This document shows positions 1 through 64,000 of a DNA stretch of 64,000 nucleotides, piece after piece. Both the position numbers and the translations under genes were made by a program. Numbering within the stretch: position 1 is the stretch's first letter; each line of letters opens with the position of its first letter. Source of the stretch: Synechococcus sp. CBW1108 (GTDB lineage Bacteria > Cyanobacteriota > Cyanobacteriia > PCC-6307 > Cyanobiaceae). Location: positions 930,001 to 994,000 of the forward strand of contig NZ_CP060395.1 of NCBI RefSeq assembly GCF_015840335.1, read 5' to 3'. A model generated the notes under the pieces. The model did no database searches. It worked only from the letters and a program-made list of their open reading frames with translations, and had not been told where the DNA came from.

Positions 1-899
1 GCCATCAGATACCACTCGTCGGAGAGCCAGGCGAAACGGCTGCCCAGGCGTTGCTGGAACTGCAGCTGCAGCGCTTCCACCAGGGCGATCACCTGGAGGG
101 CTGAGCGCCGATCAACGGGCACCAGGGCATCCCCAGCAGGGCGAAAGCGGGTGAGACCCACCGGCACCACCGCGGCCGAGAGCACCGCCGGCCATTCACC
201 GCCGCCAAAGGCCGCCAGATCGGCCAAGGTGGTTTCCAGGGCCTGGCCGTCATTGAGGCCAGGGCACACCACTACCTGGGCATGGATTTGCAGATCCCGC
301 TGGTCAAACCAGGCCAGCTGCTCCAGTAGTTGGCCTGCCCGGGGGTTCACCAGCAAGCGGCTGCGCAGCTCGGGATCGGTGGCATGGACAGATACAAACA
401 GGGGGGAGAGCCGCTGCTCCTCAATCCTCTGCCAATCTGCGGCGCCCAGGTTGGTGAGGGTCAGGTAGGAGCCGTATAGAAAACTCAGCCGGTAGTCGTC
501 ATCCTTGAGATAGAGGCTGCTGCGCCGCCCAGGCGGCTGCTGGTCGATGAAGCAGAAAGGGCAGTGGTTATTGCACTGCTTGAGGCCATCGAAGAGGGCC
601 TCGGTGAAACCCAGGCCCAGCCCGTCATCGAGATCCTTCTCCAACTCCACCCGGTGCAGGGTGCCGTTGGGGTCTTCGACCTCCAGGGTGAGTTCCTCTT
701 CTCCCACCAGCATCTGCAGATCAATCAGATCGCGGGGACGCCGGCCATTGATGCTGAGCAGGCGATCGCCGGGCTGGAAGCCGAGCTCCTCGGCGATGGA
801 GCCAGGCTCCACAGTGGCCACCACGGCGGGGGAGGGCAGCCTGGGGGTTTCGCCCTCCAGGGCAGCTAGGGCGATGCCCGCTGAGGGCTCATTCCACAC
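1..899 (-). CDS. TIGR03279-type radical SAM/PDZ protein (DUF512 family), 3' end cut by window edge
   Basis: The 299 visible codons begin at GTG (complement of 897-899); no in-frame ATG fits the conserved start. Residues about 25-60 form a PDZ-like segment (GFQPGDRLLSING). C109, C113 and C116 (CNNHCPFC) form a CxxxCxxC cluster as in radical SAM proteins, followed by the FIDQ-PGRRSSLYLKDDDYRLSF region typical of the cyanobacterial TIGR03279/DUF512 family. The enzymatic substrate of this family is unknown. The gene lies 15 nt downstream of uppP on the same strand, so they are probably co-transcribed. The C-terminal part lies outside the window. Family assignment is firm, function is not. Confidence 0.85.
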   Translation of the reverse strand, partial: MWNEPSAGIALAALEGETPRLPSPAVVATVEPGSIAEELGFQPGDRLLSINGRRPRDLIDLQMLVGEEELTLEVEDPNGTLHRVELEKDLDDGLGLGFTEALFDGLKQCNNHCPFCFIDQQPPGRRSSLYLKDDDYRLSFLYGSYLTLTNLGAADWQRIEEQRLSPLFVSVHATDPELRSRLLVNPRAGQLLEQLAWFDQRDLQIHAQVVVCPGLNDGQALETTLADLAAFGGGEWPAVLSAAVVPVGLTRFRPAGDALVPVDRRSALQVIALVEALQLQFQQRLGSRFAWLSDEWYLM

Positions 900-914
900 G
901 GCGAAAGGCCTTGA

Positions 915-1796
915 TTAGGCGCCCACTCTGGCGCCCAGCCAGATCAGGATGCCGATGCCAAACAGCAGCCGATAAACCACAAACACCCAGGTGCTGTTCT
1001 GCTGCAGAAAGCGCAGCAGCCAGGCAATCGCCAGCCAAGACACCACCGCGGCAGAAACGATCCCCACCAGCAGGGGCAGGGGGCCGCCACCGGCGGGAGC
1101 AGCGAAAGCCTCCTTCAGGGACACCAGGCCCGCCAGCGTGATGGCCGGGATGCCCAGCAGAAAGGAGAAGCGGGCAGCCGCCGGGCGCTGCCAGCCATCA
1201 AACAGGGCGGCCGTGAGGGTGCTGCCGGAGCGGGAGACCCCGGGCACCAGGGCCAGGGCCTGGGCCAGGCCCACCCAGATCCCATCTCGAGGCAGCACGT
1301 CGTCGAGCTGCCGCTGGCGCCGGCCCACCAGCTCGGCCCAGGCCAGCAGCAGGGCCATGCCAATCGAAACCATGGCGATGGACCCCATGCTGCGCAGCGG
1401 TGAGTTGTCGTAGCCCGGCAGCCAAAGTTTGAGAGCCAGGCCCGCCAACACAATCGGCACGGTGCCCAAAGCGATGGCAACCCCCAGGCGGGCGGAGGGA
1501 TCGTTCCACTGGCCATGGCGGCAGGCCCGGCTGACGCCGCGCAACACCGCGGCCAGGTCGGAGCGGAAGTAGGCCAGCACGGCCACAATGCTGCCCAGCT
1601 GGATCACGGCCGTCACCGCTACGCCCGGATCACCCCAACCCAGAAGCACCGGCACCACCTTGAGATGGGCCGTGCTGCTGATCGGCAGAAACTCGGTAAG
1701 CCCCTGCACCACCCCCAGCACCAGCGAGCGAAAGCAGGCTTCCCAAAAGCCAATCTCCGCGGCGGGCAGCAGCGGCACTTCTGCAAAGGGAACCAT
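915..1796 (-). CDS. uppP: Undecaprenyl-diphosphatase UppP (BacA)
   Basis: Integral membrane phosphatase that recycles undecaprenyl pyrophosphate to the monophosphate carrier for peptidoglycan and polysaccharide synthesis. The two family signatures are present: EFLPISSTAHL at residues 35-45 and PGVSRSGST in the second half. The rest is a series of hydrophobic helices ending in GILIWLGARVGA. ATG at 1796 gives 293 residues, close to the usual 265-290; the open frame runs 97 codons further upstream but that part is non-conserved and overlaps the divergent DUF3120 gene. Probably the first gene of an operon with the radical SAM gene downstream. Confidence 0.95.
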   Translation of the reverse strand: MVPFAEVPLLPAAEIGFWEACFRSLVLGVVQGLTEFLPISSTAHLKVVPVLLGWGDPGVAVTAVIQLGSIVAVLAYFRSDLAAVLRGVSRACRHGQWNDPSARLGVAIALGTVPIVLAGLALKLWLPGYDNSPLRSMGSIAMVSIGMALLLAWAELVGRRQRQLDDVLPRDGIWVGLAQALALVPGVSRSGSTLTAALFDGWQRPAAARFSFLLGIPAITLAGLVSLKEAFAAPAGGGPLPLLVGIVSAAVVSWLAIAWLLRFLQQNSTWVFVVYRLLFGIGILIWLGARVGA

Positions 1797-1824
1797 CACA
1801 AACCAGAAAGGCTGGGGGGACCCT

Positions 1825-2634
1825 ATGGCCGGAGCCTCCCTCCGGCCCTTTAAGCTCAGAGAACTTTCTTTACATCCCTTAGTGGTCGGCGCCCCCGCCA
1901 GCGCACTCTTGCCAGCTACCAGCTTGGACTCAGCGCCAGCGGCTGCTCCCTGGAGCAACTCCCGCCTGGGCCTCTCCAGCCTGGCCCTGTCCAGCTTGAC
2001 CCTGGCGAGTGGGCTGCTGGTGACCCTGCCGGTTTTTCTCCAAGCCCCCTGGGTAAGGCTGGCTCCCTTCAGCGCCACGGTATTCACCGTGCCCCTGCTG
2101 GCCCTGGCCCTGCTGCTCAGCCGGCACAGGGACCCCCGACTGGCCCGGGCGGGGCAACTGCTGGTGGGCTTCTGTGGCAGCTGGCTGGGCGGATGTCTGT
2201 TTTGGGGCTGGTGCCGGCTTCACCCCCTCTGGCACCTGCCGATCGAGGCCTTTGCCCTGCCCCTGGCCCTCACAGGCCTCCGGGGTCGCTGGAAACTGGC
2301 CTGTGCCTTCTACCTGGGCTCCCTGCTGGGCACCGCCGCCACCGATGCCGCCATGGCGGCCACAGGAGTGATGGCCAGCTGGCCCCAGGTGCTCAGTGCC
2401 AGCCCGCCGGAAGCCTCCCTGCTGCTTCTGAGCCTCGCCCGGCAGGTAATTTCCCCCCTGCCCCTGGCCCTGGTGATCGGCTTTGCAGCGGCCCTGATCC
2501 AGGCCTGCCGCTGGCTTTGGCGCCGGGGCGAGGCCGGCCGAATCTGCAGCGCTGCCCTGGCCACCACCCTGGCCGTAGATGGCCTGTTTCTGCTGGCTGC
2601 CCTGGGGGCCCCTGTCCTGACTGGGCTGATCTAG
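1825..2634 (+). CDS. DUF3120 family membrane protein
   Basis: Cyanobacterial membrane protein of unknown function. Recognised from the PVFLQAPWVR segment, GFCGSWLGGCLFWGW, HLPIEAFALP and YLGSLLGTAATD, which I know from DUF3120 proteins. About six hydrophobic segments are visible. The start is uncertain: ATG 1825 gives 269 residues but leaves only 28 nt to the divergent uppP start; GTG 1882 or TTG 1924 are in frame and would give the usual shorter N-terminus and room for a promoter. No functional claim is made. Confidence 0.75.
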   Translation: MAGASLRPFKLRELSLHPLVVGAPASALLPATSLDSAPAAAPWSNSRLGLSSLALSSLTLASGLLVTLPVFLQAPWVRLAPFSATVFTVPLLALALLLSRHRDPRLARAGQLLVGFCGSWLGGCLFWGWCRLHPLWHLPIEAFALPLALTGLRGRWKLACAFYLGSLLGTAATDAAMAATGVMASWPQVLSASPPEASLLLLSLARQVISPLPLALVIGFAAALIQACRWLWRRGEAGRICSAALATTLAVDGLFLLAALGAPVLTGLI

Positions 2635-2764
2635 TCGGGGAATCCGATCTGAAGATCTGCAAAAGGCTGGGCCTCCAGTTGCAGCGATCCGGTCCCTTCT
2701 CTGTAACGTTGGGGTACCGGTGGCCCTGGCCGCCTCTCGTCCCGTAGTTCAACGGAGTGTCGTA

Positions 2765-3142
2765 ATGAAACGGCTGGTTGCCTGGCTGATGGGAGGTGTG
2801 GTGCTCGCCGGCCTCCTGATCACACTGCTGCTGCCGCCAGCGGCCTATGCCGCCGAGCGGCGCAATCTCGCTGACGACAAAATTGCCGAGCGCGCCGGCA
2901 AGGTGGATCTCAACAACTGTTCGGTGCGCCGCTTCCAGGACTACCCCGGTATGTATCCCACCCTGGCCGGCAAGATCGTGCTGGGCGGCCCGTACCAAAG
3001 CGTCGACGACGTGCTGAACCTCGACCTCACCGAGCGCCAGAAGGAACTGTTCAACAAATACAAGGACAACTTCACAGTCACTGAGGCCTCCATTGCCCTC
3101 AACGAAGGCGACGACCGCATCAATGACGGTCAGTACCGCTGA
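2765..3142 (+). CDS. psbU: Photosystem II extrinsic protein PsbU (12 kDa)
   Basis: Lumenal subunit that stabilises the oxygen-evolving manganese cluster of photosystem II. ATG 2765 gives 125 residues, preceded by a weak AACGGAG ribosome site. Residues 1-29 form a thylakoid signal peptide (MKRL start, hydrophobic core, PPAAYA cleavage site). The mature part carries the helix-hairpin-helix-like VDLNNCSVRRFQDYPGMYP and the conserved GPYQSVDDVLNLDLTERQ. The unit is monocistronic, with a terminator 22 nt after the stop. Confidence 0.96.
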   Translation: MKRLVAWLMGGVVLAGLLITLLLPPAAYAAERRNLADDKIAERAGKVDLNNCSVRRFQDYPGMYPTLAGKIVLGGPYQSVDDVLNLDLTERQKELFNKYKDNFTVTEASIALNEGDDRINDGQYR

Positions 3143-3164
3143 GCCCTAAGCTCACTTCCGCTTG

Positions 3165-3195
3165 AAAGCCGTCGGGGCCTTCCGGCGGCTTTTTT
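3165..3195 (+). terminator. Rho-independent terminator of psbU
   Basis: AAGCCGTCGG pairs with CCGGCGGCTT (one G-U pair) around a short loop and is followed by six T residues. It closes the psbU transcript before nadB. Confidence 0.85.
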
Positions 3196-3213
3196 AGTGC
3201 CGGTCCTTGCCGG

Positions 3214-4884
3214 ATGTCTTCTGCCGCCATGCCAGAGCAGTTTTGGGATGTGGTGGTGGTGGGCAGCGGAGCTGCGGGCCTGATGGCCTGCCTGGAGCTG
3301 CCTCGCCCCCTGCGGGTGCTCCTGCTCAGCAAGGACAGCGATCCCCAAAGCGATCCCCGCTGCAAACCCCGCTCCGCCAGTCGCTGGGCCCAGGGGGGCA
3401 TCGCGGCGGTTACCCGGCCGGATGACAGCTTTGCCAGCCATGTGAACGACACCCTCAAGGCCGGGGGGGGGCTCTGCGATCGGGAGGCCGTCGAACTGCT
3501 CGTACATGAGGCCCCGGCCTGCGTGGAGCGCCTGCTCCAGCTGAACATGGCCTTTGATCGGGATGGCGACAGCCTGAGCACCACTCTGGAGGCGGCCCAC
3601 AGCCACCGGCGGGTTCTCCACGCCCAGGACCGCACCGGTGGCGCCCTGGTAGAGGCCCTGGAAAGGGAGGTGCAGCAGCGGCCCCAGCTCGAGCAGCGCA
3701 AGGGGGTTGTGGCCCTGCAGCTCTGGATGGAAGAAGGCCGCTGTGTGGGCTTGCAAGTGCTCGAACAGAACCGCATCCACTGGCTCAGGGCCCGGGCCGT
3801 GGTGTTGGCCACCGGCGGCGGCGGCCACCTCTTTGCCCACACCACCAATCCCAATCTGGCCAGCGGCGATGGGGTGGTGATGGCCTGGCAAGCCGGAGCG
3901 AGGGTGCGCGATCTGGAATTCGTCCAGTTCCATCCCACCGCGTTGATGTTGCCGGGAGCCCCCCATTTCCTGATTTCAGAGGCCGTCCGCGGTGAAGGGG
4001 CCCGCCTGGTGGAGAGCAGTGGCGCCAGCCCCGTGGCCGCCCTGGCGGGGGGGGACCTGGCCCCCAGGGACGCCGTCAGCCGGGCCCTGGCCAGACGGAT
4101 GCGAGACCTGGATGTGGACCATCTCTGGTTGGATCTGCGGCCCGTCGGCGCTGCCCGCCTGGAGCAGCAATTTCCCACCATCCTGGGCCGCTGCCGCGAA
4201 CTGGGGCTGGAACCGACCAGCGCCCCAATTCCCGTGGCCCCCGCCGCCCACTACTGGATGGGCGGGGTGTGGACCAGCCTGGATGCGGCCACAAGCCTGC
4301 CAGGCCTCTACGCCGTGGGGGAAGTGGCCTGCACGGGCGTGCATGGTGCCAACCGCCTGGCCAGCAACTCCCTGATGGAGTGTCTGGTGTTTGCCCGCCA
4401 GCTGCGCGGGATCCAGCTGCCGCCAGCCCCCCTGGCCCAGGAGCCCAGCCAGGAAGGGCAGCCCACCCCAATCGAGCTGGCCCTTCCCAGGGTGGAAACC
4501 CTCGAGCGGCAAATCACCGCCCTGCGTGACCTCTGCTGGCAGGTGACCGGGGTGGAGCGCAGTGCCCATCCCCTGGCGCAAGCCCTCCGGCAGGTGCTTC
4601 AGCAGCGCCAACAACTGGAAGCCAGCCCAGCCTGGCGCGGGCTCCAATCGCTGCGGAGTGGCCAGGTTGGGCTGGTTCAACCGGCCGACGTGCCTGCCCT
4701 CAACGGCCTGCAGGAGCTGCACCAGCGCCTGGTGCTGGCGGGGCTGCTGATCGAGGCGGCCCTGTTTCGGTCGGAAAGCCGGGGGGGCCACCACCGCACA
4801 GATGCCCCAGCCCCCCAGCCCTTTTGGCAGCGGCACACCGACCAGCAGCTGGGCTGCCCGCCCAACACCGCCCCAGTGCTCTGA
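3214..4884 (+). CDS. nadB: L-aspartate oxidase NadB
   Basis: FAD enzyme that oxidises L-aspartate to iminoaspartate, the first step of de novo NAD synthesis. It has the N-terminal FAD fold (VVVVGSGAAGLMACLEL), the SRWAQGGIAAV segment, the GGGGHLFAHTTNPNLASGDG flavin/substrate region, EFVQFHPTAL, EAVRGEGA, and the C-terminal HYWMGGVWT and GANRLASNSLMECLVF motifs of the succinate dehydrogenase/aspartate oxidase family. The length of 556 is normal. A second in-frame ATG at 3229 (MPEQFWDV) is an equally possible start. It ends 2 nt before the convergent VKOR gene. Confidence 0.95.
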   Translation: MSSAAMPEQFWDVVVVGSGAAGLMACLELPRPLRVLLLSKDSDPQSDPRCKPRSASRWAQGGIAAVTRPDDSFASHVNDTLKAGGGLCDREAVELLVHEAPACVERLLQLNMAFDRDGDSLSTTLEAAHSHRRVLHAQDRTGGALVEALEREVQQRPQLEQRKGVVALQLWMEEGRCVGLQVLEQNRIHWLRARAVVLATGGGGHLFAHTTNPNLASGDGVVMAWQAGARVRDLEFVQFHPTALMLPGAPHFLISEAVRGEGARLVESSGASPVAALAGGDLAPRDAVSRALARRMRDLDVDHLWLDLRPVGAARLEQQFPTILGRCRELGLEPTSAPIPVAPAAHYWMGGVWTSLDAATSLPGLYAVGEVACTGVHGANRLASNSLMECLVFARQLRGIQLPPAPLAQEPSQEGQPTPIELALPRVETLERQITALRDLCWQVTGVERSAHPLAQALRQVLQQRQQLEASPAWRGLQSLRSGQVGLVQPADVPALNGLQELHQRLVLAGLLIEAALFRSESRGGHHRTDAPAPQPFWQRHTDQQLGCPPNTAPVL

Positions 4885-4886
4885 AT

Positions 4887-5870
4887 TCAGGGAACCGGAC
4901 CGTTGAAACCCGAGAGCCGGGCCAGGTCGGCCAGGGACTTAACGCCTGAGTCGAGCTTGCCATTGATCTCCCAGGTGGGGAATCCTTCTATCTTCTTGGT
5001 GTCACAGAGGGCCTTCTCGCTGTTCTGGCCATCGGCGGCGCATTCGATCAGCTTGAGCTTGGCGGTGGCGGCCTGACCGAACAACTCCTTCTGCTCGTGG
5101 CAGTGGGGGCACCAGTAGGCCGTGTACATCACGGCGCCAATCCGGCTGAGGTGCTCAGCCAGGGCAAGTGCCTGACCACTGCTGACCGTCTCCACCGCCG
5201 GTGGCACACCGGCGCGACGAACCGCTGCCGGTCGATCCAGCGAAGCCGCCCAGCCGAGGCCCAGCAGGCCCACCAGCAGGCCCACGATCACCACCTGGAA
5301 GACAACCTGGCCGCGGTCTTCCCAGTCGCCACCCACCAGACAGAGCACGAACAGGCCCAGGCTCAGCGTGGCCGAGAGCACGCAGAAGAAGCAGAAGGCC
5401 TGGATCTTCACCACCATCAGCCCCATCAGCAACAGGCTGAATACCGCCATGGCCGTGCTGAGCAGCAGCAGCCCCCGCCAGCTGCGCTGGGCCAGGGCAG
5501 CTCTGGAATCGTCACGCAGCACCAGCGGCAGGAGCGCCATGGTCAGCACGGCCCCGTAGGCCAGCCAGCCAAACAGGGAAAGGGGCTGGCCCAGCACGCT
5601 GCCCCAGGGGCTGTTGAGAACCTTGTCGCAGCCTTCAGCACCGCCCGGGCAGCTCAGGGGCCCCACCAGGCCCCAGCGCTTCAAGGTGATGGCGCCGGTA
5701 TCGATGGCGCCGATGGTGGCCAGCACCGCCATGGCCACCCGCGCCCAGCGCCTGCCTGGATCGCTGCGGCGCCGGTTGCTGTTGAGGCGCTGGCTGAGGC
5801 GGGTGGAGGTCACGGCAACGGCTGCATTGATGCCATTCTCGCAGCCCCCTCCCAATGCCCGCGCCCCCAT
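4887..5870 (-). CDS. VKOR-thioredoxin fusion (vitamin K epoxide reductase family)
   Basis: Membrane disulfide-forming enzyme: an N-terminal VKOR domain with several hydrophobic helices, loop cysteines C74 and C81, and a quinone-side CxxC (C160-FF-C163), fused to a C-terminal thioredoxin-like domain with WCPHC (C254, C257). This is the known cyanobacterial fusion that oxidises a lumenal/periplasmic thioredoxin domain and passes electrons to quinone. ATG 5870 is used; GTG 5813 is an in-frame alternative that drops a 19-residue non-conserved extension. Divergent from rimO by 41 nt. Confidence 0.92.
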   Translation of the reverse strand: MGARALGGGCENGINAAVAVTSTRLSQRLNSNRRRSDPGRRWARVAMAVLATIGAIDTGAITLKRWGLVGPLSCPGGAEGCDKVLNSPWGSVLGQPLSLFGWLAYGAVLTMALLPLVLRDDSRAALAQRSWRGLLLLSTAMAVFSLLLMGLMVVKIQAFCFFCVLSATLSLGLFVLCLVGGDWEDRGQVVFQVVIVGLLVGLLGLGWAASLDRPAAVRRAGVPPAVETVSSGQALALAEHLSRIGAVMYTAYWCPHCHEQKELFGQAATAKLKLIECAADGQNSEKALCDTKKIEGFPTWEINGKLDSGVKSLADLARLSGFNGPVP

Positions 5871-5911
5871 AGGGTGAAGGGCGTGATGCCCGTGGCGCGA
5901 AGAACGGATCG

Positions 5912-7264
5912 ATGAGCAAAAAAACCGTGGCCTTCGCCCACCTGGGCTGCGAGAAGAACCGGGTAGACACTGAGCACATGCTCGGCCTGCTGGCCGAGGC
6001 GGGCTACGGCGTGAGCGCCGATGAGGCCGACGCCAGCGTGGTGGTGGTCAATACCTGCAGCTTCATCCAGGAGGCCCGCGAGGAGTCGGTGCGCACCCTG
6101 GTGGAACTGGCGGAGCAGGGCAAGGAGCTGATCATCGCCGGCTGCCTGGCCCAGCACTTCCAGGAGGAGCTGCTCGAAAGTCTTCCCGAAGCCAAAGCGA
6201 TCGTGGGCACCGGCGACTACCAGCACATCGTCAGCGTGCTGGAGCGGGTCGAAGCCGGCGAGCGGGTCAACCAGGTGAGCGCCACCCCCACCTTCGTGGG
6301 CGATGAGCACCTGCCCCGCTACCGCACCACCAGCGAGGCGGTGGCATACCTGAAGGTGGCCGAGGGCTGCGACTACCGCTGCGCCTTCTGCATCATTCCC
6401 CACCTGCGTGGCAACCAGCGCTCCCGGCCGATCGAGAGCATTGTGGCTGAGGCGCAGCAACTGGCGGCCCAGGGGGTGCAGGAGCTGGTGCTGATCAGCC
6501 AGATCAGCACTAATTACGGTCTCGATCTGGCCGGCAAGCCCCAGCTGGCGGAGCTGCTGCGGGCCTTGGGGGAGGTGGAGATCCCCTGGGTGCGGGTGCA
6601 CTATGCCTATCCCACCGGGCTGACGAGCGAGGTGCTGGCGGCCTACCGGGAGGTGCAGAACGTGCTGCCCTACCTGGATCTGCCCCTGCAACACAGCCAC
6701 CCGGAGGTGCTGCGGGCCATGAACCGCCCCTGGCAGGCCGACGTGACCGCAGGGGTGCTGGGCCGCATCCGCGAGCAGCTGAGCGACGCGGTGCTGCGCA
6801 CCACCTTCATCGTGGGCTTTCCCGGCGAAACCGAGGAGCACTTCCAGCACCTGCTGGATTTTGTGGCCGAGCAGCGCTTCGACCATGTGGGGGTGTTCAC
6901 CTTCTCTGCTGAAGAGGGCACCCCTGCGGCAGAACTACCGGATCAGGTGCCCCACGGGATCGCACTCGAGCGGAAGGACCGCCTGATGGCCCTGCAACAA
7001 CCGATCGCCGCAGCGCTCAACGCCGCCTGGGTGGGGAAGGTCGTGGATGTGCTGATCGAGCAGGAGAACCCCAGCAGCGGCGAGATGCTCGGCCGCTGCG
7101 CTCGCTTCGCCCCGGAGGTGGACGGCGAGGTGCGGGTGAGTCCGGGGGAGGGGGGACTCTGTGCCGCCCCGGGCACCCTGGTGAAGGTGCGCATCACAGG
7201 CGCGGACACCTACGACCTACTGGGGGTGGTGGTGGGAGCAGCTGCCGAGCTCAGATCAACTTGA
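5912..7264 (+). CDS. rimO: Ribosomal protein S12 methylthiotransferase RimO
   Basis: Radical SAM enzyme that methylthiolates an aspartate of ribosomal protein S12. The N-terminal methylthiotransferase domain has the three Fe-S cysteines C13, C49 and C78; the radical SAM cluster is C153-xxx-C157-xx-C160 (CDYRCAFC), followed by IIPHLRG. The C-terminal TRAM domain (about residues 375-445) is present. The length of 450 is usual. The last 14 nt overlap the opposite-strand petL reading frame. Confidence 0.96.
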
Positions 7265-7343
7265 TGCCGCGCAACACGATCGAGGCGGCAATAGCCACGG
7301 CGATGCCGCCGCCCATCAGACCCAGGTAGATCGCAGCAGTCAT
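7251..7343 (-). CDS. petL: Cytochrome b6f complex subunit PetL (30 residues)
   Basis: A 30-codon frame, [13 protein letters not shown]... ending [11 protein letters not shown], with one hydrophobic helix. PetL proteins are about 31 residues long, have one membrane span and commonly end in a GL-(K/R)-x-I-(K/R)-LI sequence, which fits here. PetL is a peripheral single-helix subunit that stabilises the b6f dimer. Start ATG at 7343; the stop lies inside the last codons of rimO on the other strand. Assignment rests on length, topology and C-terminus only, so another tiny thylakoid subunit is possible. Confidence 0.7.
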
Positions 7344-7509
7344 GGCTTGGCAAATAAATAATGCTGACGCCATTACAGCAGAATGCCCGGCGGCCTAGAC
7401 CGTCTGCCAAAGCGCCTAGGCTTGCGCCAATTCAATCGGTTTCCCCAGCTACCAGCGCAGCCCAAGCGCCCCTGCTCAGCCCAGATTCATCACCAGCTCT
7501 GCTGCCTGC

Positions 7510-9117
7510 ATGCGCACCCTCTTCGTCTACCCCGAGTTCCCGAAAACCTTCTGGAGCTACGAAAAAATCCTCGAGCTGATCGACCGCAAGGTCCTGCTGC
7601 CGCCCCTGGGTCTGGTGACTGTGGCCGCCCTGCTTCCCCAGCAGTGGGAGATGAAGTTGGTGGATCGCAACGTGCGCGAGGTAACTGAAGCCGAATGGGA
7701 CTGGGCCCAGCTGGTGGTGATTTCAGGAATGATCGTGCAGAAGGCCGACATGGCCGTGCAGATCGCCACAGCCAAGAAGCGGTGCATCCCCGTGGCCGTG
7801 GGCGGTCCCTTTGCCAGCTCCACACCCGACGCGCCGGAACTCGACCTGGCGGATTTCAAGATCCTCGATGAGGGTGAAATCACCCTGCCGATGTTCATCG
7901 AGGCCCTGGAACGGGGTGAACGCAGCGGCCGTTTCAGCTCCGACGGCGTCAAGCCCGATGTGACCGGAACACCAATTCCACGCTTTGACCTGCTGGAGCT
8001 GGGCGCCTACTCGGAAATGTCAGTGCAGTTCTCCAGGGGCTGCCCATTCCAGTGCGAATTTTGCGACATCATCGTGCTCTACGGCCGCAAGCCCCGCACC
8101 AAAAATCCTGATCAGTTAGTTGCCGAACTCCAATGTCTCTACGACCTGGGATGGCGCCGGTCTGTATTCCTTGTAGACGACAACTTCATCGGCAACAAGC
8201 GCAACGTCAAATTACTGCTCCCCCTGTTAAAGCAGTGGCAGATTGACCACGGCTTCCCCTTCAGCTTCGCCACCGAAGCTTCGGTTGATCTAGCAGCCGA
8301 CGATGCCCTGATGCAGATGATGGTGGAGTGCCGCTTTGAGAGCGTCTTCCTCGGCATCGAAACCCCGGACGAATCGAGCCTTGAAACGGCTGGCAAACTG
8401 CAGAACACCCGCGGCTCACTGGAGGATTCGGTCAATAAGATCACCTCCTATGGCCTACGGGTGATGGCTGGATTCATCATCGGCTTTGACGGCGAAACAG
8501 AAGGTGCCGGGAGAAGAATTGTCGAATTCGTAACTCGTACAGGCATCCCCCACGCCATGATGGGCATGTTGCAAGCGCTGCCGAATACGGCGCTTTGGCA
8601 TCGCCTGGAAAGGGAAGGCCGCCTGATTGAAGGCAAAGCCTCAGCCAAAGGGGTGAACCAGACAAACCTGCTCAATTTCACACCAACCCGGCCGATTCGC
8701 GACATCGCAAATGAGTATGTTGATGCCTTTGGGGCGCTCTACGAACCCAATGCATTTATTGATCGCGTTTACTCTTACTTCCTCAAGCTCCCGCCCCAAA
8801 AATACAAGGAGCTGGTAGTGCCCGGCAGCCGCCCGTCCAAACCCCCCAGCTGGATCGACCTGCGGGCCCTGGCCATCGTGCTCTGGCGCCAGGGCCTCAA
8901 GCGCAATACCCGGGTTCGGTTCTGGAAAGCGCTCTACGGCATGTACCGCCAAAACCCCAAGCGCCTGATCGGCTTCATCTCAATCTTGGCCCACAACGAG
9001 CACTTCCTCGAATACCGCGCCATCGTGCGGCGGGAAATCGAAGAGCAGCTGGCCGTGCTGCCCCCCGATCCCCCCAAGGCCCCTGCCGAGCCCAGCCGGG
9101 AGCTCCAACCGGTCTGA
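7510..9117 (+). CDS. B12-binding domain radical SAM protein (DUF4070 type, HpnP-like layout)
   Basis: 535 residues. Residues 1-140 form a cobalamin-binding-like Rossmann domain (PPLGLVTVAALLP, VAVGGPFAS, ILDEGEITLP). The radical SAM cluster is C178-xxx-C182-xx-C185 (FSRGCPFQCEFCD), followed by GRKPRTK, FLVDDNFIGN and ETPDESSL. The C-terminal half matches the DUF4070 pattern (MMGMLQALPNTALWHRL, PTRP). The same architecture is found in hopanoid C-2 methylase HpnP and related B12 radical SAM methylases, but the substrate here cannot be assigned. Codon use is slightly less GC-rich than in neighbours. Monocistronic in appearance. Confidence 0.8.
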   Translation: MRTLFVYPEFPKTFWSYEKILELIDRKVLLPPLGLVTVAALLPQQWEMKLVDRNVREVTEAEWDWAQLVVISGMIVQKADMAVQIATAKKRCIPVAVGGPFASSTPDAPELDLADFKILDEGEITLPMFIEALERGERSGRFSSDGVKPDVTGTPIPRFDLLELGAYSEMSVQFSRGCPFQCEFCDIIVLYGRKPRTKNPDQLVAELQCLYDLGWRRSVFLVDDNFIGNKRNVKLLLPLLKQWQIDHGFPFSFATEASVDLAADDALMQMMVECRFESVFLGIETPDESSLETAGKLQNTRGSLEDSVNKITSYGLRVMAGFIIGFDGETEGAGRRIVEFVTRTGIPHAMMGMLQALPNTALWHRLEREGRLIEGKASAKGVNQTNLLNFTPTRPIRDIANEYVDAFGALYEPNAFIDRVYSYFLKLPPQKYKELVVPGSRPSKPPSWIDLRALAIVLWRQGLKRNTRVRFWKALYGMYRQNPKRLIGFISILAHNEHFLEYRAIVRREIEEQLAVLPPDPPKAPAEPSRELQPV

Positions 9118-9119
9118 AG

Positions 9120-9506
9120 TCAATCCTGCACGTACTCCAGGCCCTGCTCCAGACAGGCCTGGGCCCTTTGCAACTCCCGGCCCAGGTAGAGGGCATGGTC
9201 GAGACAACTGAGGGGATGGGGGGATGGTCCCTCGGTGAGGGCAATGCCAACCTGCTTGGCCGTAAGGCCCCGGAACACCGCCAAGGGCTGCCGCGGTGGG
9301 CCGCCGCCACGGCAGCTGAGCACTTCGCCGGTTTCCGGATCGGTGGCCAAGCCGCGCCCGTCGATCCCGTTGCCGTAGTGCTCGGCCACCAGCTCCTGGG
9401 CCTGGCGGTCGATGCGAATCAGGAAATAGCCCGCCGGATCAAGGGCGATGAACCGCTGGGATAGCTGGTCATCGAGCTGCTGACGGGTGGGGAGCTGGTC
9501 AGACAT
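9120..9506 (-). CDS. DUF4346 domain protein
   Basis: 128 residues from ATG 9506 (MSDQLPTRQQL). The RFIALDPAGYFLIRIDR and AEHYGN segments match my memory of the cyanobacterial DUF4346 family, whose function is unknown. It overlaps the upstream GNAT gene by 8 nt, implying translational coupling. Its stop lies 2 nt from the convergent B12 radical SAM gene. Confidence 0.7.
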   Translation of the reverse strand: MSDQLPTRQQLDDQLSQRFIALDPAGYFLIRIDRQAQELVAEHYGNGIDGRGLATDPETGEVLSCRGGGPPRQPLAVFRGLTAKQVGIALTEGPSPHPLSCLDHALYLGRELQRAQACLEQGLEYVQD

Positions 9507-10689
9507 GGGGAGGATCGTAGGCAGCGGTGAAGGGCAGCTCCGCATTCATGGCAGCCATCGCCTCGGCCATCTCGGCATTGGCCCCTGGCAGCCACTGGCG
9601 CAGGATCGCCGCAAAGCGGGGATCGCTCCAGCGATGCAAGCTGACCCGGGGTTGGGCCACGAAGCCCCGGCGCCGCTTGTGGCTGCCGCCTGCCCCGGGA
9701 TCGAAGTGGCGGATGCCGTTGGCAATCGCCCAGGCAATGGGCGCGTAGTAACACACCTCGAAATGGAGGCAGTCGATCTCTGCGTCGCTGCCCCAGTAGC
9801 GGCCCCAGAGCTGGTCATCACTGCGAACACACAGGGACATCGCCACAGGGTCGCCGGGATCCTGCCGGTGGGCGCTGAAGAGCACCAGGTGGCGGCGCAG
9901 GGCCGGATCCACGGCCAGGGCCTCAAAGAAGGCCTCGCTGAGGTACTTGCTGCCCCAAGCGCCCCAGCGGCTGCAGTGCTGGGCGTAGAAGTGGTGCATG
10001 CGTCGCACCAGCTGCGGCGGGATGGCCTCCCCCGCCAGGGCGGTGACCTCCAAACCGGCGGCCGCCACCGCCAGCCGTTCCCGCTTGATGTTGCGGCGCT
10101 GGTTGGCGTTGAAGCTGGCCAGATAGGCGCCAAAATCGGGGAATCCGGGGTTGCTCCACAGGCTCTGCTGGTTGACCCAGGCGGCGCAGCCGGCAGCTTC
10201 GGCCAACGGCTGCCAGGCAGGGTCGACGTAGAGAAAGTTGCAGCTGAGAATGGCGTTCTGGCGACAGAAGTCATCGATCAGTTCCATCATCAGGGCGGTG
10301 ATCGCAGCGGAGTCCTCGGCGCGGTCGATCAAGAAGCGATAGCCCTGCACCGGGCTCACCGGACTCATCCCCACCAACTTCGGGTAATAGCTAAGGCCCA
10401 GCTGGCCGGCGAGCTGGGCGAAGCTCTGGTCAAACACGAATTCGCCGTAGCTGTGACCCTTGAGATACAAGGGGGCCACCGCCACCAACTGCCCAGCCCG
10501 CCACAGGCCCAGGTGGCACCCCTGCCACCCTTGGCGGGGCACGATGCTGGCGCTGGCCTCAAGCTGCTGCAGCCAGCGCCAACGGTAGAAGGGCAGATCC
10601 TGGGGATGGGCAGTGGCCAGCAGGGCATCCCAGCTGAGCTCGGGGATCGCGGCGAGGCTCTGGTGCCATTTTGCCTGCAACTCAGCCAT
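9499..10689 (-). CDS. FemAB/GNAT-like acyltransferase (DUF482/PF04339 type)
   Basis: 396 residues from ATG 10689; a TTG nine bases upstream is an alternative start. Conserved pieces include FYRWRWLQQLEAS, PLYLKGHSYGEFVFD, YYPKLVGMSPVSPV, NANQRRNIKRER and FDPGAGGSHKRRRGF, which are typical of the PF04339 peptidogalycan-biosynthesis/N-acetyltransferase-like family. Substrate unknown. First gene of a two-gene unit with DUF4346. Confidence 0.85.
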   Translation of the reverse strand: MAELQAKWHQSLAAIPELSWDALLATAHPQDLPFYRWRWLQQLEASASIVPRQGWQGCHLGLWRAGQLVAVAPLYLKGHSYGEFVFDQSFAQLAGQLGLSYYPKLVGMSPVSPVQGYRFLIDRAEDSAAITALMMELIDDFCRQNAILSCNFLYVDPAWQPLAEAAGCAAWVNQQSLWSNPGFPDFGAYLASFNANQRRNIKRERLAVAAAGLEVTALAGEAIPPQLVRRMHHFYAQHCSRWGAWGSKYLSEAFFEALAVDPALRRHLVLFSAHRQDPGDPVAMSLCVRSDDQLWGRYWGSDAEIDCLHFEVCYYAPIAWAIANGIRHFDPGAGGSHKRRRGFVAQPRVSLHRWSDPRFAAILRQWLPGANAEMAEAMAAMNAELPFTAAYDPPHV

Positions 10690-10751
10690 GGCAGGCAAAA
10701 TGGCCGATAGGGAGGCTTGGGGGCAAAACTAGCCAAAGCTGCACCACCTCG

Positions 10752-11183
10752 GTGCCCAAACCCGTGCCGGCCCTGCTGGCCAACCTCCTTGCCCCTGCCT
10801 TGCTGGCACCTGCCTTGCTGGCAAACGTGCTGCAGGCAAACCTGTTATTGCCGGTGTTGCAGCTGCTGCGCCCCCAGCTCGAACAGCGGATCAAAAGCGT
10901 CTGTGTGGAAACAGCGGCGGCGGGCAATGGCAACCTGGCCGCCCAGCTGGAAGAGCCCTGCGCCCAACTGGCCCGCCCCACCAGCAAGTGCCTGGTGGAG
11001 GAAACCGCTGCGAGCCCCCGCAGCCTGGCGGTGCTGGGCGAGATGGTTCGCGGTGATTTCGGCGCCGACAGCGAGGTGGTCGTGAAACGCTGCCTGGCCC
11101 GAATGCTGGGGCTGCCGGCCAACAGCCTTCAACCCATCCCACTCAAGGAGCTGGTGCAGGGATTCGCCAAACCCCGCCGGTAG
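10752..11183 (+). CDS. Conserved-looking hypothetical protein
   Basis: GTG 10752 gives 143 residues; the longer open frame upstream would overlap the divergent acyltransferase start. The N-terminus is hydrophobic (ALLANLLAPALLAPALLANV) and partly made by a 15-bp tandem repeat at 10794-10823; it may be a signal or membrane segment. The remainder has three cysteines (VCVET, EEPCAQL, SKCLVEE) and a C-terminal VVKRCLARMLGLP. I do not recognise a family. The last 55 nt overlap the convergent RibD-like gene. Confidence 0.55.
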   Translation: MPKPVPALLANLLAPALLAPALLANVLQANLLLPVLQLLRPQLEQRIKSVCVETAAAGNGNLAAQLEEPCAQLARPTSKCLVEETAASPRSLAVLGEMVRGDFGADSEVVVKRCLARMLGLPANSLQPIPLKELVQGFAKPRR

Positions 11184-11818
11184 CTCAGCAGCAACTCATC
11201 GCCCTCCAGCCGGCGGAGCTCCTGGAGGTGCCAGTCGCCACTCCCGATCGCCGCCTGCAGGGGCAGCCAGAGGTGGGGCCCGCCCAGCAGCCGGGGACAA
11301 AGGCTGAGCTGCAGCTCGTCAATCCAATCCCCCGCCAGCAGGCTGCCGGCCAGGGCCGCGCCCCCCAGCACCACCAGCCGCAGCAAACCCCGCTCCGCCA
11401 GGGCATCGATGGCGGAGGCCCAGCCATCCCAATCCAGCCGTGCCTGGAAAGCCGGGGCCTGGGAATCCGGGAAAGGGGGCGCCTGGGGCGGAGCCAGCAA
11501 CCAGCGCTCGAGGGGCTGGCGCCAGAACGGCAGCTCGAGCGGAATGGAGGCAGTGCGGCTCACCACCACCGCCACCGGCTGGTCAGAGCGGCCGGCGGCA
11601 GAGCGCTGGGCCCGCAGATCCTGGGCGTGGATCAGGCAGGTGCTGCCGTGGCGGCGCAGGGTTTCGGCGCCGATCAGGCAGCCATCGGCCCAGGCCAGGG
11701 CCTCCTCGAGCACCCGGCGATCACCGGGGCCACCCAGCTGGGCAGCGCCCCCATCGGGGGGCGCCAACCGGCCATCCAGGCTCACCGCCAGCACCAGCCG
11801 CAGCACTGGCCGCAGCAT
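11129..11818 (-). CDS. RibD C-terminal/dihydrofolate reductase-like protein
   Basis: 229 residues with the pyrimidine-reductase fold: RLVLAVSLDGRLAP at the N-terminus, GCLIGAETLRRHG, LRLVVLGGAALAGSLL, and IDELQLSLCPRLLGG near the C-terminus. There is no deaminase domain, so it resembles stand-alone RibD-C reductases that act on 5-amino-6-ribosylamino-uracil phosphate or related compounds. It sits 5 nt downstream of the QueD-like gene. The 3' end overlaps the hypothetical gene on the other strand by 55 nt. Confidence 0.85.
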   Translation of the reverse strand: MLRPVLRLVLAVSLDGRLAPPDGGAAQLGGPGDRRVLEEALAWADGCLIGAETLRRHGSTCLIHAQDLRAQRSAAGRSDQPVAVVVSRTASIPLELPFWRQPLERWLLAPPQAPPFPDSQAPAFQARLDWDGWASAIDALAERGLLRLVVLGGAALAGSLLAGDWIDELQLSLCPRLLGGPHLWLPLQAAIGSGDWHLQELRRLEGDELLLSYRRGLANPCTSSLSGMG

Positions 11819-11823
11819 GGGCC

Positions 11824-12807
11824 TCAGCCGGCCACCAGGGCTTCCAGGGCCGCGGGCACCATCTCGAGCTGGGGGGTTTCGGCGAACACCTCGGCGGCGT
11901 TGTTGGGGCTTTCCTGCAGGCGCACCTTGTGCAGCCGGGCACCGCTGGCGGCGATCGGAGCGGTAAGCAGATCGGCTATGTGCAGGGCGATGTTCTCGGC
12001 GGTGGGCACGGTGCTGGCGAAGTGCTCCACGTCCTTGTTGAGGAAGGTGTGGTCGAAGGGCTCCACCACCAGCTCGTCGACAAGCCGCTGCAGGGCCGCC
12101 AGATCACAGACCATGCCAGTGCGGGCATCGATCGGGCCGCGGACGGTGACATCGAGCAGGTAGTTGTGGCCATGGCCATGGGGCCGGGCGCACTTGCCGT
12201 AGATCGCCTCGTTTTCGCCCTGGGAGAGCTCGGGCCGGGCCAGGCGATGGGCGGCGGCGAAGTGGGTGCGGATTGAGAGGAAGGCTTCCATGGGGGTCGG
12301 GTCGGAGCCGGGGGCGAGCAGGTCGACCCAGAGCGTGTCGGTTTCGTGCAGGCGCAGCCCCACCAGGGGCAGCTGGGGGGCCAGGCGGGTCCAGATGGCC
12401 TGGCAGAGGGCCTCGGTGGTGGGCAGCCGCCCCTCCGTACGGCCCAGATCAAACTCCGGCCAGGCTTCATTGAGGAAGCGGAAGTCGAGCTGGTCTGTGA
12501 CCTCCGCCCGAATGGCGTGCTTCACCTCAGAGAGGTTGAGCACCATGCCGTCGCCGTCGAGGGCCCCACCCATCGCCACGATCAGGGTGTAATTGTGACC
12601 GTGGCCAGGGGCCAGGCTGCAGGGCCCAAAGCGGGCTTGGTTCTGCTCGGCAGTGAGCTCGGGCAGCCAATAGAGATGGCTGGCACTGAAGCTGGCCCGG
12701 CGAGTGATCACGCAAGGGCGACCCCGGCCATGGCTGGGACCTACCGCTGGCCCGGTGACTGGGGCGGTTGAAGTGGCCGTCATCGCCCGGGGTTGGTGGC
12801 CCTTCAT
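11824..12807 (-). CDS. Tandem-domain 6-pyruvoyl-tetrahydropterin synthase/QueD-like protein
   Basis: Two T-fold PTPS/QueD domains in one chain: domain 1 about residues 35-170 (FSASHLYWLPEL, GPCSLAPGHGHNYTLIV) and domain 2 about 175-320 (AAHRL, GKCARPHGHGHNYLLDV). Each has the zinc-binding His pair HGHNY. Family members convert dihydroneopterin triphosphate to 6-carboxy- or 6-pyruvoyl-tetrahydropterin, feeding queuosine or pterin synthesis. ATG 12807 is used; ATG 12783 is a possible shorter start. Divergent from aroK by 35 nt and probably co-transcribed with the RibD-like gene. Confidence 0.88.
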   Translation of the reverse strand: MKGHQPRAMTATSTAPVTGPAVGPSHGRGRPCVITRRASFSASHLYWLPELTAEQNQARFGPCSLAPGHGHNYTLIVAMGGALDGDGMVLNLSEVKHAIRAEVTDQLDFRFLNEAWPEFDLGRTEGRLPTTEALCQAIWTRLAPQLPLVGLRLHETDTLWVDLLAPGSDPTPMEAFLSIRTHFAAAHRLARPELSQGENEAIYGKCARPHGHGHNYLLDVTVRGPIDARTGMVCDLAALQRLVDELVVEPFDHTFLNKDVEHFASTVPTAENIALHIADLLTAPIAASGARLHKVRLQESPNNAAEVFAETPQLEMVPAALEALVAG

Positions 12808-12842
12808 CCTAGAAACGGGCCCTGGGCCTTGGCGCTGCTGGC

Positions 12843-13478
12843 ATGACCTCCCCCCCCCATCCCACCCATCAGGCCCTGGCCCAAAGGCTTCAGGGCCTCA
12901 ACCTCTATCTGGTCGGGATGATGGGAGCCGGCAAGAGTGCGGTGGGCCGCCCCCTGGCCCAATCCCTGGGCTACCGCTTCCTCGATGCCGATAACGCGAT
13001 CGAACAGGTGGCCGGCCGCACCATCCCGGAAATTTTTGCCAGCGACGGGGAAGCCGGGTTTCGCGACCTGGAAACGGCGGTGCTGGGCCAGATCGCCGGC
13101 TGGCATTCGCTGGTGGTGGCCACCGGCGGAGGGGTCGTGACCCGGCCGGAGAACTGGGGTCACATGCGCCAGGGGGTGGTGGTATGGCTGGATGCGCCCC
13201 CATCCCTGCTACTGGAGCGGCTGCGCCGCGATCCCACACCGAGGCCCCTGCTGGAGGCCGTAGACCCCACCGCCCGCCTCGGAGAGCTGCTGGGCCAGCG
13301 CCAGCCCCTCTACGGGCAGGCCGACCTGCGGATCCAGCAGGATGGGGCCGATCCCGGCCAGGTGGCCGGCCAGGTGCTGGCGGGGCTGCCGGCCATCCTC
13401 AAGCAACCGGCTGCCGCGCCCCAGGCCCCGATCAGCCTGCGCAACGCCGCTGGCAACAGCACCGTCTCACTCAACTGA
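12843..13478 (+). CDS. aroK: Shikimate kinase AroK
   Basis: Phosphorylates shikimate at the 3-OH in the chorismate pathway. Features: Walker A GMMGAGKS (residues 25-32), the shikimate-binding DADNAIE segment, GEAGFRDLE, the ATGGGVV loop, and the lid DPTPRPLL. The length of 211 is slightly above the usual 175-190 because of N- and C-terminal tails. The last 12 nt overlap the convergent CRR7-like gene. Confidence 0.95.
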   Translation: MTSPPHPTHQALAQRLQGLNLYLVGMMGAGKSAVGRPLAQSLGYRFLDADNAIEQVAGRTIPEIFASDGEAGFRDLETAVLGQIAGWHSLVVATGGGVVTRPENWGHMRQGVVVWLDAPPSLLLERLRRDPTPRPLLEAVDPTARLGELLGQRQPLYGQADLRIQQDGADPGQVAGQVLAGLPAILKQPAAAPQAPISLRNAAGNSTVSLN

Positions 13479-13736
13479 GCCCGGGGGCTCGATCCGCACG
13501 GCGAACCACTGGATCGCCCGACCAGGGGCAAGCTCGAGTTCGCAGGCCGTTGCCAGCAGCCGCTCGGCCCGTTCGCTGGAGGTGGCCAGGACCGCCAAGT
13601 CGGCCGGCATGGGCTCGAGCTGCTCGAGCTTCCCCTCAAGCCAGGCCAGGGTTTCGGCTGCAGTGAGAATTTGCTCAGCCCCGGCGGGTTCGAGCACCAC
13701 GTAATGATCAAGCTCCCGCAGGAGGGGATCGGACAT
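13467..13736 (-). CDS. CRR7-like protein (chlororespiratory reduction protein 7)
   Basis: 89 residues from ATG 13736. YVVLEPAGAEQILTAAETL near the start and ATACELELAPGRAIQWFAV at the end match the CRR7 family, which in plants is needed for assembly of the chloroplast NDH complex. The role in cyanobacteria is unproven, but several ndh genes occur in this window. Its start codon shares two bases with the start codon of the divergent DUF6816 gene. Confidence 0.75.
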   Translation of the reverse strand: MSDPLLRELDHYVVLEPAGAEQILTAAETLAWLEGKLEQLEPMPADLAVLATSSERAERLLATACELELAPGRAIQWFAVRIEPPGSVE

Positions 13737-14436
13737 GGCAGCAGCCCTATTGGCACCCATCCTGGCGCTGCTGCTGGCGGTGAGTTCGACCGCGCTGGCC
13801 GATCGGGCCAGCGGCTGGCCCGAGTGGCGCCTGCCGGCGCCCCTGGCCCGCCCCTCAAACCTGAGGGGCCAACGGGATCTCACCTACCCAGCCTGGATGG
13901 AGGGCCGCTGGCAGCTACACAGCGACAACTTCGATGTGGTGGTGCAATTTGCCGCTGACGCCAACGGTGCCGTGGTGGGCGATCGGGCCGGCAACGCGGC
14001 GGCGATCGGGCGGGCGCTGCTGGGGGAAGCCCTGCTGGAGGTGGCGGACGACCCCACCAACCCCAACCGCCAAATCGCCTTGCTGCGCGGCAACCAGCGG
14101 CTCGAATCCACGGTGGTGGGGCGGCGCAGCGAAACGCCGGATGGGGATCACTTCTGGGCCGATGAACTTGCCCTGCAGGTGCTGCATGGGCCGGGCGATC
14201 CGCGGGTGAGCAGGGTGGAAACCCTCAGCCACTACAGCCGCCACAGCGACGGCAGCGTGGGCGCCGAGCAGTGGCAGGCCAGCTACCCCTCGCCCGCCCT
14301 GGGGTTGGCCGCAGAGGCCAGCAGCAGCAACCACTTCAGCCTCGAGCTGACCCCCTTCAACCCTGATGCCCAAACCAAACCCGAGGCTCGAGTCAGCCCC
14401 TGCCGGCCTCCGCCGCAATCCGATCCCGCCAGCTGA
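13735..14436 (+). CDS. DUF6816-like exported protein
   Basis: 233 residues with an N-terminal signal peptide (LLAPILALLLAVSSTALA, residues 5-22). The mature part, with PEWRLPAPLARPSNLRG, DLTYPAWMEGRWQL and a beta-rich remainder, resembles the DUF6816 lumenal family of cyanobacteria and plastids. Function unknown. The last 44 nt overlap the convergent GST gene, so the tail after NHFSLELTPF may be poorly conserved. Confidence 0.65.
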   Translation: MAAALLAPILALLLAVSSTALADRASGWPEWRLPAPLARPSNLRGQRDLTYPAWMEGRWQLHSDNFDVVVQFAADANGAVVGDRAGNAAAIGRALLGEALLEVADDPTNPNRQIALLRGNQRLESTVVGRRSETPDGDHFWADELALQVLHGPGDPRVSRVETLSHYSRHSDGSVGAEQWQASYPSPALGLAAEASSSNHFSLELTPFNPDAQTKPEARVSPCRPPPQSDPAS

Positions 14437-15112
14437 ACAGGGGCTCCAGCAGGGGATGGTCGAAGATTCCACCCACCCCCAAACCCGCCAAGGGGACGCC
14501 GCTGCTGGTGGGAAATTTGAGCAACCCCAACTGGGCCACCACGGCCAGATCGGCCAGGGAGAGGCGGTCGCCCACCAGATAGGGCTGGTCGCCCACCAGC
14601 ACGGCGAGCTGCTCGAGGTTGGTCTGCAGTTGCTGGCGCTCGGCTACGCCAATCACGCTGACCAGCGCCTCGCCCACGCCGGCCAGCACCCCGCCGGGCA
14701 GGCTGGTCACCAGTTGGCGCAAGGGGCCCGGGGTGGAATCGGGCAGCAGGGCAGAGCGGAGCTGGGCGTCTGTGGCCGCGGCCTGCACCAGGGCCAGCCG
14801 GCAGCCCGCCGCCAGGGCCGTATCGGCCCAGTCTTCAACCAGCAGCACCCTGGCCCGCTCTGCCGGGGCCTCGGGCAGCAGTTGGGGCTCGGGCTGGTGC
14901 CGCTCGAGATAGAGGGCAATGGCGGTGGAATCGGCGATCACCTCAGAGCCATCCACCAGCACGGGCACCTGGCGTTGGCCGGAGAGACGGAACAGCTCCA
15001 ACTGGCCCAGGCCAGGGCTCACCTCCACAACGGTGTAGTCGAGCCCTTTGACCGCCAAGACCAGCCGCACCTTCTCGCAGAAGGCGGAATGCCTGAACTG
15101 GTAGAGCTCCAT
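14393..15112 (-). CDS. Glutathione S-transferase family protein
   Basis: 239 residues: N-terminal thioredoxin-like domain (MELYQFRHSAFCEKVRLVL with Cys12, RQVPVLVDG, ADSTAIALYL) and an all-helical C-terminal domain (PYLVGDRLSLADLAVV). The cis-Pro loop QVPVL and the glutathione-binding ADS triad are present. The substrate is not evident. 66 nt separate it from the divergent ycf33-like gene. Confidence 0.88.
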   Translation of the reverse strand: MELYQFRHSAFCEKVRLVLAVKGLDYTVVEVSPGLGQLELFRLSGQRQVPVLVDGSEVIADSTAIALYLERHQPEPQLLPEAPAERARVLLVEDWADTALAAGCRLALVQAAATDAQLRSALLPDSTPGPLRQLVTSLPGGVLAGVGEALVSVIGVAERQQLQTNLEQLAVLVGDQPYLVGDRLSLADLAVVAQLGLLKFPTSSGVPLAGLGVGGIFDHPLLEPLFSWRDRIAAEAGRG

Positions 15113-15178
15113 CGGTCAAATCCAGCCTCTGGGCGGCAGAGTAGCCAGCACGCAGCAACGACCGACCAAGCCCGCCCG

Positions 15179-15385
15179 ATGAAGGACTTTTTCCTCAATG
15201 TGACGCGCTACCCGCGCTACCTGGTGGCCTTTGGCCTGGGTTTGGCCAATTCGGTCTTCGAGCCCCTGGCCGCCAGGGGCCGCAATCCAGTCACTGCCGT
15301 GGCCCTGATTGGGGCCAGCATCAGCGGCCTGCTCAGCCTCGCCCTGATCCTGCATGCGATGGTGAATCCCATACCACTGGCATAG
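15179..15385 (+). CDS. Ycf33/DUF751 family small membrane protein
   Basis: 68 residues: [20 protein letters not shown], then [10 protein letters not shown] and a second hydrophobic helix. These match the DUF751 (Ycf33) family conserved in cyanobacteria and plastids; function unknown. Two membrane helices are visible. Followed 2 nt later by rbfA, so they form an operon. Confidence 0.82.
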
Positions 15386-15387
15386 CC

Positions 15388-15780
15388 ATGGCACAGAGCC
15401 GAAGGGTGGAGCGGGTGGCTTCCCTGATCCGCCGGGAAGTCAGCGAACTGATGATTGGTGGGATCAAGGACGTCCGGGTTAACCAGGGAATGGTGAGTGT
15501 CACCAGCGTGGAGGTGGCGGGCGATCTGCAGCACTGCAAGATTTTTGTCAGCATTTACGGCAGCGAGGAAGATCGGGCCCAGGCCATGGCGGGCCTGGGC
15601 TCGGCCCGCGCCTATGTCAAAGGGGAGCTGGGCCGGAGGCTGAAGATGCGGCGCACGCCCGAGGTGGTGTTCGTGCTGGATCGGGGCATCGAGAAGGGCA
15701 CCTCGGTGCTGGGCTTGCTCAACCGGCTCGAGGGGGAGCGGCAAACCAAGGGCGAACCAGCCGAAGCCAGTGAGTTCTGA
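15388..15780 (+). CDS. rbfA: Ribosome-binding factor A RbfA
   Basis: 130 residues with the KH-type fold of Rbf[44 protein letters not shown], and [17 protein letters not shown]. It matures the 30S subunit and 5' end of 16S rRNA. Overlaps the next gene by 11 nt. Confidence 0.95.
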
Positions 15781-17428
15781 GGCCGGGCCAGACACCGGCG
15801 CCAGGCCCGATGGGGCCCTGCTGCGGCTGATCCACCAGCTGCTGGTGGTGCGCACCAGCGGCAAACTGGCGGATCACCAGCGCGGCTATCCCCGCTGGGA
15901 GTTGGCCAATGCCGAACTGCGCAGCTTGCTCGAAGCCGGTGTGGGCGGCGTGATCCTGCTGGGCGGCAGTGCGGCCGAGCTGGCTCTGCGCTGCGCCCAG
16001 CTCGGCCGCTGGGCCGGCCAACCCCTGCTGCTCTGCGCCGACGTGGAGGAGGGGGTGGGCCAACGCTTTGACGGAGCCACCTGGCTGGTGCCGCCCCTGG
16101 CCCTGGGCCGGCTGCATAGGCGGGAGCCCGAGCGGGCCCTGGCCCTCGCCGAGCGCTACGGCCGCTGCACCGGCCGGGAGGCCCGGGCCCTGGGGCTCAA
16201 CTGGGTGCTGGGGCCGGTGTGTGACGTCAACAACAACCCCGCCAACCCGGTGATCAACGTGCGGGCCTGGGGAGAGGATCCGGCCACGGCCGGCGCCCTG
16301 GCGACGGCCTTCCTGCAGGGCGTGCAGGCAGAAGGGGTGTTGAGCTGCGCCAAGCACTTCCCCGGCCACGGGGACACCAGCAGCGATTCCCACCTCACCC
16401 TGCCCCTGCTAGCACACAGCCGGGAGCGGCTGGCGGCGATCGAACTGCCCCCCTTTCAACAGGCGATCGCCGCCGGGGTGGCCTCGGTTATGACAGCCCA
16501 CCTGATGCTGCCCGCCCTCGATGGCGAGCGGCCAGCCACCCTGTCCAAGCCTGTGCTCACGGGCCTGCTGCGCCGGGAGTTGGGCTTCGAAGGCCTGATC
16601 GTTACCGATGCCCTGGTTATGGACGCCATCACCGGCCGCTACGGCGCCGGCGAGGCTGCGGTGCTCGCCCTGGAGGCCGGCGCCGACCTGGTGCTGATGC
16701 CCGCCGACGCCGGCGCCGCCATAGGGGCCATAGCGGCAGCGCTGCAGGCCGGGCGCCTGGACCGGGAGCAACTGGAGGCCAGTGCCGAGCGGCGACGGCG
16801 GGCCCTGGCGGGGCTCGGGGCTGGGGTACCAGGAGCGGCTGGGGCGCCAAGTGCGAGCCGGCCCGACCCCGACCCCGAAGCCGCCGCCGAGCCCGACCAG
16901 GCCCTGGCCCTGGAGCTGGTGAGGGCCACCCTGGAGGCCAGCCCCGGAGGCACAAGGCCGCCCCAACCTGGGGTGAACCTGATCCGGCTGGATTCGGCCC
17001 TAGCCGCCCCCTTCCTGCCAGCCACAGCCCCGGCAGTGGCCAAACCGGAGGCCCAGGGCTGGCGCACCGTACTGGTGGAGGGCCGCAGCCCCAGCCCCTG
17101 GAGCGGCCTGGCCGAGGCGCCGCTGGCCCTGGAGCGGCTGGGGCCTGGGCCGGTGTTGCTGCAGCTGTTCGTGCGGGGCAATCCCTTTCGCGGCAGCGCC
17201 AACAGCGCCGAGCCCTGGCCCGCAGCCCTGAGCCAACTGGCCGCCTCTGGCCGCCTGGCGGGGCTGGTGGTCTACGGCAGCCCCTACCTCTGGGACCAGT
17301 TGCAGCCCCTGCTGCCGCCGGGCACAGCCGGGGTCTACAGCCCCGGCCAGATGCCCCTGGCCCAGGCCGAAGCCCTGGCAAGGCTCGGCATGGGAGAGGA
17401 TGGCGAGCAAAATATATTTACAACCTAA
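15770..17428 (+). CDS. Glycoside hydrolase family 3, NagZ-like beta-N-acetylhexosaminidase
   Basis: 552 residues from GTG 15770. The N-terminal TIM barrel (residues 1-330) carries [16 protein letters not shown], the [14 protein letters not shown] catalytic loop and [13 protein letters not shown], whose Asp is the likely nucleophile. Such enzymes remove N-acetylglucosamine from muropeptides. The C-terminal domain, rich in Ala, Gly and Pro, is less conserved. The final residues GEQNIFTT are encoded by abruptly AT-rich DNA that continues into the Rieske gene, so the original C-terminus may have been changed when that gene was inserted. Confidence 0.88.
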
Positions 17429-17431
17429 TAA

Positions 17432-18503
17432 ATGGTTCCATCTTCCGGCAATTCAAACTACTTAAAAGGCGCCTGGTATCCAGTTGCTCGCTCAAAGGCG
17501 ATCAAAAAAAATGTGCTTCTCAAGTCGAAAGTTGCCGGCATACCAATTGTGCTAACCAGACAGGGCAAGCCCTGCGCCCTGGTTGATAGCTGCCCCCATC
17601 GGGGCTTTCCCTTGAGCTATGGATCCATTGATAAAAATGAAATCCAATGCAAATACCATGGCTGGAAGATCAATGCAATCAATGGGGACTGCATCTCCAT
17701 TCCCTGCCTCACCGAAGCCCAGAAGAAACTGGGCATTGAGGCCAAAATAAAATCCCAGTCCCTGGCTTGTGTCGAGCGTGGGGGGGGGGGGGGGGGGGGG
17801 AATGACATGGGTTTATATCCCCTGCGGCAAAGAGAGGGCTTACACATGTCTTGAATCGCTGCCGGCCAGCTTTGATAGGGATCCGGACGTATACATCGAA
17901 AAGGTTTTCAAGGCTGACATCGATCAATCCACAATTGGCCTCATCGACCCCGTGCACGTGCCTTTTGTGCACACCAGCAGCTGGTGGAAAAAAACAAATC
18001 CCCAAGACTTTAAAATCGAGCAAAGAGACTTTGAACCCAGCCAGCGCGGCTTCACCCTCAAAAAACACGTCATCACCAATTCGGGTAAACCCTACAAGCT
18101 GCTCGGCGAACCAGTTGAAACGGAAATACGCTTTGAGCTGCCCTCTCTTCGGCTAGAAATCATCCAAGGCACGCGCCATGCCGCCTGTTCCCTGACGGTG
18201 CTTGCCCCAATCGACCAGCAGACAACCAGGGTGCATCAATGCCTTTACTGGAGCCCACCCTGGCTGTTGCCACTCAAGCCGATCCTAAAGGCACTCGGAG
18301 ATACATTTCTGGATCAAGATCGCGTCATTGTCGAACAACAACAAGAGGGGATTGCCCACAATCCTGTATTGACATTGGTTGAGGGTGCGGACACCCAAGC
18401 CAAGTGGTATTTACGGATCAAACGCGAAATGGAGCGCTGCCAAAGTGAGGGGATTCCCTTTGCAAATCCCCTCACGCCGGCCAGTCTGGAATGGATGAGC
18501 TGA
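17432..18503 (+). CDS. Rieske non-heme iron oxygenase (PaO/CAO-like), out of frame at a 21-G tract
   Basis: N-terminal part from ATG 17432: a Rieske [2Fe-2S] domain with C54-P-H56 and C73-xx-H76 (CKYHGW). The C-terminal part, from about 17802 in another frame, holds the mononuclear iron site D-x2-H-x4-H (DPVHVPFVH) and a typical tail (KWYLRIKREMERC). The two parts join cleanly (VERGG-MTWVYIP) only if the G run has 5, 8, 11, 14, 17, 20 or 23 bases; with 21 the N-terminal frame ends at 17854. Intact length would be about 350-360. Related enzymes oxidise chlorophyll breakdown or other aromatic compounds; the substrate is unknown. DNA is clearly AT-richer than its neighbours, suggesting transfer. 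Confidence 0.82.
17780..17800 (+). repeat. Homopolymer tract of 21 G inside the Rieske gene
   Basis: An unbroken run of 21 G between the codon for Arg and AATGACATGG. It is by far the longest mononucleotide run I saw in the window. It lies where the Rieske domain joins the catalytic domain. Such tracts change length readily by replication slippage, and are also a common place for sequencing or assembly error. Confidence 0.95.
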
Positions 18504-18512
18504 TCTTCGCCC

Positions 18513-19709
18513 ATGCTCAGCCTCTCGATGATCGTGCGCAACGAAGCGGAGCGGCTGGAGCGCTGCCTGGCCTCGGTGGCCGGCTTCGTAGACGAGATGG
18601 TGGTGCTGGACACCGGCTCCAGTGATGCCACCATCGCCATCGCCGCAGGATGGGGTGCAGTGGTGCACCAGCTGCCCTGGCCGGGGGATTTCGCCCCAGC
18701 CCGCAATGCCGCCCTACAACACGTGCGGGGCGACTGGGTGCTGGTGCTCGACGCCGATGAGTGGCTGCTGAGCGAAGCCCGGGGGCCACTGAGGCAGCTG
18801 ATGGGCCAGAGCGATCTGCTGCTGATCAACCTGCTGCGCCAGGAGCGGGGGGCGGCCCAATCTCCCTACTCCAACGTGAGCCGCCTGTTCCGGCGCCATC
18901 CGGCCATCCACTGGAGCCGGCCTTACCACTCGATGGTGGATGACAGCGTGCTGGCCCTGCTGGAGCAGGAGCCCCACTGGCGACTGGCCGATTGCGACGT
19001 GCCGGCCCTGGGCCACGATGGCTACCGGAGCGAGCTGCTGGCCAGCGGCGACAAGGCCAGGCGGCTGCGTCAGGCGATGGAGGCCGATCTGGCCGCCCAT
19101 CCAGGCGATCCCTACGCCTGCGCCAAGCTCGGCAGTCTGGAGGTGAGCGAGGGCAAGCGCGAGCGCGGCATCGCCCTGCTGGAGCAGGGGCTGGCCCAGT
19201 GCCCAAGTTCAAGTCAGCCGGTGCGCTACGAGCTGCTGCTGCACCTGGCCATCGCGGTGGCCGGCAGCGACCCGGCCCGCGCCGAGCAGCTCTACCGCCA
19301 GGCCCTGGCCCTGCCGCTGCCGCCACGGCTCACCCTGGCGGCCCGGCTGAATCTGGCCGGGCTGCTTCAGGAAGCCGGCGCCCTGGAGGAGGCCTGCGCC
19401 CTTTGCCAGCAGGCCACCGCGGCCGCTCCGGAACTAGCGCTGGGCTGGCTGCAGCTGGGGCTGGTGGAACGCCGCCGGGGGCGGATTGGGGCGGCAATTG
19501 GGGCCTACCGCACAGCCCTGCAACGGGACCCAAACCATGCCAGCGCCCACCAGAATCTGGCGGTGGCCCTGCTGCTGGGCGGTGACCTGGCCGGTGCGCG
19601 CTCGGGCTTCCGCCGCGCCATCGAGCTGCTCCGGCAGCAAAACCGCCCTGATGAAGCTGAGGCTTTACGGCGGCAGGCCGGCACGATGGTCAAGCTGGAT
19701 GGGGCGTAA
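18513..19709 (+). CDS. Family 2 glycosyltransferase with C-terminal TPR repeats
   Basis: 398 residues. The N-terminal GT2 domain (residues 1-170) has LSMIVRNEAERLERCLASV, VVLDTGSSDAT and the metal-binding VLVLDADEWL. From about residue 195 there are TPR units (DPYACAKLGSLEVSEGKRE, ALGWLQLGLVERRRGRIG, HASAHQNLAVALLLGGDL). Acceptor and sugar are unknown. It starts 9 nt after the Rieske gene and its TAA overlaps the ATG of hemD by one base, so it belongs to the rbfA-hemD operon. Confidence 0.88.
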   Translation: MLSLSMIVRNEAERLERCLASVAGFVDEMVVLDTGSSDATIAIAAGWGAVVHQLPWPGDFAPARNAALQHVRGDWVLVLDADEWLLSEARGPLRQLMGQSDLLLINLLRQERGAAQSPYSNVSRLFRRHPAIHWSRPYHSMVDDSVLALLEQEPHWRLADCDVPALGHDGYRSELLASGDKARRLRQAMEADLAAHPGDPYACAKLGSLEVSEGKRERGIALLEQGLAQCPSSSQPVRYELLLHLAIAVAGSDPARAEQLYRQALALPLPPRLTLAARLNLAGLLQEAGALEEACALCQQATAAAPELALGWLQLGLVERRRGRIGAAIGAYRTALQRDPNHASAHQNLAVALLLGGDLAGARSGFRRAIELLRQQNRPDEAEALRRQAGTMVKLDGA

Positions 19710-20503
19710 TGGCAGATCTGGGCGGCCGCACTATCGCCGTGACCCGGGCCGAAACCCAGCTGGGGGAGGCCCGGCGCCTGTTTGAGGCGGCCGGGGCCTC
19801 AGTGGTCGACCTGCCGGCCCTGGTGGTGACACCGCCCGATGAATGGGGGCCGCTCGACGATGCCCTGGCCGAACTCGAAGACTTCCACTGGCTGGTTTTC
19901 TCCAGTGGCAACGGCGTGGAAGCCGTGGAGCAGCGACTGCGCCGCCTCGGGCGCAGCCTGGCCCACCGCCCCAGCGGCCTCAGGATTGCCGCGGTTGGCC
20001 GCAAAACCGCCCGGCAGCTCGAGGCCCTCGGCGCCCCTGCCGACTTCATCCCGCCCAGCTTCGTGGCCGACAGCCTGCTGGAGCACTTCCCCGCCCCTGG
20101 CTGGGGCCTGCGGCTGCTGCTGCCCCGGGTGCAGAGCGGCGGCCGCACCCTGCTGGCGGAGGCCTTCGCCGAGGCCGGCGCCCGGGTGGTGGAGGTGGCG
20201 GCCTACGAAACCCGCTGCCCAGCTGGCCTGCCCAGCGCCGCGGTGGCAGCCCTGGAGCAGGGGCGCCTGGATGGAATCACCTTCAGCAGCTGCAAAACCG
20301 TCAGCCACACCTGCACGATGCTCGAAGCGGCCTTTGGACCGAGCTGGGTCACCCAACTGGAGGGGGTGGCCGTGGTGTCGATCGGGCCCCAAACCAGTGA
20401 ACGCTGCCGGGCCCTGCTGGGCCGGGTGGATGGGGAAGCCGATCCTCACGACCTGGCGGGGCTGGTGGAGGCCTGCGGCCGCTGCCTCGGAGCGGGGCCC
20501 TAG
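19709..20503 (+). CDS. hemD: Uroporphyrinogen-III synthase HemD
   Basis: 264 residues with the two-domain HemD fold: GGRTIAVTRAETQ at the N-terminus, WLVFSSGNGVEAV, RIAAVGRKTARQLEALG, and DGITFSSCKTVSHTC, VVSIGPQTSERCRALLG at the C-terminus. It closes and inverts ring D of hydroxymethylbilane in tetrapyrrole synthesis. Start is coupled (TAATG) to the GT2-TPR gene; the end overlaps the convergent SRPBCC gene by 4 nt. Confidence 0.92.
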   Translation: MADLGGRTIAVTRAETQLGEARRLFEAAGASVVDLPALVVTPPDEWGPLDDALAELEDFHWLVFSSGNGVEAVEQRLRRLGRSLAHRPSGLRIAAVGRKTARQLEALGAPADFIPPSFVADSLLEHFPAPGWGLRLLLPRVQSGGRTLLAEAFAEAGARVVEVAAYETRCPAGLPSAAVAALEQGRLDGITFSSCKTVSHTCTMLEAAFGPSWVTQLEGVAVVSIGPQTSERCRALLGRVDGEADPHDLAGLVEACGRCLGAGP

Positions 20504-20943
20504 GGATACCGGGTTTGAACCAGATCCCGGAAACGGTCGAGGTTGGCCTGGAGTTCCTTGGTGACGATTCCCCCCAGGATGCTGGGCTCCATAAGGGGCG
20601 CCAAGATGCCGGGCAGCTCGTAGCTGACGCTCAGCTTCACCGCCGTAAAGCCGTCATCCTGGGGGTAAAAGCGCACCGCCCCTTTGGTGGGCAGGCCTCC
20701 GACCGACTCCCAATGCAGCTGCTGGGCCTCGACCCGGTGACTGATGCGGGCCTTCCAGTGGAAGCGAAAACCCTGGGCGGCCAGGGTCCAGTCGGTGAGG
20801 TCTGGATCGTTGGGTTCGGTGACCACCGATTCAATCCAGCGCATCCACTGGGGCATGGATTCCAGGTCGCTCCACACCTCCCACACCTGCTCCACTGGGG
20901 CGTGGATCTCGGTGGTGACGCTGTGCTCAAGCCATCTGCCCAT
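20500..20943 (-). CDS. SRPBCC (polyketide cyclase/START-like) protein
   Basis: 147 residues: HSVTTEIHAPVEQVWEVWSDLESMP is a typical SRPBCC first strand and helix, followed by WKARISHRVEAQQLHWES and VKLSVSYELPGILAPLMEP. It binds hydrophobic ligands in this family. It lies 8 nt downstream of crtQ in the same operon, so a role near carotenoid or membrane lipid metabolism is possible but unproven. Confidence 0.85.
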   Translation of the reverse strand: MGRWLEHSVTTEIHAPVEQVWEVWSDLESMPQWMRWIESVVTEPNDPDLTDWTLAAQGFRFHWKARISHRVEAQQLHWESVGGLPTKGAVRFYPQDDGFTAVKLSVSYELPGILAPLMEPSILGGIVTKELQANLDRFRDLVQTRYP

Positions 20944-20951
20944 GAAATGTC

Positions 20952-22412
20952 CTACGCGATCGTGGTGGTGGTGGCCAGGATCGCCGTGGCGGCCAGACGC
21001 CCACTCATGGTGGCGCCTTCCATCGAATCGATGTAGTCCTGCTTGGTGTAACTTCCGGCCATAAAGAAATTGCTAACCGGTGTGCTCTGGTCGGGCCGGT
21101 AGGACTCCATGCCAGGCGCCTCTCGGTAGAGGGACTGGGCCAGCTTCACCACATTGCTCCACACCAGCTTCAAGTTGGCGGCGGAGGGGAACAGGGCTCG
21201 CACCTGGGCATCGGTGTGGGCCACGATTTGCTCGGTTTTGCTGGGGATCCAGCGATCGCCGGGGGTGAGCACGCACTGGAGCAGGGAACCCAGCCCCTCC
21301 CTGCGGTAGTCAACGGGGCTGGCCAGGGCCAGGTCGGCGAAGCAGCTGAAATCGGCGTCGGCGGTGTAGAGCAGATTGTTGAGGCCACTGGGATGGGCCA
21401 GATCACGGCGGGCCGCCTCCTGCGCGGCCCCATCCCCGAGTTCGGTCACCCAGCCGTCGTAGCGCAACTGCACCGTGGCCACCGGCACCGCCTCCAACTT
21501 GTAGAGGTTGTCAAACAGGGGCCAGCGGCGCCAGGCCGGCGGGATTAGGCGCTGGATGCCGGGCACGTCACAGGCGGCGAGATAGGCATCGGCCTCCACG
21601 CTGATCTCGCCCTCGGGGCTGCCGAGGCTGAGGCCGGTGACCTTGGTGGCGCCGGCCGCTGAATCTTCGAAGTGCACCTGGCTGACCCGGTGGCGCAGGT
21701 GCAGGCGGCCGCCGCGCTGCTCGATGTAGTCGAAGATCGGGCCGGTGAGCCAGCGGTGGGGCGAACCCTTGAGCAGGTTGAGCTTGGAGGCCTCGGTTTT
21801 GGAGGCAAACATCATGAAGATGGTGAGCATGCAGCGGGCCGAAATGGCCTCGCAGTCGATGAAGCCGAGGGCATAGGCGATCGGATTCCACATCCGCTTG
21901 ATGCTCTGCTGGCTGCCGCCATGGCCGAGGAACCACTGCTGAAAGCTGATCCGATCGAGGTCGCGGATCACCTTCATGGCCCCCTCGTAATCCACCAGGC
22001 CGCGCACGATCGGGCTGGTGCCAAGGGCCAGGGCATTGCGCAGCTTGTCGATCCAGCCCAGCTGGGGGGTGGTGAAGAAGGCCTTGAGGCCGTTGAAGGG
22101 GGCGCCGAGGGCAAAGCGGAAGTCGAGCTCGCGCAGGTCACCGCCGCTGTTCACAAACAGGTGGGTGTGGTCCTTGGGCAGCAGGTTGTCGATCCCGCCC
22201 ACCTTGCGCAGCAGGGCAAAGAGGTTGGTGTAATTGAAAAAGAACACATGCAACCCCATCTCGATGTGGTTGCCTTCCCCATCCACCCAGCTGCCCACCT
22301 TGCCGCCCAGGAAGGGCCGGGCCTCATAGAGATCCACCTGGTGGCCAGCGTCCACCAGGTCAACCGCCGCCGCCAACCCGGCCAATCCAGCTCCCACAAT
22401 GGCGACCCGCAC
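20952..22412 (-). CDS. crtQ: Zeta-carotene desaturase CrtQ (Zds type)
   Basis: 486 residues: FAD-binding [57 protein letters not shown], and the C-terminal [20 protein letters not shown]. It introduces two double bases into di-cis-zeta-carotene to form prolycopene in the poly-cis pathway, paired with CrtP found at 55 kb. An SRPBCC gene follows. The start is only 99 nt from the divergent HesB-type gene, so the two share a promoter region. Confidence 0.94.
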
Positions 22413-22511
22413 CCCGTTGCACCCTCAAAGTTGGGACGACTCTATGGAGACAACCCACCAGGCAGCGGCTGGGCGGGCTACATACAGTGGGTCCAGCAGG
22501 TATTGAGCCCG

Positions 22512-22889
22512 ATGAGCACCGCAACCTTCACCGCCAAGGACGGCAAGGGGATCCAGATCACCGAGCCGGCCATGAAGCAGCTGGCGGCGCTGATGGGCCA
22601 GCAGGGCGCCGGCAAGGTGCTGCGGGTGGGGGTGCGCTCCGGGGGCTGCAGCGGTATGAGCTACACGATGGATTTCGTCGATGCCTGTGCGATCCAGGGG
22701 GATGACGAGCGCTACACCTACGAACCTAGCGGTGCCCCAAGCTTCCAGGTGGTGTGCGATCCCAAGAGCCTGCTCTACATCTATGGGATGCAGCTGGACT
22801 TTTCCTCGGCCCTGATCGGCGGCGGCTTCAACTTCACCAACCCCAACGCCAGCCAGACCTGCGGCTGCGGCAGCTCGTTTGCGGTGTGA
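22512..22889 (+). CDS. HesB/IscA/SufA-type Fe-S carrier
   Basis: 125 residues. The three A-type carrier cysteines are C46 (GGCSGMSY) and C117, C119 (TCGCGSSF). QITEPAMKQLAALMG and the GFNFTNPNASQTCGCG end are standard for the family. It carries or scaffolds Fe-S clusters. The last four bases overlap the start of the degenerate nucleotidyltransferase fragment. Confidence 0.94.
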   Translation: MSTATFTAKDGKGIQITEPAMKQLAALMGQQGAGKVLRVGVRSGGCSGMSYTMDFVDACAIQGDDERYTYEPSGAPSFQVVCDPKSLLYIYGMQLDFSSALIGGGFNFTNPNASQTCGCGSSFAV

Positions 22890-23011
22890 ACCAGAGCGCC
22901 CTGCCGAGCGATCTAGATCTGCTGGTGCTGTTCGGCTCACGGGCCAAAGGCTCCGCAAACGAATCGAGCGATGGCTTGGTCGGCCAGTTGTCCGACCAGA
23001 TGGCAATCTGA
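22886..23011 (+). pseudogene. Remnant of a MNT-type minimal nucleotidyltransferase
   Basis: A 41-residue frame from GTG 22886 contains DLDLLVLFGSRAKGSANESSD, the N-terminal active-site region of MNT/MntA nucleotidyltransferases (GS...D). The second catalytic Asp is missing and the chain ends after 12 unrelated residues (GLVGQLSDQMAI). Intact proteins have about 95-120 residues, so this is a truncated copy. It is not an obvious duplicate of the MntA gene at 26.4 kb. Confidence 0.6.
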
Positions 23012-23038
23012 GGTCACGACCAGGCCTGCCGCCTCCCC

Positions 23039-23461
23039 ATGACCTCCCCAGAAGCATCCTCCCTGTTCGAGCAGGCCATGGAGCGCTACCAGCAGGGGGC
23101 GGCGCCGGCCGACTTGATCGGCAGCTTCGTTGCCATCACGGAGCAATCCCCCAACCAGGCGGCGGGATGGACCTGCCTGGCCTGGCTGCAGCTGCTGGAT
23201 GGCCAGCACCAGAGCGCCCTGCGCTCCGCCAAGACCGCGGTGCGCCTCAACCCCCAGGACCCCCAGGCGCGCATCAACCTGAGCCTGGCCATGCTGGAAA
23301 CCGGCGCCAAGGGAGTGCGCGAACACATTGAGATCGTGCAACGGGTGTTGGCGATGGCCCCGGAGATGGCGGCGGAGCTCAACGCCTCGATCGCCGATGG
23401 CCTGGTGCGCCAACCGGGCTGGAAGGCGATGGAAAAGGTGAAGGCCTGGCTCGCGGCTTGA
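23039..23461 (+). CDS. Small TPR-repeat protein
   Basis: 140 residues with at least two TPR-like units (LFEQAMERYQQGAAPADL, AAGWTCLAWLQLLDGQHQSALRSAKTAVRLNP). Probably a protein-interaction module; no specific partner is evident. The stop overlaps the TTG start of the next gene, so the two are coupled. Confidence 0.75.
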   Translation: MTSPEASSLFEQAMERYQQGAAPADLIGSFVAITEQSPNQAAGWTCLAWLQLLDGQHQSALRSAKTAVRLNPQDPQARINLSLAMLETGAKGVREHIEIVQRVLAMAPEMAAELNASIADGLVRQPGWKAMEKVKAWLAA

Positions 23462-24654
23462 AACCGGTTCTGCTGCTCAGCAACGGCCATGGGGAAGACC
23501 TCAGTGGCGCCCTGGTGGCTTCCCAACTGATCCAGATGGGCATTGCCGTGGAGGCCCTGCCACTGGTGGGCCATGGCGCCAGCTACCGCCAACTGGGCAT
23601 TCCCGTGCTGGGCCGCACCCGCAACTGCAGCACCGGCGGCCTGGGCTACACCAGCCTGGCGGGGCGCATCGCCGAACTGCTCGAGGGCCAGATGCTTTAC
23701 GTACTGAGCCGCCTGCTGCTGTTGAGGCGGCGGCGGCGCCACTACGGGCTGGTGCTGGCCGTCGGCGATCTGCTGGCCGTGCTGGGGGGCTGGTTTTCAG
23801 GCCTGCCCACTGCCGTGTATCTGGTGGCCTACTCCAGCCACTACGAGGGCCGGCTGAGGCTGCCCTGGCCCTGCGGCTGGCTGCTGGGCCGGCCAGGCAT
23901 CAGGGCAATCTGGAGCCGCGATGAGCTCAGCGCCGCCGACCTCAGCGGGCAACTGGGGCGGTCCGCCAGCTTCCTTGGCAACCCCTTTCTCGATGCGGTG
24001 AGCAGCCACGAAACCCCACCAGCGGGGGCAGGGGATCCGGAGCTGCTCCTGGTGCCAGGCAGCCGCCTGCCGGAAGCGGCCCGCAATCTGGCTCTGATGC
24101 TGGAGCTGCTGGCCCAGCTGCCTGGGAAATTGCCAGTGGAATGGCCGGGGGGTCGGCGCCTGCGGCTGCGGGCCGCCCTGGTGCCTGGCCTGGAGCGGGC
24201 CTGCATCGCCCAGCTGGCAGCACCCCTGGGCTGGAAGCTGGAGGGAGAGGACCGGCTGGTGCGGGGGCCCCTGGAGCTGGAGCTGAGCTGGGGCGGGTTT
24301 GGGCAACTGCTGCCCCGCGCCCAACTGGTGCTCTGCAGCGCCGGCACCGCGGCGGAGCAGGCGGTGGGGCTGGCCATACCGGTGCTGCAGCTACCTGGCC
24401 AGGGACCCCAATTCACGCCGGGATTCGCCGAGGCCCAGCGCCGCCTGCTCGGTGCTGGGGTGTTCTGCGCCCCAGATCCCGCCAGCGCCGCCGAACTGGC
24501 GTACCAACTGCTGGAACAGCAGCTGGATCCGATCCGGGGGCCGGCCCTGCGCCAGCAGCTGGCGACAATTGGCCAGGAGCGCATCGGCAGGCCTGGGGGC
24601 AGCCAGGCCATGGCCGGAGCGATCATGAACCTGCTTGCGGCTTCGGCGCGATGA
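23458..24654 (+). CDS. LpxB-related glycosyltransferase-like protein (TIGR03492 family)
   Basis: 398 residues from TTG 23458 (overlapping TGA of the TPR gene). VLLLSNGHGEDLSGALVA at the N-terminus, LVLAVGDLLAVLGG, VYLVAYSSHYEGRL and CSAGTAAEQAVGLAIPVLQL fit the cyanobacterial TIGR03492 family, a GT-B-fold relative of lipid-A-disaccharide synthase. The cyanobacterial function is unknown. Overlaps the next small gene by 4 nt (ATGA). Confidence 0.82.
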   Translation: MKPVLLLSNGHGEDLSGALVASQLIQMGIAVEALPLVGHGASYRQLGIPVLGRTRNCSTGGLGYTSLAGRIAELLEGQMLYVLSRLLLLRRRRRHYGLVLAVGDLLAVLGGWFSGLPTAVYLVAYSSHYEGRLRLPWPCGWLLGRPGIRAIWSRDELSAADLSGQLGRSASFLGNPFLDAVSSHETPPAGAGDPELLLVPGSRLPEAARNLALMLELLAQLPGKLPVEWPGGRRLRLRAALVPGLERACIAQLAAPLGWKLEGEDRLVRGPLELELSWGGFGQLLPRAQLVLCSAGTAAEQAVGLAIPVLQLPGQGPQFTPGFAEAQRRLLGAGVFCAPDPASAAELAYQLLEQQLDPIRGPALRQQLATIGQERIGRPGGSQAMAGAIMNLLAASAR

Positions 24655-24908
24655 CCCCCCCCCCCACCCGGTTGCAGCAGCTCAAGGGCGCCATGGACAC
24701 CCTGCTGGTGGTGGATGTGTTTGTGGTGATCGCCGGCGCGTTGTGGTTTGCCACGGCCGTGGTGTTGCACAGCCAGCACGTGGAGGGGCCTCTGACCCTG
24801 TTCCAAAAGCTGTGGGAGCCGCTGTTCACTCCCGCGATCGGGCTGCTGATGGGCGCTGCCCTGCTCAGCGGAGTGCTGGGCTGGTGGCAGCGGCGAGGGC
24901 AGCGTTGA
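24651..24908 (+). CDS. Small two-helix membrane protein, unknown
   Basis: 85 residues with two hydrophobic helices (LLVVDVFVVIAGALWFATAVV and FTPAIGLLMGAALLSGVLGWW). Start ATG overlaps the upstream stop, so it is the last gene of the unit. I do not recognise a named family. The last 44 nt overlap the convergent TIGR01777 gene. Confidence 0.65.
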   Translation: MTPPPTRLQQLKGAMDTLLVVDVFVVIAGALWFATAVVLHSQHVEGPLTLFQKLWEPLFTPAIGLLMGAALLSGVLGWWQRRGQR

Positions 24909-25800
24909 GATCGGGGTGGGAGAAACTGAATCCCTGGGCCAGCAGGCGCTCGGGCAGCACCTGCTGGCCCTCGAGCACCACCTGGGCCCCATCGCCGAGC
25001 AGCAGCTGCAGCACCGGCGCGGGCACCGGCAGCAGGCTGGGCCGGCCCATGACCTGGCCCAGGGCAGCGGCAAAGGCGCCCATGGTGGTGGGCTGGGGGC
25101 TGACGGCGTTGTAGACGCCGCTGTAGGAGCCATCCTCGAGGGCGGTGGCGATCAGGCGGCAGAGGTCATGGCGGTGAATCCAGCTCATCCACTGGCGCCC
25201 CGTGCCAACGGGGCCACCGAAACCCATGCGAAAAACGGGCAGCATCTTGCCGAGGGCGCCGCCATCTGCGGCGAGCACGATGCCGATGCGCAGCTTCACC
25301 AGGCGGCAGCCGGTGGGCACCTGGTCGGCGGCGGCTTCCCACTGCTGGCAGATCTCGGCCAGAAAGTCGCTGCCGGCGGGGCTGGATTCGCTGAACTGGG
25401 CCTGGAGGCTGGCGCCGTAATAGCCCACCGCTGAGCCGTTGACGAGCACCGCCGGGGGGCGCTGCTGGCGCGCCATCGCCGCCACCAAAAGCTCGGTGCT
25501 GCGCACCCGGCTGCGGAGCAACAGCTCGCGGTGGGCCGGGGTCCAGCGGCGCTCGGCAATCGGCTCGCCGGCGAGATTTACCACCCCATCGGCCTGGGCG
25601 ACGGCCAGCTCGAGGCCGGTGCCGGCCCAGCTGGCGGGGTCGGCCGGATCGCCCTGGATGCAGTTGAGCCGCTCACCCACCAGGACGGGAAAGGGCTGGA
25701 GCTGGCGGCTCACAAGGGTGAGCTCATGGCCCAGCTCCAGCAGCAGGGGCACCAACTCACGGCCGACAAAGCCTGAGCAGCCAAGCAACAGCAGACGCAT
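24865..25800 (-). CDS. TIGR01777 family NAD(P)-dependent epimerase-like protein
   Basis: 311 residues of extended SDR type: Rossmann start RLLLLGCSGFVGRELVPLLL, NLAGEPIAERRWTPAHRELLLRSR (strongly diagnostic of TIGR01777), VNGSAVGYYG, LRIGIVLAADGGALGKMLP and WMSWIHRHDL. In plants and cyanobacteria, relatives affect cell or plastid division and chlorophyll metabolism; the reaction is not known. Divergent from ndhO by 60 nt. Confidence 0.9.
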   Translation of the reverse strand: MRLLLLGCSGFVGRELVPLLLELGHELTLVSRQLQPFPVLVGERLNCIQGDPADPASWAGTGLELAVAQADGVVNLAGEPIAERRWTPAHRELLLRSRVRSTELLVAAMARQQRPPAVLVNGSAVGYYGASLQAQFSESSPAGSDFLAEICQQWEAAADQVPTGCRLVKLRIGIVLAADGGALGKMLPVFRMGFGGPVGTGRQWMSWIHRHDLCRLIATALEDGSYSGVYNAVSPQPTTMGAFAAALGQVMGRPSLLPVPAPVLQLLLGDGAQVVLEGQQVLPERLLAQGFSFSHPDLNAALAAATSPALR

Positions 25801-25860
25801 CGATTCAGCCCAGATGGGCCAAGGCTAGGCCTTAACCTGGCCCCAGCTAGATCCCCTGCT

Positions 25861-26088
25861 GTGGCCGATCAGACCCCGCTAAAGAAGGGCAACCTGGTGC
25901 GCGTCAACGGGGCGGCCTATGCGGGCAGCCTGGAGGCCGCAGCCAGCGAGGCCCCCCTACCCGGCTACTTACTGGAAGGCCCGGGCGAAATCCTGGCCAT
26001 CAAGGGCGCCTACGCCCAGCTGCGCTGGCGCCGACCGGTGCCCGATGTGTGGCTCAGGCTGGATCAGCTGGAAGCGTATTCCAGCTAG
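25861..26088 (+). CDS. ndhO: NAD(P)H-quinone oxidoreductase subunit O, NdhO
   Basis: 75 residues from GTG 25861: LKKGNLVRVNGAAYAGSLEAA, GYLLEGPGEILAIKGAYAQLRWRRPVPDVWLRLDQLE. These fit NdhO, a small peripheral subunit of the thylakoid NDH-1 complex near the ferredoxin-binding site. The stop overlaps the convergent HepT-like gene by 4 nt. Confidence 0.92.
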   Translation: MADQTPLKKGNLVRVNGAAYAGSLEAAASEAPLPGYLLEGPGEILAIKGAYAQLRWRRPVPDVWLRLDQLEAYSS

Positions 26089-26441
26089 GGGGTCGAGCCT
26101 TCGCCAACCAACAACAATGCTTCAATATCACACTTGAGTATCGATAGATCTGAGTGCGCTACGCCGAGCACAACATCGTCGTCAACAGCGCTATAGTCAT
26201 GTGCCAATAAATTTCGGAAGTCGATAGCCAACCTAGCGCCTGCGATTCTCGAAAAAAGCTTTGGGCTGACCGACTCAAGCCGTCGCAGAGCCTCCCCAAT
26301 GAGGATAAATTCACGTTCAACAGATGACCGAATTGAGCGCTTAGATCGATAGGTCTCAAGATCTACGTCGCTGAGAACCTCTTCAATCGCTCGGCACGCC
26401 TCCGAGGCATCGACGAAGTAAGCCGCTGGATCACGCGCCAT
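26085..26441 (-). CDS. HepT-like HEPN toxin (DUF86)
   Basis: 118 residues from ATG 26441. The HEPN RNase motif R-x4-H-x-Y is intact (R76-NLLA-H81-D-Y83), and ERIF-like EREFILIGEALRRL is typical of DUF86/HepT. In HepT/MntA systems the toxin cleaves RNA and is silenced by AMPylation on the Tyr of this motif by MntA. It follows its partner with an 11-nt overlap. The AT-richer DNA suggests an acquired cassette. Confidence 0.88.
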   Translation of the reverse strand: MARDPAAYFVDASEACRAIEEVLSDVDLETYRSKRSIRSSVEREFILIGEALRRLESVSPKLFSRIAGARLAIDFRNLLAHDYSAVDDDVVLGVAHSDLSILKCDIEALLLVGEGSTP

Positions 26442-26760
26442 AGATTTGCTGCCTTGTGGCTGCGATCTCGCGAGCGATGATGGGATTGCGAACAGCACCC
26501 GACATCACCAAATCCACATCGGCACATAAAAGGTGGTGGAGTGCATCACGCATGCCAAAGAAAGCATGGGCTTTGCGAACAGGCGACATGGGCTGAAAAT
26601 CAACCAGAAAATCCAAATCGCTTAAGCCAGGTCGATAATCTGGCCTGAGCACTGAACCAAACACATACAGGCGATCAACCCCATGCTGCTTGCAAAGCTC
26701 AGCGATGGCGGGTTGATTTCGCTCAATCAACGGGAGCATAGGGAGAGAGGCAGCGCTCAT
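26431..26760 (-). CDS. MntA-like nucleotidyltransferase antitoxin
   Basis: 109 residues from ATG 26760. Active site G35-S36 and D48-x-D50 (FGSVLRPDYRPGLSDLDFLV) mark a minimal nucleotidyltransferase; the third acid is in ADVDLVMSG. Together with the HepT-like gene it forms a type VII-like toxin-antitoxin pair in which the enzyme modifies the toxin. Catalytic residues are intact, so the pair may be active. Confidence 0.88.
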   Translation of the reverse strand: MSAASLPMLPLIERNQPAIAELCKQHGVDRLYVFGSVLRPDYRPGLSDLDFLVDFQPMSPVRKAHAFFGMRDALHHLLCADVDLVMSGAVRNPIIAREIAATRQQIYGA

Positions 26761-26821
26761 GCAATTCTGCACCCTGTTCCCCCTGCGGAAAGGCATTCGC
26801 CCCCCAACTTGAGACCAGCTC

Positions 26822-27565
26822 TCAACGCCGCAGCACACGCGAATCGACCAGCAACTGGCAGCGGCGAGCCTTGGCCTGGCGCAATAGCTCACGAGCATCG
26901 TGCAGGTAGGAATCCACGTAGCCCATGGTGTAGCGCTCGAGCTCAGCCAGCCCGTCTTGAACCAGGCTGAGGCAGTGATAGAGATCCAGGCCAAAGGCCT
27001 GCACAGGGCGGGGGCAGGCGTGGGAGCGGTAGAGCAGCTCCACCTTGGCCATGCGGGCGGTGGCCTGCTCCAGGAAGGTGCAGAAGGCCCCCATCAAGGT
27101 GTCGTCGTAGGGGTCGGCGGAAAGGGCCTTGAGCTGGGCTGGAAAAGGGTTGATCACTTGAGCCAGAAGCCGATCAATCGGCGCATACACCTGCTGCAAC
27201 CACTGTTGCAACACGGCATCAGTGGCAGCGCTGCGTGTCGACTGAGCACGGGCCCGCCTCACCGAAAAGCTGGCGCCAGCTGGATCTAAAGAGGTGGGCG
27301 CGCTGAGGTCGTAGCGGCGGCGGCGATCGGCATCGCGTAATACCTCCCAGGCTGCATTTAGGGCCAGGATTGTGCGGTCATCGCCGCCAGCATCCGGATG
27401 ATGCTGCTTCACCAGGGCCCGGTAAGCGGCCTTGATCTCAACGCCGCTGGCCGTGGGCGAAACACCCAGCACGCGATAAGGATCTGCAGTGGGTTCAGCA
27501 GCAGCCAGGGCGAGGCCTCCGCAAGCAAAGGAATTTGTTGATGACTTTAGGAACTCAAGCCCCAC
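26822..27565 (-). CDS. J-domain (DnaJ-like) protein
   Basis: About 247 residues from GTG 27565. The N-terminal J domain reads DPYRVLGVSPTASGVEIKAAYRALVKQHHPD, with the HPD motif, and NAAWEVLRDADRRRRYD. The remainder (about 130 residues) is helical and not recognised. The frame is open to TTG 27598, but that would start inside the terminator of the porin gene. A CTG at 27508 preceded by GGAGG is another possible start. Probably a co-chaperone for DnaK. Confidence 0.82.
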   Translation of the reverse strand: MGLEFLKSSTNSFACGGLALAAAEPTADPYRVLGVSPTASGVEIKAAYRALVKQHHPDAGGDDRTILALNAAWEVLRDADRRRRYDLSAPTSLDPAGASFSVRRARAQSTRSAATDAVLQQWLQQVYAPIDRLLAQVINPFPAQLKALSADPYDDTLMGAFCTFLEQATARMAKVELLYRSHACPRPVQAFGLDLYHCLSLVQDGLAELERYTMGYVDSYLHDARELLRQAKARRCQLLVDSRVLRR

Positions 27566-27594
27566 TGCCTGCCAATATCGCTTGTTGCTGCCCA

Positions 27595-27622
27595 ACAAAA
27601 AACCCCAGCCAAGGCTGGGGTT
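27595..27622 (-). terminator. Rho-independent terminator of the porin gene
   Basis: On the minus strand AACCCCAGCC and GGCTGGGGTT form a 10-bp inverted repeat followed by a T run, about 80 nt after the porin stop codon. Confidence 0.9.
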
Positions 27623-27700
27623 GATTGAGGTGTGTATTGAGAAGTGGAGGACAAAGGACCGGAGGTGTGTGAGGAATCCGGCCCAGTTGGGTTCTGAGGA

Positions 27701-29140
27701 TCAGAACTTGAAGGTGGTCTTCAGCAGGCCGCCAACGGTGTCAGAAGCTCCGCTGTTCTCGATGTAGAAGAAAGCAGGGGTAACACTGATGTTATCGGTG
27801 ACTTGGAACTTGTAGAACAGTTCGTAAGCGATGGTGCTTTCAGCACCATCGAACCAGATACCACCGGTACCAAGACCTGCACCCAGGCCGACTTGGCCAG
27901 CGCTACCGATTGCCATACCAAGAGCGTTGCCCTTGATGAAGGCATCAGCCCACTGAATGCCAACCATCCAGCTCCAGCTGTCGTCGAGGACGGCTAAATT
28001 AGATTTGCCGTAGCCAAAACCTGCACTGATTGAAGGCACCCAGCTGGCATCCGAAGGCTGCCAATAACCACTCAGGCCCATGTTGTTAGCATACACACCA
28101 CCAAGCTCAGCAAAATCCGAGTAGGTATAAGCAAGGGCGGCACCGAAATTCTTGCCGGCGTAGCCAACCTGGGTGGTGAAGGTGTAGGCCTCGCCAACAC
28201 CGATGGTGGAATCTTCAGAAGAAGCTTCGTTGGAAACGAAGTTAGCACTGACGCTGAAACCCTCTTTCTGATACCAAAGGCCAACACCAGCGCCCAGATT
28301 CAGGCTGTAAGTACCACGGGCACCTGCATAGGTGAACAGGTCGAGGATGGTGTCTGAGGGATAAACGCTGGGCCACATGGCCAGCATGTCGTCCTGACGG
28401 ACCTTGGCACCAAAGGTGGCAGTCACGCCGTCACCCACGGGGAACTGATAGAAGAGGCGGTTGATGCCAACCACGTCAACACCACCGCCAACGCCAGCAT
28501 CTTCTTGGAAGGCGACTTCCAAGGCCGTATTGCCGTTGGAGAAAGCCGAGTCAGCGAAGTTGCCTGAACGCAGAGTGGTGCGCAGCAGGTCTTTACCGGT
28601 GAAGCTGGTATCGAAGTTCAGGCGAACGTCGTAGTTCATGGTGACGTCGTCACCAAAACCTGTGTTGGAGCCGCCGCCCAACACCATGGTGGCAATACCT
28701 TTCAGCTTGGTGGTGGTGGAGAACTGGTTAGCTTCCAGTTCGCCCACTTTGGCCTCGAGGCCATCCACACGGCCCTTAAGGATGGCGAGTTCCTTCTCGA
28801 ACTCGGTCATCAGCTTCTTGAGCTCGTCGGTCACTTCGGTGACGCGGTCGAGGCAAGCGTTAAGGAGGGCAGCGGCTTCAAAACGGGTCATCGCCTTGCC
28901 ACCCTTGTAGGTGCCATTGGGATAGCCAGCCACGCAGCCGTAGCGCTCGATCAGGTTGGACAGAGCCTGGTAAGCCCAGTCGGTGGGCTTGACGTCGGAA
29001 AACTGGGAGATGCTGGTGACTTGCTCCTCGGAGGCGTACTTGTTGACGCCGTCCAGATTGAGCTCAGCTGCGGTAGCGGCCACGGGGGCCAGCAGACCAA
29101 GAGCTGCAGGAGCAACCAGCAGTTGCTGGAAGAGTTTCAT
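27701..29140 (-). CDS. SLH-domain outer-membrane porin (cyanobacterial Som/iron-uptake porin type)
   Basis: 479 residues. Signal peptide residues 1-24 (LAPVAATAAE), then an SLH domain (about residues 45-100: QFSDVKPTDWAYQALSNLIERYG, MTRFEAAALLNACLDRV), a coiled coil (about 105-145) and a beta-barrel of about 320 residues ending in phenylalanine (LLKTTFKF). The SLH domain anchors the barrel to peptidoglycan-linked polymer. It serves as a general or iron-related porin in this family. The ribosome-binding region carries a Yfr1-complementary site. Monocistronic with its own terminator. Confidence 0.95.
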   Translation of the reverse strand: MKLFQQLLVAPAALGLLAPVAATAAELNLDGVNKYASEEQVTSISQFSDVKPTDWAYQALSNLIERYGCVAGYPNGTYKGGKAMTRFEAAALLNACLDRVTEVTDELKKLMTEFEKELAILKGRVDGLEAKVGELEANQFSTTTKLKGIATMVLGGGSNTGFGDDVTMNYDVRLNFDTSFTGKDLLRTTLRSGNFADSAFSNGNTALEVAFQEDAGVGGGVDVVGINRLFYQFPVGDGVTATFGAKVRQDDMLAMWPSVYPSDTILDLFTYAGARGTYSLNLGAGVGLWYQKEGFSVSANFVSNEASSEDSTIGVGEAYTFTTQVGYAGKNFGAALAYTYSDFAELGGVYANNMGLSGYWQPSDASWVPSISAGFGYGKSNLAVLDDSWSWMVGIQWADAFIKGNALGMAIGSAGQVGLGAGLGTGGIWFDGAESTIAYELFYKFQVTDNISVTPAFFYIENSGASDTVGGLLKTTFKF

Positions 29141-29146
29141 GGGTGT

Positions 29147-29155
29147 TCCTCACAC
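29147..29155 (-). promoter_or_regulatory. Putative Yfr1 sRNA target site over the porin ribosome-binding site
   Basis: The porin mRNA reads GTGTGAGGA just upstream of AACACCCATG. This is a perfect 9-nt complement of UCCUCACAC, within the invariant single-stranded core of the cyanobacterial sRNA Yfr1, and it includes the ribosome-binding purines. In Prochlorococcus Yfr1 is known to repress porin mRNAs in this way. The Yfr1 gene itself is not in this window. Confidence 0.6.
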
Positions 29156-29274
29156 GAGATTGGCGCAATGCGCCGCACCCATACTGACCAGATATCACGC
29201 CTACTGCACCAGCAGATGTGCCAGTGCACACAATGACACCTGGATCAGGTCACCTGGCCCGCGATGGCTGGCTC

Positions 29275-29315
29275 CAAAAACGATGCCCCCGGCGGGCACA
29301 GGGCTCGCCGGGGGC
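29275..29315 (-). terminator. Minus-strand terminator between psbD and the porin gene
   Basis: GCCCCCGGCG and CGCCGGGGGC form a perfect 10-bp stem with an 11-nt loop, followed on the minus strand by CATCG and five T. It would end a short transcript that begins downstream of the psbD terminator. See the small frame at 29348-29401. Confidence 0.7.
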
Positions 29316-29347
29316 TCTCGCCGGGCCGCAATCAGCCGCGAAACCAA

Positions 29348-29401
29348 CTAGAGGGCATTCTCCGCGATCAGCAGACCCTGGTTTAAGTAACTGGAACTCA
29401 C
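29348..29401 (-). CDS. Possible 17-residue peptide in a separate small transcription unit
   Basis: GTG at 29401 is preceded by a near-perfect AGGAGG ribosome site 5 nt upstream and encodes MSSSYLNQGLLIAENAL, then TAG. A strong terminator follows about 33 nt later, and a foldable segment (29420-29460) precedes the ribosome site. I recognise no family. It may be a small protein, a leader peptide or part of a small RNA; the ribosome site is the main support. Confidence 0.4.
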   Translation of the reverse strand: MSSSYLNQGLLIAENAL

Positions 29402-29518
29402 GGGCACCTCCTCCTGGGGGGATTGGGGCCAGCCGGCGATGCATTCGGCATCCGCCGGGGCCGTTGGCCTCTGCGAAATGCCACATCACTGCTGACAGAA
29501 CTTGGCAAATCTAACCAG

Positions 29519-29547
29519 AAAAAAAGCGCCCCCGGGAGGGGACGCTT
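29519..29547 (-). terminator. Rho-independent terminator of psbD
   Basis: On the minus strand AAGCGTCCCC pairs with GGGGGCGCTT (one G-U pair) around TCCC, followed by seven T, 30 nt after the psbD stop. It shows that psbD here is not followed by psbC. Confidence 0.88.
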
Positions 29548-29577
29548 AGGGAAACAGCTAAAGCTGACAGGCCTTGC

Positions 29578-30633
29578 TCAGAGAGCGTTGCCGCGGGGCA
29601 AAACCTCTTCAGGGAAGACGAAGTTTTCATGCGGCTGGTCAGCCGGTGCCATCCAGGCACGCAGGCCTTCATTCAGCAAGATGTTCTTGGTGTAGAAGGT
29701 TTCAAATTCAGGGTCCTCTGCTGCGCGGATCTCCTGGGACACGAAGTCGTAGGCGCGCAGGTTGAGGGCCAGGCCGATGATGCCGATGCTGCTGGTCCAA
29801 AGACCCATCACCGGCACAAACAGCATGAAGAAGTGCAGCCAGCGCTTGTTGGAGAAGGCGATCCCGAAGATCTGGCTCCAGAAGCGGTTGGCGGTGACCA
29901 TTGAGTAGGTCTCCTCTTCCTGGGTGGGCTCGAACGCCTTGAAGGTGTTCGACTGATCGCTGTCCTCAAACAGGGTGTTCTCCACCGTGGCGCCATGGAT
30001 GGCGCACAGCAGGGCACCGCCGAGGATGCCGGCCACTCCCATCATGTGGAAGGGGTTCAGCGTCCAGTTGTGGAAGCCCTGCAGGAAGAGCAGGAAGCGG
30101 AAAATCGCCGCCACCCCGAAGCTGGGAGCAAAGAACCAGCTGCTCTGGCCGAGGGGGTACATCAGGAAGACACTGACGAACACCGCGATCGGACCGGAGA
30201 ATGCGATGGCGTTGTAGGGGCGGATGCCCACTAGCCGGGCAATCTCAAACTGACGCAGCATGAAGCCGATCAGGGAGAAGGCACCGTGCAGAGCCACGAA
30301 GGGCCAAAGGCCACCCAGTTGGCACCAACGCACGAAGTCACCCTGGGCTTCTGGGCCCCAGAGCAACAGCAGGCTGTGGCCCATGGCATCAGCAGGGGTG
30401 CTGACGGCGGCGGTAAGGAAATTGCAGCCCTCCAGGTAAGAGCTGGCAATGCCGTGGGTGTACCACGATGTAACAAAGGTGGTGCCGGTGAGCCAGCCGC
30501 CAAGGGCGAGATAGGCGGTGGGAAACAGGAGCAGACCTGACCAACCGACAAAGACAAAGCGGTCGCGCTTGAGCCAGTCATCGAGGACGTCGAACCATCC
30601 CCGCTGTGGCGCGCGCCCTAGAGCGATAGTCAT
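29578..30633 (-). CDS. psbD: Photosystem II reaction centre D2 protein, stand-alone copy
   Basis: 351 residues, full length. [28 protein letters not shown] at the start, [57 protein letters not shown] and the C-terminal [10 protein letters not shown] are typical D2. It binds chlorophyll, pheophytin and QA with D1. There is no overlapping psbC downstream; a terminator follows, so this is a second psbD (psbDII type), often induced by high light. A palindrome GCTTCATGAAGC (30643-30654) sits just upstream of the start. No clear ribosome site. Confidence 0.97.
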
Positions 30634-30785
30634 GAGAGGCGTGCTTCATGAAGCGTTACATCCCGAATCCTACGGGTCCAGGCCGCCAAGTGCGCGGAAC
30701 CGTACCCAGGCTGAGCACTTCTACTCAGGGTCTGGCGCCAAGCGGGGCGGGATTCGCCACAGTGGGGGCTCCCCAATTCCCCGCC

Positions 30786-31049
30786 ATGTACGTCGTCGAG
30801 CTCTCCCTCAAGCTCAGCCCCATGCCCGTTGCCGTGCAGCGCAGGGAGCTGGCCGACGCCCAGGCCCTCTATGGCGAGGTGCGCCAGGCCCTCGAGGGGG
30901 CTGGCCCCAGGGTTCTGGAGCTCAGCTGCGAAAAGGAGGAAAACAAGCGCATCAGCCTGCTGAGCAGTGAAGTGGTGGCCGTGGCCGTCTACGAAAAATC
31001 GGCGGTGGCAAGTGGTGGCAAGCGCCCCGGCTTCAGCTTCGACAACTGA
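30786..31049 (+). CDS. UPF0367 family protein
   Basis: 87 residues from ATG 30786: [58 protein letters not shown] and the end [11 protein letters not shown] fit the cyanobacterial UPF0367 family. Function unknown. The open frame extends upstream but the conserved part begins here. 26 nt precede the ABC ATPase gene. Confidence 0.8.
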
Positions 31050-31075
31050 AGGGCATCGGCGCCTCCCCCAGCTCC

Positions 31076-31759
31076 ATGACCCCTCCCCTGACCGTCGAGC
31101 GGCTGAGCTACACCTGGCCCAATGGCCGCCCTGCCCTGGGCCATTGCAACCTGCAGATCCCGGCGCCGGGCCTGTGGATGCTGGTGGGCAGTAACGGCAG
31201 CGGCAAGAGCACCCTGCTGCGGCTGATCGCCGGCCTGCTGGAGCCCCGCAGTGGCCGCATCCAGGCCGCCGGCAAGGTGGCGCTGGTGTTCCAGAACCCC
31301 GATCACCAGCTGCTGCTGCCCAGCTGCGCCAGCGACCTTCAGCTGGATCTACCCGCCAACCTCAGCGGCGAGGAGCGCCGCGAACGGGTCGCTCTGGCCC
31401 TGGCCCAGGTTGGCCTGGAGGGCTTTGGGCCGAGACCGATCCACACCCTCAGCGGCGGCCAGAAACAACGGCTGGCCATTGCCGGTGCCCTGGCCAGCGG
31501 CGCCAGCCTGGTGCTGCTCGATGAGCCCACGGCCCTGCTCGATCCAGCCAGCCAGCAGGCCGTGCTGGAGCTGGTGTGGAGCCTCAGCCACCGGCCGAAA
31601 GCGCCGCTTGCGGCCCTGTGGATCACCCACCGGCTGGAGGAACTACAGCGCTGTGACGGGGCCGCCCTGATGGAGAAAGGGGCCGTGGGCAGCTGGCAAC
31701 CGGGGCCCCGCCTGGCGGGCCAGCTCGACCCCTTGCGGGGCGGCGGCCCAACCCAGTAG
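31076..31759 (+). CDS. ABC transporter ATP-binding protein (CbiO/EcfA-like)
   Basis: 227 residues: Walker A GSNGSGKST, Q-loop QNPDHQLLLPS, signature LSGGQKQRLAIAGAL, Walker B LVLLDEPTALLD, and switch ITHRLEEL. The QNPDHQL Q-loop is characteristic of cobalt/energy-coupling-factor ATPases. No permease gene is adjacent, so substrate and partners are unknown. Ends 31 nt before tRNA-Asn. Confidence 0.88.
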   Translation: MTPPLTVERLSYTWPNGRPALGHCNLQIPAPGLWMLVGSNGSGKSTLLRLIAGLLEPRSGRIQAAGKVALVFQNPDHQLLLPSCASDLQLDLPANLSGEERRERVALALAQVGLEGFGPRPIHTLSGGQKQRLAIAGALASGASLVLLDEPTALLDPASQQAVLELVWSLSHRPKAPLAALWITHRLEELQRCDGAALMEKGAVGSWQPGPRLAGQLDPLRGGGPTQ

Positions 31760-31790
31760 GTTCATCGGGCCGGTTTCGGCAGCTCAGCGT

Positions 31791-31862
<72 letters not shown>

Positions 31863-31874
31863 TTTTCAGATCAG

Positions 31875-31901
31875 CCGCAGCCCTTGGGTTGCGGTTTTTT
31901 T
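31875..31901 (+). terminator. Rho-independent terminator after tRNA-Asn
   Basis: CCGCAGCCC pairs with GGGTTGCGG (one G-U pair) and seven T residues follow, 12 nt after the tRNA. Confidence 0.9.
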
Positions 31902-32098
31902 GTGGCTCGGAGTCTTTTGTCGGGGAATCCTGGGCCCGGTGCAACAAATAACTGCGAAGAAAACCTGAAGATCCCTGGCCAGCTGGGTCGCTCCGGGCCC
32001 CAGAGGGCTCACCCCAGCTGGGCCCCAGCCGTCTATGCAGGCCACCTGCCTCGAGGCGAGCGGGCTAGCGAAGGGCAAAAAAGCAGAAAATGCGTTGA

Positions 32099-32132
32099 AA
32101 TTGCTGCCAGCGGTAGCAATTGATCTACCGCT
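32099..32132 (+). promoter_or_regulatory. Overlapping inverted repeats in the rpaA upstream region
   Basis: AATTGCTGCC and GGTAGCAATT (32099-32108 and 32112-32121) can form one hairpin; AGCGGTAG and CTACCGCT (32109-32116 and 32125-32132) can form another. They share AGCGGTAG, so only one can form at a time. They lie 18 nt before the rpaA start codon. Could be an RNA switch or a dyad operator. No clear Shine-Dalgarno sequence precedes rpaA. The stretch 31902-32098 holds nothing I recognise. Confidence 0.4.
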
Positions 32133-32150
32133 GATCCATCGCCCGACTCC

Positions 32151-32906
32151 ATGAAGCCCTGCATCCTGCTGATCGAAGATGACAGTGACATGCGCGAGCT
32201 GGTGGCCGGCCACCTGGAGCATGGCGGCTTCGACGTGCAGCGCGCCGATGACGGCATCAAGGGCCAGGCCCTTGCCCTCCAATACGGCCCAGACCTGATC
32301 CTGCTGGATCTGATGCTGCCCAGGGTGGATGGGCTCACCCTCTGCCAGCGCCTGCGCCGCGATGAGCGCACCGCCAATATCCCGATTCTGATGCTCACCG
32401 CCCTGGGCAGTGTCAAAGACAAGGTGAGCGGCTTCAACTCCGGCGCCGACGACTACCTGGCCAAGCCCTTCGACCTGGAGGAGCTGATGGTGCGGGTCAA
32501 GGCCCTGCTGCGGCGCAGCGAGCACGCCCCCCCCTCCAGCCAGCACAGCGAGATCCTCAGCTACGGCTGCCTCACCCTGGTGCCGGAACGGTTTGAGGCG
32601 ATCTGGTTTGACGCCCCGGTGCGGCTCACCCACCTGGAATTTGAGCTGCTGCACTGCCTGCTGCAGCGCCACGGCCAGACCGTGGCCCCCTCGATGATTC
32701 TCAAGGAGGTGTGGGGCTACGAGCCGGACGACGACATCGAGACGATCCGGGTGCACGTCAGACACCTGCGCACCAAGCTCGAGCCCGATCCTCGCAAACC
32801 CCGCTTCATCAAAACCGTCTACGGGGCGGGCTACTGCCTCGAGCTCCCCAGCGATGCCCAGCTGGCCAGCTCCAGCAGCGCCACCTCCCAGGCCAGCCGG
32901 GGCTGA
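32151..32906 (+). CDS. rpaA: Response regulator RpaA (clock-output, OmpR family)
   Basis: 251 residues. Receiver domain residues 1-125 with phospho-acceptor D53 ([10 protein letters not shown]), the acidic pair in LIEDDSDM, T87-region LMLTALG and K in AKPFD. Winged-helix DNA-binding domain about 145-240 ([58 protein letters not shown]). [20 protein letters not shown] is diagnostic of RpaA. In cyanobacteria it is the effector of the SasA-KaiC clock and of energy transfer from phycobilisomes. The last 76 nt overlap convergent holB. Confidence 0.94.
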
Positions 32907-33823
32907 ACGTAGGCCCCAAGCTGGCTGCGCAGGCGCTCCAGCCGCTGCAAGTGCGCGACCGGGGGCTGGCGGCACCAGAGGGCCTGGCGGCGCCAGAGGG
33001 CCAGCTGCCACCAGCCCAATAGCCAGAGCTGCTGCTCGGCGTCGAGGGCCTCGGCCAGATCCCTGGCCAGGCCCAGGGCTTCGAGGGGATCGGCCGACGC
33101 CGCCAGGGCCAGCAGCCGCTCCGCCAGGCCCGCCGGCAGGGCCGCCCAGACCTGGCGGCAGTGCAGCAGGGCCCCCGGCGATCCGGCTGCCAGCTCGAGC
33201 AATTCCGGCGGGTCCTGGCTGGGCGGCGGCTCGCCGCAGCGCTCCAGCACCAGGGCCAGCTGTTCAGGGGTCAGGGGCGTGAAGGGCACGCTCTGGCAGC
33301 GGGAGCGGATCGTCGTCAGCAGCCGGTCGGGGGCCGCCGCAATCAGGATCAGCAGCCCATCGGCGGGCTCCTCGAGGGTTTTGAGCAGGGCATTGGCCGC
33401 CCCCTCCGCCATCGCCTCGACCCCCTCGAGCACCACCAGGCAGCCCCGGGCCTGCACCGGCCGCCGGGACAGAAAGCGGGACACCTCCCGGATCTGCTCG
33501 AGCCGCAGCTGGGGCGCCCCCCGCCTAGCCAGGCCCAGTTCCTCGGCCTTTGAGGCCGGCACCAGCTGGCCCTTTTCCTGGTAGGTGGGCTCAACCCAGA
33601 GCAGATCGGGGTGGTTGCCCTCCTGCAGGCGCCGCCGCACGGCCCCATCCCCCGCCGGCCCGGCCAGCACCCCCTCCAGAAACCGCAGGGCCGCCAGTCG
33701 GCGCCCCACCCCATCTGGCCCCGCAAACAGATAGGCCGGGGCCAGGCGGCCCTGGTCCAGGCTGGCCGTCAGCAGGGCCACCGCCCGCCCCTGCCCCACC
33801 AGGTGGTCAAACAGGCCTGTCAC
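32831..33823 (-). CDS. holB: DNA polymerase III delta' subunit HolB
   Basis: 330 residues of AAA+ clamp-loader type: [75 protein letters not shown], and [14 protein letters not shown]. It opens the beta clamp with the gamma complex. It overlaps tmk by 4 nt and is the last of the copper ATPase-tmk-holB set. The 76-nt overlap with rpaA is unusually long for this window. Confidence 0.92.
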
Positions 33824-34473
33824 GGCAGGTTGGCCAGCAAGGTGCGGCAGGTTGCGGCCACCTGCTCGGGCGACTGGCTGGCATCGAGCCGCCGCCAGCC
33901 GCGCTCCCCCGCCAGGGCCGCAAAACCGGCCACCACCCGCTGCAGAAAGGCCTCGCCACTGGCCTCGATCCGATCGGCACCGCGGCTGGCGCGCCGGCGC
34001 AGGGATTCGGCCAGGGGCAACTCCAGCCAGAGGGTGAGATCCGGGGCCAGACCGGCGGTGGCCAGCTGCTCAAGCTGGGCGATGGCGGCCAGATCCAGGC
34101 CCCGGCCGTAGCCCTGGTAGGCGGCGGTGGAGCCGCTGAAGCGGTCGCTCAGCACCCAGTGGCCCGCCGCCAGGGCTGGGCGAATGCACTGCTCCACGTG
34201 CTGGGCCCGGTCGGCGGCATAGAGCAGCAGCTCCGCCATCGGCTCCGGCGCCGCCGCCCCGGGGGGATGGAGCAGCAACTGGCGCAGGGCCGTGCCCAGG
34301 GCCGTGCCCCCGGGCTCCCGGGTGATGATCAGCTCCGCTCCTGGGGCCAGCAACCCACTCCCCGGCAGCCAGCGGCCCAGGGCCTCGAGCTGGGTGGTCT
34401 TGCCGCAGCCATCGATCCCCTCCAGCACCACAAAACGGCCCCGGGAGGGGCCTGCCGGCTCAGCCACCTGCAC
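33820..34473 (-). CDS. tmk: Thymidylate kinase Tmk
   Basis: 217 residues: P-loop FVVLEGIDGCGKTTQ, REPGGTALG (dTMP-binding), LLYAADRAQH, VLSDRFSGSTAAYQGYGRG, and the lid with RRRASRGADRIE. It phosphorylates dTMP to dTDP. Starts one base after the stop of the P-type ATPase gene. Confidence 0.95.
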   Translation of the reverse strand: MQVAEPAGPSRGRFVVLEGIDGCGKTTQLEALGRWLPGSGLLAPGAELIITREPGGTALGTALRQLLLHPPGAAAPEPMAELLLYAADRAQHVEQCIRPALAAGHWVLSDRFSGSTAAYQGYGRGLDLAAIAQLEQLATAGLAPDLTLWLELPLAESLRRRASRGADRIEASGEAFLQRVVAGFAALAGERGWRRLDASQSPEQVAATCRTLLANLP

Positions 34474-36789
34474 TCAGCGGAGATCCTTCAAGCCATCCTG
34501 CAGCAGCAGGGCATTGACCACCACCGTGATCGAACTCAGCGCCATCAGCAACGCCGCCAGGGGAGGGGTCAGCAACACCCCGTAGCCCGGCAGCAACACG
34601 CCGGCCGCCAGGGGCAGCACGATCAGGTTGTAACCAAAGGCCCAGGCGAGGTTCTGCCGCACCTTGGCCATGGTGCGACGCGCCAGCCGCAGGGCCGCCA
34701 CAATGCCCTCAAGGCGATCGCCCATCACCACCAGGCCGGCGCTGTCCTGGGCGATCTGGGTGCCGGTGCCCACTGCGATACCCAGATCCGCCGCGGCCAG
34801 GGCCGGGGCATCGTTGATGCCATCCCCCACCATCGCCAGGGCGCCATGGGCGGGGTGCTGCAGGATCCTCTCCAGCTTCTGCTCGGGCCGCAGCTCCCAG
34901 CCCAGCTCCGCCTCCGCCAGGCCCAGGCTGGCCCCCAGCTGCTGCACCGGTTCGCGCCGGTCGCCGCTGAGCAGACCCAGCTGCAGGCCCATGCCCCTCA
35001 AGGCCGTGAGCACGCCGGCGGCATCGGGGCGCGGCTGGTCAGCCGCCGCCACCAGCCCCAGCACGCCCTGCTCCCCGGCCACGGCCAGCACGCTGGCGCC
35101 CTGGCACTCCAGCAGGGCCTGGCGGGCCAGCAGCTCCGGGCTCGGGCAGGCCTCCAGCCAGGCCAGCCGCCCCACCCGCAGGCTCTGGCCCTCGATGCGG
35201 CCACTGACCCCCTGACCGGCCCAGCTGTGGGCCTCAGCCACCGGCAGCAGCTCCAGGCCCCGGCGCTGGGCCTCCTGCAGCAGGGCAAAGCCAAGCGGGT
35301 GGCGGCTGCCGGCCTCCAGACTGGCGGCCAGCTGCACCAGCAGGTCTGAGCTGGCGGCCTGGAGGGGCTCAACCGCTGTCACCAGCGGCCGGCCCCGGGT
35401 GAGGGTGCCGGTCTTGTCAAACAACATGGCCCGCAGGCCAGCGGCGGTTTCCATCCCATCCCCGCCCCGAAACAGCAGCCCGCCGCGGGCGGCCCGGCCC
35501 ATCGCCACCGTGATCGCCGTTGGAGTGGCCAGCCCCAGGGCGCAGGGGCAGGCCACCACCAGCACCGCAATCGAGAGCTGCAGGGCCAGGGCAAAGGGGG
35601 TTTCGGCCGCCACCGCCAGCAGGGGGTGGCCAGCGTGGGCGCCGTGGGCGCCAGCCAGGGGAGCTGGCTGCTGCAGCACCTGGGGCCAAAGCTGGGTGCC
35701 CAGCAGCCACCAGAAGAGCAATGTGGCCAGCGCCAGGGCCAGCACCACCAGGGTGAAGCGGCCGGCGAGGCGGTCGGCCAACCCCTGGATCGGGGCCTTG
35801 CGGGCCTGGGCCCGCTCCACCAGGTGGATGATGCGGGCGATGGCGCTGTCGGCGCCGCGGCGCAACACCTCCAGCACTAAGGGGGCATCCAGATTGAGGC
35901 TGCCGGCTGAGAGCTCGGTGCCGGCAATGGCCGCCACGGGCAGGGGCTCGCCGGTCAGGCCGGACACATCCACCGCCCCAGAGCCCTGGCGCACCACCCC
36001 ATCCACCGGCACCCGATCCCCCGGCAACAGCTGCACCCGATCACCTGGGCGCAGGCCACCGACCCGCACCGGCCGGGGTGGCCCCTCGCCCAGCAGCAGC
36101 AGGGCGGTGTCGGGCTGGAGCTCGGCCAGCTCTTCGAGGGCCCGACCCGTGCGGAAGCGGGCCCGCTCCTCGAGGAAACGGCCCAGCAGCACGAAGCCCA
36201 GCAGCATCACCGGCTCGTTGAAAAAACAGGGCCAGCCGGTTTGGGGCCAGAGGAAGGCCACCAGGCTGGCCAGGTAGGCGCTGATCACCCCCAGACCCAC
36301 CAGGGTGTCCATGCTGGGCAGGCCGGCGAGGGCGGCCCGTACTCCCCGCACCAGGATCGGCCGGCCCGGCCCCGCCAGGGTGAGCGTGGCCACCAGGGCA
36401 TGGATCCAGAGGGCCCCGAGACCCGCCAGCGAAAGGTGGCCCAGCACCGACACCAGCAGCAGGCCCAGGGCCACCACCAGCTGGCGCCAGTGCTGCCACC
36501 AGTTTTGGGATTGCAGGCGCTGCCGCCGGCTGGGCAGCTCAGCATCGCTGGGGCGCAGCCTGGCCTGGAAGCCAAGGCCCGCCAGGGAATGGAGCAGGGC
36601 TGCCTGGCTGGCCTCCGCGGAAACCACATCAACCCAGGCGGTGCGGGTGAGCAGGTTGACGCTGGCCTGGCGCACGCCGGGCTGGCCCAGCAGGCGCTGT
36701 TCGACGGCCCGCACGCAGCCGCCGCACTTCATGCCTTCGATTTCGAAAAGGAGGGGCTCCAGCAGGAGGGGCTCCTGAAGCGAAGACAA
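34474..36789 (-). CDS. Heavy-metal (copper) translocating P1B-type ATPase
   Basis: 771 residues. N-terminal metal-binding domain with GMKCGGC (C22, C25), eight predicted membrane helices, phosphatase loop SGLTGEP, transmembrane CPC (ACPCALG), phosphorylation DKTGT, SRHPLG, and [10 protein letters not shown] hinge. A His-rich loop (AHGAHAGH) precedes the CPC helix. Layout fits copper ATPases such as CtaA or PacS that feed plastocyanin and cytochrome oxidase; which of the two cannot be told. Divergent from ycf3 by 45 nt. Confidence 0.92.
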
Positions 36790-36834
36790 GGCCAGCGCCG
36801 ATCAGATCAGCCCAGGCTAGGGAGATCGGCCAGG

Positions 36835-37386
36835 ATGGGCACCAACGAGCCCATCCCCGCCCCCGTGCCCCGCAGCCAACGCAACGACAACTTCATCGAC
36901 AAGAGCTTCACGGTGATGGCCGACCTGATCCTCAAGGTGCTGCCCACCAACCGGCGGGCCAAGGAGGCCTTCGCCTACTACCGCGATGGCATGAGCGCCC
37001 AGGCCGATGGCGAATACGCAGAAGCTCTGGAGAACTACGAGGAAGCCCTCACCCTCGAAGACGACCCCAATGACCGGGCCTTCATTCTTTACAACATGGC
37101 CCTGGTTTTCGCCAGCAACGGCGACCATGCCAAGGCGCTTGATTTCTACGGCCAGGCCCTCGATCTCAACAGCAAGATGCCCCAGGCCCTCAATAACATG
37201 GCCGTTATCCACCACCACCTGGGCTCGATCGCCGAAGAAAAGGGTGACGCCGATGAGGCCGACCGCTGCTTCGACCAGGCCGCCGACTTCTGGGCCAAGG
37301 CCATTCGCCTGGCCCCCAACAACTACATCGAGGCCCAGAACTGGCTCAAAACCAGCGGCCGCGGCAGCGTGGACGTGTATTTCTAA
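36835..37386 (+). CDS. ycf3: Photosystem I assembly protein Ycf3
   Basis: 183 residues from ATG 36835 (GGAG 10 nt upstream). Family members begin with [15 protein letters not shown], so GTG 36865 is a possible start. Three TPR units are visible ([56 protein letters not shown]). It is a chaperone for PSI core assembly. A degenerate copy of its last 24 codons lies at 42647-42718, on the far side of the island. Confidence 0.94.
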
Positions 37387-37393
37387 ACAGCCG

Positions 37394-37540
37394 ATGCGAC
37401 TGCAACCATCGGCGAGGGGATTCATTTTACTTGCCGGTCTGGCATGGCTTGTATTCGCATGTCTGACACTGGTTGATTTCAGCCTCGGCAAGATACTTGG
37501 CAGCCTGGGCAGCTTGCTGAAGGGCGACCTCTACTATCTA
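37394..37540 (+). pseudogene. PAP2-family phosphatase, 5' fragment split by the insertion sequence
   Basis: 49 codons from ATG 37394, 7 nt after ycf3, with one hydrophobic helix (FILLAGLAWLVFACLTLV). The frame runs into the left end of the insertion sequence at 37541. Removing the element and one copy of the 6-bp target repeat joins it in frame to 39307-39804, giving a 214-residue protein. Confidence 0.85.
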
Positions 37541-39300
37541 GGGACTCCTGAAAAAAGAACCGCAACCTGGATCCGATCGCAGCCAAATAGCAGGGCGTAG
37601 GCAGCCCAAACGCACGGTTATCCAGTGGCCAGTGATTGGTTTGTTTCAAGCTGCCAAATGTTCCTGAGCCCCATCCAGAGACTACCTGGCCATTTCCAGG
37701 TACATAACCAGGCAAAAATAGTGATAAAAAAGAGGCGGAGGAGCCTCCGGATCTTCTCTGCGCACATCACCACAAAGGCCATGGAGATGGAGTTCTCTGC
37801 ACCTTTGCTCAGCCGAGCCATAATCAAGTCCAGTGAATACTTCCTCTTCCCTGATCCAAAGCATCCCTCCACTTCATTTCGCCTCCGCTGGTCAGCGCTT
37901 AGCTGCTGCTTGTGAGCAGCACTGATCTCTGGATTCTTCGGCGGCCTCCCCAATCGCTTACCAGAGAGCCGTATATCGTTCCGAGTGCAGAAGTTTCGGT
38001 TCTTGGTATTGATGTAGATTCGATCAGCGCAGATTCGCTCGGGGTAGCAGCCATGCTCTTGCTTGTATTTCATGGCCTGTGGAATTAAGTCTTCGGATTC
38101 GTTGTATGGATCCCAGCTGATCCTGTGCAGGAAGGCAAAGCCATTTCGCACAGAAACACTAATTTTGGCGCCAAACTCAACAGCAGCTCTCGTTTTACCA
38201 CGAACCATGGGCCGAACGTGTCGCTGAACCAAGTTCACGATACGATCGGGCATGCTGCGCGTTTTCGAGTACAGCAGGATGCTTTGCTGGCGGTGCAGCT
38301 CGCTGATCACGAGGAGCTTCTGCCACCAATGGGTCTTCAAGCCCGAAAGCATTGCCCCGGAGTGGATCAGGGCATCAATAGCATCAAGATTCCGCTGCAG
38401 ATAGTCCAGCTGGCGTCGTATCGTGGCTTTGATTTTGCGGCGACGCGGCTTTTTCTGCTTAGCAACCCTGAGGAAATTGGCACGCGCCTTGCCACGGTCA
38501 TATCGGGGACTGTGTTTCCGTAGGTCTGAATTCTGTTCGCAGAGATCGTCGATGATCCGTTCGGTCGACTCCCTCGCTTCGTTGAGCAACTTCAAATCAG
38601 TTGGATAGGTAATGTCGGCTGGTGTGCACGAGGCGTCAATGCTGAGTGTTCCCCAATTCTTGCCTTCTGGCCAATCGGCCGGCTTCACAAAGTCGTCAAG
38701 TGAGAGCTGGTTGTCAGCATAGGCACTTGGATCGTTAGTGTCGTCGTCATCTTGTTGTGACGCCACAACCTCCATCAGCATGGCCTTGCCCCGCTCGGCA
38801 ATGAGTTCATTGATCCGGGTGAGTTCCTCTTCGGAGAAACGCTTGCGGAAATGAACCATCATTGATGGGTCGAATGGTGCCTTGCTGGAATAGCCGGCAT
38901 AGCCAAGGAAATACTGCATGTAAGCGTTTTCTCGGATCTGCTCAACGGTCTCCTCGTCGGTCAGACCAAGCCGCTGCTTGATGAACAGCGCACCAAATGC
39001 CAGCCGTACAGGCTTTGCTGGGGCGCCAGTGGTGGGATTGAACTGAGGTGCATATGATTCCTCCAACTCTTCCCATGGCATCAGGGAGGAGAAGATTACC
39101 CAGCGATTGTCCGTGTCCAACGTGCCGCCAAAAGGCAGATGGAAATCCTCGATTGAGAGCTGCCCGTTATGGCGTTTCTGGTACATCTGCAGTGCTCAGC
39201 AGTTGTAGCAATCGTCAATTGCCCTGAACGAGCCCAGTTTATCAAATTTAGATCGCTGAAACAAGCTGCGCTGCAGTCGATTTGGCTTTTCAGGAGTCCC
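37541..39300 (-). mobile_element. Insertion sequence, copy 1 (IS5/IS1182-like)
   Basis: 1760 bp, bounded by 14-bp terminal inverted repeats GGGACTCCTGAAAA/TTTTCAGGAGTCCC. Flanks are a 6-bp direct repeat TATCTA (37535-37540 and 39301-39306), consistent with a target duplication. It encodes one transposase on the minus strand. It sits inside a PAP2-phosphatase gene. It is nearly identical to copy 2 at 40664-42424; the only difference I found is one T fewer near the right end. Confidence 0.93.
37618..39186 (-). CDS. DDE transposase of insertion sequence copy 1
   Basis: 522 residues: N-terminal PFGGTLDTDNRWVIFSSLMPW and FDPSMMVHFRKRFS (DUF772-type), then the catalytic region with Asp in LSIDASCTPADITYPTD, Asp in RICADRIYINTK, and Glu in RRRNEVEGCFGSGKRKY. 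It is complete, with no internal stop, so it may still move. The family is the IS5/IS1182 superfamily; the exact group is not assigned. Confidence 0.93.
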   Translation of the reverse strand: MYQKRHNGQLSIEDFHLPFGGTLDTDNRWVIFSSLMPWEELEESYAPQFNPTTGAPAKPVRLAFGALFIKQRLGLTDEETVEQIRENAYMQYFLGYAGYSSKAPFDPSMMVHFRKRFSEEELTRINELIAERGKAMLMEVVASQQDDDDTNDPSAYADNQLSLDDFVKPADWPEGKNWGTLSIDASCTPADITYPTDLKLLNEARESTERIIDDLCEQNSDLRKHSPRYDRGKARANFLRVAKQKKPRRRKIKATIRRQLDYLQRNLDAIDALIHSGAMLSGLKTHWWQKLLVISELHRQQSILLYSKTRSMPDRIVNLVQRHVRPMVRGKTRAAVEFGAKISVSVRNGFAFLHRISWDPYNESEDLIPQAMKYKQEHGCYPERICADRIYINTKNRNFCTRNDIRLSGKRLGRPPKNPEISAAHKQQLSADQRRRNEVEGCFGSGKRKYSLDLIMARLSKGAENSISMAFVVMCAEKIRRLLRLFFITIFAWLCTWKWPGSLWMGLRNIWQLETNQSLATG

Positions 39301-39306
39301 TATCTA

Positions 39307-39804
39307 TTTCGAATCTGGGGAAGCCTATGGCCCTGGCTCCTTTTTTCGATAGCCCTAGCTATTAGTTACACGGGAAAAGAGCAAGCCAATCGCACCAAAC
39401 AAAGCGCCTTTCTCTTGCTCAGCCCAGTCCTTAGTGGCGCCTGGGCCGAGCTGCTCAAAATGACCCTGCGCCGCGAAAGGCCCTCCCAGCTGGAAGCCTA
39501 TGTTTTCCGCCCATTCACCGATCGGCCCTGGTCAAGCAGTGGCCTTGGCCTGCCCAGCTCCCATGCGGCCGTGGCCTTTGGCGGGAGCATGGCCCTGATG
39601 ATTCTGTTTCCCCGTTTGCGCTGGCCGGCCCTGGTGATGGCAGTGGGCTGCGCGCTCACCCGGGTGGCAAGCGGAGCTCATTACCCCACCGACATGTACT
39701 TGGGGGCCTTGGTGGGCTCAGTCACCGGCCTTTTGCTAGCCCATTGGCTCAAAATCCCGAGCCTGCGGTTTGGGCATGCACAACCAAGCCCCGACCAGCC
39801 CTAG
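39307..39804 (+). pseudogene. PAP2-family phosphatase, 3' fragment
   Basis: 165 codons that continue the frame of 37394-37540. PAP2 motifs are intact: K-x6-RP (KMTLRRERP), PSSH (LPSSHAAVAF) and R-x5-H-x3-D (TRVASGAHYPTD). Several membrane helices. It now lacks its own start, although translation could begin inside the insertion sequence. The last 69 nt overlap the convergent second PAP2 gene. Confidence 0.85.
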
Positions 39805-40395
39805 GGCCGCACCGATGCAGATATCACTTAAATAGTGATTATTGGTGGCCACCCGCTGAAGTGATGCCAAAATAGCTAGAATCAAAAATGCAGGGCGCCC
39901 AGCTGGCAAATACCACCAAAGAGATGCTGCCAAACCTGCGGCAACAGCAGCATGTCCGGAAGGGAAACTCATCACTGCAGAGCGTCCATGAATTCCAACG
40001 TCTAGGAGTTGGCGCCCAAATGTATCAAAAAAACTATTGGCGTTTTCAAGGATTGCCTTTCCGGGCCTAACCCGGGCAACGATTAGCTTGAGCAAAACTA
40101 CAATCAACCCGCCCAGATAGGTGCCTGCAATTAGGCGCAGGGCACGCATACGCTCCTCGGAACGGCGCCATCTAAATTGGCTACAGGCTATAACCCCAAT
40201 CAAAACCATGGCTGCGCCAGTGCCATGACCACCGATTTCGGAAAAACTCAGAATCCGTCCTATTTCCTTAGGAATAGGATTCAGATCCATGAGTCGAGCA
40301 ACCTGGATATCCGCCATCAGGCTCAGCATGCCAGCAGCTATTAGGAAAGTTACGATGCCTAGCAATGCTCGCTTCTTGCCGAAGATTTTTCTCAT
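39736..40395 (-). CDS. PAP2-family membrane phosphatase
   Basis: 219 residues, intact. Motifs: K-x6-RP (KLIVARVRP), FPSGHAA, and R-x5-H-x3-D (QRVATNNHYLSD). About five membrane helices. The family includes phosphatidate and undecaprenyl-pyrophosphate phosphatases; the substrate is unknown. DNA is AT-richer than the core genes. Convergent with the broken PAP2 gene and may have been acquired with it. Confidence 0.9.
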   Translation of the reverse strand: MRKIFGKKRALLGIVTFLIAAGMLSLMADIQVARLMDLNPIPKEIGRILSFSEIGGHGTGAAMVLIGVIACSQFRWRRSEERMRALRLIAGTYLGGLIVVLLKLIVARVRPGKAILENANSFFDTFGRQLLDVGIHGRSAVMSFPSGHAAVAAGLAASLWWYLPAGRPAFLILAILASLQRVATNNHYLSDICIGAALGLVGAWLCMPKPQARDFEPMG

Positions 40396-40657
40396 GGTGA
40401 CCAGGCGATCCTATCTAAACGTAGCCTATAAAGCCGACTCTGACCATGGGGATATTGAATATAATGTCACAATTTAGGCGCAAATAAAATAATCTGATGC
40501 CAGTTAGCGTCAGTCGCTGCTCAGCCCAGCCGCTCCAACGAACGCGATCGGAGGACAAAGGCCATATATTCAGAACTTTAGATCCGGCGCAGACCGCAAG
40601 GCCGGAATACTGATGCTTGTTTCAACAATGGTCAGGTCAATTATGCTATCCCTAGAA
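40396..40657. other. AT-rich non-coding stretch between the PAP2 gene and insertion sequence copy 2
   Basis: No reading frame with recognisable content. The base composition is AT-richer than the core. It would hold the promoter of the minus-strand PAP2 gene. I see no clear terminator, repeat or RNA. Confidence 0.5.
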
Positions 40658-40663
40658 TAATTA

Positions 40664-42424
40664 GGGACTCCTGAAAAAAGAACCGCAACCTGGATCCGAT
40701 CGCAGCCAAATAGCAGGGCGTAGGCAGCCCAAACGCACGGTTATCCAGTGGCCAGTGATTGGTTTGTTTCAAGCTGCCAAATGTTCCTGAGCCCCATCCA
40801 GAGACTACCTGGCCATTTCCAGGTACATAACCAGGCAAAAATAGTGATAAAAAAGAGGCGGAGGAGCCTCCGGATCTTCTCTGCGCACATCACCACAAAG
40901 GCCATGGAGATGGAGTTCTCTGCACCTTTGCTCAGCCGAGCCATAATCAAGTCCAGTGAATACTTCCTCTTCCCTGATCCAAAGCATCCCTCCACTTCAT
41001 TTCGCCTCCGCTGGTCAGCGCTTAGCTGCTGCTTGTGAGCAGCACTGATCTCTGGATTCTTCGGCGGCCTCCCCAATCGCTTACCAGAGAGCCGTATATC
41101 GTTCCGAGTGCAGAAGTTTCGGTTCTTGGTATTGATGTAGATTCGATCAGCGCAGATTCGCTCGGGGTAGCAGCCATGCTCTTGCTTGTATTTCATGGCC
41201 TGTGGAATTAAGTCTTCGGATTCGTTGTATGGATCCCAGCTGATCCTGTGCAGGAAGGCAAAGCCATTTCGCACAGAAACACTAATTTTGGCGCCAAACT
41301 CAACAGCAGCTCTCGTTTTACCACGAACCATGGGCCGAACGTGTCGCTGAACCAAGTTCACGATACGATCGGGCATGCTGCGCGTTTTCGAGTACAGCAG
41401 GATGCTTTGCTGGCGGTGCAGCTCGCTGATCACGAGGAGCTTCTGCCACCAATGGGTCTTCAAGCCCGAAAGCATTGCCCCGGAGTGGATCAGGGCATCA
41501 ATAGCATCAAGATTCCGCTGCAGATAGTCCAGCTGGCGTCGTATCGTGGCTTTGATTTTGCGGCGACGCGGCTTTTTCTGCTTAGCAACCCTGAGGAAAT
41601 TGGCACGCGCCTTGCCACGGTCATATCGGGGACTGTGTTTCCGTAGGTCTGAATTCTGTTCGCAGAGATCGTCGATGATCCGTTCGGTCGACTCCCTCGC
41701 TTCGTTGAGCAACTTCAAATCAGTTGGATAGGTAATGTCGGCTGGTGTGCACGAGGCGTCAATGCTGAGTGTTCCCCAATTCTTGCCTTCTGGCCAATCG
41801 GCCGGCTTCACAAAGTCGTCAAGTGAGAGCTGGTTGTCAGCATAGGCACTTGGATCGTTAGTGTCGTCGTCATCTTGTTGTGACGCCACAACCTCCATCA
41901 GCATGGCCTTGCCCCGCTCGGCAATGAGTTCATTGATCCGGGTGAGTTCCTCTTCGGAGAAACGCTTGCGGAAATGAACCATCATTGATGGGTCGAATGG
42001 TGCCTTGCTGGAATAGCCGGCATAGCCAAGGAAATACTGCATGTAAGCGTTTTCTCGGATCTGCTCAACGGTCTCCTCGTCGGTCAGACCAAGCCGCTGC
42101 TTGATGAACAGCGCACCAAATGCCAGCCGTACAGGCTTTGCTGGGGCGCCAGTGGTGGGATTGAACTGAGGTGCATATGATTCCTCCAACTCTTCCCATG
42201 GCATCAGGGAGGAGAAGATTACCCAGCGATTGTCCGTGTCCAACGTGCCGCCAAAAGGCAGATGGAAATCCTCGATTGAGAGCTGCCCGTTATGGCGTTT
42301 CTGGTACATCTGCAGTGCTCAGCAGTTGTAGCAATCGTCAATTGCCCTGAACGAGCCCAGTTTATCAAATTTAGATCGCTGAAACAAGCTGCGCTGCAGT
42401 CGATTTGGCTTTTTCAGGAGTCCC
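40664..42424 (-). mobile_element. Insertion sequence, copy 2 (IS5/IS1182-like)
   Basis: 1761 bp with the same inverted repeats as copy 1 and flanked by a different 6-bp direct repeat TAATTA (40658-40663 and 42425-42430). Different target repeats show two independent insertions rather than a duplication of the region. Both copies lie in the same orientation, 1.36 kb apart, and could recombine to delete or carry the PAP2 segment between them. Confidence 0.93.
40741..42309 (-). CDS. DDE transposase of insertion sequence copy 2
   Basis: 522 residues, identical in sequence to the transposase of copy 1, with the same DDE residues (IDASCTPAD, CADRIY, NEVEGCF). The identity points to recent transposition. 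Confidence 0.93.
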   Translation of the reverse strand: MYQKRHNGQLSIEDFHLPFGGTLDTDNRWVIFSSLMPWEELEESYAPQFNPTTGAPAKPVRLAFGALFIKQRLGLTDEETVEQIRENAYMQYFLGYAGYSSKAPFDPSMMVHFRKRFSEEELTRINELIAERGKAMLMEVVASQQDDDDTNDPSAYADNQLSLDDFVKPADWPEGKNWGTLSIDASCTPADITYPTDLKLLNEARESTERIIDDLCEQNSDLRKHSPRYDRGKARANFLRVAKQKKPRRRKIKATIRRQLDYLQRNLDAIDALIHSGAMLSGLKTHWWQKLLVISELHRQQSILLYSKTRSMPDRIVNLVQRHVRPMVRGKTRAAVEFGAKISVSVRNGFAFLHRISWDPYNESEDLIPQAMKYKQEHGCYPERICADRIYINTKNRNFCTRNDIRLSGKRLGRPPKNPEISAAHKQQLSADQRRRNEVEGCFGSGKRKYSLDLIMARLSKGAENSISMAFVVMCAEKIRRLLRLFFITIFAWLCTWKWPGSLWMGLRNIWQLETNQSLATG

Positions 42425-42430
42425 TAATTA

Positions 42431-42646
42431 GTTCCCCCCTGACCCGCCCTGCCCGCCTAGCCTTTACTCGCCCAAGCGCCATCTTCGAGAACTGGGTTAA
42501 ATCCCCGCAAGGGGAAATAGTAATAGCTTCTTGATTCTGAAGCACATGGCCAGCTACCCCATTAAGTTTGGCGATCTGGGTCTTCGTAGCTAAATTGAAA
42601 ACTACACTTGGCTCGTGGCAACCAGAAATGGCCACAGGCAAATGGG
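42431..42646. other. Non-coding stretch between insertion sequence copy 2 and the ycf3 remnant
   Basis: No supported gene. A 75-codon frame on the minus strand has no recognisable motif and runs into the insertion sequence. A small hairpin AAATCCCC-GCAA-GGGGAAAT is visible near 42500. The stretch may be decayed island DNA. Confidence 0.5.
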
Positions 42647-42718
42647 CCCAATAACTACATCGAGGCCTAGAACTGGCTCAAGACCAGCAGTCGCGGCCGC
42701 GTTGGCGTGTATTTCTGA
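42647..42718 (+). pseudogene. Degenerate copy of the 3' end of ycf3
   Basis: 24 codons read PNNYIEA-stop-NWLKTSSRGRVGVYF-stop and align codon for codon with the last 24 codons of ycf3 ([23 protein letters not shown]). The Gln codon has become TAG and five residues differ or changed. It lies at the radA-side border of the island, so the island is bracketed by ycf3 3' sequences. Confidence 0.85.
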
Positions 42719-42731
42719 GTCGCCTCAGGCC

Positions 42732-43163
42732 TCAGAGATCAGCAGGATTCAGCCAGCGCAACCCTTTGAAGCGGGCAAAGCCCCGATCAAAGGACACCCA
42801 GGTGGCGCCTATCTCCAGGGCTGCTGCTGCCAGGTACACATCGGTCATGTCCTGAGAGCTGGGCCGATGGTCAAGCACCATCTGACGGAACAGGTCCCAA
42901 TGGCGGGGGCCTGGATCCAGGATCGACACCGCCGGAGAAGCGGTGAGGCTGTCGATAAAGGCAATGGCGACGGCCGCATCCAGGGGTTCGCTGAACACGC
43001 GCCGGTCGGTGGCCACCCTCAGGAAGCCGCTCACCACCACAGAGAACAGGCCCAGACCCTCCGGAACGGCACGATTCGCCAAGAGCCAGGCACGCGCCTC
43101 GTGATGGCGTGGCGAGATCTGCAGGCAGGCCTGCACCAGCACATTGACGTCAACGCACACCAT
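42732..43163 (-). CDS. VapC-like PIN-domain toxin
   Basis: 143 residues from ATG 43163 (ATG 43166 is an alternative). PIN-domain acids are visible: MVCVDVNVLVQA (Asp5), DVYLAAAALEIGA, and WVSFDRGFARF. Such proteins cleave tRNA or rRNA. It starts 5 nt after the antitoxin stop. It borders the island next to radA. Confidence 0.88.
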   Translation of the reverse strand: MVCVDVNVLVQACLQISPRHHEARAWLLANRAVPEGLGLFSVVVSGFLRVATDRRVFSEPLDAAVAIAFIDSLTASPAVSILDPGPRHWDLFRQMVLDHRPSSQDMTDVYLAAAALEIGATWVSFDRGFARFKGLRWLNPADL

Positions 43164-43168
43164 CACGC

Positions 43169-43429
43169 TCAGCGCAGCTGCTCCAGCGGCAGGCCCTCAT
43201 CAAGCAACGCGCGGAGTGCCGACATGTCATCAAGATCAACACCTGGGCGCAGCACACCCCCCCCATGCACCGGCAGGGGAGGAAGCTCGCTCCGCGCCAG
43301 CTGACGCGCTCGATCGAGATAGGCCTGCAGCGCCGCCTCGAACACCGCGCCCACCGAAGCGCCCTCCCGGGCAGCCTGCAGCTTGGCCTGCACGTAAAGA
43401 GCGTCGCTGATGGTGAGCGTGGTGCGCAT
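43169..43429 (-). CDS. VapB-like antitoxin
   Basis: 86 residues. MRTTLTISDALYVQAKLQAAREGASVGAVFEAALQAYLDRAR is a ribbon-helix-helix DNA-binding pattern, and the C-terminal part (PGVDLDDMSALRALLDEG) would bind the PIN toxin. Partner of the downstream VapC. Such antitoxins usually repress their own operon. Confidence 0.85.
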   Translation of the reverse strand: MRTTLTISDALYVQAKLQAAREGASVGAVFEAALQAYLDRARQLARSELPPLPVHGGGVLRPGVDLDDMSALRALLDEGLPLEQLR

Positions 43430-43466
43430 GGATGCATCTTAATGCGCGCACCTTGCATCTTGATGA

Positions 43467-44915
43467 TCAGGCCCGATCGTCGGCCGGATTGACCCCCAGG
43501 GCCGCCACCAGGGCTTCGGCCACCGTGCCCGCCTCCAGCAGCTGCAACCCCAGGCTGGCGGCCGTCTTGGCCAGGCCGCTGCCCTTCGGCAGCACCGCCC
43601 GGGTGAAGCCGAGCCGCGCCGCCTCCTGCAGCCGCAGCTCCAGCTGGCCCACAGGCCGCAGCTGGCCGCCCAGGCCCAGCTCCCCCACCAGCACCGTGCC
43701 GGGCGGCAGGGTGAGGTCGCGGTAGCTGGCCACCACCGCCGTGGCCACGCCCAGATCCGCTGCGGGCTCCTCCACCTCCAGGCCGCCGGCCACCGCCAGG
43801 TAGCAGTCGAAGCGCGACAGGGGCAGGCCCAGGTGTTTTTCGAGCACCGCCAAAATCTGGTGCAGGCGGCCCACGGCGATACCGGTGGCACTGCGGCGCG
43901 GGCTTGCATAGCTGGTGGTGCTCACCAGGGCCTGGAGCTCCACCACCAGGGGCCTGGTGCCCTCACAGGCCACGATCGTGGCGGTGCCTGCACTGGGTTC
44001 GTCGCCGCCCAGAAACAGCTCGCTGGGGTTGGTGACCTCGGCCAGGCCCAGATCACGCATTTCGAACACCCCCAGCTCGTGGGTGGCACCGAAGCGGTTC
44101 TTCACCGCCCGCAGCAACCGGTGGCTGGCGAAGCGGTCGCCCTCGAAGGTGAGCACCGCATCCACCAGGTGCTCGAGCACCTTCGGGCCCGCCAGGGCAC
44201 CCTCCTTGGTGACGTGGCCCACCAGCAGCAGGGCCGTTTCCTGGCGCTTGGCGATGCGGGCCAGGGCGGCGGCACATTCGCGCACCTGGGCCACCGAGCC
44301 GGGGGCACTGGCCAATTCGGCGTCATGGAGGGCCTGGATGCTGTCGATGATCGCCACCGCCGGCCGCAGACTCTCGAGCTCCTGCAGCACCAGCTCCAGG
44401 TCGGTTTCGGCCAGGAGCTGGAAATTGGCGCTGGGGGGGACATCGGCCTGGGTGGTCGGGGCCAGCCGGCGCCAGCGCAGCTTCACCTGCTGGGCCGATT
44501 CTTCGGCACTCACGTAGAGCACCGAGGCGCGGCTGGCCATCGAACAGGCGCTCTGCAGCAGCAGGGTGCTCTTGCCGATGCCCGGGTCGCCGCCCACCAG
44601 CACCAGGGAGCCCGGCACCAAGCCCCCGCCCAGCACCCGATCGAGCTCGCCGTAGCCGCTGCTGAGCCGCTGCAGGGCCCGCTCCCCCACCGCCTGGATC
44701 GGCTCGGAACGCCTCGGCTGCCCTGCCGAGCCGCCTTCCAACGCCTTGACGCCAGCGGCAGCCGCCACCGGTCGCCGCCTGCGGCTGTCGGCAGCCGGGC
44801 CGGCCTTCTGCTCCACCAGGGTGTTCCAGCTGCCGCAGGCGGCGCACTTGCCAAAAAACTGGCGCGTCTGGGCCCCGCAGCTGGTGCAGACAAAAACGGA
44901 GCTGGGCTTGGCCAC
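43467..44915 (-). CDS. radA: DNA repair protein RadA
   Basis: 482 residues. N-terminal zinc finger CTSCGAQTRQFFGKCAACG, RecA-like ATPase with Walker A GGDPGIGKST, Walker B AIIDSIQ, the RadA KNRFGATHE motif, and a C-terminal Lon-like domain (DLGVATAVVASY, GLGGQLRPV). It helps branch migration and recombinational repair. Divergent from rpaB. Confidence 0.95.
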   Translation of the reverse strand: MAKPSSVFVCTSCGAQTRQFFGKCAACGSWNTLVEQKAGPAADSRRRRPVAAAAGVKALEGGSAGQPRRSEPIQAVGERALQRLSSGYGELDRVLGGGLVPGSLVLVGGDPGIGKSTLLLQSACSMASRASVLYVSAEESAQQVKLRWRRLAPTTQADVPPSANFQLLAETDLELVLQELESLRPAVAIIDSIQALHDAELASAPGSVAQVRECAAALARIAKRQETALLLVGHVTKEGALAGPKVLEHLVDAVLTFEGDRFASHRLLRAVKNRFGATHELGVFEMRDLGLAEVTNPSELFLGGDEPSAGTATIVACEGTRPLVVELQALVSTTSYASPRRSATGIAVGRLHQILAVLEKHLGLPLSRFDCYLAVAGGLEVEEPAADLGVATAVVASYRDLTLPPGTVLVGELGLGGQLRPVGQLELRLQEAARLGFTRAVLPKGSGLAKTAASLGLQLLEAGTVAEALVAALGVNPADDRA

Positions 44916-44970
44916 GGGCAGGGAGGAGGGGACTGGCGGAACGGGTCTCTATGAAGAAAGGTGGCGGCGA

Positions 44971-45007
44971 ATGAAAAGTTCGCCCCTCATACCTTTTCAG
45001 TAGGGGC
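44971..45007 (+). promoter_or_regulatory. Possible pseudoknot and 10-residue leader frame upstream of rpaB
   Basis: TGAAAAG (44972-44978) pairs with CTTTTCA (44993-44999), and GCCCCT (44982-44987) pairs with AGGGGC (45002-45007). The order of the arms is that of an H-type pseudoknot. The same bases code for ATG-frame MKSSPLIPFQ-stop (44971-45003), preceded by AAAGGTGG. The site ends 28 nt before the rpaB start. Both readings are inference. Confidence 0.35.
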
Positions 45008-45035
45008 TATCTGATGTACCAGCCCGGCTGCATTG

Positions 45036-45806
45036 ATGACGGCTTCCGCCCCCACCCCCCCGCTCGGAACCCAGCACGGCAAAGAGACCATCCTGGTCGT
45101 TGATGACGAGGCCAGCATCCGCCGCATTCTGGAAACCCGGCTTTCCATGATTGGCTACCAGGTGGTCACCGCCAGCGATGGCGTCGAGGCGCTGGAGCTG
45201 TTCAAAACCTGCCAGCCCGACCTGGTGGTGCTCGACGTGATGATGCCCAAGCTCGATGGCTACGGCGTCTGTCAGGAGCTGCGCAAGGAATCGGATGTGC
45301 CGATCGTGATGCTCACCGCCCTGGGCGATGTGGCCGATCGCATCACCGGTTTGGAGCTCGGCGCCGACGACTACGTGGTCAAGCCCTTCAGCCCCAAGGA
45401 GCTGGAGGCCCGCATCCGCTGCGTGCTGCGGCGGGTGGAGAAGGAGGCCGTGGCCGGCATCCCCAATTCCGGCGTGATCAGCGTCGGCGACCTGCGCATC
45501 GACACCAACAAGCGCCAGGTTTACCGCAGTGACGAGCGCATCCGCCTCACCGGCATGGAATTCAGCCTGCTGGAGCTGCTGGTCAGCCGCAGCGGCGAAC
45601 CCTTCAGCCGCGGCGAGATTCTCAAGGACGTGTGGGGTTACACGCCGGAGCGCCATGTGGACACCCGGGTGGTGGATGTCCATATTTCCCGGCTGCGCTC
45701 CAAACTGGAGGACGATCCGGCCAACCCCGAGCTGATCCTCACGGCTCGGGGCACCGGCTATCTGTTCCAACGCATTGTTGACGCCGTTGTCTCCGAAGGG
45801 TCCTGA
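45036..45806 (+). CDS. rpaB: Response regulator RpaB (OmpR family, high-light regulator)
   Basis: 256 residues from ATG 45036. Receiver domain residues 18-135 with phospho-acceptor D67 (VVLDVMMPKLDGYGV), LTALGDVADRITGLELGADDYVVKPFSPKELEARI, and a winged-helix domain (MEFSLLELLVSRSGEPFSRGEIL, HVDTRVVDVHISRLRSKLEDDP). The pattern fits RpaB/Ycf27, which binds HLR1 sites in front of photosynthesis genes. The end overlaps the PlsX frame by about 30 nt. Confidence 0.93.
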   Translation: MTASAPTPPLGTQHGKETILVVDDEASIRRILETRLSMIGYQVVTASDGVEALELFKTCQPDLVVLDVMMPKLDGYGVCQELRKESDVPIVMLTALGDVADRITGLELGADDYVVKPFSPKELEARIRCVLRRVEKEAVAGIPNSGVISVGDLRIDTNKRQVYRSDERIRLTGMEFSLLELLVSRSGEPFSRGEILKDVWGYTPERHVDTRVVDVHISRLRSKLEDDPANPELILTARGTGYLFQRIVDAVVSEGS

Positions 45807-47097
45807 CAAGCGCGCCAAGCCCAGCCGGGCGATCCGCCGACTGGTGATCTGGTATCGCCGCAACGCGGCGGTCACCAGCCTGGTTGATACGGCCACCTCA
45901 GCGGCCAGCTCCGCCGCCAACACCGCCGGCACCGCCACCAGCGTGGCCGGCAGCATGGCCAACACCGTGCTGCAGCCGCTGGTCTTTGATCCCCTGCGGC
46001 GCCTGCAACGCGGCCTGGGCGGACCGGATGAGAACACGCCGATCAACGACTCCGACCGCCTCTGGGTCGCAGTTGATGGCATGGGCGGGGACCATGCCCC
46101 CGGCCCCATCCTCGAGGGCTGCCTGCGCGCCGTGGAGCTGCTGCCCCTGCGGGTGCGCTTTGTGGCCGAGAGCGCCCCGCTCCAGGCCGCGGTAGCCGCC
46201 ATGGACCTGCAGGACCAGCTCGACGGGGCCGTGGCCAGGGGGTTGATCGAGCTGGTGCCGAGCGGCCCCTCGATCGGCATGCACGAGGAGGCCACGATGG
46301 TTCGCAAGAAGCGCGATGCCAGCATCAACAGGGCCATGGACCTGGTCAAACAGGGCGAGGCCATGGCGGTGTACTCCGCCGGCAACTCCGGCGCAGTCAT
46401 GGCCTCTGCGATCTTCCGGCTGGGGCGCCTGCCGAGCATCGATCGCCCCGCCATCGGCGCCCTCTTCCCCACCAAGGACACCGAACAGCAGGTGCTGGTG
46501 CTGGATGTGGGCGCCAACATGGACTGCAAGCCCGCTTACCTGCACCAGTGGGCCCTGCTGGGCCACATCTACAGCCGCGATGTGCTGCAGGTGGCCAAGC
46601 CCCGTATCGGCCTGGTGAATATCGGCGAGGAGGAGTGCAAGGGCAACGAGCTCTGCCTGCGCACCTACCCGCTGCTGGCCGGGGAGCAGCGCTTTGTCTT
46701 TGCCGGCAACTGCGAGGGCCGAGACATCCTCTCCGGCAACTTCGACGTGGTGGTGTGCGATGGCTTCACCGGCAATGTGCTGCTCAAGTTCCTTGAGAGC
46801 GTTGGCAGCGTGCTGCTGGATGTGATCAAGGAGGAGCTGCCCCGGGGCCGGCGCGGCAAGGTGGGCTCGGCCTTCCTGATCAACAACCTGCGCCGCATCA
46901 AAAAGCGCCTCGACCACGCCGAGCACGGCGGCGCCCTGCTCCTGGGGGTGGATGGGGTGTGCGTGATCGGCCATGGCAGCAGCAGGGCCCTCTCGGTGCT
47001 CAGCGCCCTGCGCCTGGCCCATTCCGCCGCCAGCGGCGGGGTGATGGCCAACCTCCATGCCCTGGGCGGGAATGGGGCAGCGGTCGCCTGTGATTGA
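45775..47097 (+). CDS. plsX: Phosphate acyltransferase PlsX
   Basis: 440 residues if started at TTG 45775. The catalytic core begins near residue 98 (WVAVDGMGGDHAPGPILEG) and includes HEEATMVRKKRDASINRAMDL, YSAGNSGAVMASA, LVLDVGANMDCKP, and GGALLLGVDGVCVIGHGSS. It makes acyl-phosphate from acyl-ACP for phospholipid synthesis. The N-terminal 95 residues, rich in Ala, Thr and Ser (TATSAASSAANTAGTATSVAG), are not part of the usual enzyme. Start uncertain. Confidence 0.93.
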   Translation: MLTPLSPKGPDKRAKPSRAIRRLVIWYRRNAAVTSLVDTATSAASSAANTAGTATSVAGSMANTVLQPLVFDPLRRLQRGLGGPDENTPINDSDRLWVAVDGMGGDHAPGPILEGCLRAVELLPLRVRFVAESAPLQAAVAAMDLQDQLDGAVARGLIELVPSGPSIGMHEEATMVRKKRDASINRAMDLVKQGEAMAVYSAGNSGAVMASAIFRLGRLPSIDRPAIGALFPTKDTEQQVLVLDVGANMDCKPAYLHQWALLGHIYSRDVLQVAKPRIGLVNIGEEECKGNELCLRTYPLLAGEQRFVFAGNCEGRDILSGNFDVVVCDGFTGNVLLKFLESVGSVLLDVIKEELPRGRRGKVGSAFLINNLRRIKKRLDHAEHGGALLLGVDGVCVIGHGSSRALSVLSALRLAHSAASGGVMANLHALGGNGAAVACD

Positions 47098-47122
47098 CTG
47101 AGCCGATCCCAGGCTGAATCCG

Positions 47123-48181
47123 GTGTCGCAAGGCGCAGTCCCCCCACCAGTGAGGGTCGGCATCGGTCCATTCGGCATGGCCCTTGTGGGTTGCGGCAGT
47201 GCCGTGCCGGCGGCCAGCATCTCCAACCAGCAACTGGGGGAGCGGGTTGAGACCAGCGACGAGTGGATCCGCAGCCGCACGGGCATCGGCGCTCGCCGGG
47301 TGGCCGGACCCGACGAACCCCTCACCTGCCTGGCCAGCCGGGCTGCCCAGCTCGCCCTCGACCATGCCGGCTGGACGGCGGACGATCTCGACCTGATCCT
47401 GCTGGCCACCTCCAGCCCGGACGACCTGTTCGGCACGGCCCCGCGGGTGCAGGGGGCCCTGGGGGCCAGCCGGGCCGTCGCCTTTGATCTCACCGCCGCC
47501 TGCAGCGGCTTTCTGTTTGCCCTGATCACCGCCGGCCAATACCTGGGCAGTGGGGCGATGGGGCGCGCCCTGGTGATTGGCGCCGACCAGCTCAGCCGCT
47601 GGGTTGACTGGGACGACCGCAGCACCTGCGTGTTGTTTGGCGATGGTGCCGCCGCCGTGGCGGTGGAGGCCTGCGGGGCCAGCGACAACGGCCTGCTGGG
47701 CTTTCGCATGCGCTCCGATGGCAGCCGCAACGCCTGCCTCACCCTGGCCCAGCTGGATCGCCATGCCCCCCTACTCGGGGGGCTCACGGCCCAGCAGGGG
47801 GGCTTTGCACCAATCCAGATGAATGGCCAGGAGGTCTACAAGTTCGCGGTGCGCGAGGTACCGGCGATCCTGGCCGAGCTGCTGGAAGCCACCGGCACCG
47901 CCCCCGGGCAGCTCGACTGGCTGCTGCTGCATCAGGCCAACCAGCGGATTCTCGACGCGGTGGCCGACCGCTTCGCGGTGCCCCATGCCCAGGTGCTCAG
48001 CAACCTGGCCCATTACGGCAACACCTCGGCCGCCACCATTCCGCTGATGCTCGATGAGGCCGTCAAGGACGGGCGGGTGCAACCGGGCCATCTGCTGGCC
48101 AGCAGCGGCTTCGGCGCCGGCCTGAGCTGGGGCGCGGCCCTGCTGCGCTGGAGCGGCCCCCGCGGCGCAGCCCAGCCCTAG
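47123..48181 (+). CDS. fabH: 3-oxoacyl-ACP synthase III FabH
   Basis: 352 residues from GTG 47123. Catalytic triad motifs: Cys in DLTAACSGFLFA, His in LLHQANQRI, Asn in HYGNTSAATIP. It condenses acetyl-CoA with malonyl-ACP to start fatty-acid synthesis. The first about 15 residues are a non-conserved tail. It lies in the plsX-fabH-fabD-plsC run. Confidence 0.96.
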   Translation: MSQGAVPPPVRVGIGPFGMALVGCGSAVPAASISNQQLGERVETSDEWIRSRTGIGARRVAGPDEPLTCLASRAAQLALDHAGWTADDLDLILLATSSPDDLFGTAPRVQGALGASRAVAFDLTAACSGFLFALITAGQYLGSGAMGRALVIGADQLSRWVDWDDRSTCVLFGDGAAAVAVEACGASDNGLLGFRMRSDGSRNACLTLAQLDRHAPLLGGLTAQQGGFAPIQMNGQEVYKFAVREVPAILAELLEATGTAPGQLDWLLLHQANQRILDAVADRFAVPHAQVLSNLAHYGNTSAATIPLMLDEAVKDGRVQPGHLLASSGFGAGLSWGAALLRWSGPRGAAQP

Positions 48182-48217
48182 CCCTAATCTCCTGGCCAAC
48201 TTGCAAAGGGGCGCGCC

Positions 48218-49150
48218 ATGGGCATTGCCTGGGTATTTCCTGGCCAGGGCTCCCAGAAGGTCGGCATGGCCGCAGGCCTGCTGGAGCTGCCCCGGGCCCG
48301 GCAACGGTTTGAACAGGCCTCAGAGCTGCTGGGTCGCGATCTACTGGCCATCTGCGCCGGCAGCGCCACAGGCGAGCTCAGCGACCTCAACGACACCCGC
48401 AACACCCAGCCGGCCCTGTTTGTGATCGAAAGCCTGCTGGCCGAGGCGCTCCAGGCCCAGGGGCGCACCGCCCAGGTTGTAGCTGGCCACAGCCTGGGCG
48501 AGCTGGTGGCCCTGCACGTGGCCGGGGTGTTCGACTTCGCCACTGGCCTGGCCCTGATGCAGCGACGCAGCACCCTGATGGCCCAGGCGGGCGGCGGCGC
48601 CATGACGGCGGTGATCGGCTTCGACCGCGGCGAACTGGAGGCCCTGGTGGCCGCCACCGAAGGGGTGGTGATCGCCAACGACAACAGCAGCGCCCAGGTG
48701 GTGCTCTCCGGTCACCCCGATGCGGTGGCGGCCGTCAGCGGCCAACTCAGCTGCAAGCGGGCCGTTCCCCTGGCCGTCAGCGGCGCCTTCCATTCCCCCC
48801 TCATGGCCGACGCGGCTGAGGCCTTTGGCCGGGAGCTGGGGGCTGTGCCCTTTGCCGATGCGGCCATCCCCGTGCTCAGCAACACCGATCCCACTCCGGA
48901 GACCAGCGGGGCGGCCCTCAAGGCCCGCCTGATCCGGCAGATGACCACGGGGGTGCGCTGGCGCGAAACCATGGACCAGCTCGGCGCCCTCGGGGTCACC
49001 ACCGCCGTGGAGATCGGGCCCGGTGCCGTGCTCAGCGGCCTGATTAAACGCAGCTGCCCAGCCATCGTTTCCGCCCAGATCAACAGTGCTGCCGATCTGG
49101 GTGGTTTCGATCTGGGGGCTGCCGATCTGGGGCTGGCCAGCACCCCATGA
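48218..49150 (+). CDS. fabD: Malonyl-CoA:ACP transacylase FabD
   Basis: 310 residues: WVFPGQGSQKVGM at the start, active-site GHSLGEL, and C-terminal VEIGPGAVLSGLIKR. It loads malonate on ACP. It overlaps plsC by 4 nt. Confidence 0.96.
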   Translation: MGIAWVFPGQGSQKVGMAAGLLELPRARQRFEQASELLGRDLLAICAGSATGELSDLNDTRNTQPALFVIESLLAEALQAQGRTAQVVAGHSLGELVALHVAGVFDFATGLALMQRRSTLMAQAGGGAMTAVIGFDRGELEALVAATEGVVIANDNSSAQVVLSGHPDAVAAVSGQLSCKRAVPLAVSGAFHSPLMADAAEAFGRELGAVPFADAAIPVLSNTDPTPETSGAALKARLIRQMTTGVRWRETMDQLGALGVTTAVEIGPGAVLSGLIKRSCPAIVSAQINSAADLGGFDLGAADLGLASTP

Positions 49151-49899
49151 ACCGGCCCGTCGCCGCCGTCAAACGGGCCCTGCGCCGCCGCAAACCCGCC
49201 GAGCCCCCGGCCCTGATTCGCACGCCCAGGCCCAGCCTCACCTACCGGCTGATCAGCTACCTGCTGGTTTTTCCGGTGTTCAGGCTGCTCTTCCGCGGCC
49301 GCACCAGTGGCAACGCCAAGGTGCCGCTGGAAGGGGCGCTGGTGGTAGTGGCCAACCACGGCTCCCACCTCGACCCGCCCCTACTGGGCCATGCCCTGGG
49401 CCGGCCCGTCGCCTTCATGGCCAAGGCCGAGCTGTTTCGGGTGCCGATCCTGGGCCCGATCATCCGGGCCTGCGGGGCCTACCCGGTGGCCCGCGGCGCC
49501 AGCGACCGTGAGGCAATCCGCACCGCCACCGACCGCCTGCTGCAGGGCTGGGCCACCGGTGTATTCATCGACGGCAGCCGCCAGGCCGATGGCCGGGTCA
49601 ACGCACCCCAGGCCGGAGCTGCCCTGCTGGCGGCCAGGGCCGGAGCGCCCCTGCTGCCGGTGGCGATCATCAACAGCCACCGGGCCCTGGGCCGGGGGCA
49701 GGCCAGCGCCCGGCTGGTGCCGATCCACATCCGCATCGGCACGCCGATCCCCCCGCCGGCGTCCCGGCGCCGCCCAGACCTGGACGCCGTCACCGCCGCC
49801 TGCCAGGCCCAGATCAATGCCCTGCTGGACCAGGGCCTGATCAACGACCGATCCCTCCCCCCAGCCAGCCAGGCAGATGGGCTGCCGCCCAGCCCTTGA
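49147..49899 (+). CDS. plsC: 1-acylglycerol-3-phosphate acyltransferase PlsC-like
   Basis: 250 residues: catalytic NHGSHLDPP (N-H-x4-D), FMAKAELFRVPILGPII, and FIDGSRQADGRVN, the usual three blocks of the PlsC family. It adds the second acyl chain to lysophosphatidate. The 3' 59 nt overlap the convergent YdcF-like gene. Confidence 0.9.
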   Translation: MNRPVAAVKRALRRRKPAEPPALIRTPRPSLTYRLISYLLVFPVFRLLFRGRTSGNAKVPLEGALVVVANHGSHLDPPLLGHALGRPVAFMAKAELFRVPILGPIIRACGAYPVARGASDREAIRTATDRLLQGWATGVFIDGSRQADGRVNAPQAGAALLAARAGAPLLPVAIINSHRALGRGQASARLVPIHIRIGTPIPPPASRRRPDLDAVTAACQAQINALLDQGLINDRSLPPASQADGLPPSP

Positions 49900-50533
49900 G
49901 GTCGCGACCACTCAGCACCCACAGAGCCGCCCGGACCCCATCCCCCCAAACCTTGCGGCGGCCCTCCGGCTGACAGCTATCGGCGCAGTCAACGGGCACG
50001 GGCGTGAGCTGAATGCCCCGGCTGCCGGCAACGATCCGGCCCACGAGCAGGGCCCTTTCCATGTGGTCGCTGCTGGTAACGAGCAGGACGTGGCGGATGC
50101 GGGCCCGCCTCAGGTCGTCCACCAGGGAGGTGAAGTTGGAGAGGGTGTCACTGGCGCGGTAGTCGAGCTGCACCTGGCTGGGCGGCAAGCCCTGGCGCAG
50201 TTCAAACAGCCAGTGGGCGTATTCGGGATTGCTGCCGCCGCTCACCAGCACCGGCAGGCCGTCACGGGCCGCCAGGGTCGCCGCCCGCTGCTCCCGGGCC
50301 GGATCGCCCCCCAGCACCAGGATCAGCTGGGCTGGGGGCGGGGCGGGCCACCACATGCCGCGCGACAGCCAGAGCAGGCCCACGGCCAGCCCCAGAGCCA
50401 GAACGCAACGGAAGCCACCAGCTCGCCGGCCAGGCCGTCGCCTCGGGCGCCTGGATCGGCCTGGGCGCCTGGGGCGCCTGGATTGGCCTGGACGCCCTGA
50501 ATCTCTGGGATGGCGGCCGGATGCCCGCCCCAT
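49841..50533 (-). CDS. YdcF family protein (DUF218)
   Basis: 230 residues. The first 45 residues are rich in Arg, Pro and Gly and are encoded by short repeats, followed by one membrane helix (VLALGLAVGLLWLSRG) and a DUF218 domain: LILVLGGDPAREQRAATLA, VLVSGGSNPEYA, ASDTLSNFTSLVDDLRR, and HVLLVTSSDHMERALLVGRI. Function in the family is mostly unknown (envelope-linked in E. coli). It overlaps tsaB by one base. Confidence 0.85.
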   Translation of the reverse strand: MGRASGRHPRDSGRPGQSRRPRRPGRSRRPRRRPGRRAGGFRCVLALGLAVGLLWLSRGMWWPAPPPAQLILVLGGDPAREQRAATLAARDGLPVLVSGGSNPEYAHWLFELRQGLPPSQVQLDYRASDTLSNFTSLVDDLRRARIRHVLLVTSSDHMERALLVGRIVAGSRGIQLTPVPVDCADSCQPEGRRKVWGDGVRAALWVLSGRDLKGWAAAHLPGWLGGGIGR

Positions 50534-51141
50534 CAGATCCCGGCCACCGGCGAGGTGGGATAGAGCGGCAACACCGACTGCCAGGGGGCTGCCAGGCCCT
50601 GGGCATGGGCCTGCAGACTGAGCTCCAGCAGCTGGCCAACGTCGGCGGGCAGCTGGGTGACGGCAGCGAGCTGGGGGCCGGGGGGCAAGGGGGTGTCCGG
50701 GGCAAACAGCCGGGGCGCCGCCAACTCGACCACCGCCGCCCTGTCGCCCCTGGGAGCCGGGCCATACAACCCCGCCACCACCCCGCGACGGGCCAGCTCC
50801 TGCACCAGCCAGGTGGGCTGCTGGATCGCCAGCCGCCTGGCCACCAGCAGAAAACTGCCCACCCCATCAAGGGGCACATCGAGCTGCTGGGCGAGGGTGC
50901 GGGCCAGCACCACCGTGAGCCTGGTGCTGGTGAATCCCCCCGGCCCGATCGCCACCGCCAGACGGTCCAACTGGGGCCACTGATCCGCCGGCAGCTGCTG
51001 CTCGATACAGGCCAGCAACTGGTTGGCGAGGCCGCGGCCGAGCGGAAAGGCGCCCAGCTCGGCTGGCCCTGCCATCCCGGGCCAGGCCACGCCAACCCCC
51101 AGCACATCGCTGGAGCTGTGCAGGGCAAGCACGGCGCCCAT
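50533..51141 (-). CDS. tsaB: tRNA threonylcarbamoyladenosine biosynthesis protein TsaB
   Basis: 202 residues: MGAVLALHSSSDVLGVGV, LDRLAVAIGPGGFTSTRLTVVLARTLAQQL and LPLYPTSPVAG are typical of TsaB, which partners TsaD in making the t6A tRNA base. It lies between ycf34 and the YdcF-like gene on the same strand. Confidence 0.9.
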   Translation of the reverse strand: MGAVLALHSSSDVLGVGVAWPGMAGPAELGAFPLGRGLANQLLACIEQQLPADQWPQLDRLAVAIGPGGFTSTRLTVVLARTLAQQLDVPLDGVGSFLLVARRLAIQQPTWLVQELARRGVVAGLYGPAPRGDRAAVVELAAPRLFAPDTPLPPGPQLAAVTQLPADVGQLLELSLQAHAQGLAAPWQSVLPLYPTSPVAGI

Positions 51142-51173
51142 CAGCCCCCCCTCATGGCGCTTTCATGGGGCCC

Positions 51174-51425
51174 TCATGGCGGCAGGGCCGCGCCTGGGCA
51201 GAGGCGCAGCCAGCGGCCACCGTCGCGCTGAAAACTGCGGCAGGCCCGGACATCCCATTCCACTCCCACGCCCCCACCAGCAAGATCCTGCACCTGTACG
51301 TGAATGCGGGGCTGCTGCGGCAGGAAGTCGGGACTGGAGCAGAGGTGGGCAACCCCATGCTGGCGCTCCACCGCGTGGTAGGCCTGACAGCGGTCGACCC
51401 AGTGGCAATCCACACAGATGCACAT
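51174..51425 (-). CDS. ycf34: Ycf34 family protein
   Basis: 83 residues from ATG 51425. Cysteines C2, C4, C7 and C13 (MCICVDCHWVDRC) are the Fe-S ligand pattern of Ycf34. The middle reads YHAVERQHGVAHL and the end EWDVRACRSFQRDGGRW. In Synechocystis Ycf34 is reported to bind an Fe-S cluster and affect photosynthetic electron transfer. Its start is divergent from the CCA-adding gene. Confidence 0.9.
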   Translation of the reverse strand: MCICVDCHWVDRCQAYHAVERQHGVAHLCSSPDFLPQQPRIHVQVQDLAGGGVGVEWDVRACRSFQRDGGRWLRLCPGAALPP

Positions 51426-51453
51426 GCTGCCCAGGCCCAGCCAGGCACCCATT

Positions 51454-52701
51454 GTGACCGCTGGCCGCCCCGCCGGCGAGGTGGCCCAGGCGCTGTGGCA
51501 ACGGCTGCTGGCCGAGCCCTGGCCCCTGCCCCTGCAGGCCCTGCCCGCCGGCACGGCGCTGGTGGGCGGTGCGGTGCGGGATGGCCTGCTGGGCTGCCTC
51601 GAGCCCCAACCCGACCTCGACTTTGTTGTCGACGGCGATGCCATCACCCTGACCCGCCAGCTCGCCAGGGACCATGGCGGCACTGTGGTGATCTTGGACG
51701 TCGACCACAACATCGCCCGGCTGGTGCTGGGGGGCTGGAATCTCGACCTGGCCCGCCGCGGGGGCCCCAGCCTGGAGGCCGACCTGCTGCGCCGCGACTA
51801 CAGCGTCAATGCCATCGCCCTGCCGCTGCCGGCCGGCGGGGGCGCTGCGAGCGCCCTGGTGGATCCCAGCGGCGGCCTGGGCCATCTGCAGCAACGCCAA
51901 CTGGTGGCCCTGAGCGAGGCCAACCTGCTCGCCGACCCCCTGCGGCTGCTGCGGGGCATCCGGCTCGCCTCCAGCCTGGGTTTTGCACTTGAAACCAGCA
52001 GCGCAGCCTGGATCCAATCCCATGGGGCCCAGCTCACGACCGTCGCCGGCGAGCGGGTGCTGGCGGAACTGGCAAAACTGGCGGCCGCCCAGCAGGGCGA
52101 ACGGGGCCTGGCCCAGGCGCTCGCCTGGAACCTGCTGCAGGGCTGGGGCGCCGATGCCAGCGCCAACCTGGCCGGGCTGAGCCTCGAGCGGGCCCGGCAG
52201 CGGGGCCTGCTCGAGGGCGAAATCGAGTGGGCCCTGCCCCTGGCCAGGATCTGCGCCCTGTTGCCCCCAGAAGCCCTGGCCGGCCTGCGCAGCAGCAACC
52301 GCCTGCAACAGCGCTGCCGGGCCCTGCGCCACTGGCAGCAGCAGGTGGCCCAGGTGGGCTGCTGGGCAAACCTGCCAGAGTCGAGCTGCCTGGCCCTGCA
52401 GCGGCAGCTGGAGGCCGATTTCCCTGCCCTGATACTGCTACTGGCCGAACCGACCCCCCAGCTGCTGGAGCGCTGGCGCAACCCCGCCGACCCCCTGTTC
52501 CATCCCCGCTCCCCCCTCGATGGCCGCAGCCTGCAACAGCAGCTGGCCATCCCCGCCGGCCCGGAGCTGGGCCAGCTGCTCGAGCACCTCAGCCTGGAGC
52601 GGTCCTTCGGCCGCCTGCCCCCGGGGCCGGAAGGGGAGGGCGCGGCCCTGGCTGCGGCGGAGAGCTGGTGGAGGCAACGCCAAGGCCGGCGGCGTGATTA
52701 A
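51454..52701 (+). CDS. CCA tRNA nucleotidyltransferase/poly(A) polymerase family
   Basis: 415 residues from GTG 51454 (an ATG at 51418 would overlap ycf34). Nucleotidyltransferase core: LVGGAVRDGLL, DLDFVVDGDA, RRDYSVNAIALPL, and the RNA-binding RLLRGIRLASSLGF. The C-terminal half is less conserved, with many Leu and Gln. It adds the CCA end to tRNA, which suits the tRNA-Asn gene here without encoded CCA. Confidence 0.9.
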   Translation: MTAGRPAGEVAQALWQRLLAEPWPLPLQALPAGTALVGGAVRDGLLGCLEPQPDLDFVVDGDAITLTRQLARDHGGTVVILDVDHNIARLVLGGWNLDLARRGGPSLEADLLRRDYSVNAIALPLPAGGGAASALVDPSGGLGHLQQRQLVALSEANLLADPLRLLRGIRLASSLGFALETSSAAWIQSHGAQLTTVAGERVLAELAKLAAAQQGERGLAQALAWNLLQGWGADASANLAGLSLERARQRGLLEGEIEWALPLARICALLPPEALAGLRSSNRLQQRCRALRHWQQQVAQVGCWANLPESSCLALQRQLEADFPALILLLAEPTPQLLERWRNPADPLFHPRSPLDGRSLQQQLAIPAGPELGQLLEHLSLERSFGRLPPGPEGEGAALAAAESWWRQRQGRRRD

Positions 52702-52768
52702 CTTCGTCTTGTCAAGGCGCAACGAGAGGCTTCTCCTCGCCTGCTGAAAATTTTCCAACCCCTTTCCC

Positions 52769-53194
52769 ATGAGCATTCGCCTCTACGTCGGCAACCTGCC
52801 GCAAACCTTTGATGCCAAGGAGCTGGAGGCTCTGTTTACCGCCGTGGGAGAGGGAGTGCGCTTCAAGGCCGTCAACGACCGTGAAACCGGGGCCTGCCGC
52901 GGCTTCGGCTTTGTAAACACCGATGATCAGAAACTGGCTGACTCGGTAATCGAACAGCTCAACGGCAAGGACTTCGGCGGTAACACTCTGCGCATCGAGA
53001 TCTCCGAGCGCAAGGAAGGCCGCAGCGCCGCCCCCGCCGAGCGCCGCAGCGGCAGTGCCCCCACCCCGGCCCGCAAGGCCGTGAACAAGGTGGTGCACGC
53101 CGACAACATCGACAGCGAAGCCCCCGATCCCCGCTGGGCCGGGGAGCTGGCCAAGCTCAAGGATCTCCTCGCCAACCAAAAGGCCGCTGTCTGA
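52769..53194 (+). CDS. RRM-type RNA-binding protein
   Basis: 141 residues. One RRM (residues 3-82): RNP2 LYVGNLP, RNP1 CRGFGFVNT, and GNTLRIEIS. The C-terminal part (85-141) is rich in Ala, Arg and Ser. Cyanobacterial Rbp proteins act in cold or mRNA localisation roles; the target is unknown. The frame of the following hydrolase seems to begin inside its last codons. Confidence 0.92.
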   Translation: MSIRLYVGNLPQTFDAKELEALFTAVGEGVRFKAVNDRETGACRGFGFVNTDDQKLADSVIEQLNGKDFGGNTLRIEISERKEGRSAAPAERRSGSAPTPARKAVNKVVHADNIDSEAPDPRWAGELAKLKDLLANQKAAV

Positions 53195-54122
53195 ACTCGC
53201 CTGGACCTGGCAGGGCCACCGCATCCATCTGGTCGAAGCGGGAGATCCCGCTTGCCCCACCAGGATTGTGTTGATCCATGGCTTTGGGGCCTCGGTGGGT
53301 CACTGGCGCCACAACCTGCCTGCCCTGGCTGATCGGGCCCGGGTGGTGGCGGTAGATCTGCTCGGTTTCGGCGCCAGTGACAAACCCGTATCCCGGCTAT
53401 CTGGTGAGCCCAAACAGGCCGGTGCGGTTCACTACTGCTTCGACCTCTGGGGCCAGCTGGTGGCCGACCTGGTGCGCGAGAGGCTGCTGGGGCCTAAGGA
53501 GCAAGGGCCGACCCAGGTCCATCTTGTCGGCAACTCGATCGGCGCCATGGTGGCCCTCACCGCCGCCCGGCAGCTGCTGGCCGCCGGCATCACCCCGGCC
53601 CAGGTGATCCTGATTGACTGCGCCCAGCGAACCCTCGACGACAAGCGGGCCGCCCAGCTGCCGGGCTGGGAGCGGGCCAGCCGCCCCCTGGTGAAACAAC
53701 TGGTGCGCCAGCGTTGGTTGGTTACCCCCCTGTTTCGGCTGCTGGCCCGGCCGGCCTTCATCCGCCGCGTGCTGGCCCGGGCCTACCCCAGCGGCGCCCA
53801 CGTCGACGACGAGCTGGTGGCCCTGCTGCATCGCCCGAGCACCGACCCCGGAGCCACGGAAAGCTTCCGGGGCTTCGTAAACCTGTTCAACGACTATCTC
53901 GCCCCCCAGCTGCTGGCAGAGCTAGATGGGGCAAGCCCTCCCCTGCCGGTGCGGCTGCTGTGGGGCGAAGCCGATCCCTGGGAAGATCCCGCCGAAGCCC
54001 GCCGCTGGGCCGCCAGCTTTGGCTGCATCCAGGAGTTGAGGATTCTGCCTGGGCTGGGCCACTGCCCCCACGATGAAGCACCCGAGCTGGTCAATGGGAT
54101 CCTGCTGGAGTGGATCCTGTAG
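53187..54122 (+). CDS. Alpha/beta hydrolase fold protein
   Basis: About 311 residues. Oxyanion region HGFGASVGHWRHN, nucleophile GNSIGAMVA, and C-terminal catalytic LLWGEADPWEDP and GLGHCPHDEAPE. The conserved strand RIVLIHGF requires translation upstream of GTG 53268; the frame is open back through LSELAWTWQGHRIHLVEAG, but I see no ATG, GTG or TTG there. A CTG at 53187, overlapping the stop of the RRM gene, is the likely start. Substrate unknown. Confidence 0.8.
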   Translation: MSELAWTWQGHRIHLVEAGDPACPTRIVLIHGFGASVGHWRHNLPALADRARVVAVDLLGFGASDKPVSRLSGEPKQAGAVHYCFDLWGQLVADLVRERLLGPKEQGPTQVHLVGNSIGAMVALTAARQLLAAGITPAQVILIDCAQRTLDDKRAAQLPGWERASRPLVKQLVRQRWLVTPLFRLLARPAFIRRVLARAYPSGAHVDDELVALLHRPSTDPGATESFRGFVNLFNDYLAPQLLAELDGASPPLPVRLLWGEADPWEDPAEARRWAASFGCIQELRILPGLGHCPHDEAPELVNGILLEWIL

Positions 54123-54142
54123 GACTGGACCTCTCTGGCGCC

Positions 54143-55054
54143 TCAGCGCACCTGAGCCACCAGGTAAGAGAAGGGCAGATCGATCAACTTGCCGGCCCGA
54201 GGCACGTAGGCCCGCTTGTTGAACACGTCATAGCCGTGGGATTCGATCACATCGAGAATGCCCCGATAGAGGCGCAATGAGGCCCAAACCGGCCAGCGGG
54301 CATCTGGGGCCAACCAGCGCACCCCCGCCTCCGAACGGGCGAACCACATGCGGGCCCGCTCCAGCTGGAAGCGCATCAATGCCCGCCAGTTGTCGTTGAC
54401 AACGCCGGCCAGCAACTGCTCTTCGCTATAGCCAAAGCGCGCCAGATCCTCCTGGGGCAGGTAGATGCGACCGCGACCGCGATCCTCTCCCACATCCCGC
54501 AGGATGTTGGTGAGCTGGTTGGCAATGCCCAGGGCCACCGCCGAGCGGGAAGTGTCGGGTCGATCGCTCCAGGGGGCAGTGGTGTAGGCAGGGTCAAGGC
54601 CCATTACCTCCTGGGTCATCAATCCCACGGTGCCCGCCACCCGATAGCAGTAGAGCTCGAGCTGCTCAAAATTTTCATAGCGGTGCTGGTTCAGGTCCAT
54701 CCGCTGGCCTTCGATCATGTCGAGATAGGCCTGCATGGGCTGGGGATAGCGCTCGATCGTGTCGCGCATCACCAGGTCGAGGCCGTCGTGCACTTCGCCG
54801 GCGAAGAGCTTGCGGGTGCGCTCCTCCCAGCGGTCCAGCCGCCCGGCCAACTCCGCCACAGGCCGGGCTTGGGCCTCGGCGCTGTCCATCAGCTCGTCGG
54901 TGCGGCGACACCACACGTAGATGGCCCAGATCGCCCGCCGCTTGGCTGCTGGCATCAGCAGGGTGCCCAGGTAGAAGGTTTTGGCCCATTCAGCCGTTTC
55001 TCGCCTGCATGCCTCGTAGGCCTGGTCGAGGTTGGGCAGGGCGGAAACCACCAT
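54143..55054 (-). CDS. crtB: Phytoene synthase CrtB
   Basis: About 303 residues from ATG 55054 (MVVSALPN). YVWCRRTDELMD and NQLTNILRDVGEDRGRGRIYLP are the two Asp-rich prenyl-binding motifs. It condenses two geranylgeranyl diphosphate molecules to 15-cis-phytoene. It starts 2 nt after the stop of crtP, so the two form an operon. Confidence 0.94.
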   Translation of the reverse strand: MVVSALPNLDQAYEACRRETAEWAKTFYLGTLLMPAAKRRAIWAIYVWCRRTDELMDSAEAQARPVAELAGRLDRWEERTRKLFAGEVHDGLDLVMRDTIERYPQPMQAYLDMIEGQRMDLNQHRYENFEQLELYCYRVAGTVGLMTQEVMGLDPAYTTAPWSDRPDTSRSAVALGIANQLTNILRDVGEDRGRGRIYLPQEDLARFGYSEEQLLAGVVNDNWRALMRFQLERARMWFARSEAGVRWLAPDARWPVWASLRLYRGILDVIESHGYDVFNKRAYVPRAGKLIDLPFSYLVAQVR

Positions 55055-55056
55055 GG

Positions 55057-56921
<1,865 letters not shown>

Positions 56922-56925
<4 letters not shown>

Positions 56926-57557
56926 GCCGCTCCCGCTACAACGCCGATCGCTACCGCAGAGACCCCTACGCCGACGATCCCTATGAAAGGGGGGGGAGCG
57001 ACAGGGGGCGGGGCAGGCCCGACCCAGGCCCCGCCCCTGGGGGGGGAGGGCCCGTTGGCGGCAACGCACCCTTCAAGTTCAACGTGGCCACCATGGCCAT
57101 CCTGGCCGGGGTGCTGGTGGTGGGCATCGGCATCGGCACAGGCCTCTCCAGCACCACCCAGGGTGACCAGGGCAACATCGCCAGCTCCCAGCAGCTCGAC
57201 ATGGCCGTGCCCGATCCGGAGTTCTGCCGCCAGTGGGGCGCCAGCGCCTTCGTGATGGACATTGAGCTCTACACGACCATGAACCCCAGCTCGAGTTTTG
57301 TGACCCAGCCGGCGCTCAAGCCCGGCTGCGTGATCCGCAGGGAGAACTGGAGCGTGCTGCAGAAAGAAGGAGCTGTCACCTCCGAGCAGATGCGCCAGTG
57401 CAAGCAGCGGATGAACACCTTCGCCTACATCGGCTCGGTGAAGGACAAACCGATCGTGCGCTGCGTCTACCAGACAGACATCAGCGAGAACAAGTTCCTC
57501 ACCAAGGGCGTGGCCGACAGCACCGTGGGCATCACCCCGGAATCCGACCAGTTCTGA
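56922..57557 (+). CDS. DUF3172 domain protein
   Basis: 211 residues from GTG 56922. The N-terminus (1-48) is rich in Arg, Asp, Gly and Pro, followed by one membrane helix ([21 protein letters not shown]) and a conserved C-terminal domain ([42 protein letters not shown]). This fits cyanobacterial DUF3172, function unknown. Co-transcribed with ndhM. Confidence 0.82.
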
Positions 57558-57567
57558 GCAACAGGCC

Positions 57568-58533
57568 TCAGGCAGGGCTTTCCTGCTGGAGGGGCCGACG
57601 CAGGGGGCTGTCGGGGCTGGCGAAAACCGGCAGCACCTCCTTGCGGAAGGCGTCGGCGGCCCGGGAGCAGTAGCGGGCCGGGTGGCTGATCAGCTTGAGC
57701 TGACGACGCACCAGCAGGTCGGCCACCTGGGGGCGGTGCAGACTGGCCGCCGAGAGCTCCCGCTCGATCGACACCACCGGCAGGAAGGCGGCACCCAGGC
57801 CGCTCTGCACGGCGTTCTTGATCGCCTCAAACGAGTTGAGCTCCATCTCGATCTTGAGACGGGCCACATCCAGGCCGGAGCGGGCTAGCAGCTGGTCCAC
57901 CATCTTGCGGGTGGTGGACTGGGCATCGAGGCAGACAAAGCCAAGCCGGTAGAGGTCGTCCTTGGTGAGTTCCGGCAGGCGGGCCAGGGGGTGCTTCACC
58001 GGCAGCACCAGGGCCAGCTCATCGCTGGCATAGGGCACCACCTGCAGCAGCTCACAGAGCTCACTGGGCAATTCGCCGCCAATGATCGCCAGATCCACCT
58101 GGCCGTTAGCCACGCTCCAGCCGGTGCGGCGGGTGCTATGCACCTGCAGCTGCACCGCCACCTCAGGGTATTTCTGGCGAAACAGGCCGATCATGCGCGG
58201 CATCAGGTAGGTGCCGGTGGTCTGGCTGGCGCCGACGATCAGGGAGCCGCCACGCAGGTTGTGGAGGTCTTCCAGGGCGCGGCAGGCCTCCTGACACTGG
58301 CTGAGGATCCGGTCGCAGTAGCTGAGCAGCAGGTGGCCGGCCTCGGTGAGCTGGGCCTTACGGCCGCCCCGGTCAAACAGGCTGACGCTGAGCTGCTTCT
58401 CGAGGTTCTGGATCTGCAGGCTCACCGCCGGCTGGGTGACATAGAGGCTGTCGGCAGCCTTCTTGAAACTGCCCTCCGAGGCGATGGCCCGCAGGATGCG
58501 GAGCTGGTCAAGGGTGAAGGGAAGATCTGCCAT
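57568..58533 (-). CDS. rbcR: LysR-type regulator of the RbcR/CcmR/NdhR group
   Basis: 321 residues: helix-turn-helix [35 protein letters not shown] (residues 11-45) and a ligand domain starting [15 protein letters not shown]. The sequence is that of the cyanobacterial LysR group that controls carbon-fixation and NDH genes. It sits between ndhM and ndhF, which suits this; the exact paralogue is not certain. Confidence 0.85.
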
Positions 58534-58637
58534 CGGGTTGCCTGGGTGGACCTGGGCCTGCCGGCTGGCGAGAAAAAAACTCTAAGAGGGAACTCTGGCG
58601 GCGAGAATCTGGAGCTTCACAACTCCCCATCCGGCCC

Positions 58638-59375
58638 GTGCCCCCCAGCTCTTTACAGCACAGCAGCTGGGTGATGCTGGCCCTGCTGCTCGCCTTTGCG
58701 GTGGTGCACAGCGGCGGGGCCTCCCTGCGGGCATGGGGCGTGGAGCGGATCGGCGAGCGGGCCTGGCGGCTGCTGTTCGCCGCCGTGAGCATCCCCTCAG
58801 CGGTGCTGGTGATCGGCTACTTCCTGGCCCACCGCTACGACGGCATCCGGCTCTGGAACCTGCAGGAGGCGCCCTGGATCGTGCCGCTGGTGTGGACCGG
58901 CACAGCCATCAGCTTCCTGTTTCTGTATCCGGCTACATACAACCTGCTGGAGATCCCAGCGGTGCTCAAGCCCCAGGTGCGCCTCTACGCCACCGGGATC
59001 ATCCGCATCAGCCGCCACCCCCAGGCCGTGGGCCAGATCCTCTGGTGCGCCACCCACCTGCTCTGGATCGGCAGCAGTTTCATGCTGGTCGCCTGCTTTG
59101 GCCTGATCGCCCACCACCTCTTTGCGGTTTGGAACGGCGACCGGCGCCTGGCCAACCGCTTCGGAGCCGCCTTTGAAGAGCTCAAGGCCAGCACCTCGGT
59201 GATCCCCTTCAAAGCAGTGCTGGATGGCCGCCAGCAGCTTGTGCTCGGCGAGTTCCTGCGGCCGGCCCAGCTGGGCATTGTCATTGCCGTGGCTCTGTTC
59301 TGGTGGGCGCACCGCTACATCGGCGTCGGGGCCACCGCCTTCAGCCGCTCCAGCCTGGGCCACTGGCTCTCCTGA
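58638..59375 (+). CDS. NnrU family membrane protein, candidate 15-cis-zeta-carotene isomerase (Z-ISO)
   Basis: 245 residues from GTG 58638, with about six hydrophobic helices. FAVVHSGGASLRAW, RLYATGIIRISRHPQAVGQILWCATHLLWIG and FGLIAHHLFAVWNGD are NnrU-family signatures with conserved His residues. Plant and cyanobacterial members are heme-dependent Z-ISO enzymes acting between CrtP and CrtQ. Nearness to crtB and crtP supports this, but the family also has other roles. Confidence 0.8.
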   Translation: MPPSSLQHSSWVMLALLLAFAVVHSGGASLRAWGVERIGERAWRLLFAAVSIPSAVLVIGYFLAHRYDGIRLWNLQEAPWIVPLVWTGTAISFLFLYPATYNLLEIPAVLKPQVRLYATGIIRISRHPQAVGQILWCATHLLWIGSSFMLVACFGLIAHHLFAVWNGDRRLANRFGAAFEELKASTSVIPFKAVLDGRQQLVLGEFLRPAQLGIVIAVALFWWAHRYIGVGATAFSRSSLGHWLS

Positions 59376-59448
59376 TGGGCGGGCCCGCACAGTTGGCGAA
59401 GATCCCTGACGCAGTCTGCCTACACTTGCCGCAGCCAGCCTGGGTCGC

Positions 59449-61452
59449 ATGCCGTCAGCCGCCGAACTCGCCTGGTTGATTCCGGTGCTGCCCCTGGCCG
59501 GGGCCTGCATCACCGGGCTGGGACTAATCAGTTTCAACCGCACCGTCAACCGTCTGCGCAAACCCGTGGCCTGGCTGCTGATCAGCTGCGTCGGGGCAGC
59601 GGCGGTGCTCAGTTACGCCGTACTCGCCCAGCAACTGGCCGGGGCAGGCCCCACCGAGGTGCTGTTCAACTGGGCCAGCGCCGGCAATTTCAACCTGCAG
59701 ATGGGCTTCCGCGTGGATGCCCTCGGCGCCGTGATGCTCGCCCTGGTGACCACCATCGCGGTGCTGGTGATGGTTTACTCCGATGGCTACATGGCCCACG
59801 ACAAGGGCTATGTGCGCTTCTTCACCTACCTGGCCCTGTTCAGCAGCTCGATGTTGGGCCTGGTGATCAGCCCCAACCTGCTGGAAATTTATGTGTTCTG
59901 GGAGCTGGTGGGCATGTGCTCCTACCTGCTTGTGGGCTTCTGGTATGACCGCGATGGCGCCGCCAACGCGGCCCAGAAAGCCTTTATAGTCAACCGGGTA
60001 GGCGACTTTGGCCTGCTGCTGGGCATCCTGGGGCTGTTCTGGGCTACAGGCAGCTTCGGCTTCGAGGAAATCGGCAGCCGACTGCAGGCAGCCGTGGCTG
60101 GGGGCAGTCTCCCCAATGCGGCAGCAATCCTGCTCTGCCTGCTGGTGTTCATGGGTCCCATGGCCAAATCGGCCCAGTTCCCCTTGCACGTCTGGCTGCC
60201 CGATGCCATGGAGGGCCCGACGCCAATCTCGGCCCTGATCCATGCCGCCACCATGGTGGCGGCCGGTGTGTTTCTGGTGGCCCGCCTGCAGCCGGTGTAT
60301 GAGCCTTTCCCGGCGGTGCAGGCCACGATCGCCGTGGTGGGAACAATCACCCTGGTGCTTGGAGCCTCGATTGCCCTTACCCAGATGGACCTCAAAAAAG
60401 GTCTGGCCTACAGCACCGTTTCCCAGCTCGGTTACATGATGCTGGCCATGGGCTGCGGGGCTCCGGTGGCCGGCATGTTCCATCTGGTGACCCACGCCTT
60501 CTTCAAGGCCATGCTCTTCCTGGGCTCGGGTTCGGTGATCCACGCCATGGAGGAGGTGGTGGGCCACGAACCCGTGCTGGCCCAGGACATGCGACTGATG
60601 GGCGGCCTGCGCAAATACATGCCAATCACCAGCACCACCTTCCTAATCGGCTGCGTGGCAATCGCTGGCATTCCCCCCCTGGCTGGCTTCTGGAGCAAGG
60701 ACGAAATCCTGGGAGTGGCGTTTGGTTCCTTCCCCCTGCTCTGGGTGGCCGGTTTCATCACCGCCGGCATGACTGCCTTCTACATGTTCCGGCTCTACTT
60801 CCTTACCTTTGAAGGGGAGTTCCGCGGTGGCGACAAAGTCCTGCAGGTCCAGCTGCTGGCTGCCGCTGGCAAGCCCCCAGGCGATGGGGACGGCCACGGC
60901 CACGCCAGCCATCCCCATGAGTCCGGCTGGCAGATGGCTATGCCGCTCGCCGTACTGGCGGTGCCTTCGGTGCTGGTGGGCCTGCTGGGTACCCCCTGGA
61001 ACAGCCGCTTCGGCAACCTGCTCGACCCCCAGGAAGCCGCCGAGGTGGCGGAGCACTTCAGCTGGAGCGAGTTTCTCCCCCTGGCCGGGGCCTCGGTGGC
61101 CATCTCGGTGACCGGCATCAGCGTGGCGGTGCTGGCCTACGCCCTCCACAAGCTCGATCTGGCCACCGCCGTGGCGGCCCGCTTCCCGGCGCTCAATGCC
61201 TTCCTGGCAAACAAGTGGTATCTCGATGCCATCAACGACAAGTTATTTGTGCAGGGCAGCCGCAAGCTGGCCAAATCGGTGCTCGAGGTGGATTCCAAGG
61301 TGGTCGATGGGGTGGTGAACCTCACGGGCCTGGTGACCCTCGGCAGCGGCGAGGGTCTCAAGTACTTCGAAACGGGTCGGGCCCAGTTCTATGCCCTGAT
61401 CGTGTTTGGCGGAGTCATCGCCCTGGTGGTGCTGTTCGGCTCGCTTGGCTGA
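59449..61452 (+). CDS. ndhF: NAD(P)H-quinone oxidoreductase chain 5, NdhF
   Basis: 667 residues, many membrane helices: WVLIPVLPLAG-like start, DALGAVMLALVTTIAVLVMVYSDGYM, FWELVGMCSYLLVGFWYDR, HVWLPDAMEGPTPISALIHAATMVAAGVFL, KKGLAYSTVSQLGYM. A proton-pumping subunit of NDH-1 for respiration and cyclic flow. A CTACACT box lies 23 nt before the start. Pairs with ndhD downstream (140 nt). Confidence 0.96.
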   Translation: MPSAAELAWLIPVLPLAGACITGLGLISFNRTVNRLRKPVAWLLISCVGAAAVLSYAVLAQQLAGAGPTEVLFNWASAGNFNLQMGFRVDALGAVMLALVTTIAVLVMVYSDGYMAHDKGYVRFFTYLALFSSSMLGLVISPNLLEIYVFWELVGMCSYLLVGFWYDRDGAANAAQKAFIVNRVGDFGLLLGILGLFWATGSFGFEEIGSRLQAAVAGGSLPNAAAILLCLLVFMGPMAKSAQFPLHVWLPDAMEGPTPISALIHAATMVAAGVFLVARLQPVYEPFPAVQATIAVVGTITLVLGASIALTQMDLKKGLAYSTVSQLGYMMLAMGCGAPVAGMFHLVTHAFFKAMLFLGSGSVIHAMEEVVGHEPVLAQDMRLMGGLRKYMPITSTTFLIGCVAIAGIPPLAGFWSKDEILGVAFGSFPLLWVAGFITAGMTAFYMFRLYFLTFEGEFRGGDKVLQVQLLAAAGKPPGDGDGHGHASHPHESGWQMAMPLAVLAVPSVLVGLLGTPWNSRFGNLLDPQEAAEVAEHFSWSEFLPLAGASVAISVTGISVAVLAYALHKLDLATAVAARFPALNAFLANKWYLDAINDKLFVQGSRKLAKSVLEVDSKVVDGVVNLTGLVTLGSGEGLKYFETGRAQFYALIVFGGVIALVVLFGSLG

Positions 61453-61592
61453 TCGGTTCGGCCATCACGCAGACCTACGCACCAACCCAGCACCAGCGGG
61501 GCAGCAGGCACAACTCTGTGTGACATCCCCCATCAGCGCAGTGCAGGGCCCGACTCAATTTCTACACTCCGCCTAATGGTGAGGCTTGTTTC

Positions 61593-63173
61593 GTGCCATT
61601 CCCTTGGTTGAGTGCGGCGATCCTTTTCCCGATCGCCGCCGCACTGGTGATTCCTTTCATTCCCGATGCCGGCGACGGCAAGCGGGTGCGCTGGTATGCC
61701 CTGGGTGTGACCCTCACCACCTTCCTGCTGACGGTAGGGGGCTACCTCAATGGCTATGACCCGGCTGTTGAGGGCCTGCAGCTGGTTGAACGGGTTTCCT
61801 GGCTGCCCAAGCTGGGACTGGCCTGGTCCGTGGGGGCCGACGGCCTCTCGATGCCCCTGATCCTGCTAACCAGCTTCATCACCTCCCTGGCGGCCCTGGC
61901 GGCCTGGCCGGTGACCTTCAAGCCCAAGCTCTTCTATTTCCTGCTGCTGGCCATGGATGGCGGCCAGATCGCGGTATTCGCCGTGCAGGACATGCTGCTC
62001 TTCTTTCTGGCCTGGGAGCTGGAGTTGCTGCCGGTGTATCTACTGCTGGCGATCTGGGGCGGCAAAAAGCGCCAGTACGCCGCCACCAAGTTCATCCTCT
62101 ACACGGCAGGCAGCTCCCTGTTCATTTTGGTAGTGGGCCTGGCCATGGCCTTCTACGGCGGTGGCGCCCCCACCTTTGAGTACGCGGACCTGATGGCCAA
62201 GGACTTCTCCACGAAGTTCCAGCTCTTCGCCTATGCAGGCCTACTTATCGCCTTTGGGGTGAAGCTGCCGATCGTTCCCCTGCACACCTGGCTACCAGAT
62301 GCCCACGGCGAGGCCACGGCTCCGGTGCACATGCTGCTGGCCGGCATCCTGCTCAAGATGGGCGGCTACGCCCTGCTGCGCTTCAACGTGCAGCTGCTAC
62401 CCGAAGGCCATGCCCAATTTGCACCTCTGCTGGTGGTGCTGGGGGTCGTCAACATCATCTATGCGGCGCTCACCTCCTTTGCCCAGCGCAATCTCAAGCG
62501 CAAGATCGCCTACAGCTCGATCAGCCACATGGGCTTTGTGCTGATCGGCATTGGCAGTTTCAGTGCCCTCGGCACCAGTGGCGCCATGTTGCAGATGATC
62601 AGCCACGGCCTGATCGGCGCCAGCCTGTTCTTCCTGGTGGGCGCCACCTATGACCGCACCCACACCCTCCAGCTCGATGAGATGGGCGGCGTGGGCCAGT
62701 CCATGCGGAAAATGTTTGCGCTCTGGACCATCTGCTGCCTGGCTTCCCTGGCGCTACCGGGCATGAGCGGCTTCGTGTCCGAGCTGATGGTGTTCACGGG
62801 CTTCGTGACCAGCGAGGCCTATTCACTCAGCTTCCGCATCGTGATGGCGGCTCTGGCGGCGGTGGGCGTGATCCTGACCCCCATCTACCTGCTTTCGATG
62901 CTGCGGGAGATCTTCTTCGGCAAGGAAAACGTCGAGCTGGCCTCCCACACCCACCTGGTGGATGCGGAGCCGCGGGAGATCTACGTTGTGAGCTGCCTGC
63001 TGGTGCCGATTGTGGGCATCGGCCTCTACCCACGGATCATGACCGACACCTACCGCTCCTCCATCGAGGCCCTGGTGCAGCGGGAGACCACGGCCCTGGC
63101 CCGGGTGATCCAACCGCAGCCCGGCAGCCTGATCCGCCAGCCCCTGCTCACCGCTCCCGTCCTGCCCGTCTGA
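61593..63173 (+). CDS. ndhD: NAD(P)H-quinone oxidoreductase chain 4, NdhD
   Basis: 526 residues from GTG 61593: [86 protein letters not shown]. Antiporter-like subunit of NDH-1, probably the NdhD1 type that pairs with NdhF1. CTACACT occurs 25 nt before the start, as at ndhF. Confidence 0.95.
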
Positions 63174-63243
63174 ACAACCTGGTGGGACTACACAATTAGG
63201 CTCACCAGCACGTCGTCCCCGACCCCAGCCCGCCCAACCCACC

Positions 63244-63633
63244 ATGAAACAGCTGAACTTTCTGCTGATCTTCAGTTTCGGCCTGGCCATGGTGATGTTC
63301 ACGCTGGAGAACACGGCCCCGACCACCGTGCACTTTCTGCCCGGGTTGAGCGGCACCCTGCCCCTGGCGGCCCTGTTGCTGCTGGTCGGTGGCATCGGAG
63401 CCACAGCAGCTTGGGTTTTCGCTGTGTGGACAGGCGTTGTTCGCAAGGTTGAGGCGGTGCGGAGCCAGGGCGAAGCCGCCGCCCAGCAGGTGCGGATTGC
63501 GGAACTGGAGAACGACCTCCAGCGATATCGGGCCACGGTGGATGCCCAGCTGGGCCTGCTGCCCGCCGCGGGCCAGAGCTCGGCCGCTGCCAACTCAGAA
63601 TCAACGCTGGTGTCCAGCGAGCAACACCGGTAG
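63244..63633 (+). CDS. LapA-like (DUF1049) small membrane protein
   Basis: 129 residues with two membrane helices (FLLIFSFGLAMVMFTLEN, LPLAALLLLVGGIGATAAWVF) then a coiled coil (RIAELENDLQRYRATVDAQL). The pattern fits LapA/DUF1049. Function in cyanobacteria unknown. It is 70 nt downstream of ndhD. Confidence 0.78.
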   Translation: MKQLNFLLIFSFGLAMVMFTLENTAPTTVHFLPGLSGTLPLAALLLLVGGIGATAAWVFAVWTGVVRKVEAVRSQGEAAAQQVRIAELENDLQRYRATVDAQLGLLPAAGQSSAAANSESTLVSSEQHR

Positions 63634-63671
63634 CTTGTCGATGGAACCAAATCAGGAGCAGGTATTCACCT

Positions 63672-64000
63672 TTGGTTGAAGGGGGCGCCAGGCTGGCCAT
63701 CCGTCTGCTCCAAGACGCAGCCGAGCGGGGTGAGCTGGATCCCTGGGATGTGGATGTGATTGCCGTGGTAGACGGCTTCCTCGACCAGTTGCACCAGCGC
63801 ATTGCCGTGCCCCGCCTGGTGGGCGGCAGCTATGAAAAAGATCTCGCCGAAACCAGCGAAGCCTTCCTGGCGGCCTCGGCGCTGGTGAGTCTCAAGGCCG
63901 AAGTGCTCGAAGCGGCCACCTTCGCCTGCGAACCCCTTGAGGAACAGGAACTCGGCTTTGACTTCGACGCCGATGGCCAGGGCTGGCTAATCAACCCAGG
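63672..64000 (+). CDS. scpA: Segregation and condensation protein A (ScpA), 3' end cut by window edge
   Basis: Visible residues from TTG 63672: GGARLAIRLLQDAAERGELDPWDVDVIAVVDGFLDQL, SYEKDLAETSEAFLAASALVSLKAEVL. This is the N-terminal kleisin domain of ScpA, which bridges the SMC dimer in chromosome segregation. An upstream ATG (63641, MEPNQEQVFTFG) is one base out of frame; dropping one T of 63671-63673 would fuse it, so a frameshift or a TTG start is possible. Confidence 0.85.
   Translation, partial: MVEGGARLAIRLLQDAAERGELDPWDVDVIAVVDGFLDQLHQRIAVPRLVGGSYEKDLAETSEAFLAASALVSLKAEVLEAATFACEPLEEQELGFDFDADGQGWLINP

Follow-up and report, generated by a model that had tools for sequence, protein, structure and literature searches.

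An old accessory island bracketed by ycf3 3' ends beside radA in Synechococcus sp. CBW1108

Gene ends duplicated or displaced by incoming DNA

In integrative elements with attachment sites in gene 3' ends, the 3' end of the gene is directly repeated at both borders of the element. The island described here, which lies between ycf3 and radA in a window of 64,000 nucleotides (the whole stretch of Synechococcus sp. CBW1108 DNA that was analysed; contig NZ_CP060395.1, positions 930,001 to 994,000), is like these elements in that direct repeat and unlike them in carrying no recognised integrase, in having a broken gene at its border, and in that no reuse of the site was seen.

Laboratory recombinants provide a second comparison. 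In PMC3240628, 56 of 60 recombinants from Escherichia coli conjugation yielded the PCR product that indicates a partly duplicated end of the anchor gene, and the 14 that were sequenced had duplications of 109-950 bp, which the authors attributed to single-crossover integration of a partly deleted circle, while four of the 60 appeared to result from homology-facilitated illegitimate recombination (HFIR). The homologous anchor, the non-homologous join, the insert between them, and the duplicated anchor end are shared with the ycf3 locus, although the E. coli case (PMC3240628) is a laboratory event at lacZ and the ycf3 locus preserves a natural, fossil event whose tail has decayed and whose donor would have to be supposed. 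For type VI secretion (T6SS) clusters of Vibrio, an HFIR-like model was proposed in PMC5361080 for displaced effector 3' ends, which lie with arrays of orphan immunity genes; there, too, a new module at an anchored gene pushes the old 3' end downstream. The module ends in Vibrio vary among strains, for which those authors suggest selection, whereas ycf3 is conserved and its displaced tail looks like debris. A term search of PMC5101192 yielded nothing on end joining.

Layout of the ycf3-radA locus

Table 1. Features from ycf3 to radA, in coordinates of the window.
Feature	Position	Strand	Evidence or remark
ycf3, photosystem I assembly protein, intact, 183 aa	36835-37386	+	NCBIfam NF002725, E 1.1e-92
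Direct-repeat copy 1, functional ycf3 3' end	37310-37386	+	
PAP2 gene a, 5' part, codons 1-49	37394-37540	+	tblastn; intact 214-aa PAP2 homologue in G015
IS copy 1, left target duplication TATCTA	37535-37540		
IS copy 1, inside PAP2 gene a	37541-39300		transposase 37618-39186 (-)
PAP2 gene a, 3' part, with right target duplication (39301-39306)	39301-39804	+	PAP2 Pfam match
PAP2 gene b, 219 aa	39736-40395	-	Pfam PF01569, E 2.8e-20
IS copy 2	40664-42424		own 6-bp duplication TAATTA at 40658-40663 and 42425-42430
PMT/ArnT-like glycosyltransferase, C-terminal piece, 5' part missing	42435-42642	-	tblastn to full homologue
Direct-repeat copy 2, displaced ycf3 3' end with in-frame TAG	42643-42718	+	
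vapC, native neighbour of the ycf3 end	42732-43166	-	TIGR00028, E 1.8e-38; adjacency in G005, G006, G007, G010
vapB-like antitoxin	43169-43429	-	position beside vapC and tblastn to relatives; no match in Pfam or NCBIfam
radA	43467-44915	-	TIGR00416, E 5.2e-178

In the first-pass annotation, the last codons of ycf3 were said to recur in degenerate form before vapC and radA. This was borne out, as positions 37315-37384 and 42647-42716 are direct repeats with 89% identity over 70 nt (E 5.1e-19), and DNA matching ycf3 at E ≤ 0.001 was found at these two places only in the whole 3.23-Mb genome. With one 1-nt gap allowed, the second copy starts at about 42643 and ends with the stop codon at 42718, so that the repeat comprises about 75 nt (about 25 codons) of the ycf3 end and the join falls at about ycf3 codon 159. 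A 14-nt tail pattern with up to two mismatches occurred twice in the window, versus 0.07 times expected in shuffles. The stop codon and several changes claimed for the remnant were likewise seen (an in-frame CAG to TAG, and others).

The remnant and the DNA downstream of it align with the ycf3-vapC junctions of G006, G007, and G010 (taken from the named records L087, L086, and L088), i.e., native flank and gene end are retained beyond the insert; the G005 stretch in this alignment ended 1 base past the stop codon, and its ycf3-vapC junction was read separately. Because the junction between remnant and vapC is like that of relatives, the remnant is most simply read as the native ycf3 end, which the insert would have pushed 5.3 kb away, in line with the earlier view that DNA entered at the 3' end of ycf3 and left a tail on either side. 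No second full ycf3 was found in the 357 of 400 sampled family genomes that matched a 43-residue query at E ≤ 0.001, and a second tail was present in only two of them, the window's own genome (G000) and G015, in a search that more decayed tails could escape. A second ycf3 match in G386 was rejected as a paralogue; it lies at a contig end (positions 5874-5978 of a contig of 5,980 bases). An in-frame stop in the ycf3 of G004 was likewise set aside, as it falls upstream of the conserved part, where the sequence is variable.

Both the two PAP2 genes and the two insertion sequences listed earlier are present between the repeats, except that the first PAP2 gene, which starts 7 nt after the ycf3 stop, is one gene split by IS copy 1 and is intact in G015; to the accessory genes noted before, a minus-strand glycosyltransferase gene was added, of which the 3' end is present. 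Once both IS copies are subtracted, together with a single copy of each duplication, the insert measures 1,723 bp, and its GC content without IS is 53.2% versus 65.5% for the window, in agreement with the AT-richer DNA described. The PAP2 genes are convergent and overlap tail to tail by 69 nt (39736-39804), with a similar overlap in G015. PAP2 gene b gave one weak PHROGs match of unknown function, five small open reading frames of the insert (60-80 aa) matched neither Pfam nor PHROGs, and, beyond the IS transposase and PAP2, family profile searches of the 1.7-kb insert recognised no integrase. Judged from their families, the inserted genes may serve to remove phosphate from a lipid carrier or an envelope lipid.

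The glycosyltransferase piece, once taken for a Phd-type antitoxin (42440-42640, dropped because the stretch matches a glycosyltransferase C-terminus), has no Pfam match by itself; in tblastn it matches residues 460-530 of a 562-aa homologue at G000:C1:1242401 (42% identity, E 1.7e-17), and the match of its G015 counterpart extends to residue 544 (E 1.6e-18). Full-length homologues belong to Pfam PMT_2 or PMT, "ArnT-like" being our own label and not a family call. The break in this gene lies within a few nt of the start of the ycf3 tail, so that two broken genes meet at the right junction, and this border, with the piece fused to ycf3 codon ~159, is non-homologous. Full homologues adjoin PAP2 gene b relatives in G002, G011, and G012, in the latter two together with a relative of PAP2 gene a. 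The window's own genome holds a further homologue with a fragment of PAP2 gene b (1242401-1244619), which was rejected as the source of the insert, as identities of 61% (PAP2 gene b fragment) and 42% (glycosyltransferase) mark it as a paralogue; this place (L178) adjoins genes that, read by eye, resemble those for an acyl carrier and a ketosynthase.

Both IS copies encode an IS5-family transposase (NF033578), have the same orientation, and are identical except for one 1-nt gap; the genome holds five full-length copies at ~100%, IS copy 1 being one of them. Each copy is bounded by its own 6-bp target duplication, and G015 has the same genes with neither copy at either site; hence the island did not arrive with the IS copies, which inserted after it, as had been proposed.

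The locus in relatives and the age of the island

G015, which is 97.6-98.8% identical to the window's genome in the DNA of four flanking genes, carries the same island and a remnant with the same TAG. Its island is split inside the glycosyltransferase piece, over contigs C20 and C24, and the sequence at both breaks resembles the termini of a different IS with a duplication of 8 bp, across which the contigs would presumably join. On contig C20 of G015 (~1785-1826; L053), a 15-nt stretch from the end of ycf3 stands three times in tandem before PAP2 gene a, each copy terminated by a stop, versus a single one in the window. Between the two genomes, identity falls to 71% at 37365-37470 and to 84% at 39337-39436, with most surrounding windows at 95-100%; both patches look like allele replacement. 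The first runs from about ycf3 codon 178 into PAP2 gene a (71 of 100 columns identical versus 95-100 in most neighbouring windows), which suggests that other ycf3-PAP2a alleles exist and recombine.

The empty site was present among the 15 other same-genus genomes: vapC directly follows ycf3 in four (G005, G006, G007, and G010; vapB and radA follow in three, the G006 contig stopping inside vapC), and ycf3 adjoins radA, an arrangement that the first-pass annotation had proposed to look for, in six (G001, G002, G004, G008, G011, and G012). Other inserts are present in G009, G013, and G014, and the contig of G003 stops inside ycf3. A relative of PAP2 gene a was found in 11 of 400 family genomes and lies beside ycf3 in G000 and G015 only, those of the other nine being on a different contig or >50 kb from ycf3; in a class-wide sample, 2 of 291 genomes had one at E ≤ 1e-15 (the window's own and same-genus G013). 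Among 80 named loci (L), several of which are from the same genomes as the G handles, radA was downstream on the same contig in 56, within 250 bp in 43 and further in 13; for the other 24, often at a contig end or from a distant cyanobacterium, no radA was found downstream. Accessory genes thus commonly settle at this convergent junction of ycf3 and radA. In two Cyanobium genomes (L097 and L101), apparent cytochrome oxidase subunit genes, read by eye, lie there.

The event had been called old, and the data agree: with island and TAG common to both, it is supported that the island is older than the split of G000 and G015 and was inherited by both. Their remnants differ at 5 of 75 sites, three of these in the first codon beside the 1-nt gap, a level that neutral drift could give, as 5.4% of four-fold sites differ. 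At four-fold sites, the distance from G000 to G015 is 0.056, and that from either to G007 and G010 is 0.31-0.32. Seven changes relative to the consensus of G006, G007, and G010 are common to both remnants, of which two (codons 166 and 180) also occur in the functional ycf3 of G000, so that five remain over 72 nt. By estimate, the remnant would have been freed about half way along the stem, with a wide error because the estimate rests on these five changes.

Routes to the island

The best account, which we put at a probability of roughly 0.58, is one-sided homologous recombination anchored in ycf3 together with one illegitimate join. The ancestor shared by the window's strain and G015 would have taken up a fragment consisting of a ycf3 end, PAP2 gene a, PAP2 gene b, and part of the PMT/ArnT-like gene, which would have recombined homologously within ycf3 while its other end was joined illegitimately to the recipient's ycf3 at codon ~159. 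The route may have been linear HFIR or a single crossover of the fragment closed into a circle, both of which would give the same product. The incoming fragment would have supplied ycf3 with an intact 3' end, and the recipient's own last ~25 ycf3 codons would have been left beside vapC and then decayed; later, the window's lineage would have received two insertions of the IS5-family element, and G015 one of another IS. One-sided recombination leaves a border of this kind, where two genes are broken at a single point and homology is confined to the opposite side. Of the "site-specific or homologous integration" suggested by the first-pass annotation, the homologous part fits better, provided that an illegitimate join is placed at the other end. 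In 12 windows along the functional ycf3, a G007-group genome was closest or tied in 10 (codons 160-183 closest to G007; exceptions codons 55-84, closest to G008, and codons 115-144, closest to G013), and no clear signal of a foreign 3' tract was seen; the donor, if any, would thus be a close relative, which would leave none. A donor with ycf3 beside the cargo was found in none of the 400 sampled family genomes, an absence from a sample that counts weakly; it weakens one-sided recombination and not a local duplication. The diverged patch that runs from ycf3 into PAP2 gene a speaks indirectly for such a donor.

Such a duplication, in which two illegitimate joins would have trapped foreign DNA at a break while the ~75-nt end of ycf3 was copied to both sides by repair synthesis, is the most serious competitor, though clearly the less probable account. 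It amounts to a long target duplication and needs no donor with ycf3; the repeat is short, and the same tails would be left by it. The two tails look like alleles of the same clade, and the functional one is free of a foreign mark, as this account would have it, while the diverged ycf3-PAP2a patch suggests other lineages with that junction and speaks against it. Rather unlikely is a larger duplication of ycf3 around a longer island, with a later deletion that fused the interior of the glycosyltransferase gene to that of the second ycf3 copy: the breakage of two genes at one point would be explained, but one extra step is required, and a longer second ycf3 is present neither in G015 nor elsewhere among the matching family genomes, the G386 match being at its contig end. 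It is more doubtful still that incoming DNA has been anchored at the ycf3 3' end over and over in this lineage, with the three tandem tails of G015, the far remnant, and the diverged patch recording several independent insertions and replacements.

Site-specific integration at an attachment site in the ycf3 3' end by a since-lost integrase, the other half of the earlier suggestion, is highly improbable. The direct repeat at both borders would fit it, and the three tandem tails of G015 could trace repeated events, but the insert holds no recognisable integrase and its right end cuts a gene. Other islands ending in ycf3 3' repeats, which the first-pass annotation had also proposed to look for, did not appear: in 18 other ycf3-radA intervals (167-3,784 bp), each searched with the last 24 nt of its own ycf3, no match was better than the best one from 50 shuffles, and weak blastn repeats (14-29 nt, E 0.002-0.01) all lay beyond the intervals. 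The ycf3 end had no match in 50,697 phage records, no carrier of it was found in viral contigs (three stretches fitted the peptide pattern, none encoding a relative), and a literature search found no paper joining ycf3, genomic island, integrase, and Synechococcus. A composite transposon, with the genes as cargo between the two IS copies, can practically be dismissed; near-identical copies in the same orientation do flank PAP2 gene b and part of PAP2 gene a, but each has its own 6-bp target duplication with no single one outside both, one copy sits inside PAP2 gene a, and G015 has the genes without either copy.

With one-sided recombination as the preferred reading, the island looks like an ordinary way of bacterial DNA gain and not a new mobile element; the kind of event is already known, and the ycf3 island is a new instance of it. 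It also carries a warning, namely that a repeated gene 3' end alone is no evidence of an integrase. The locus is a natural, bracketed example of how a core gene can gain neighbours and stay intact while its old end persists as drifting debris.
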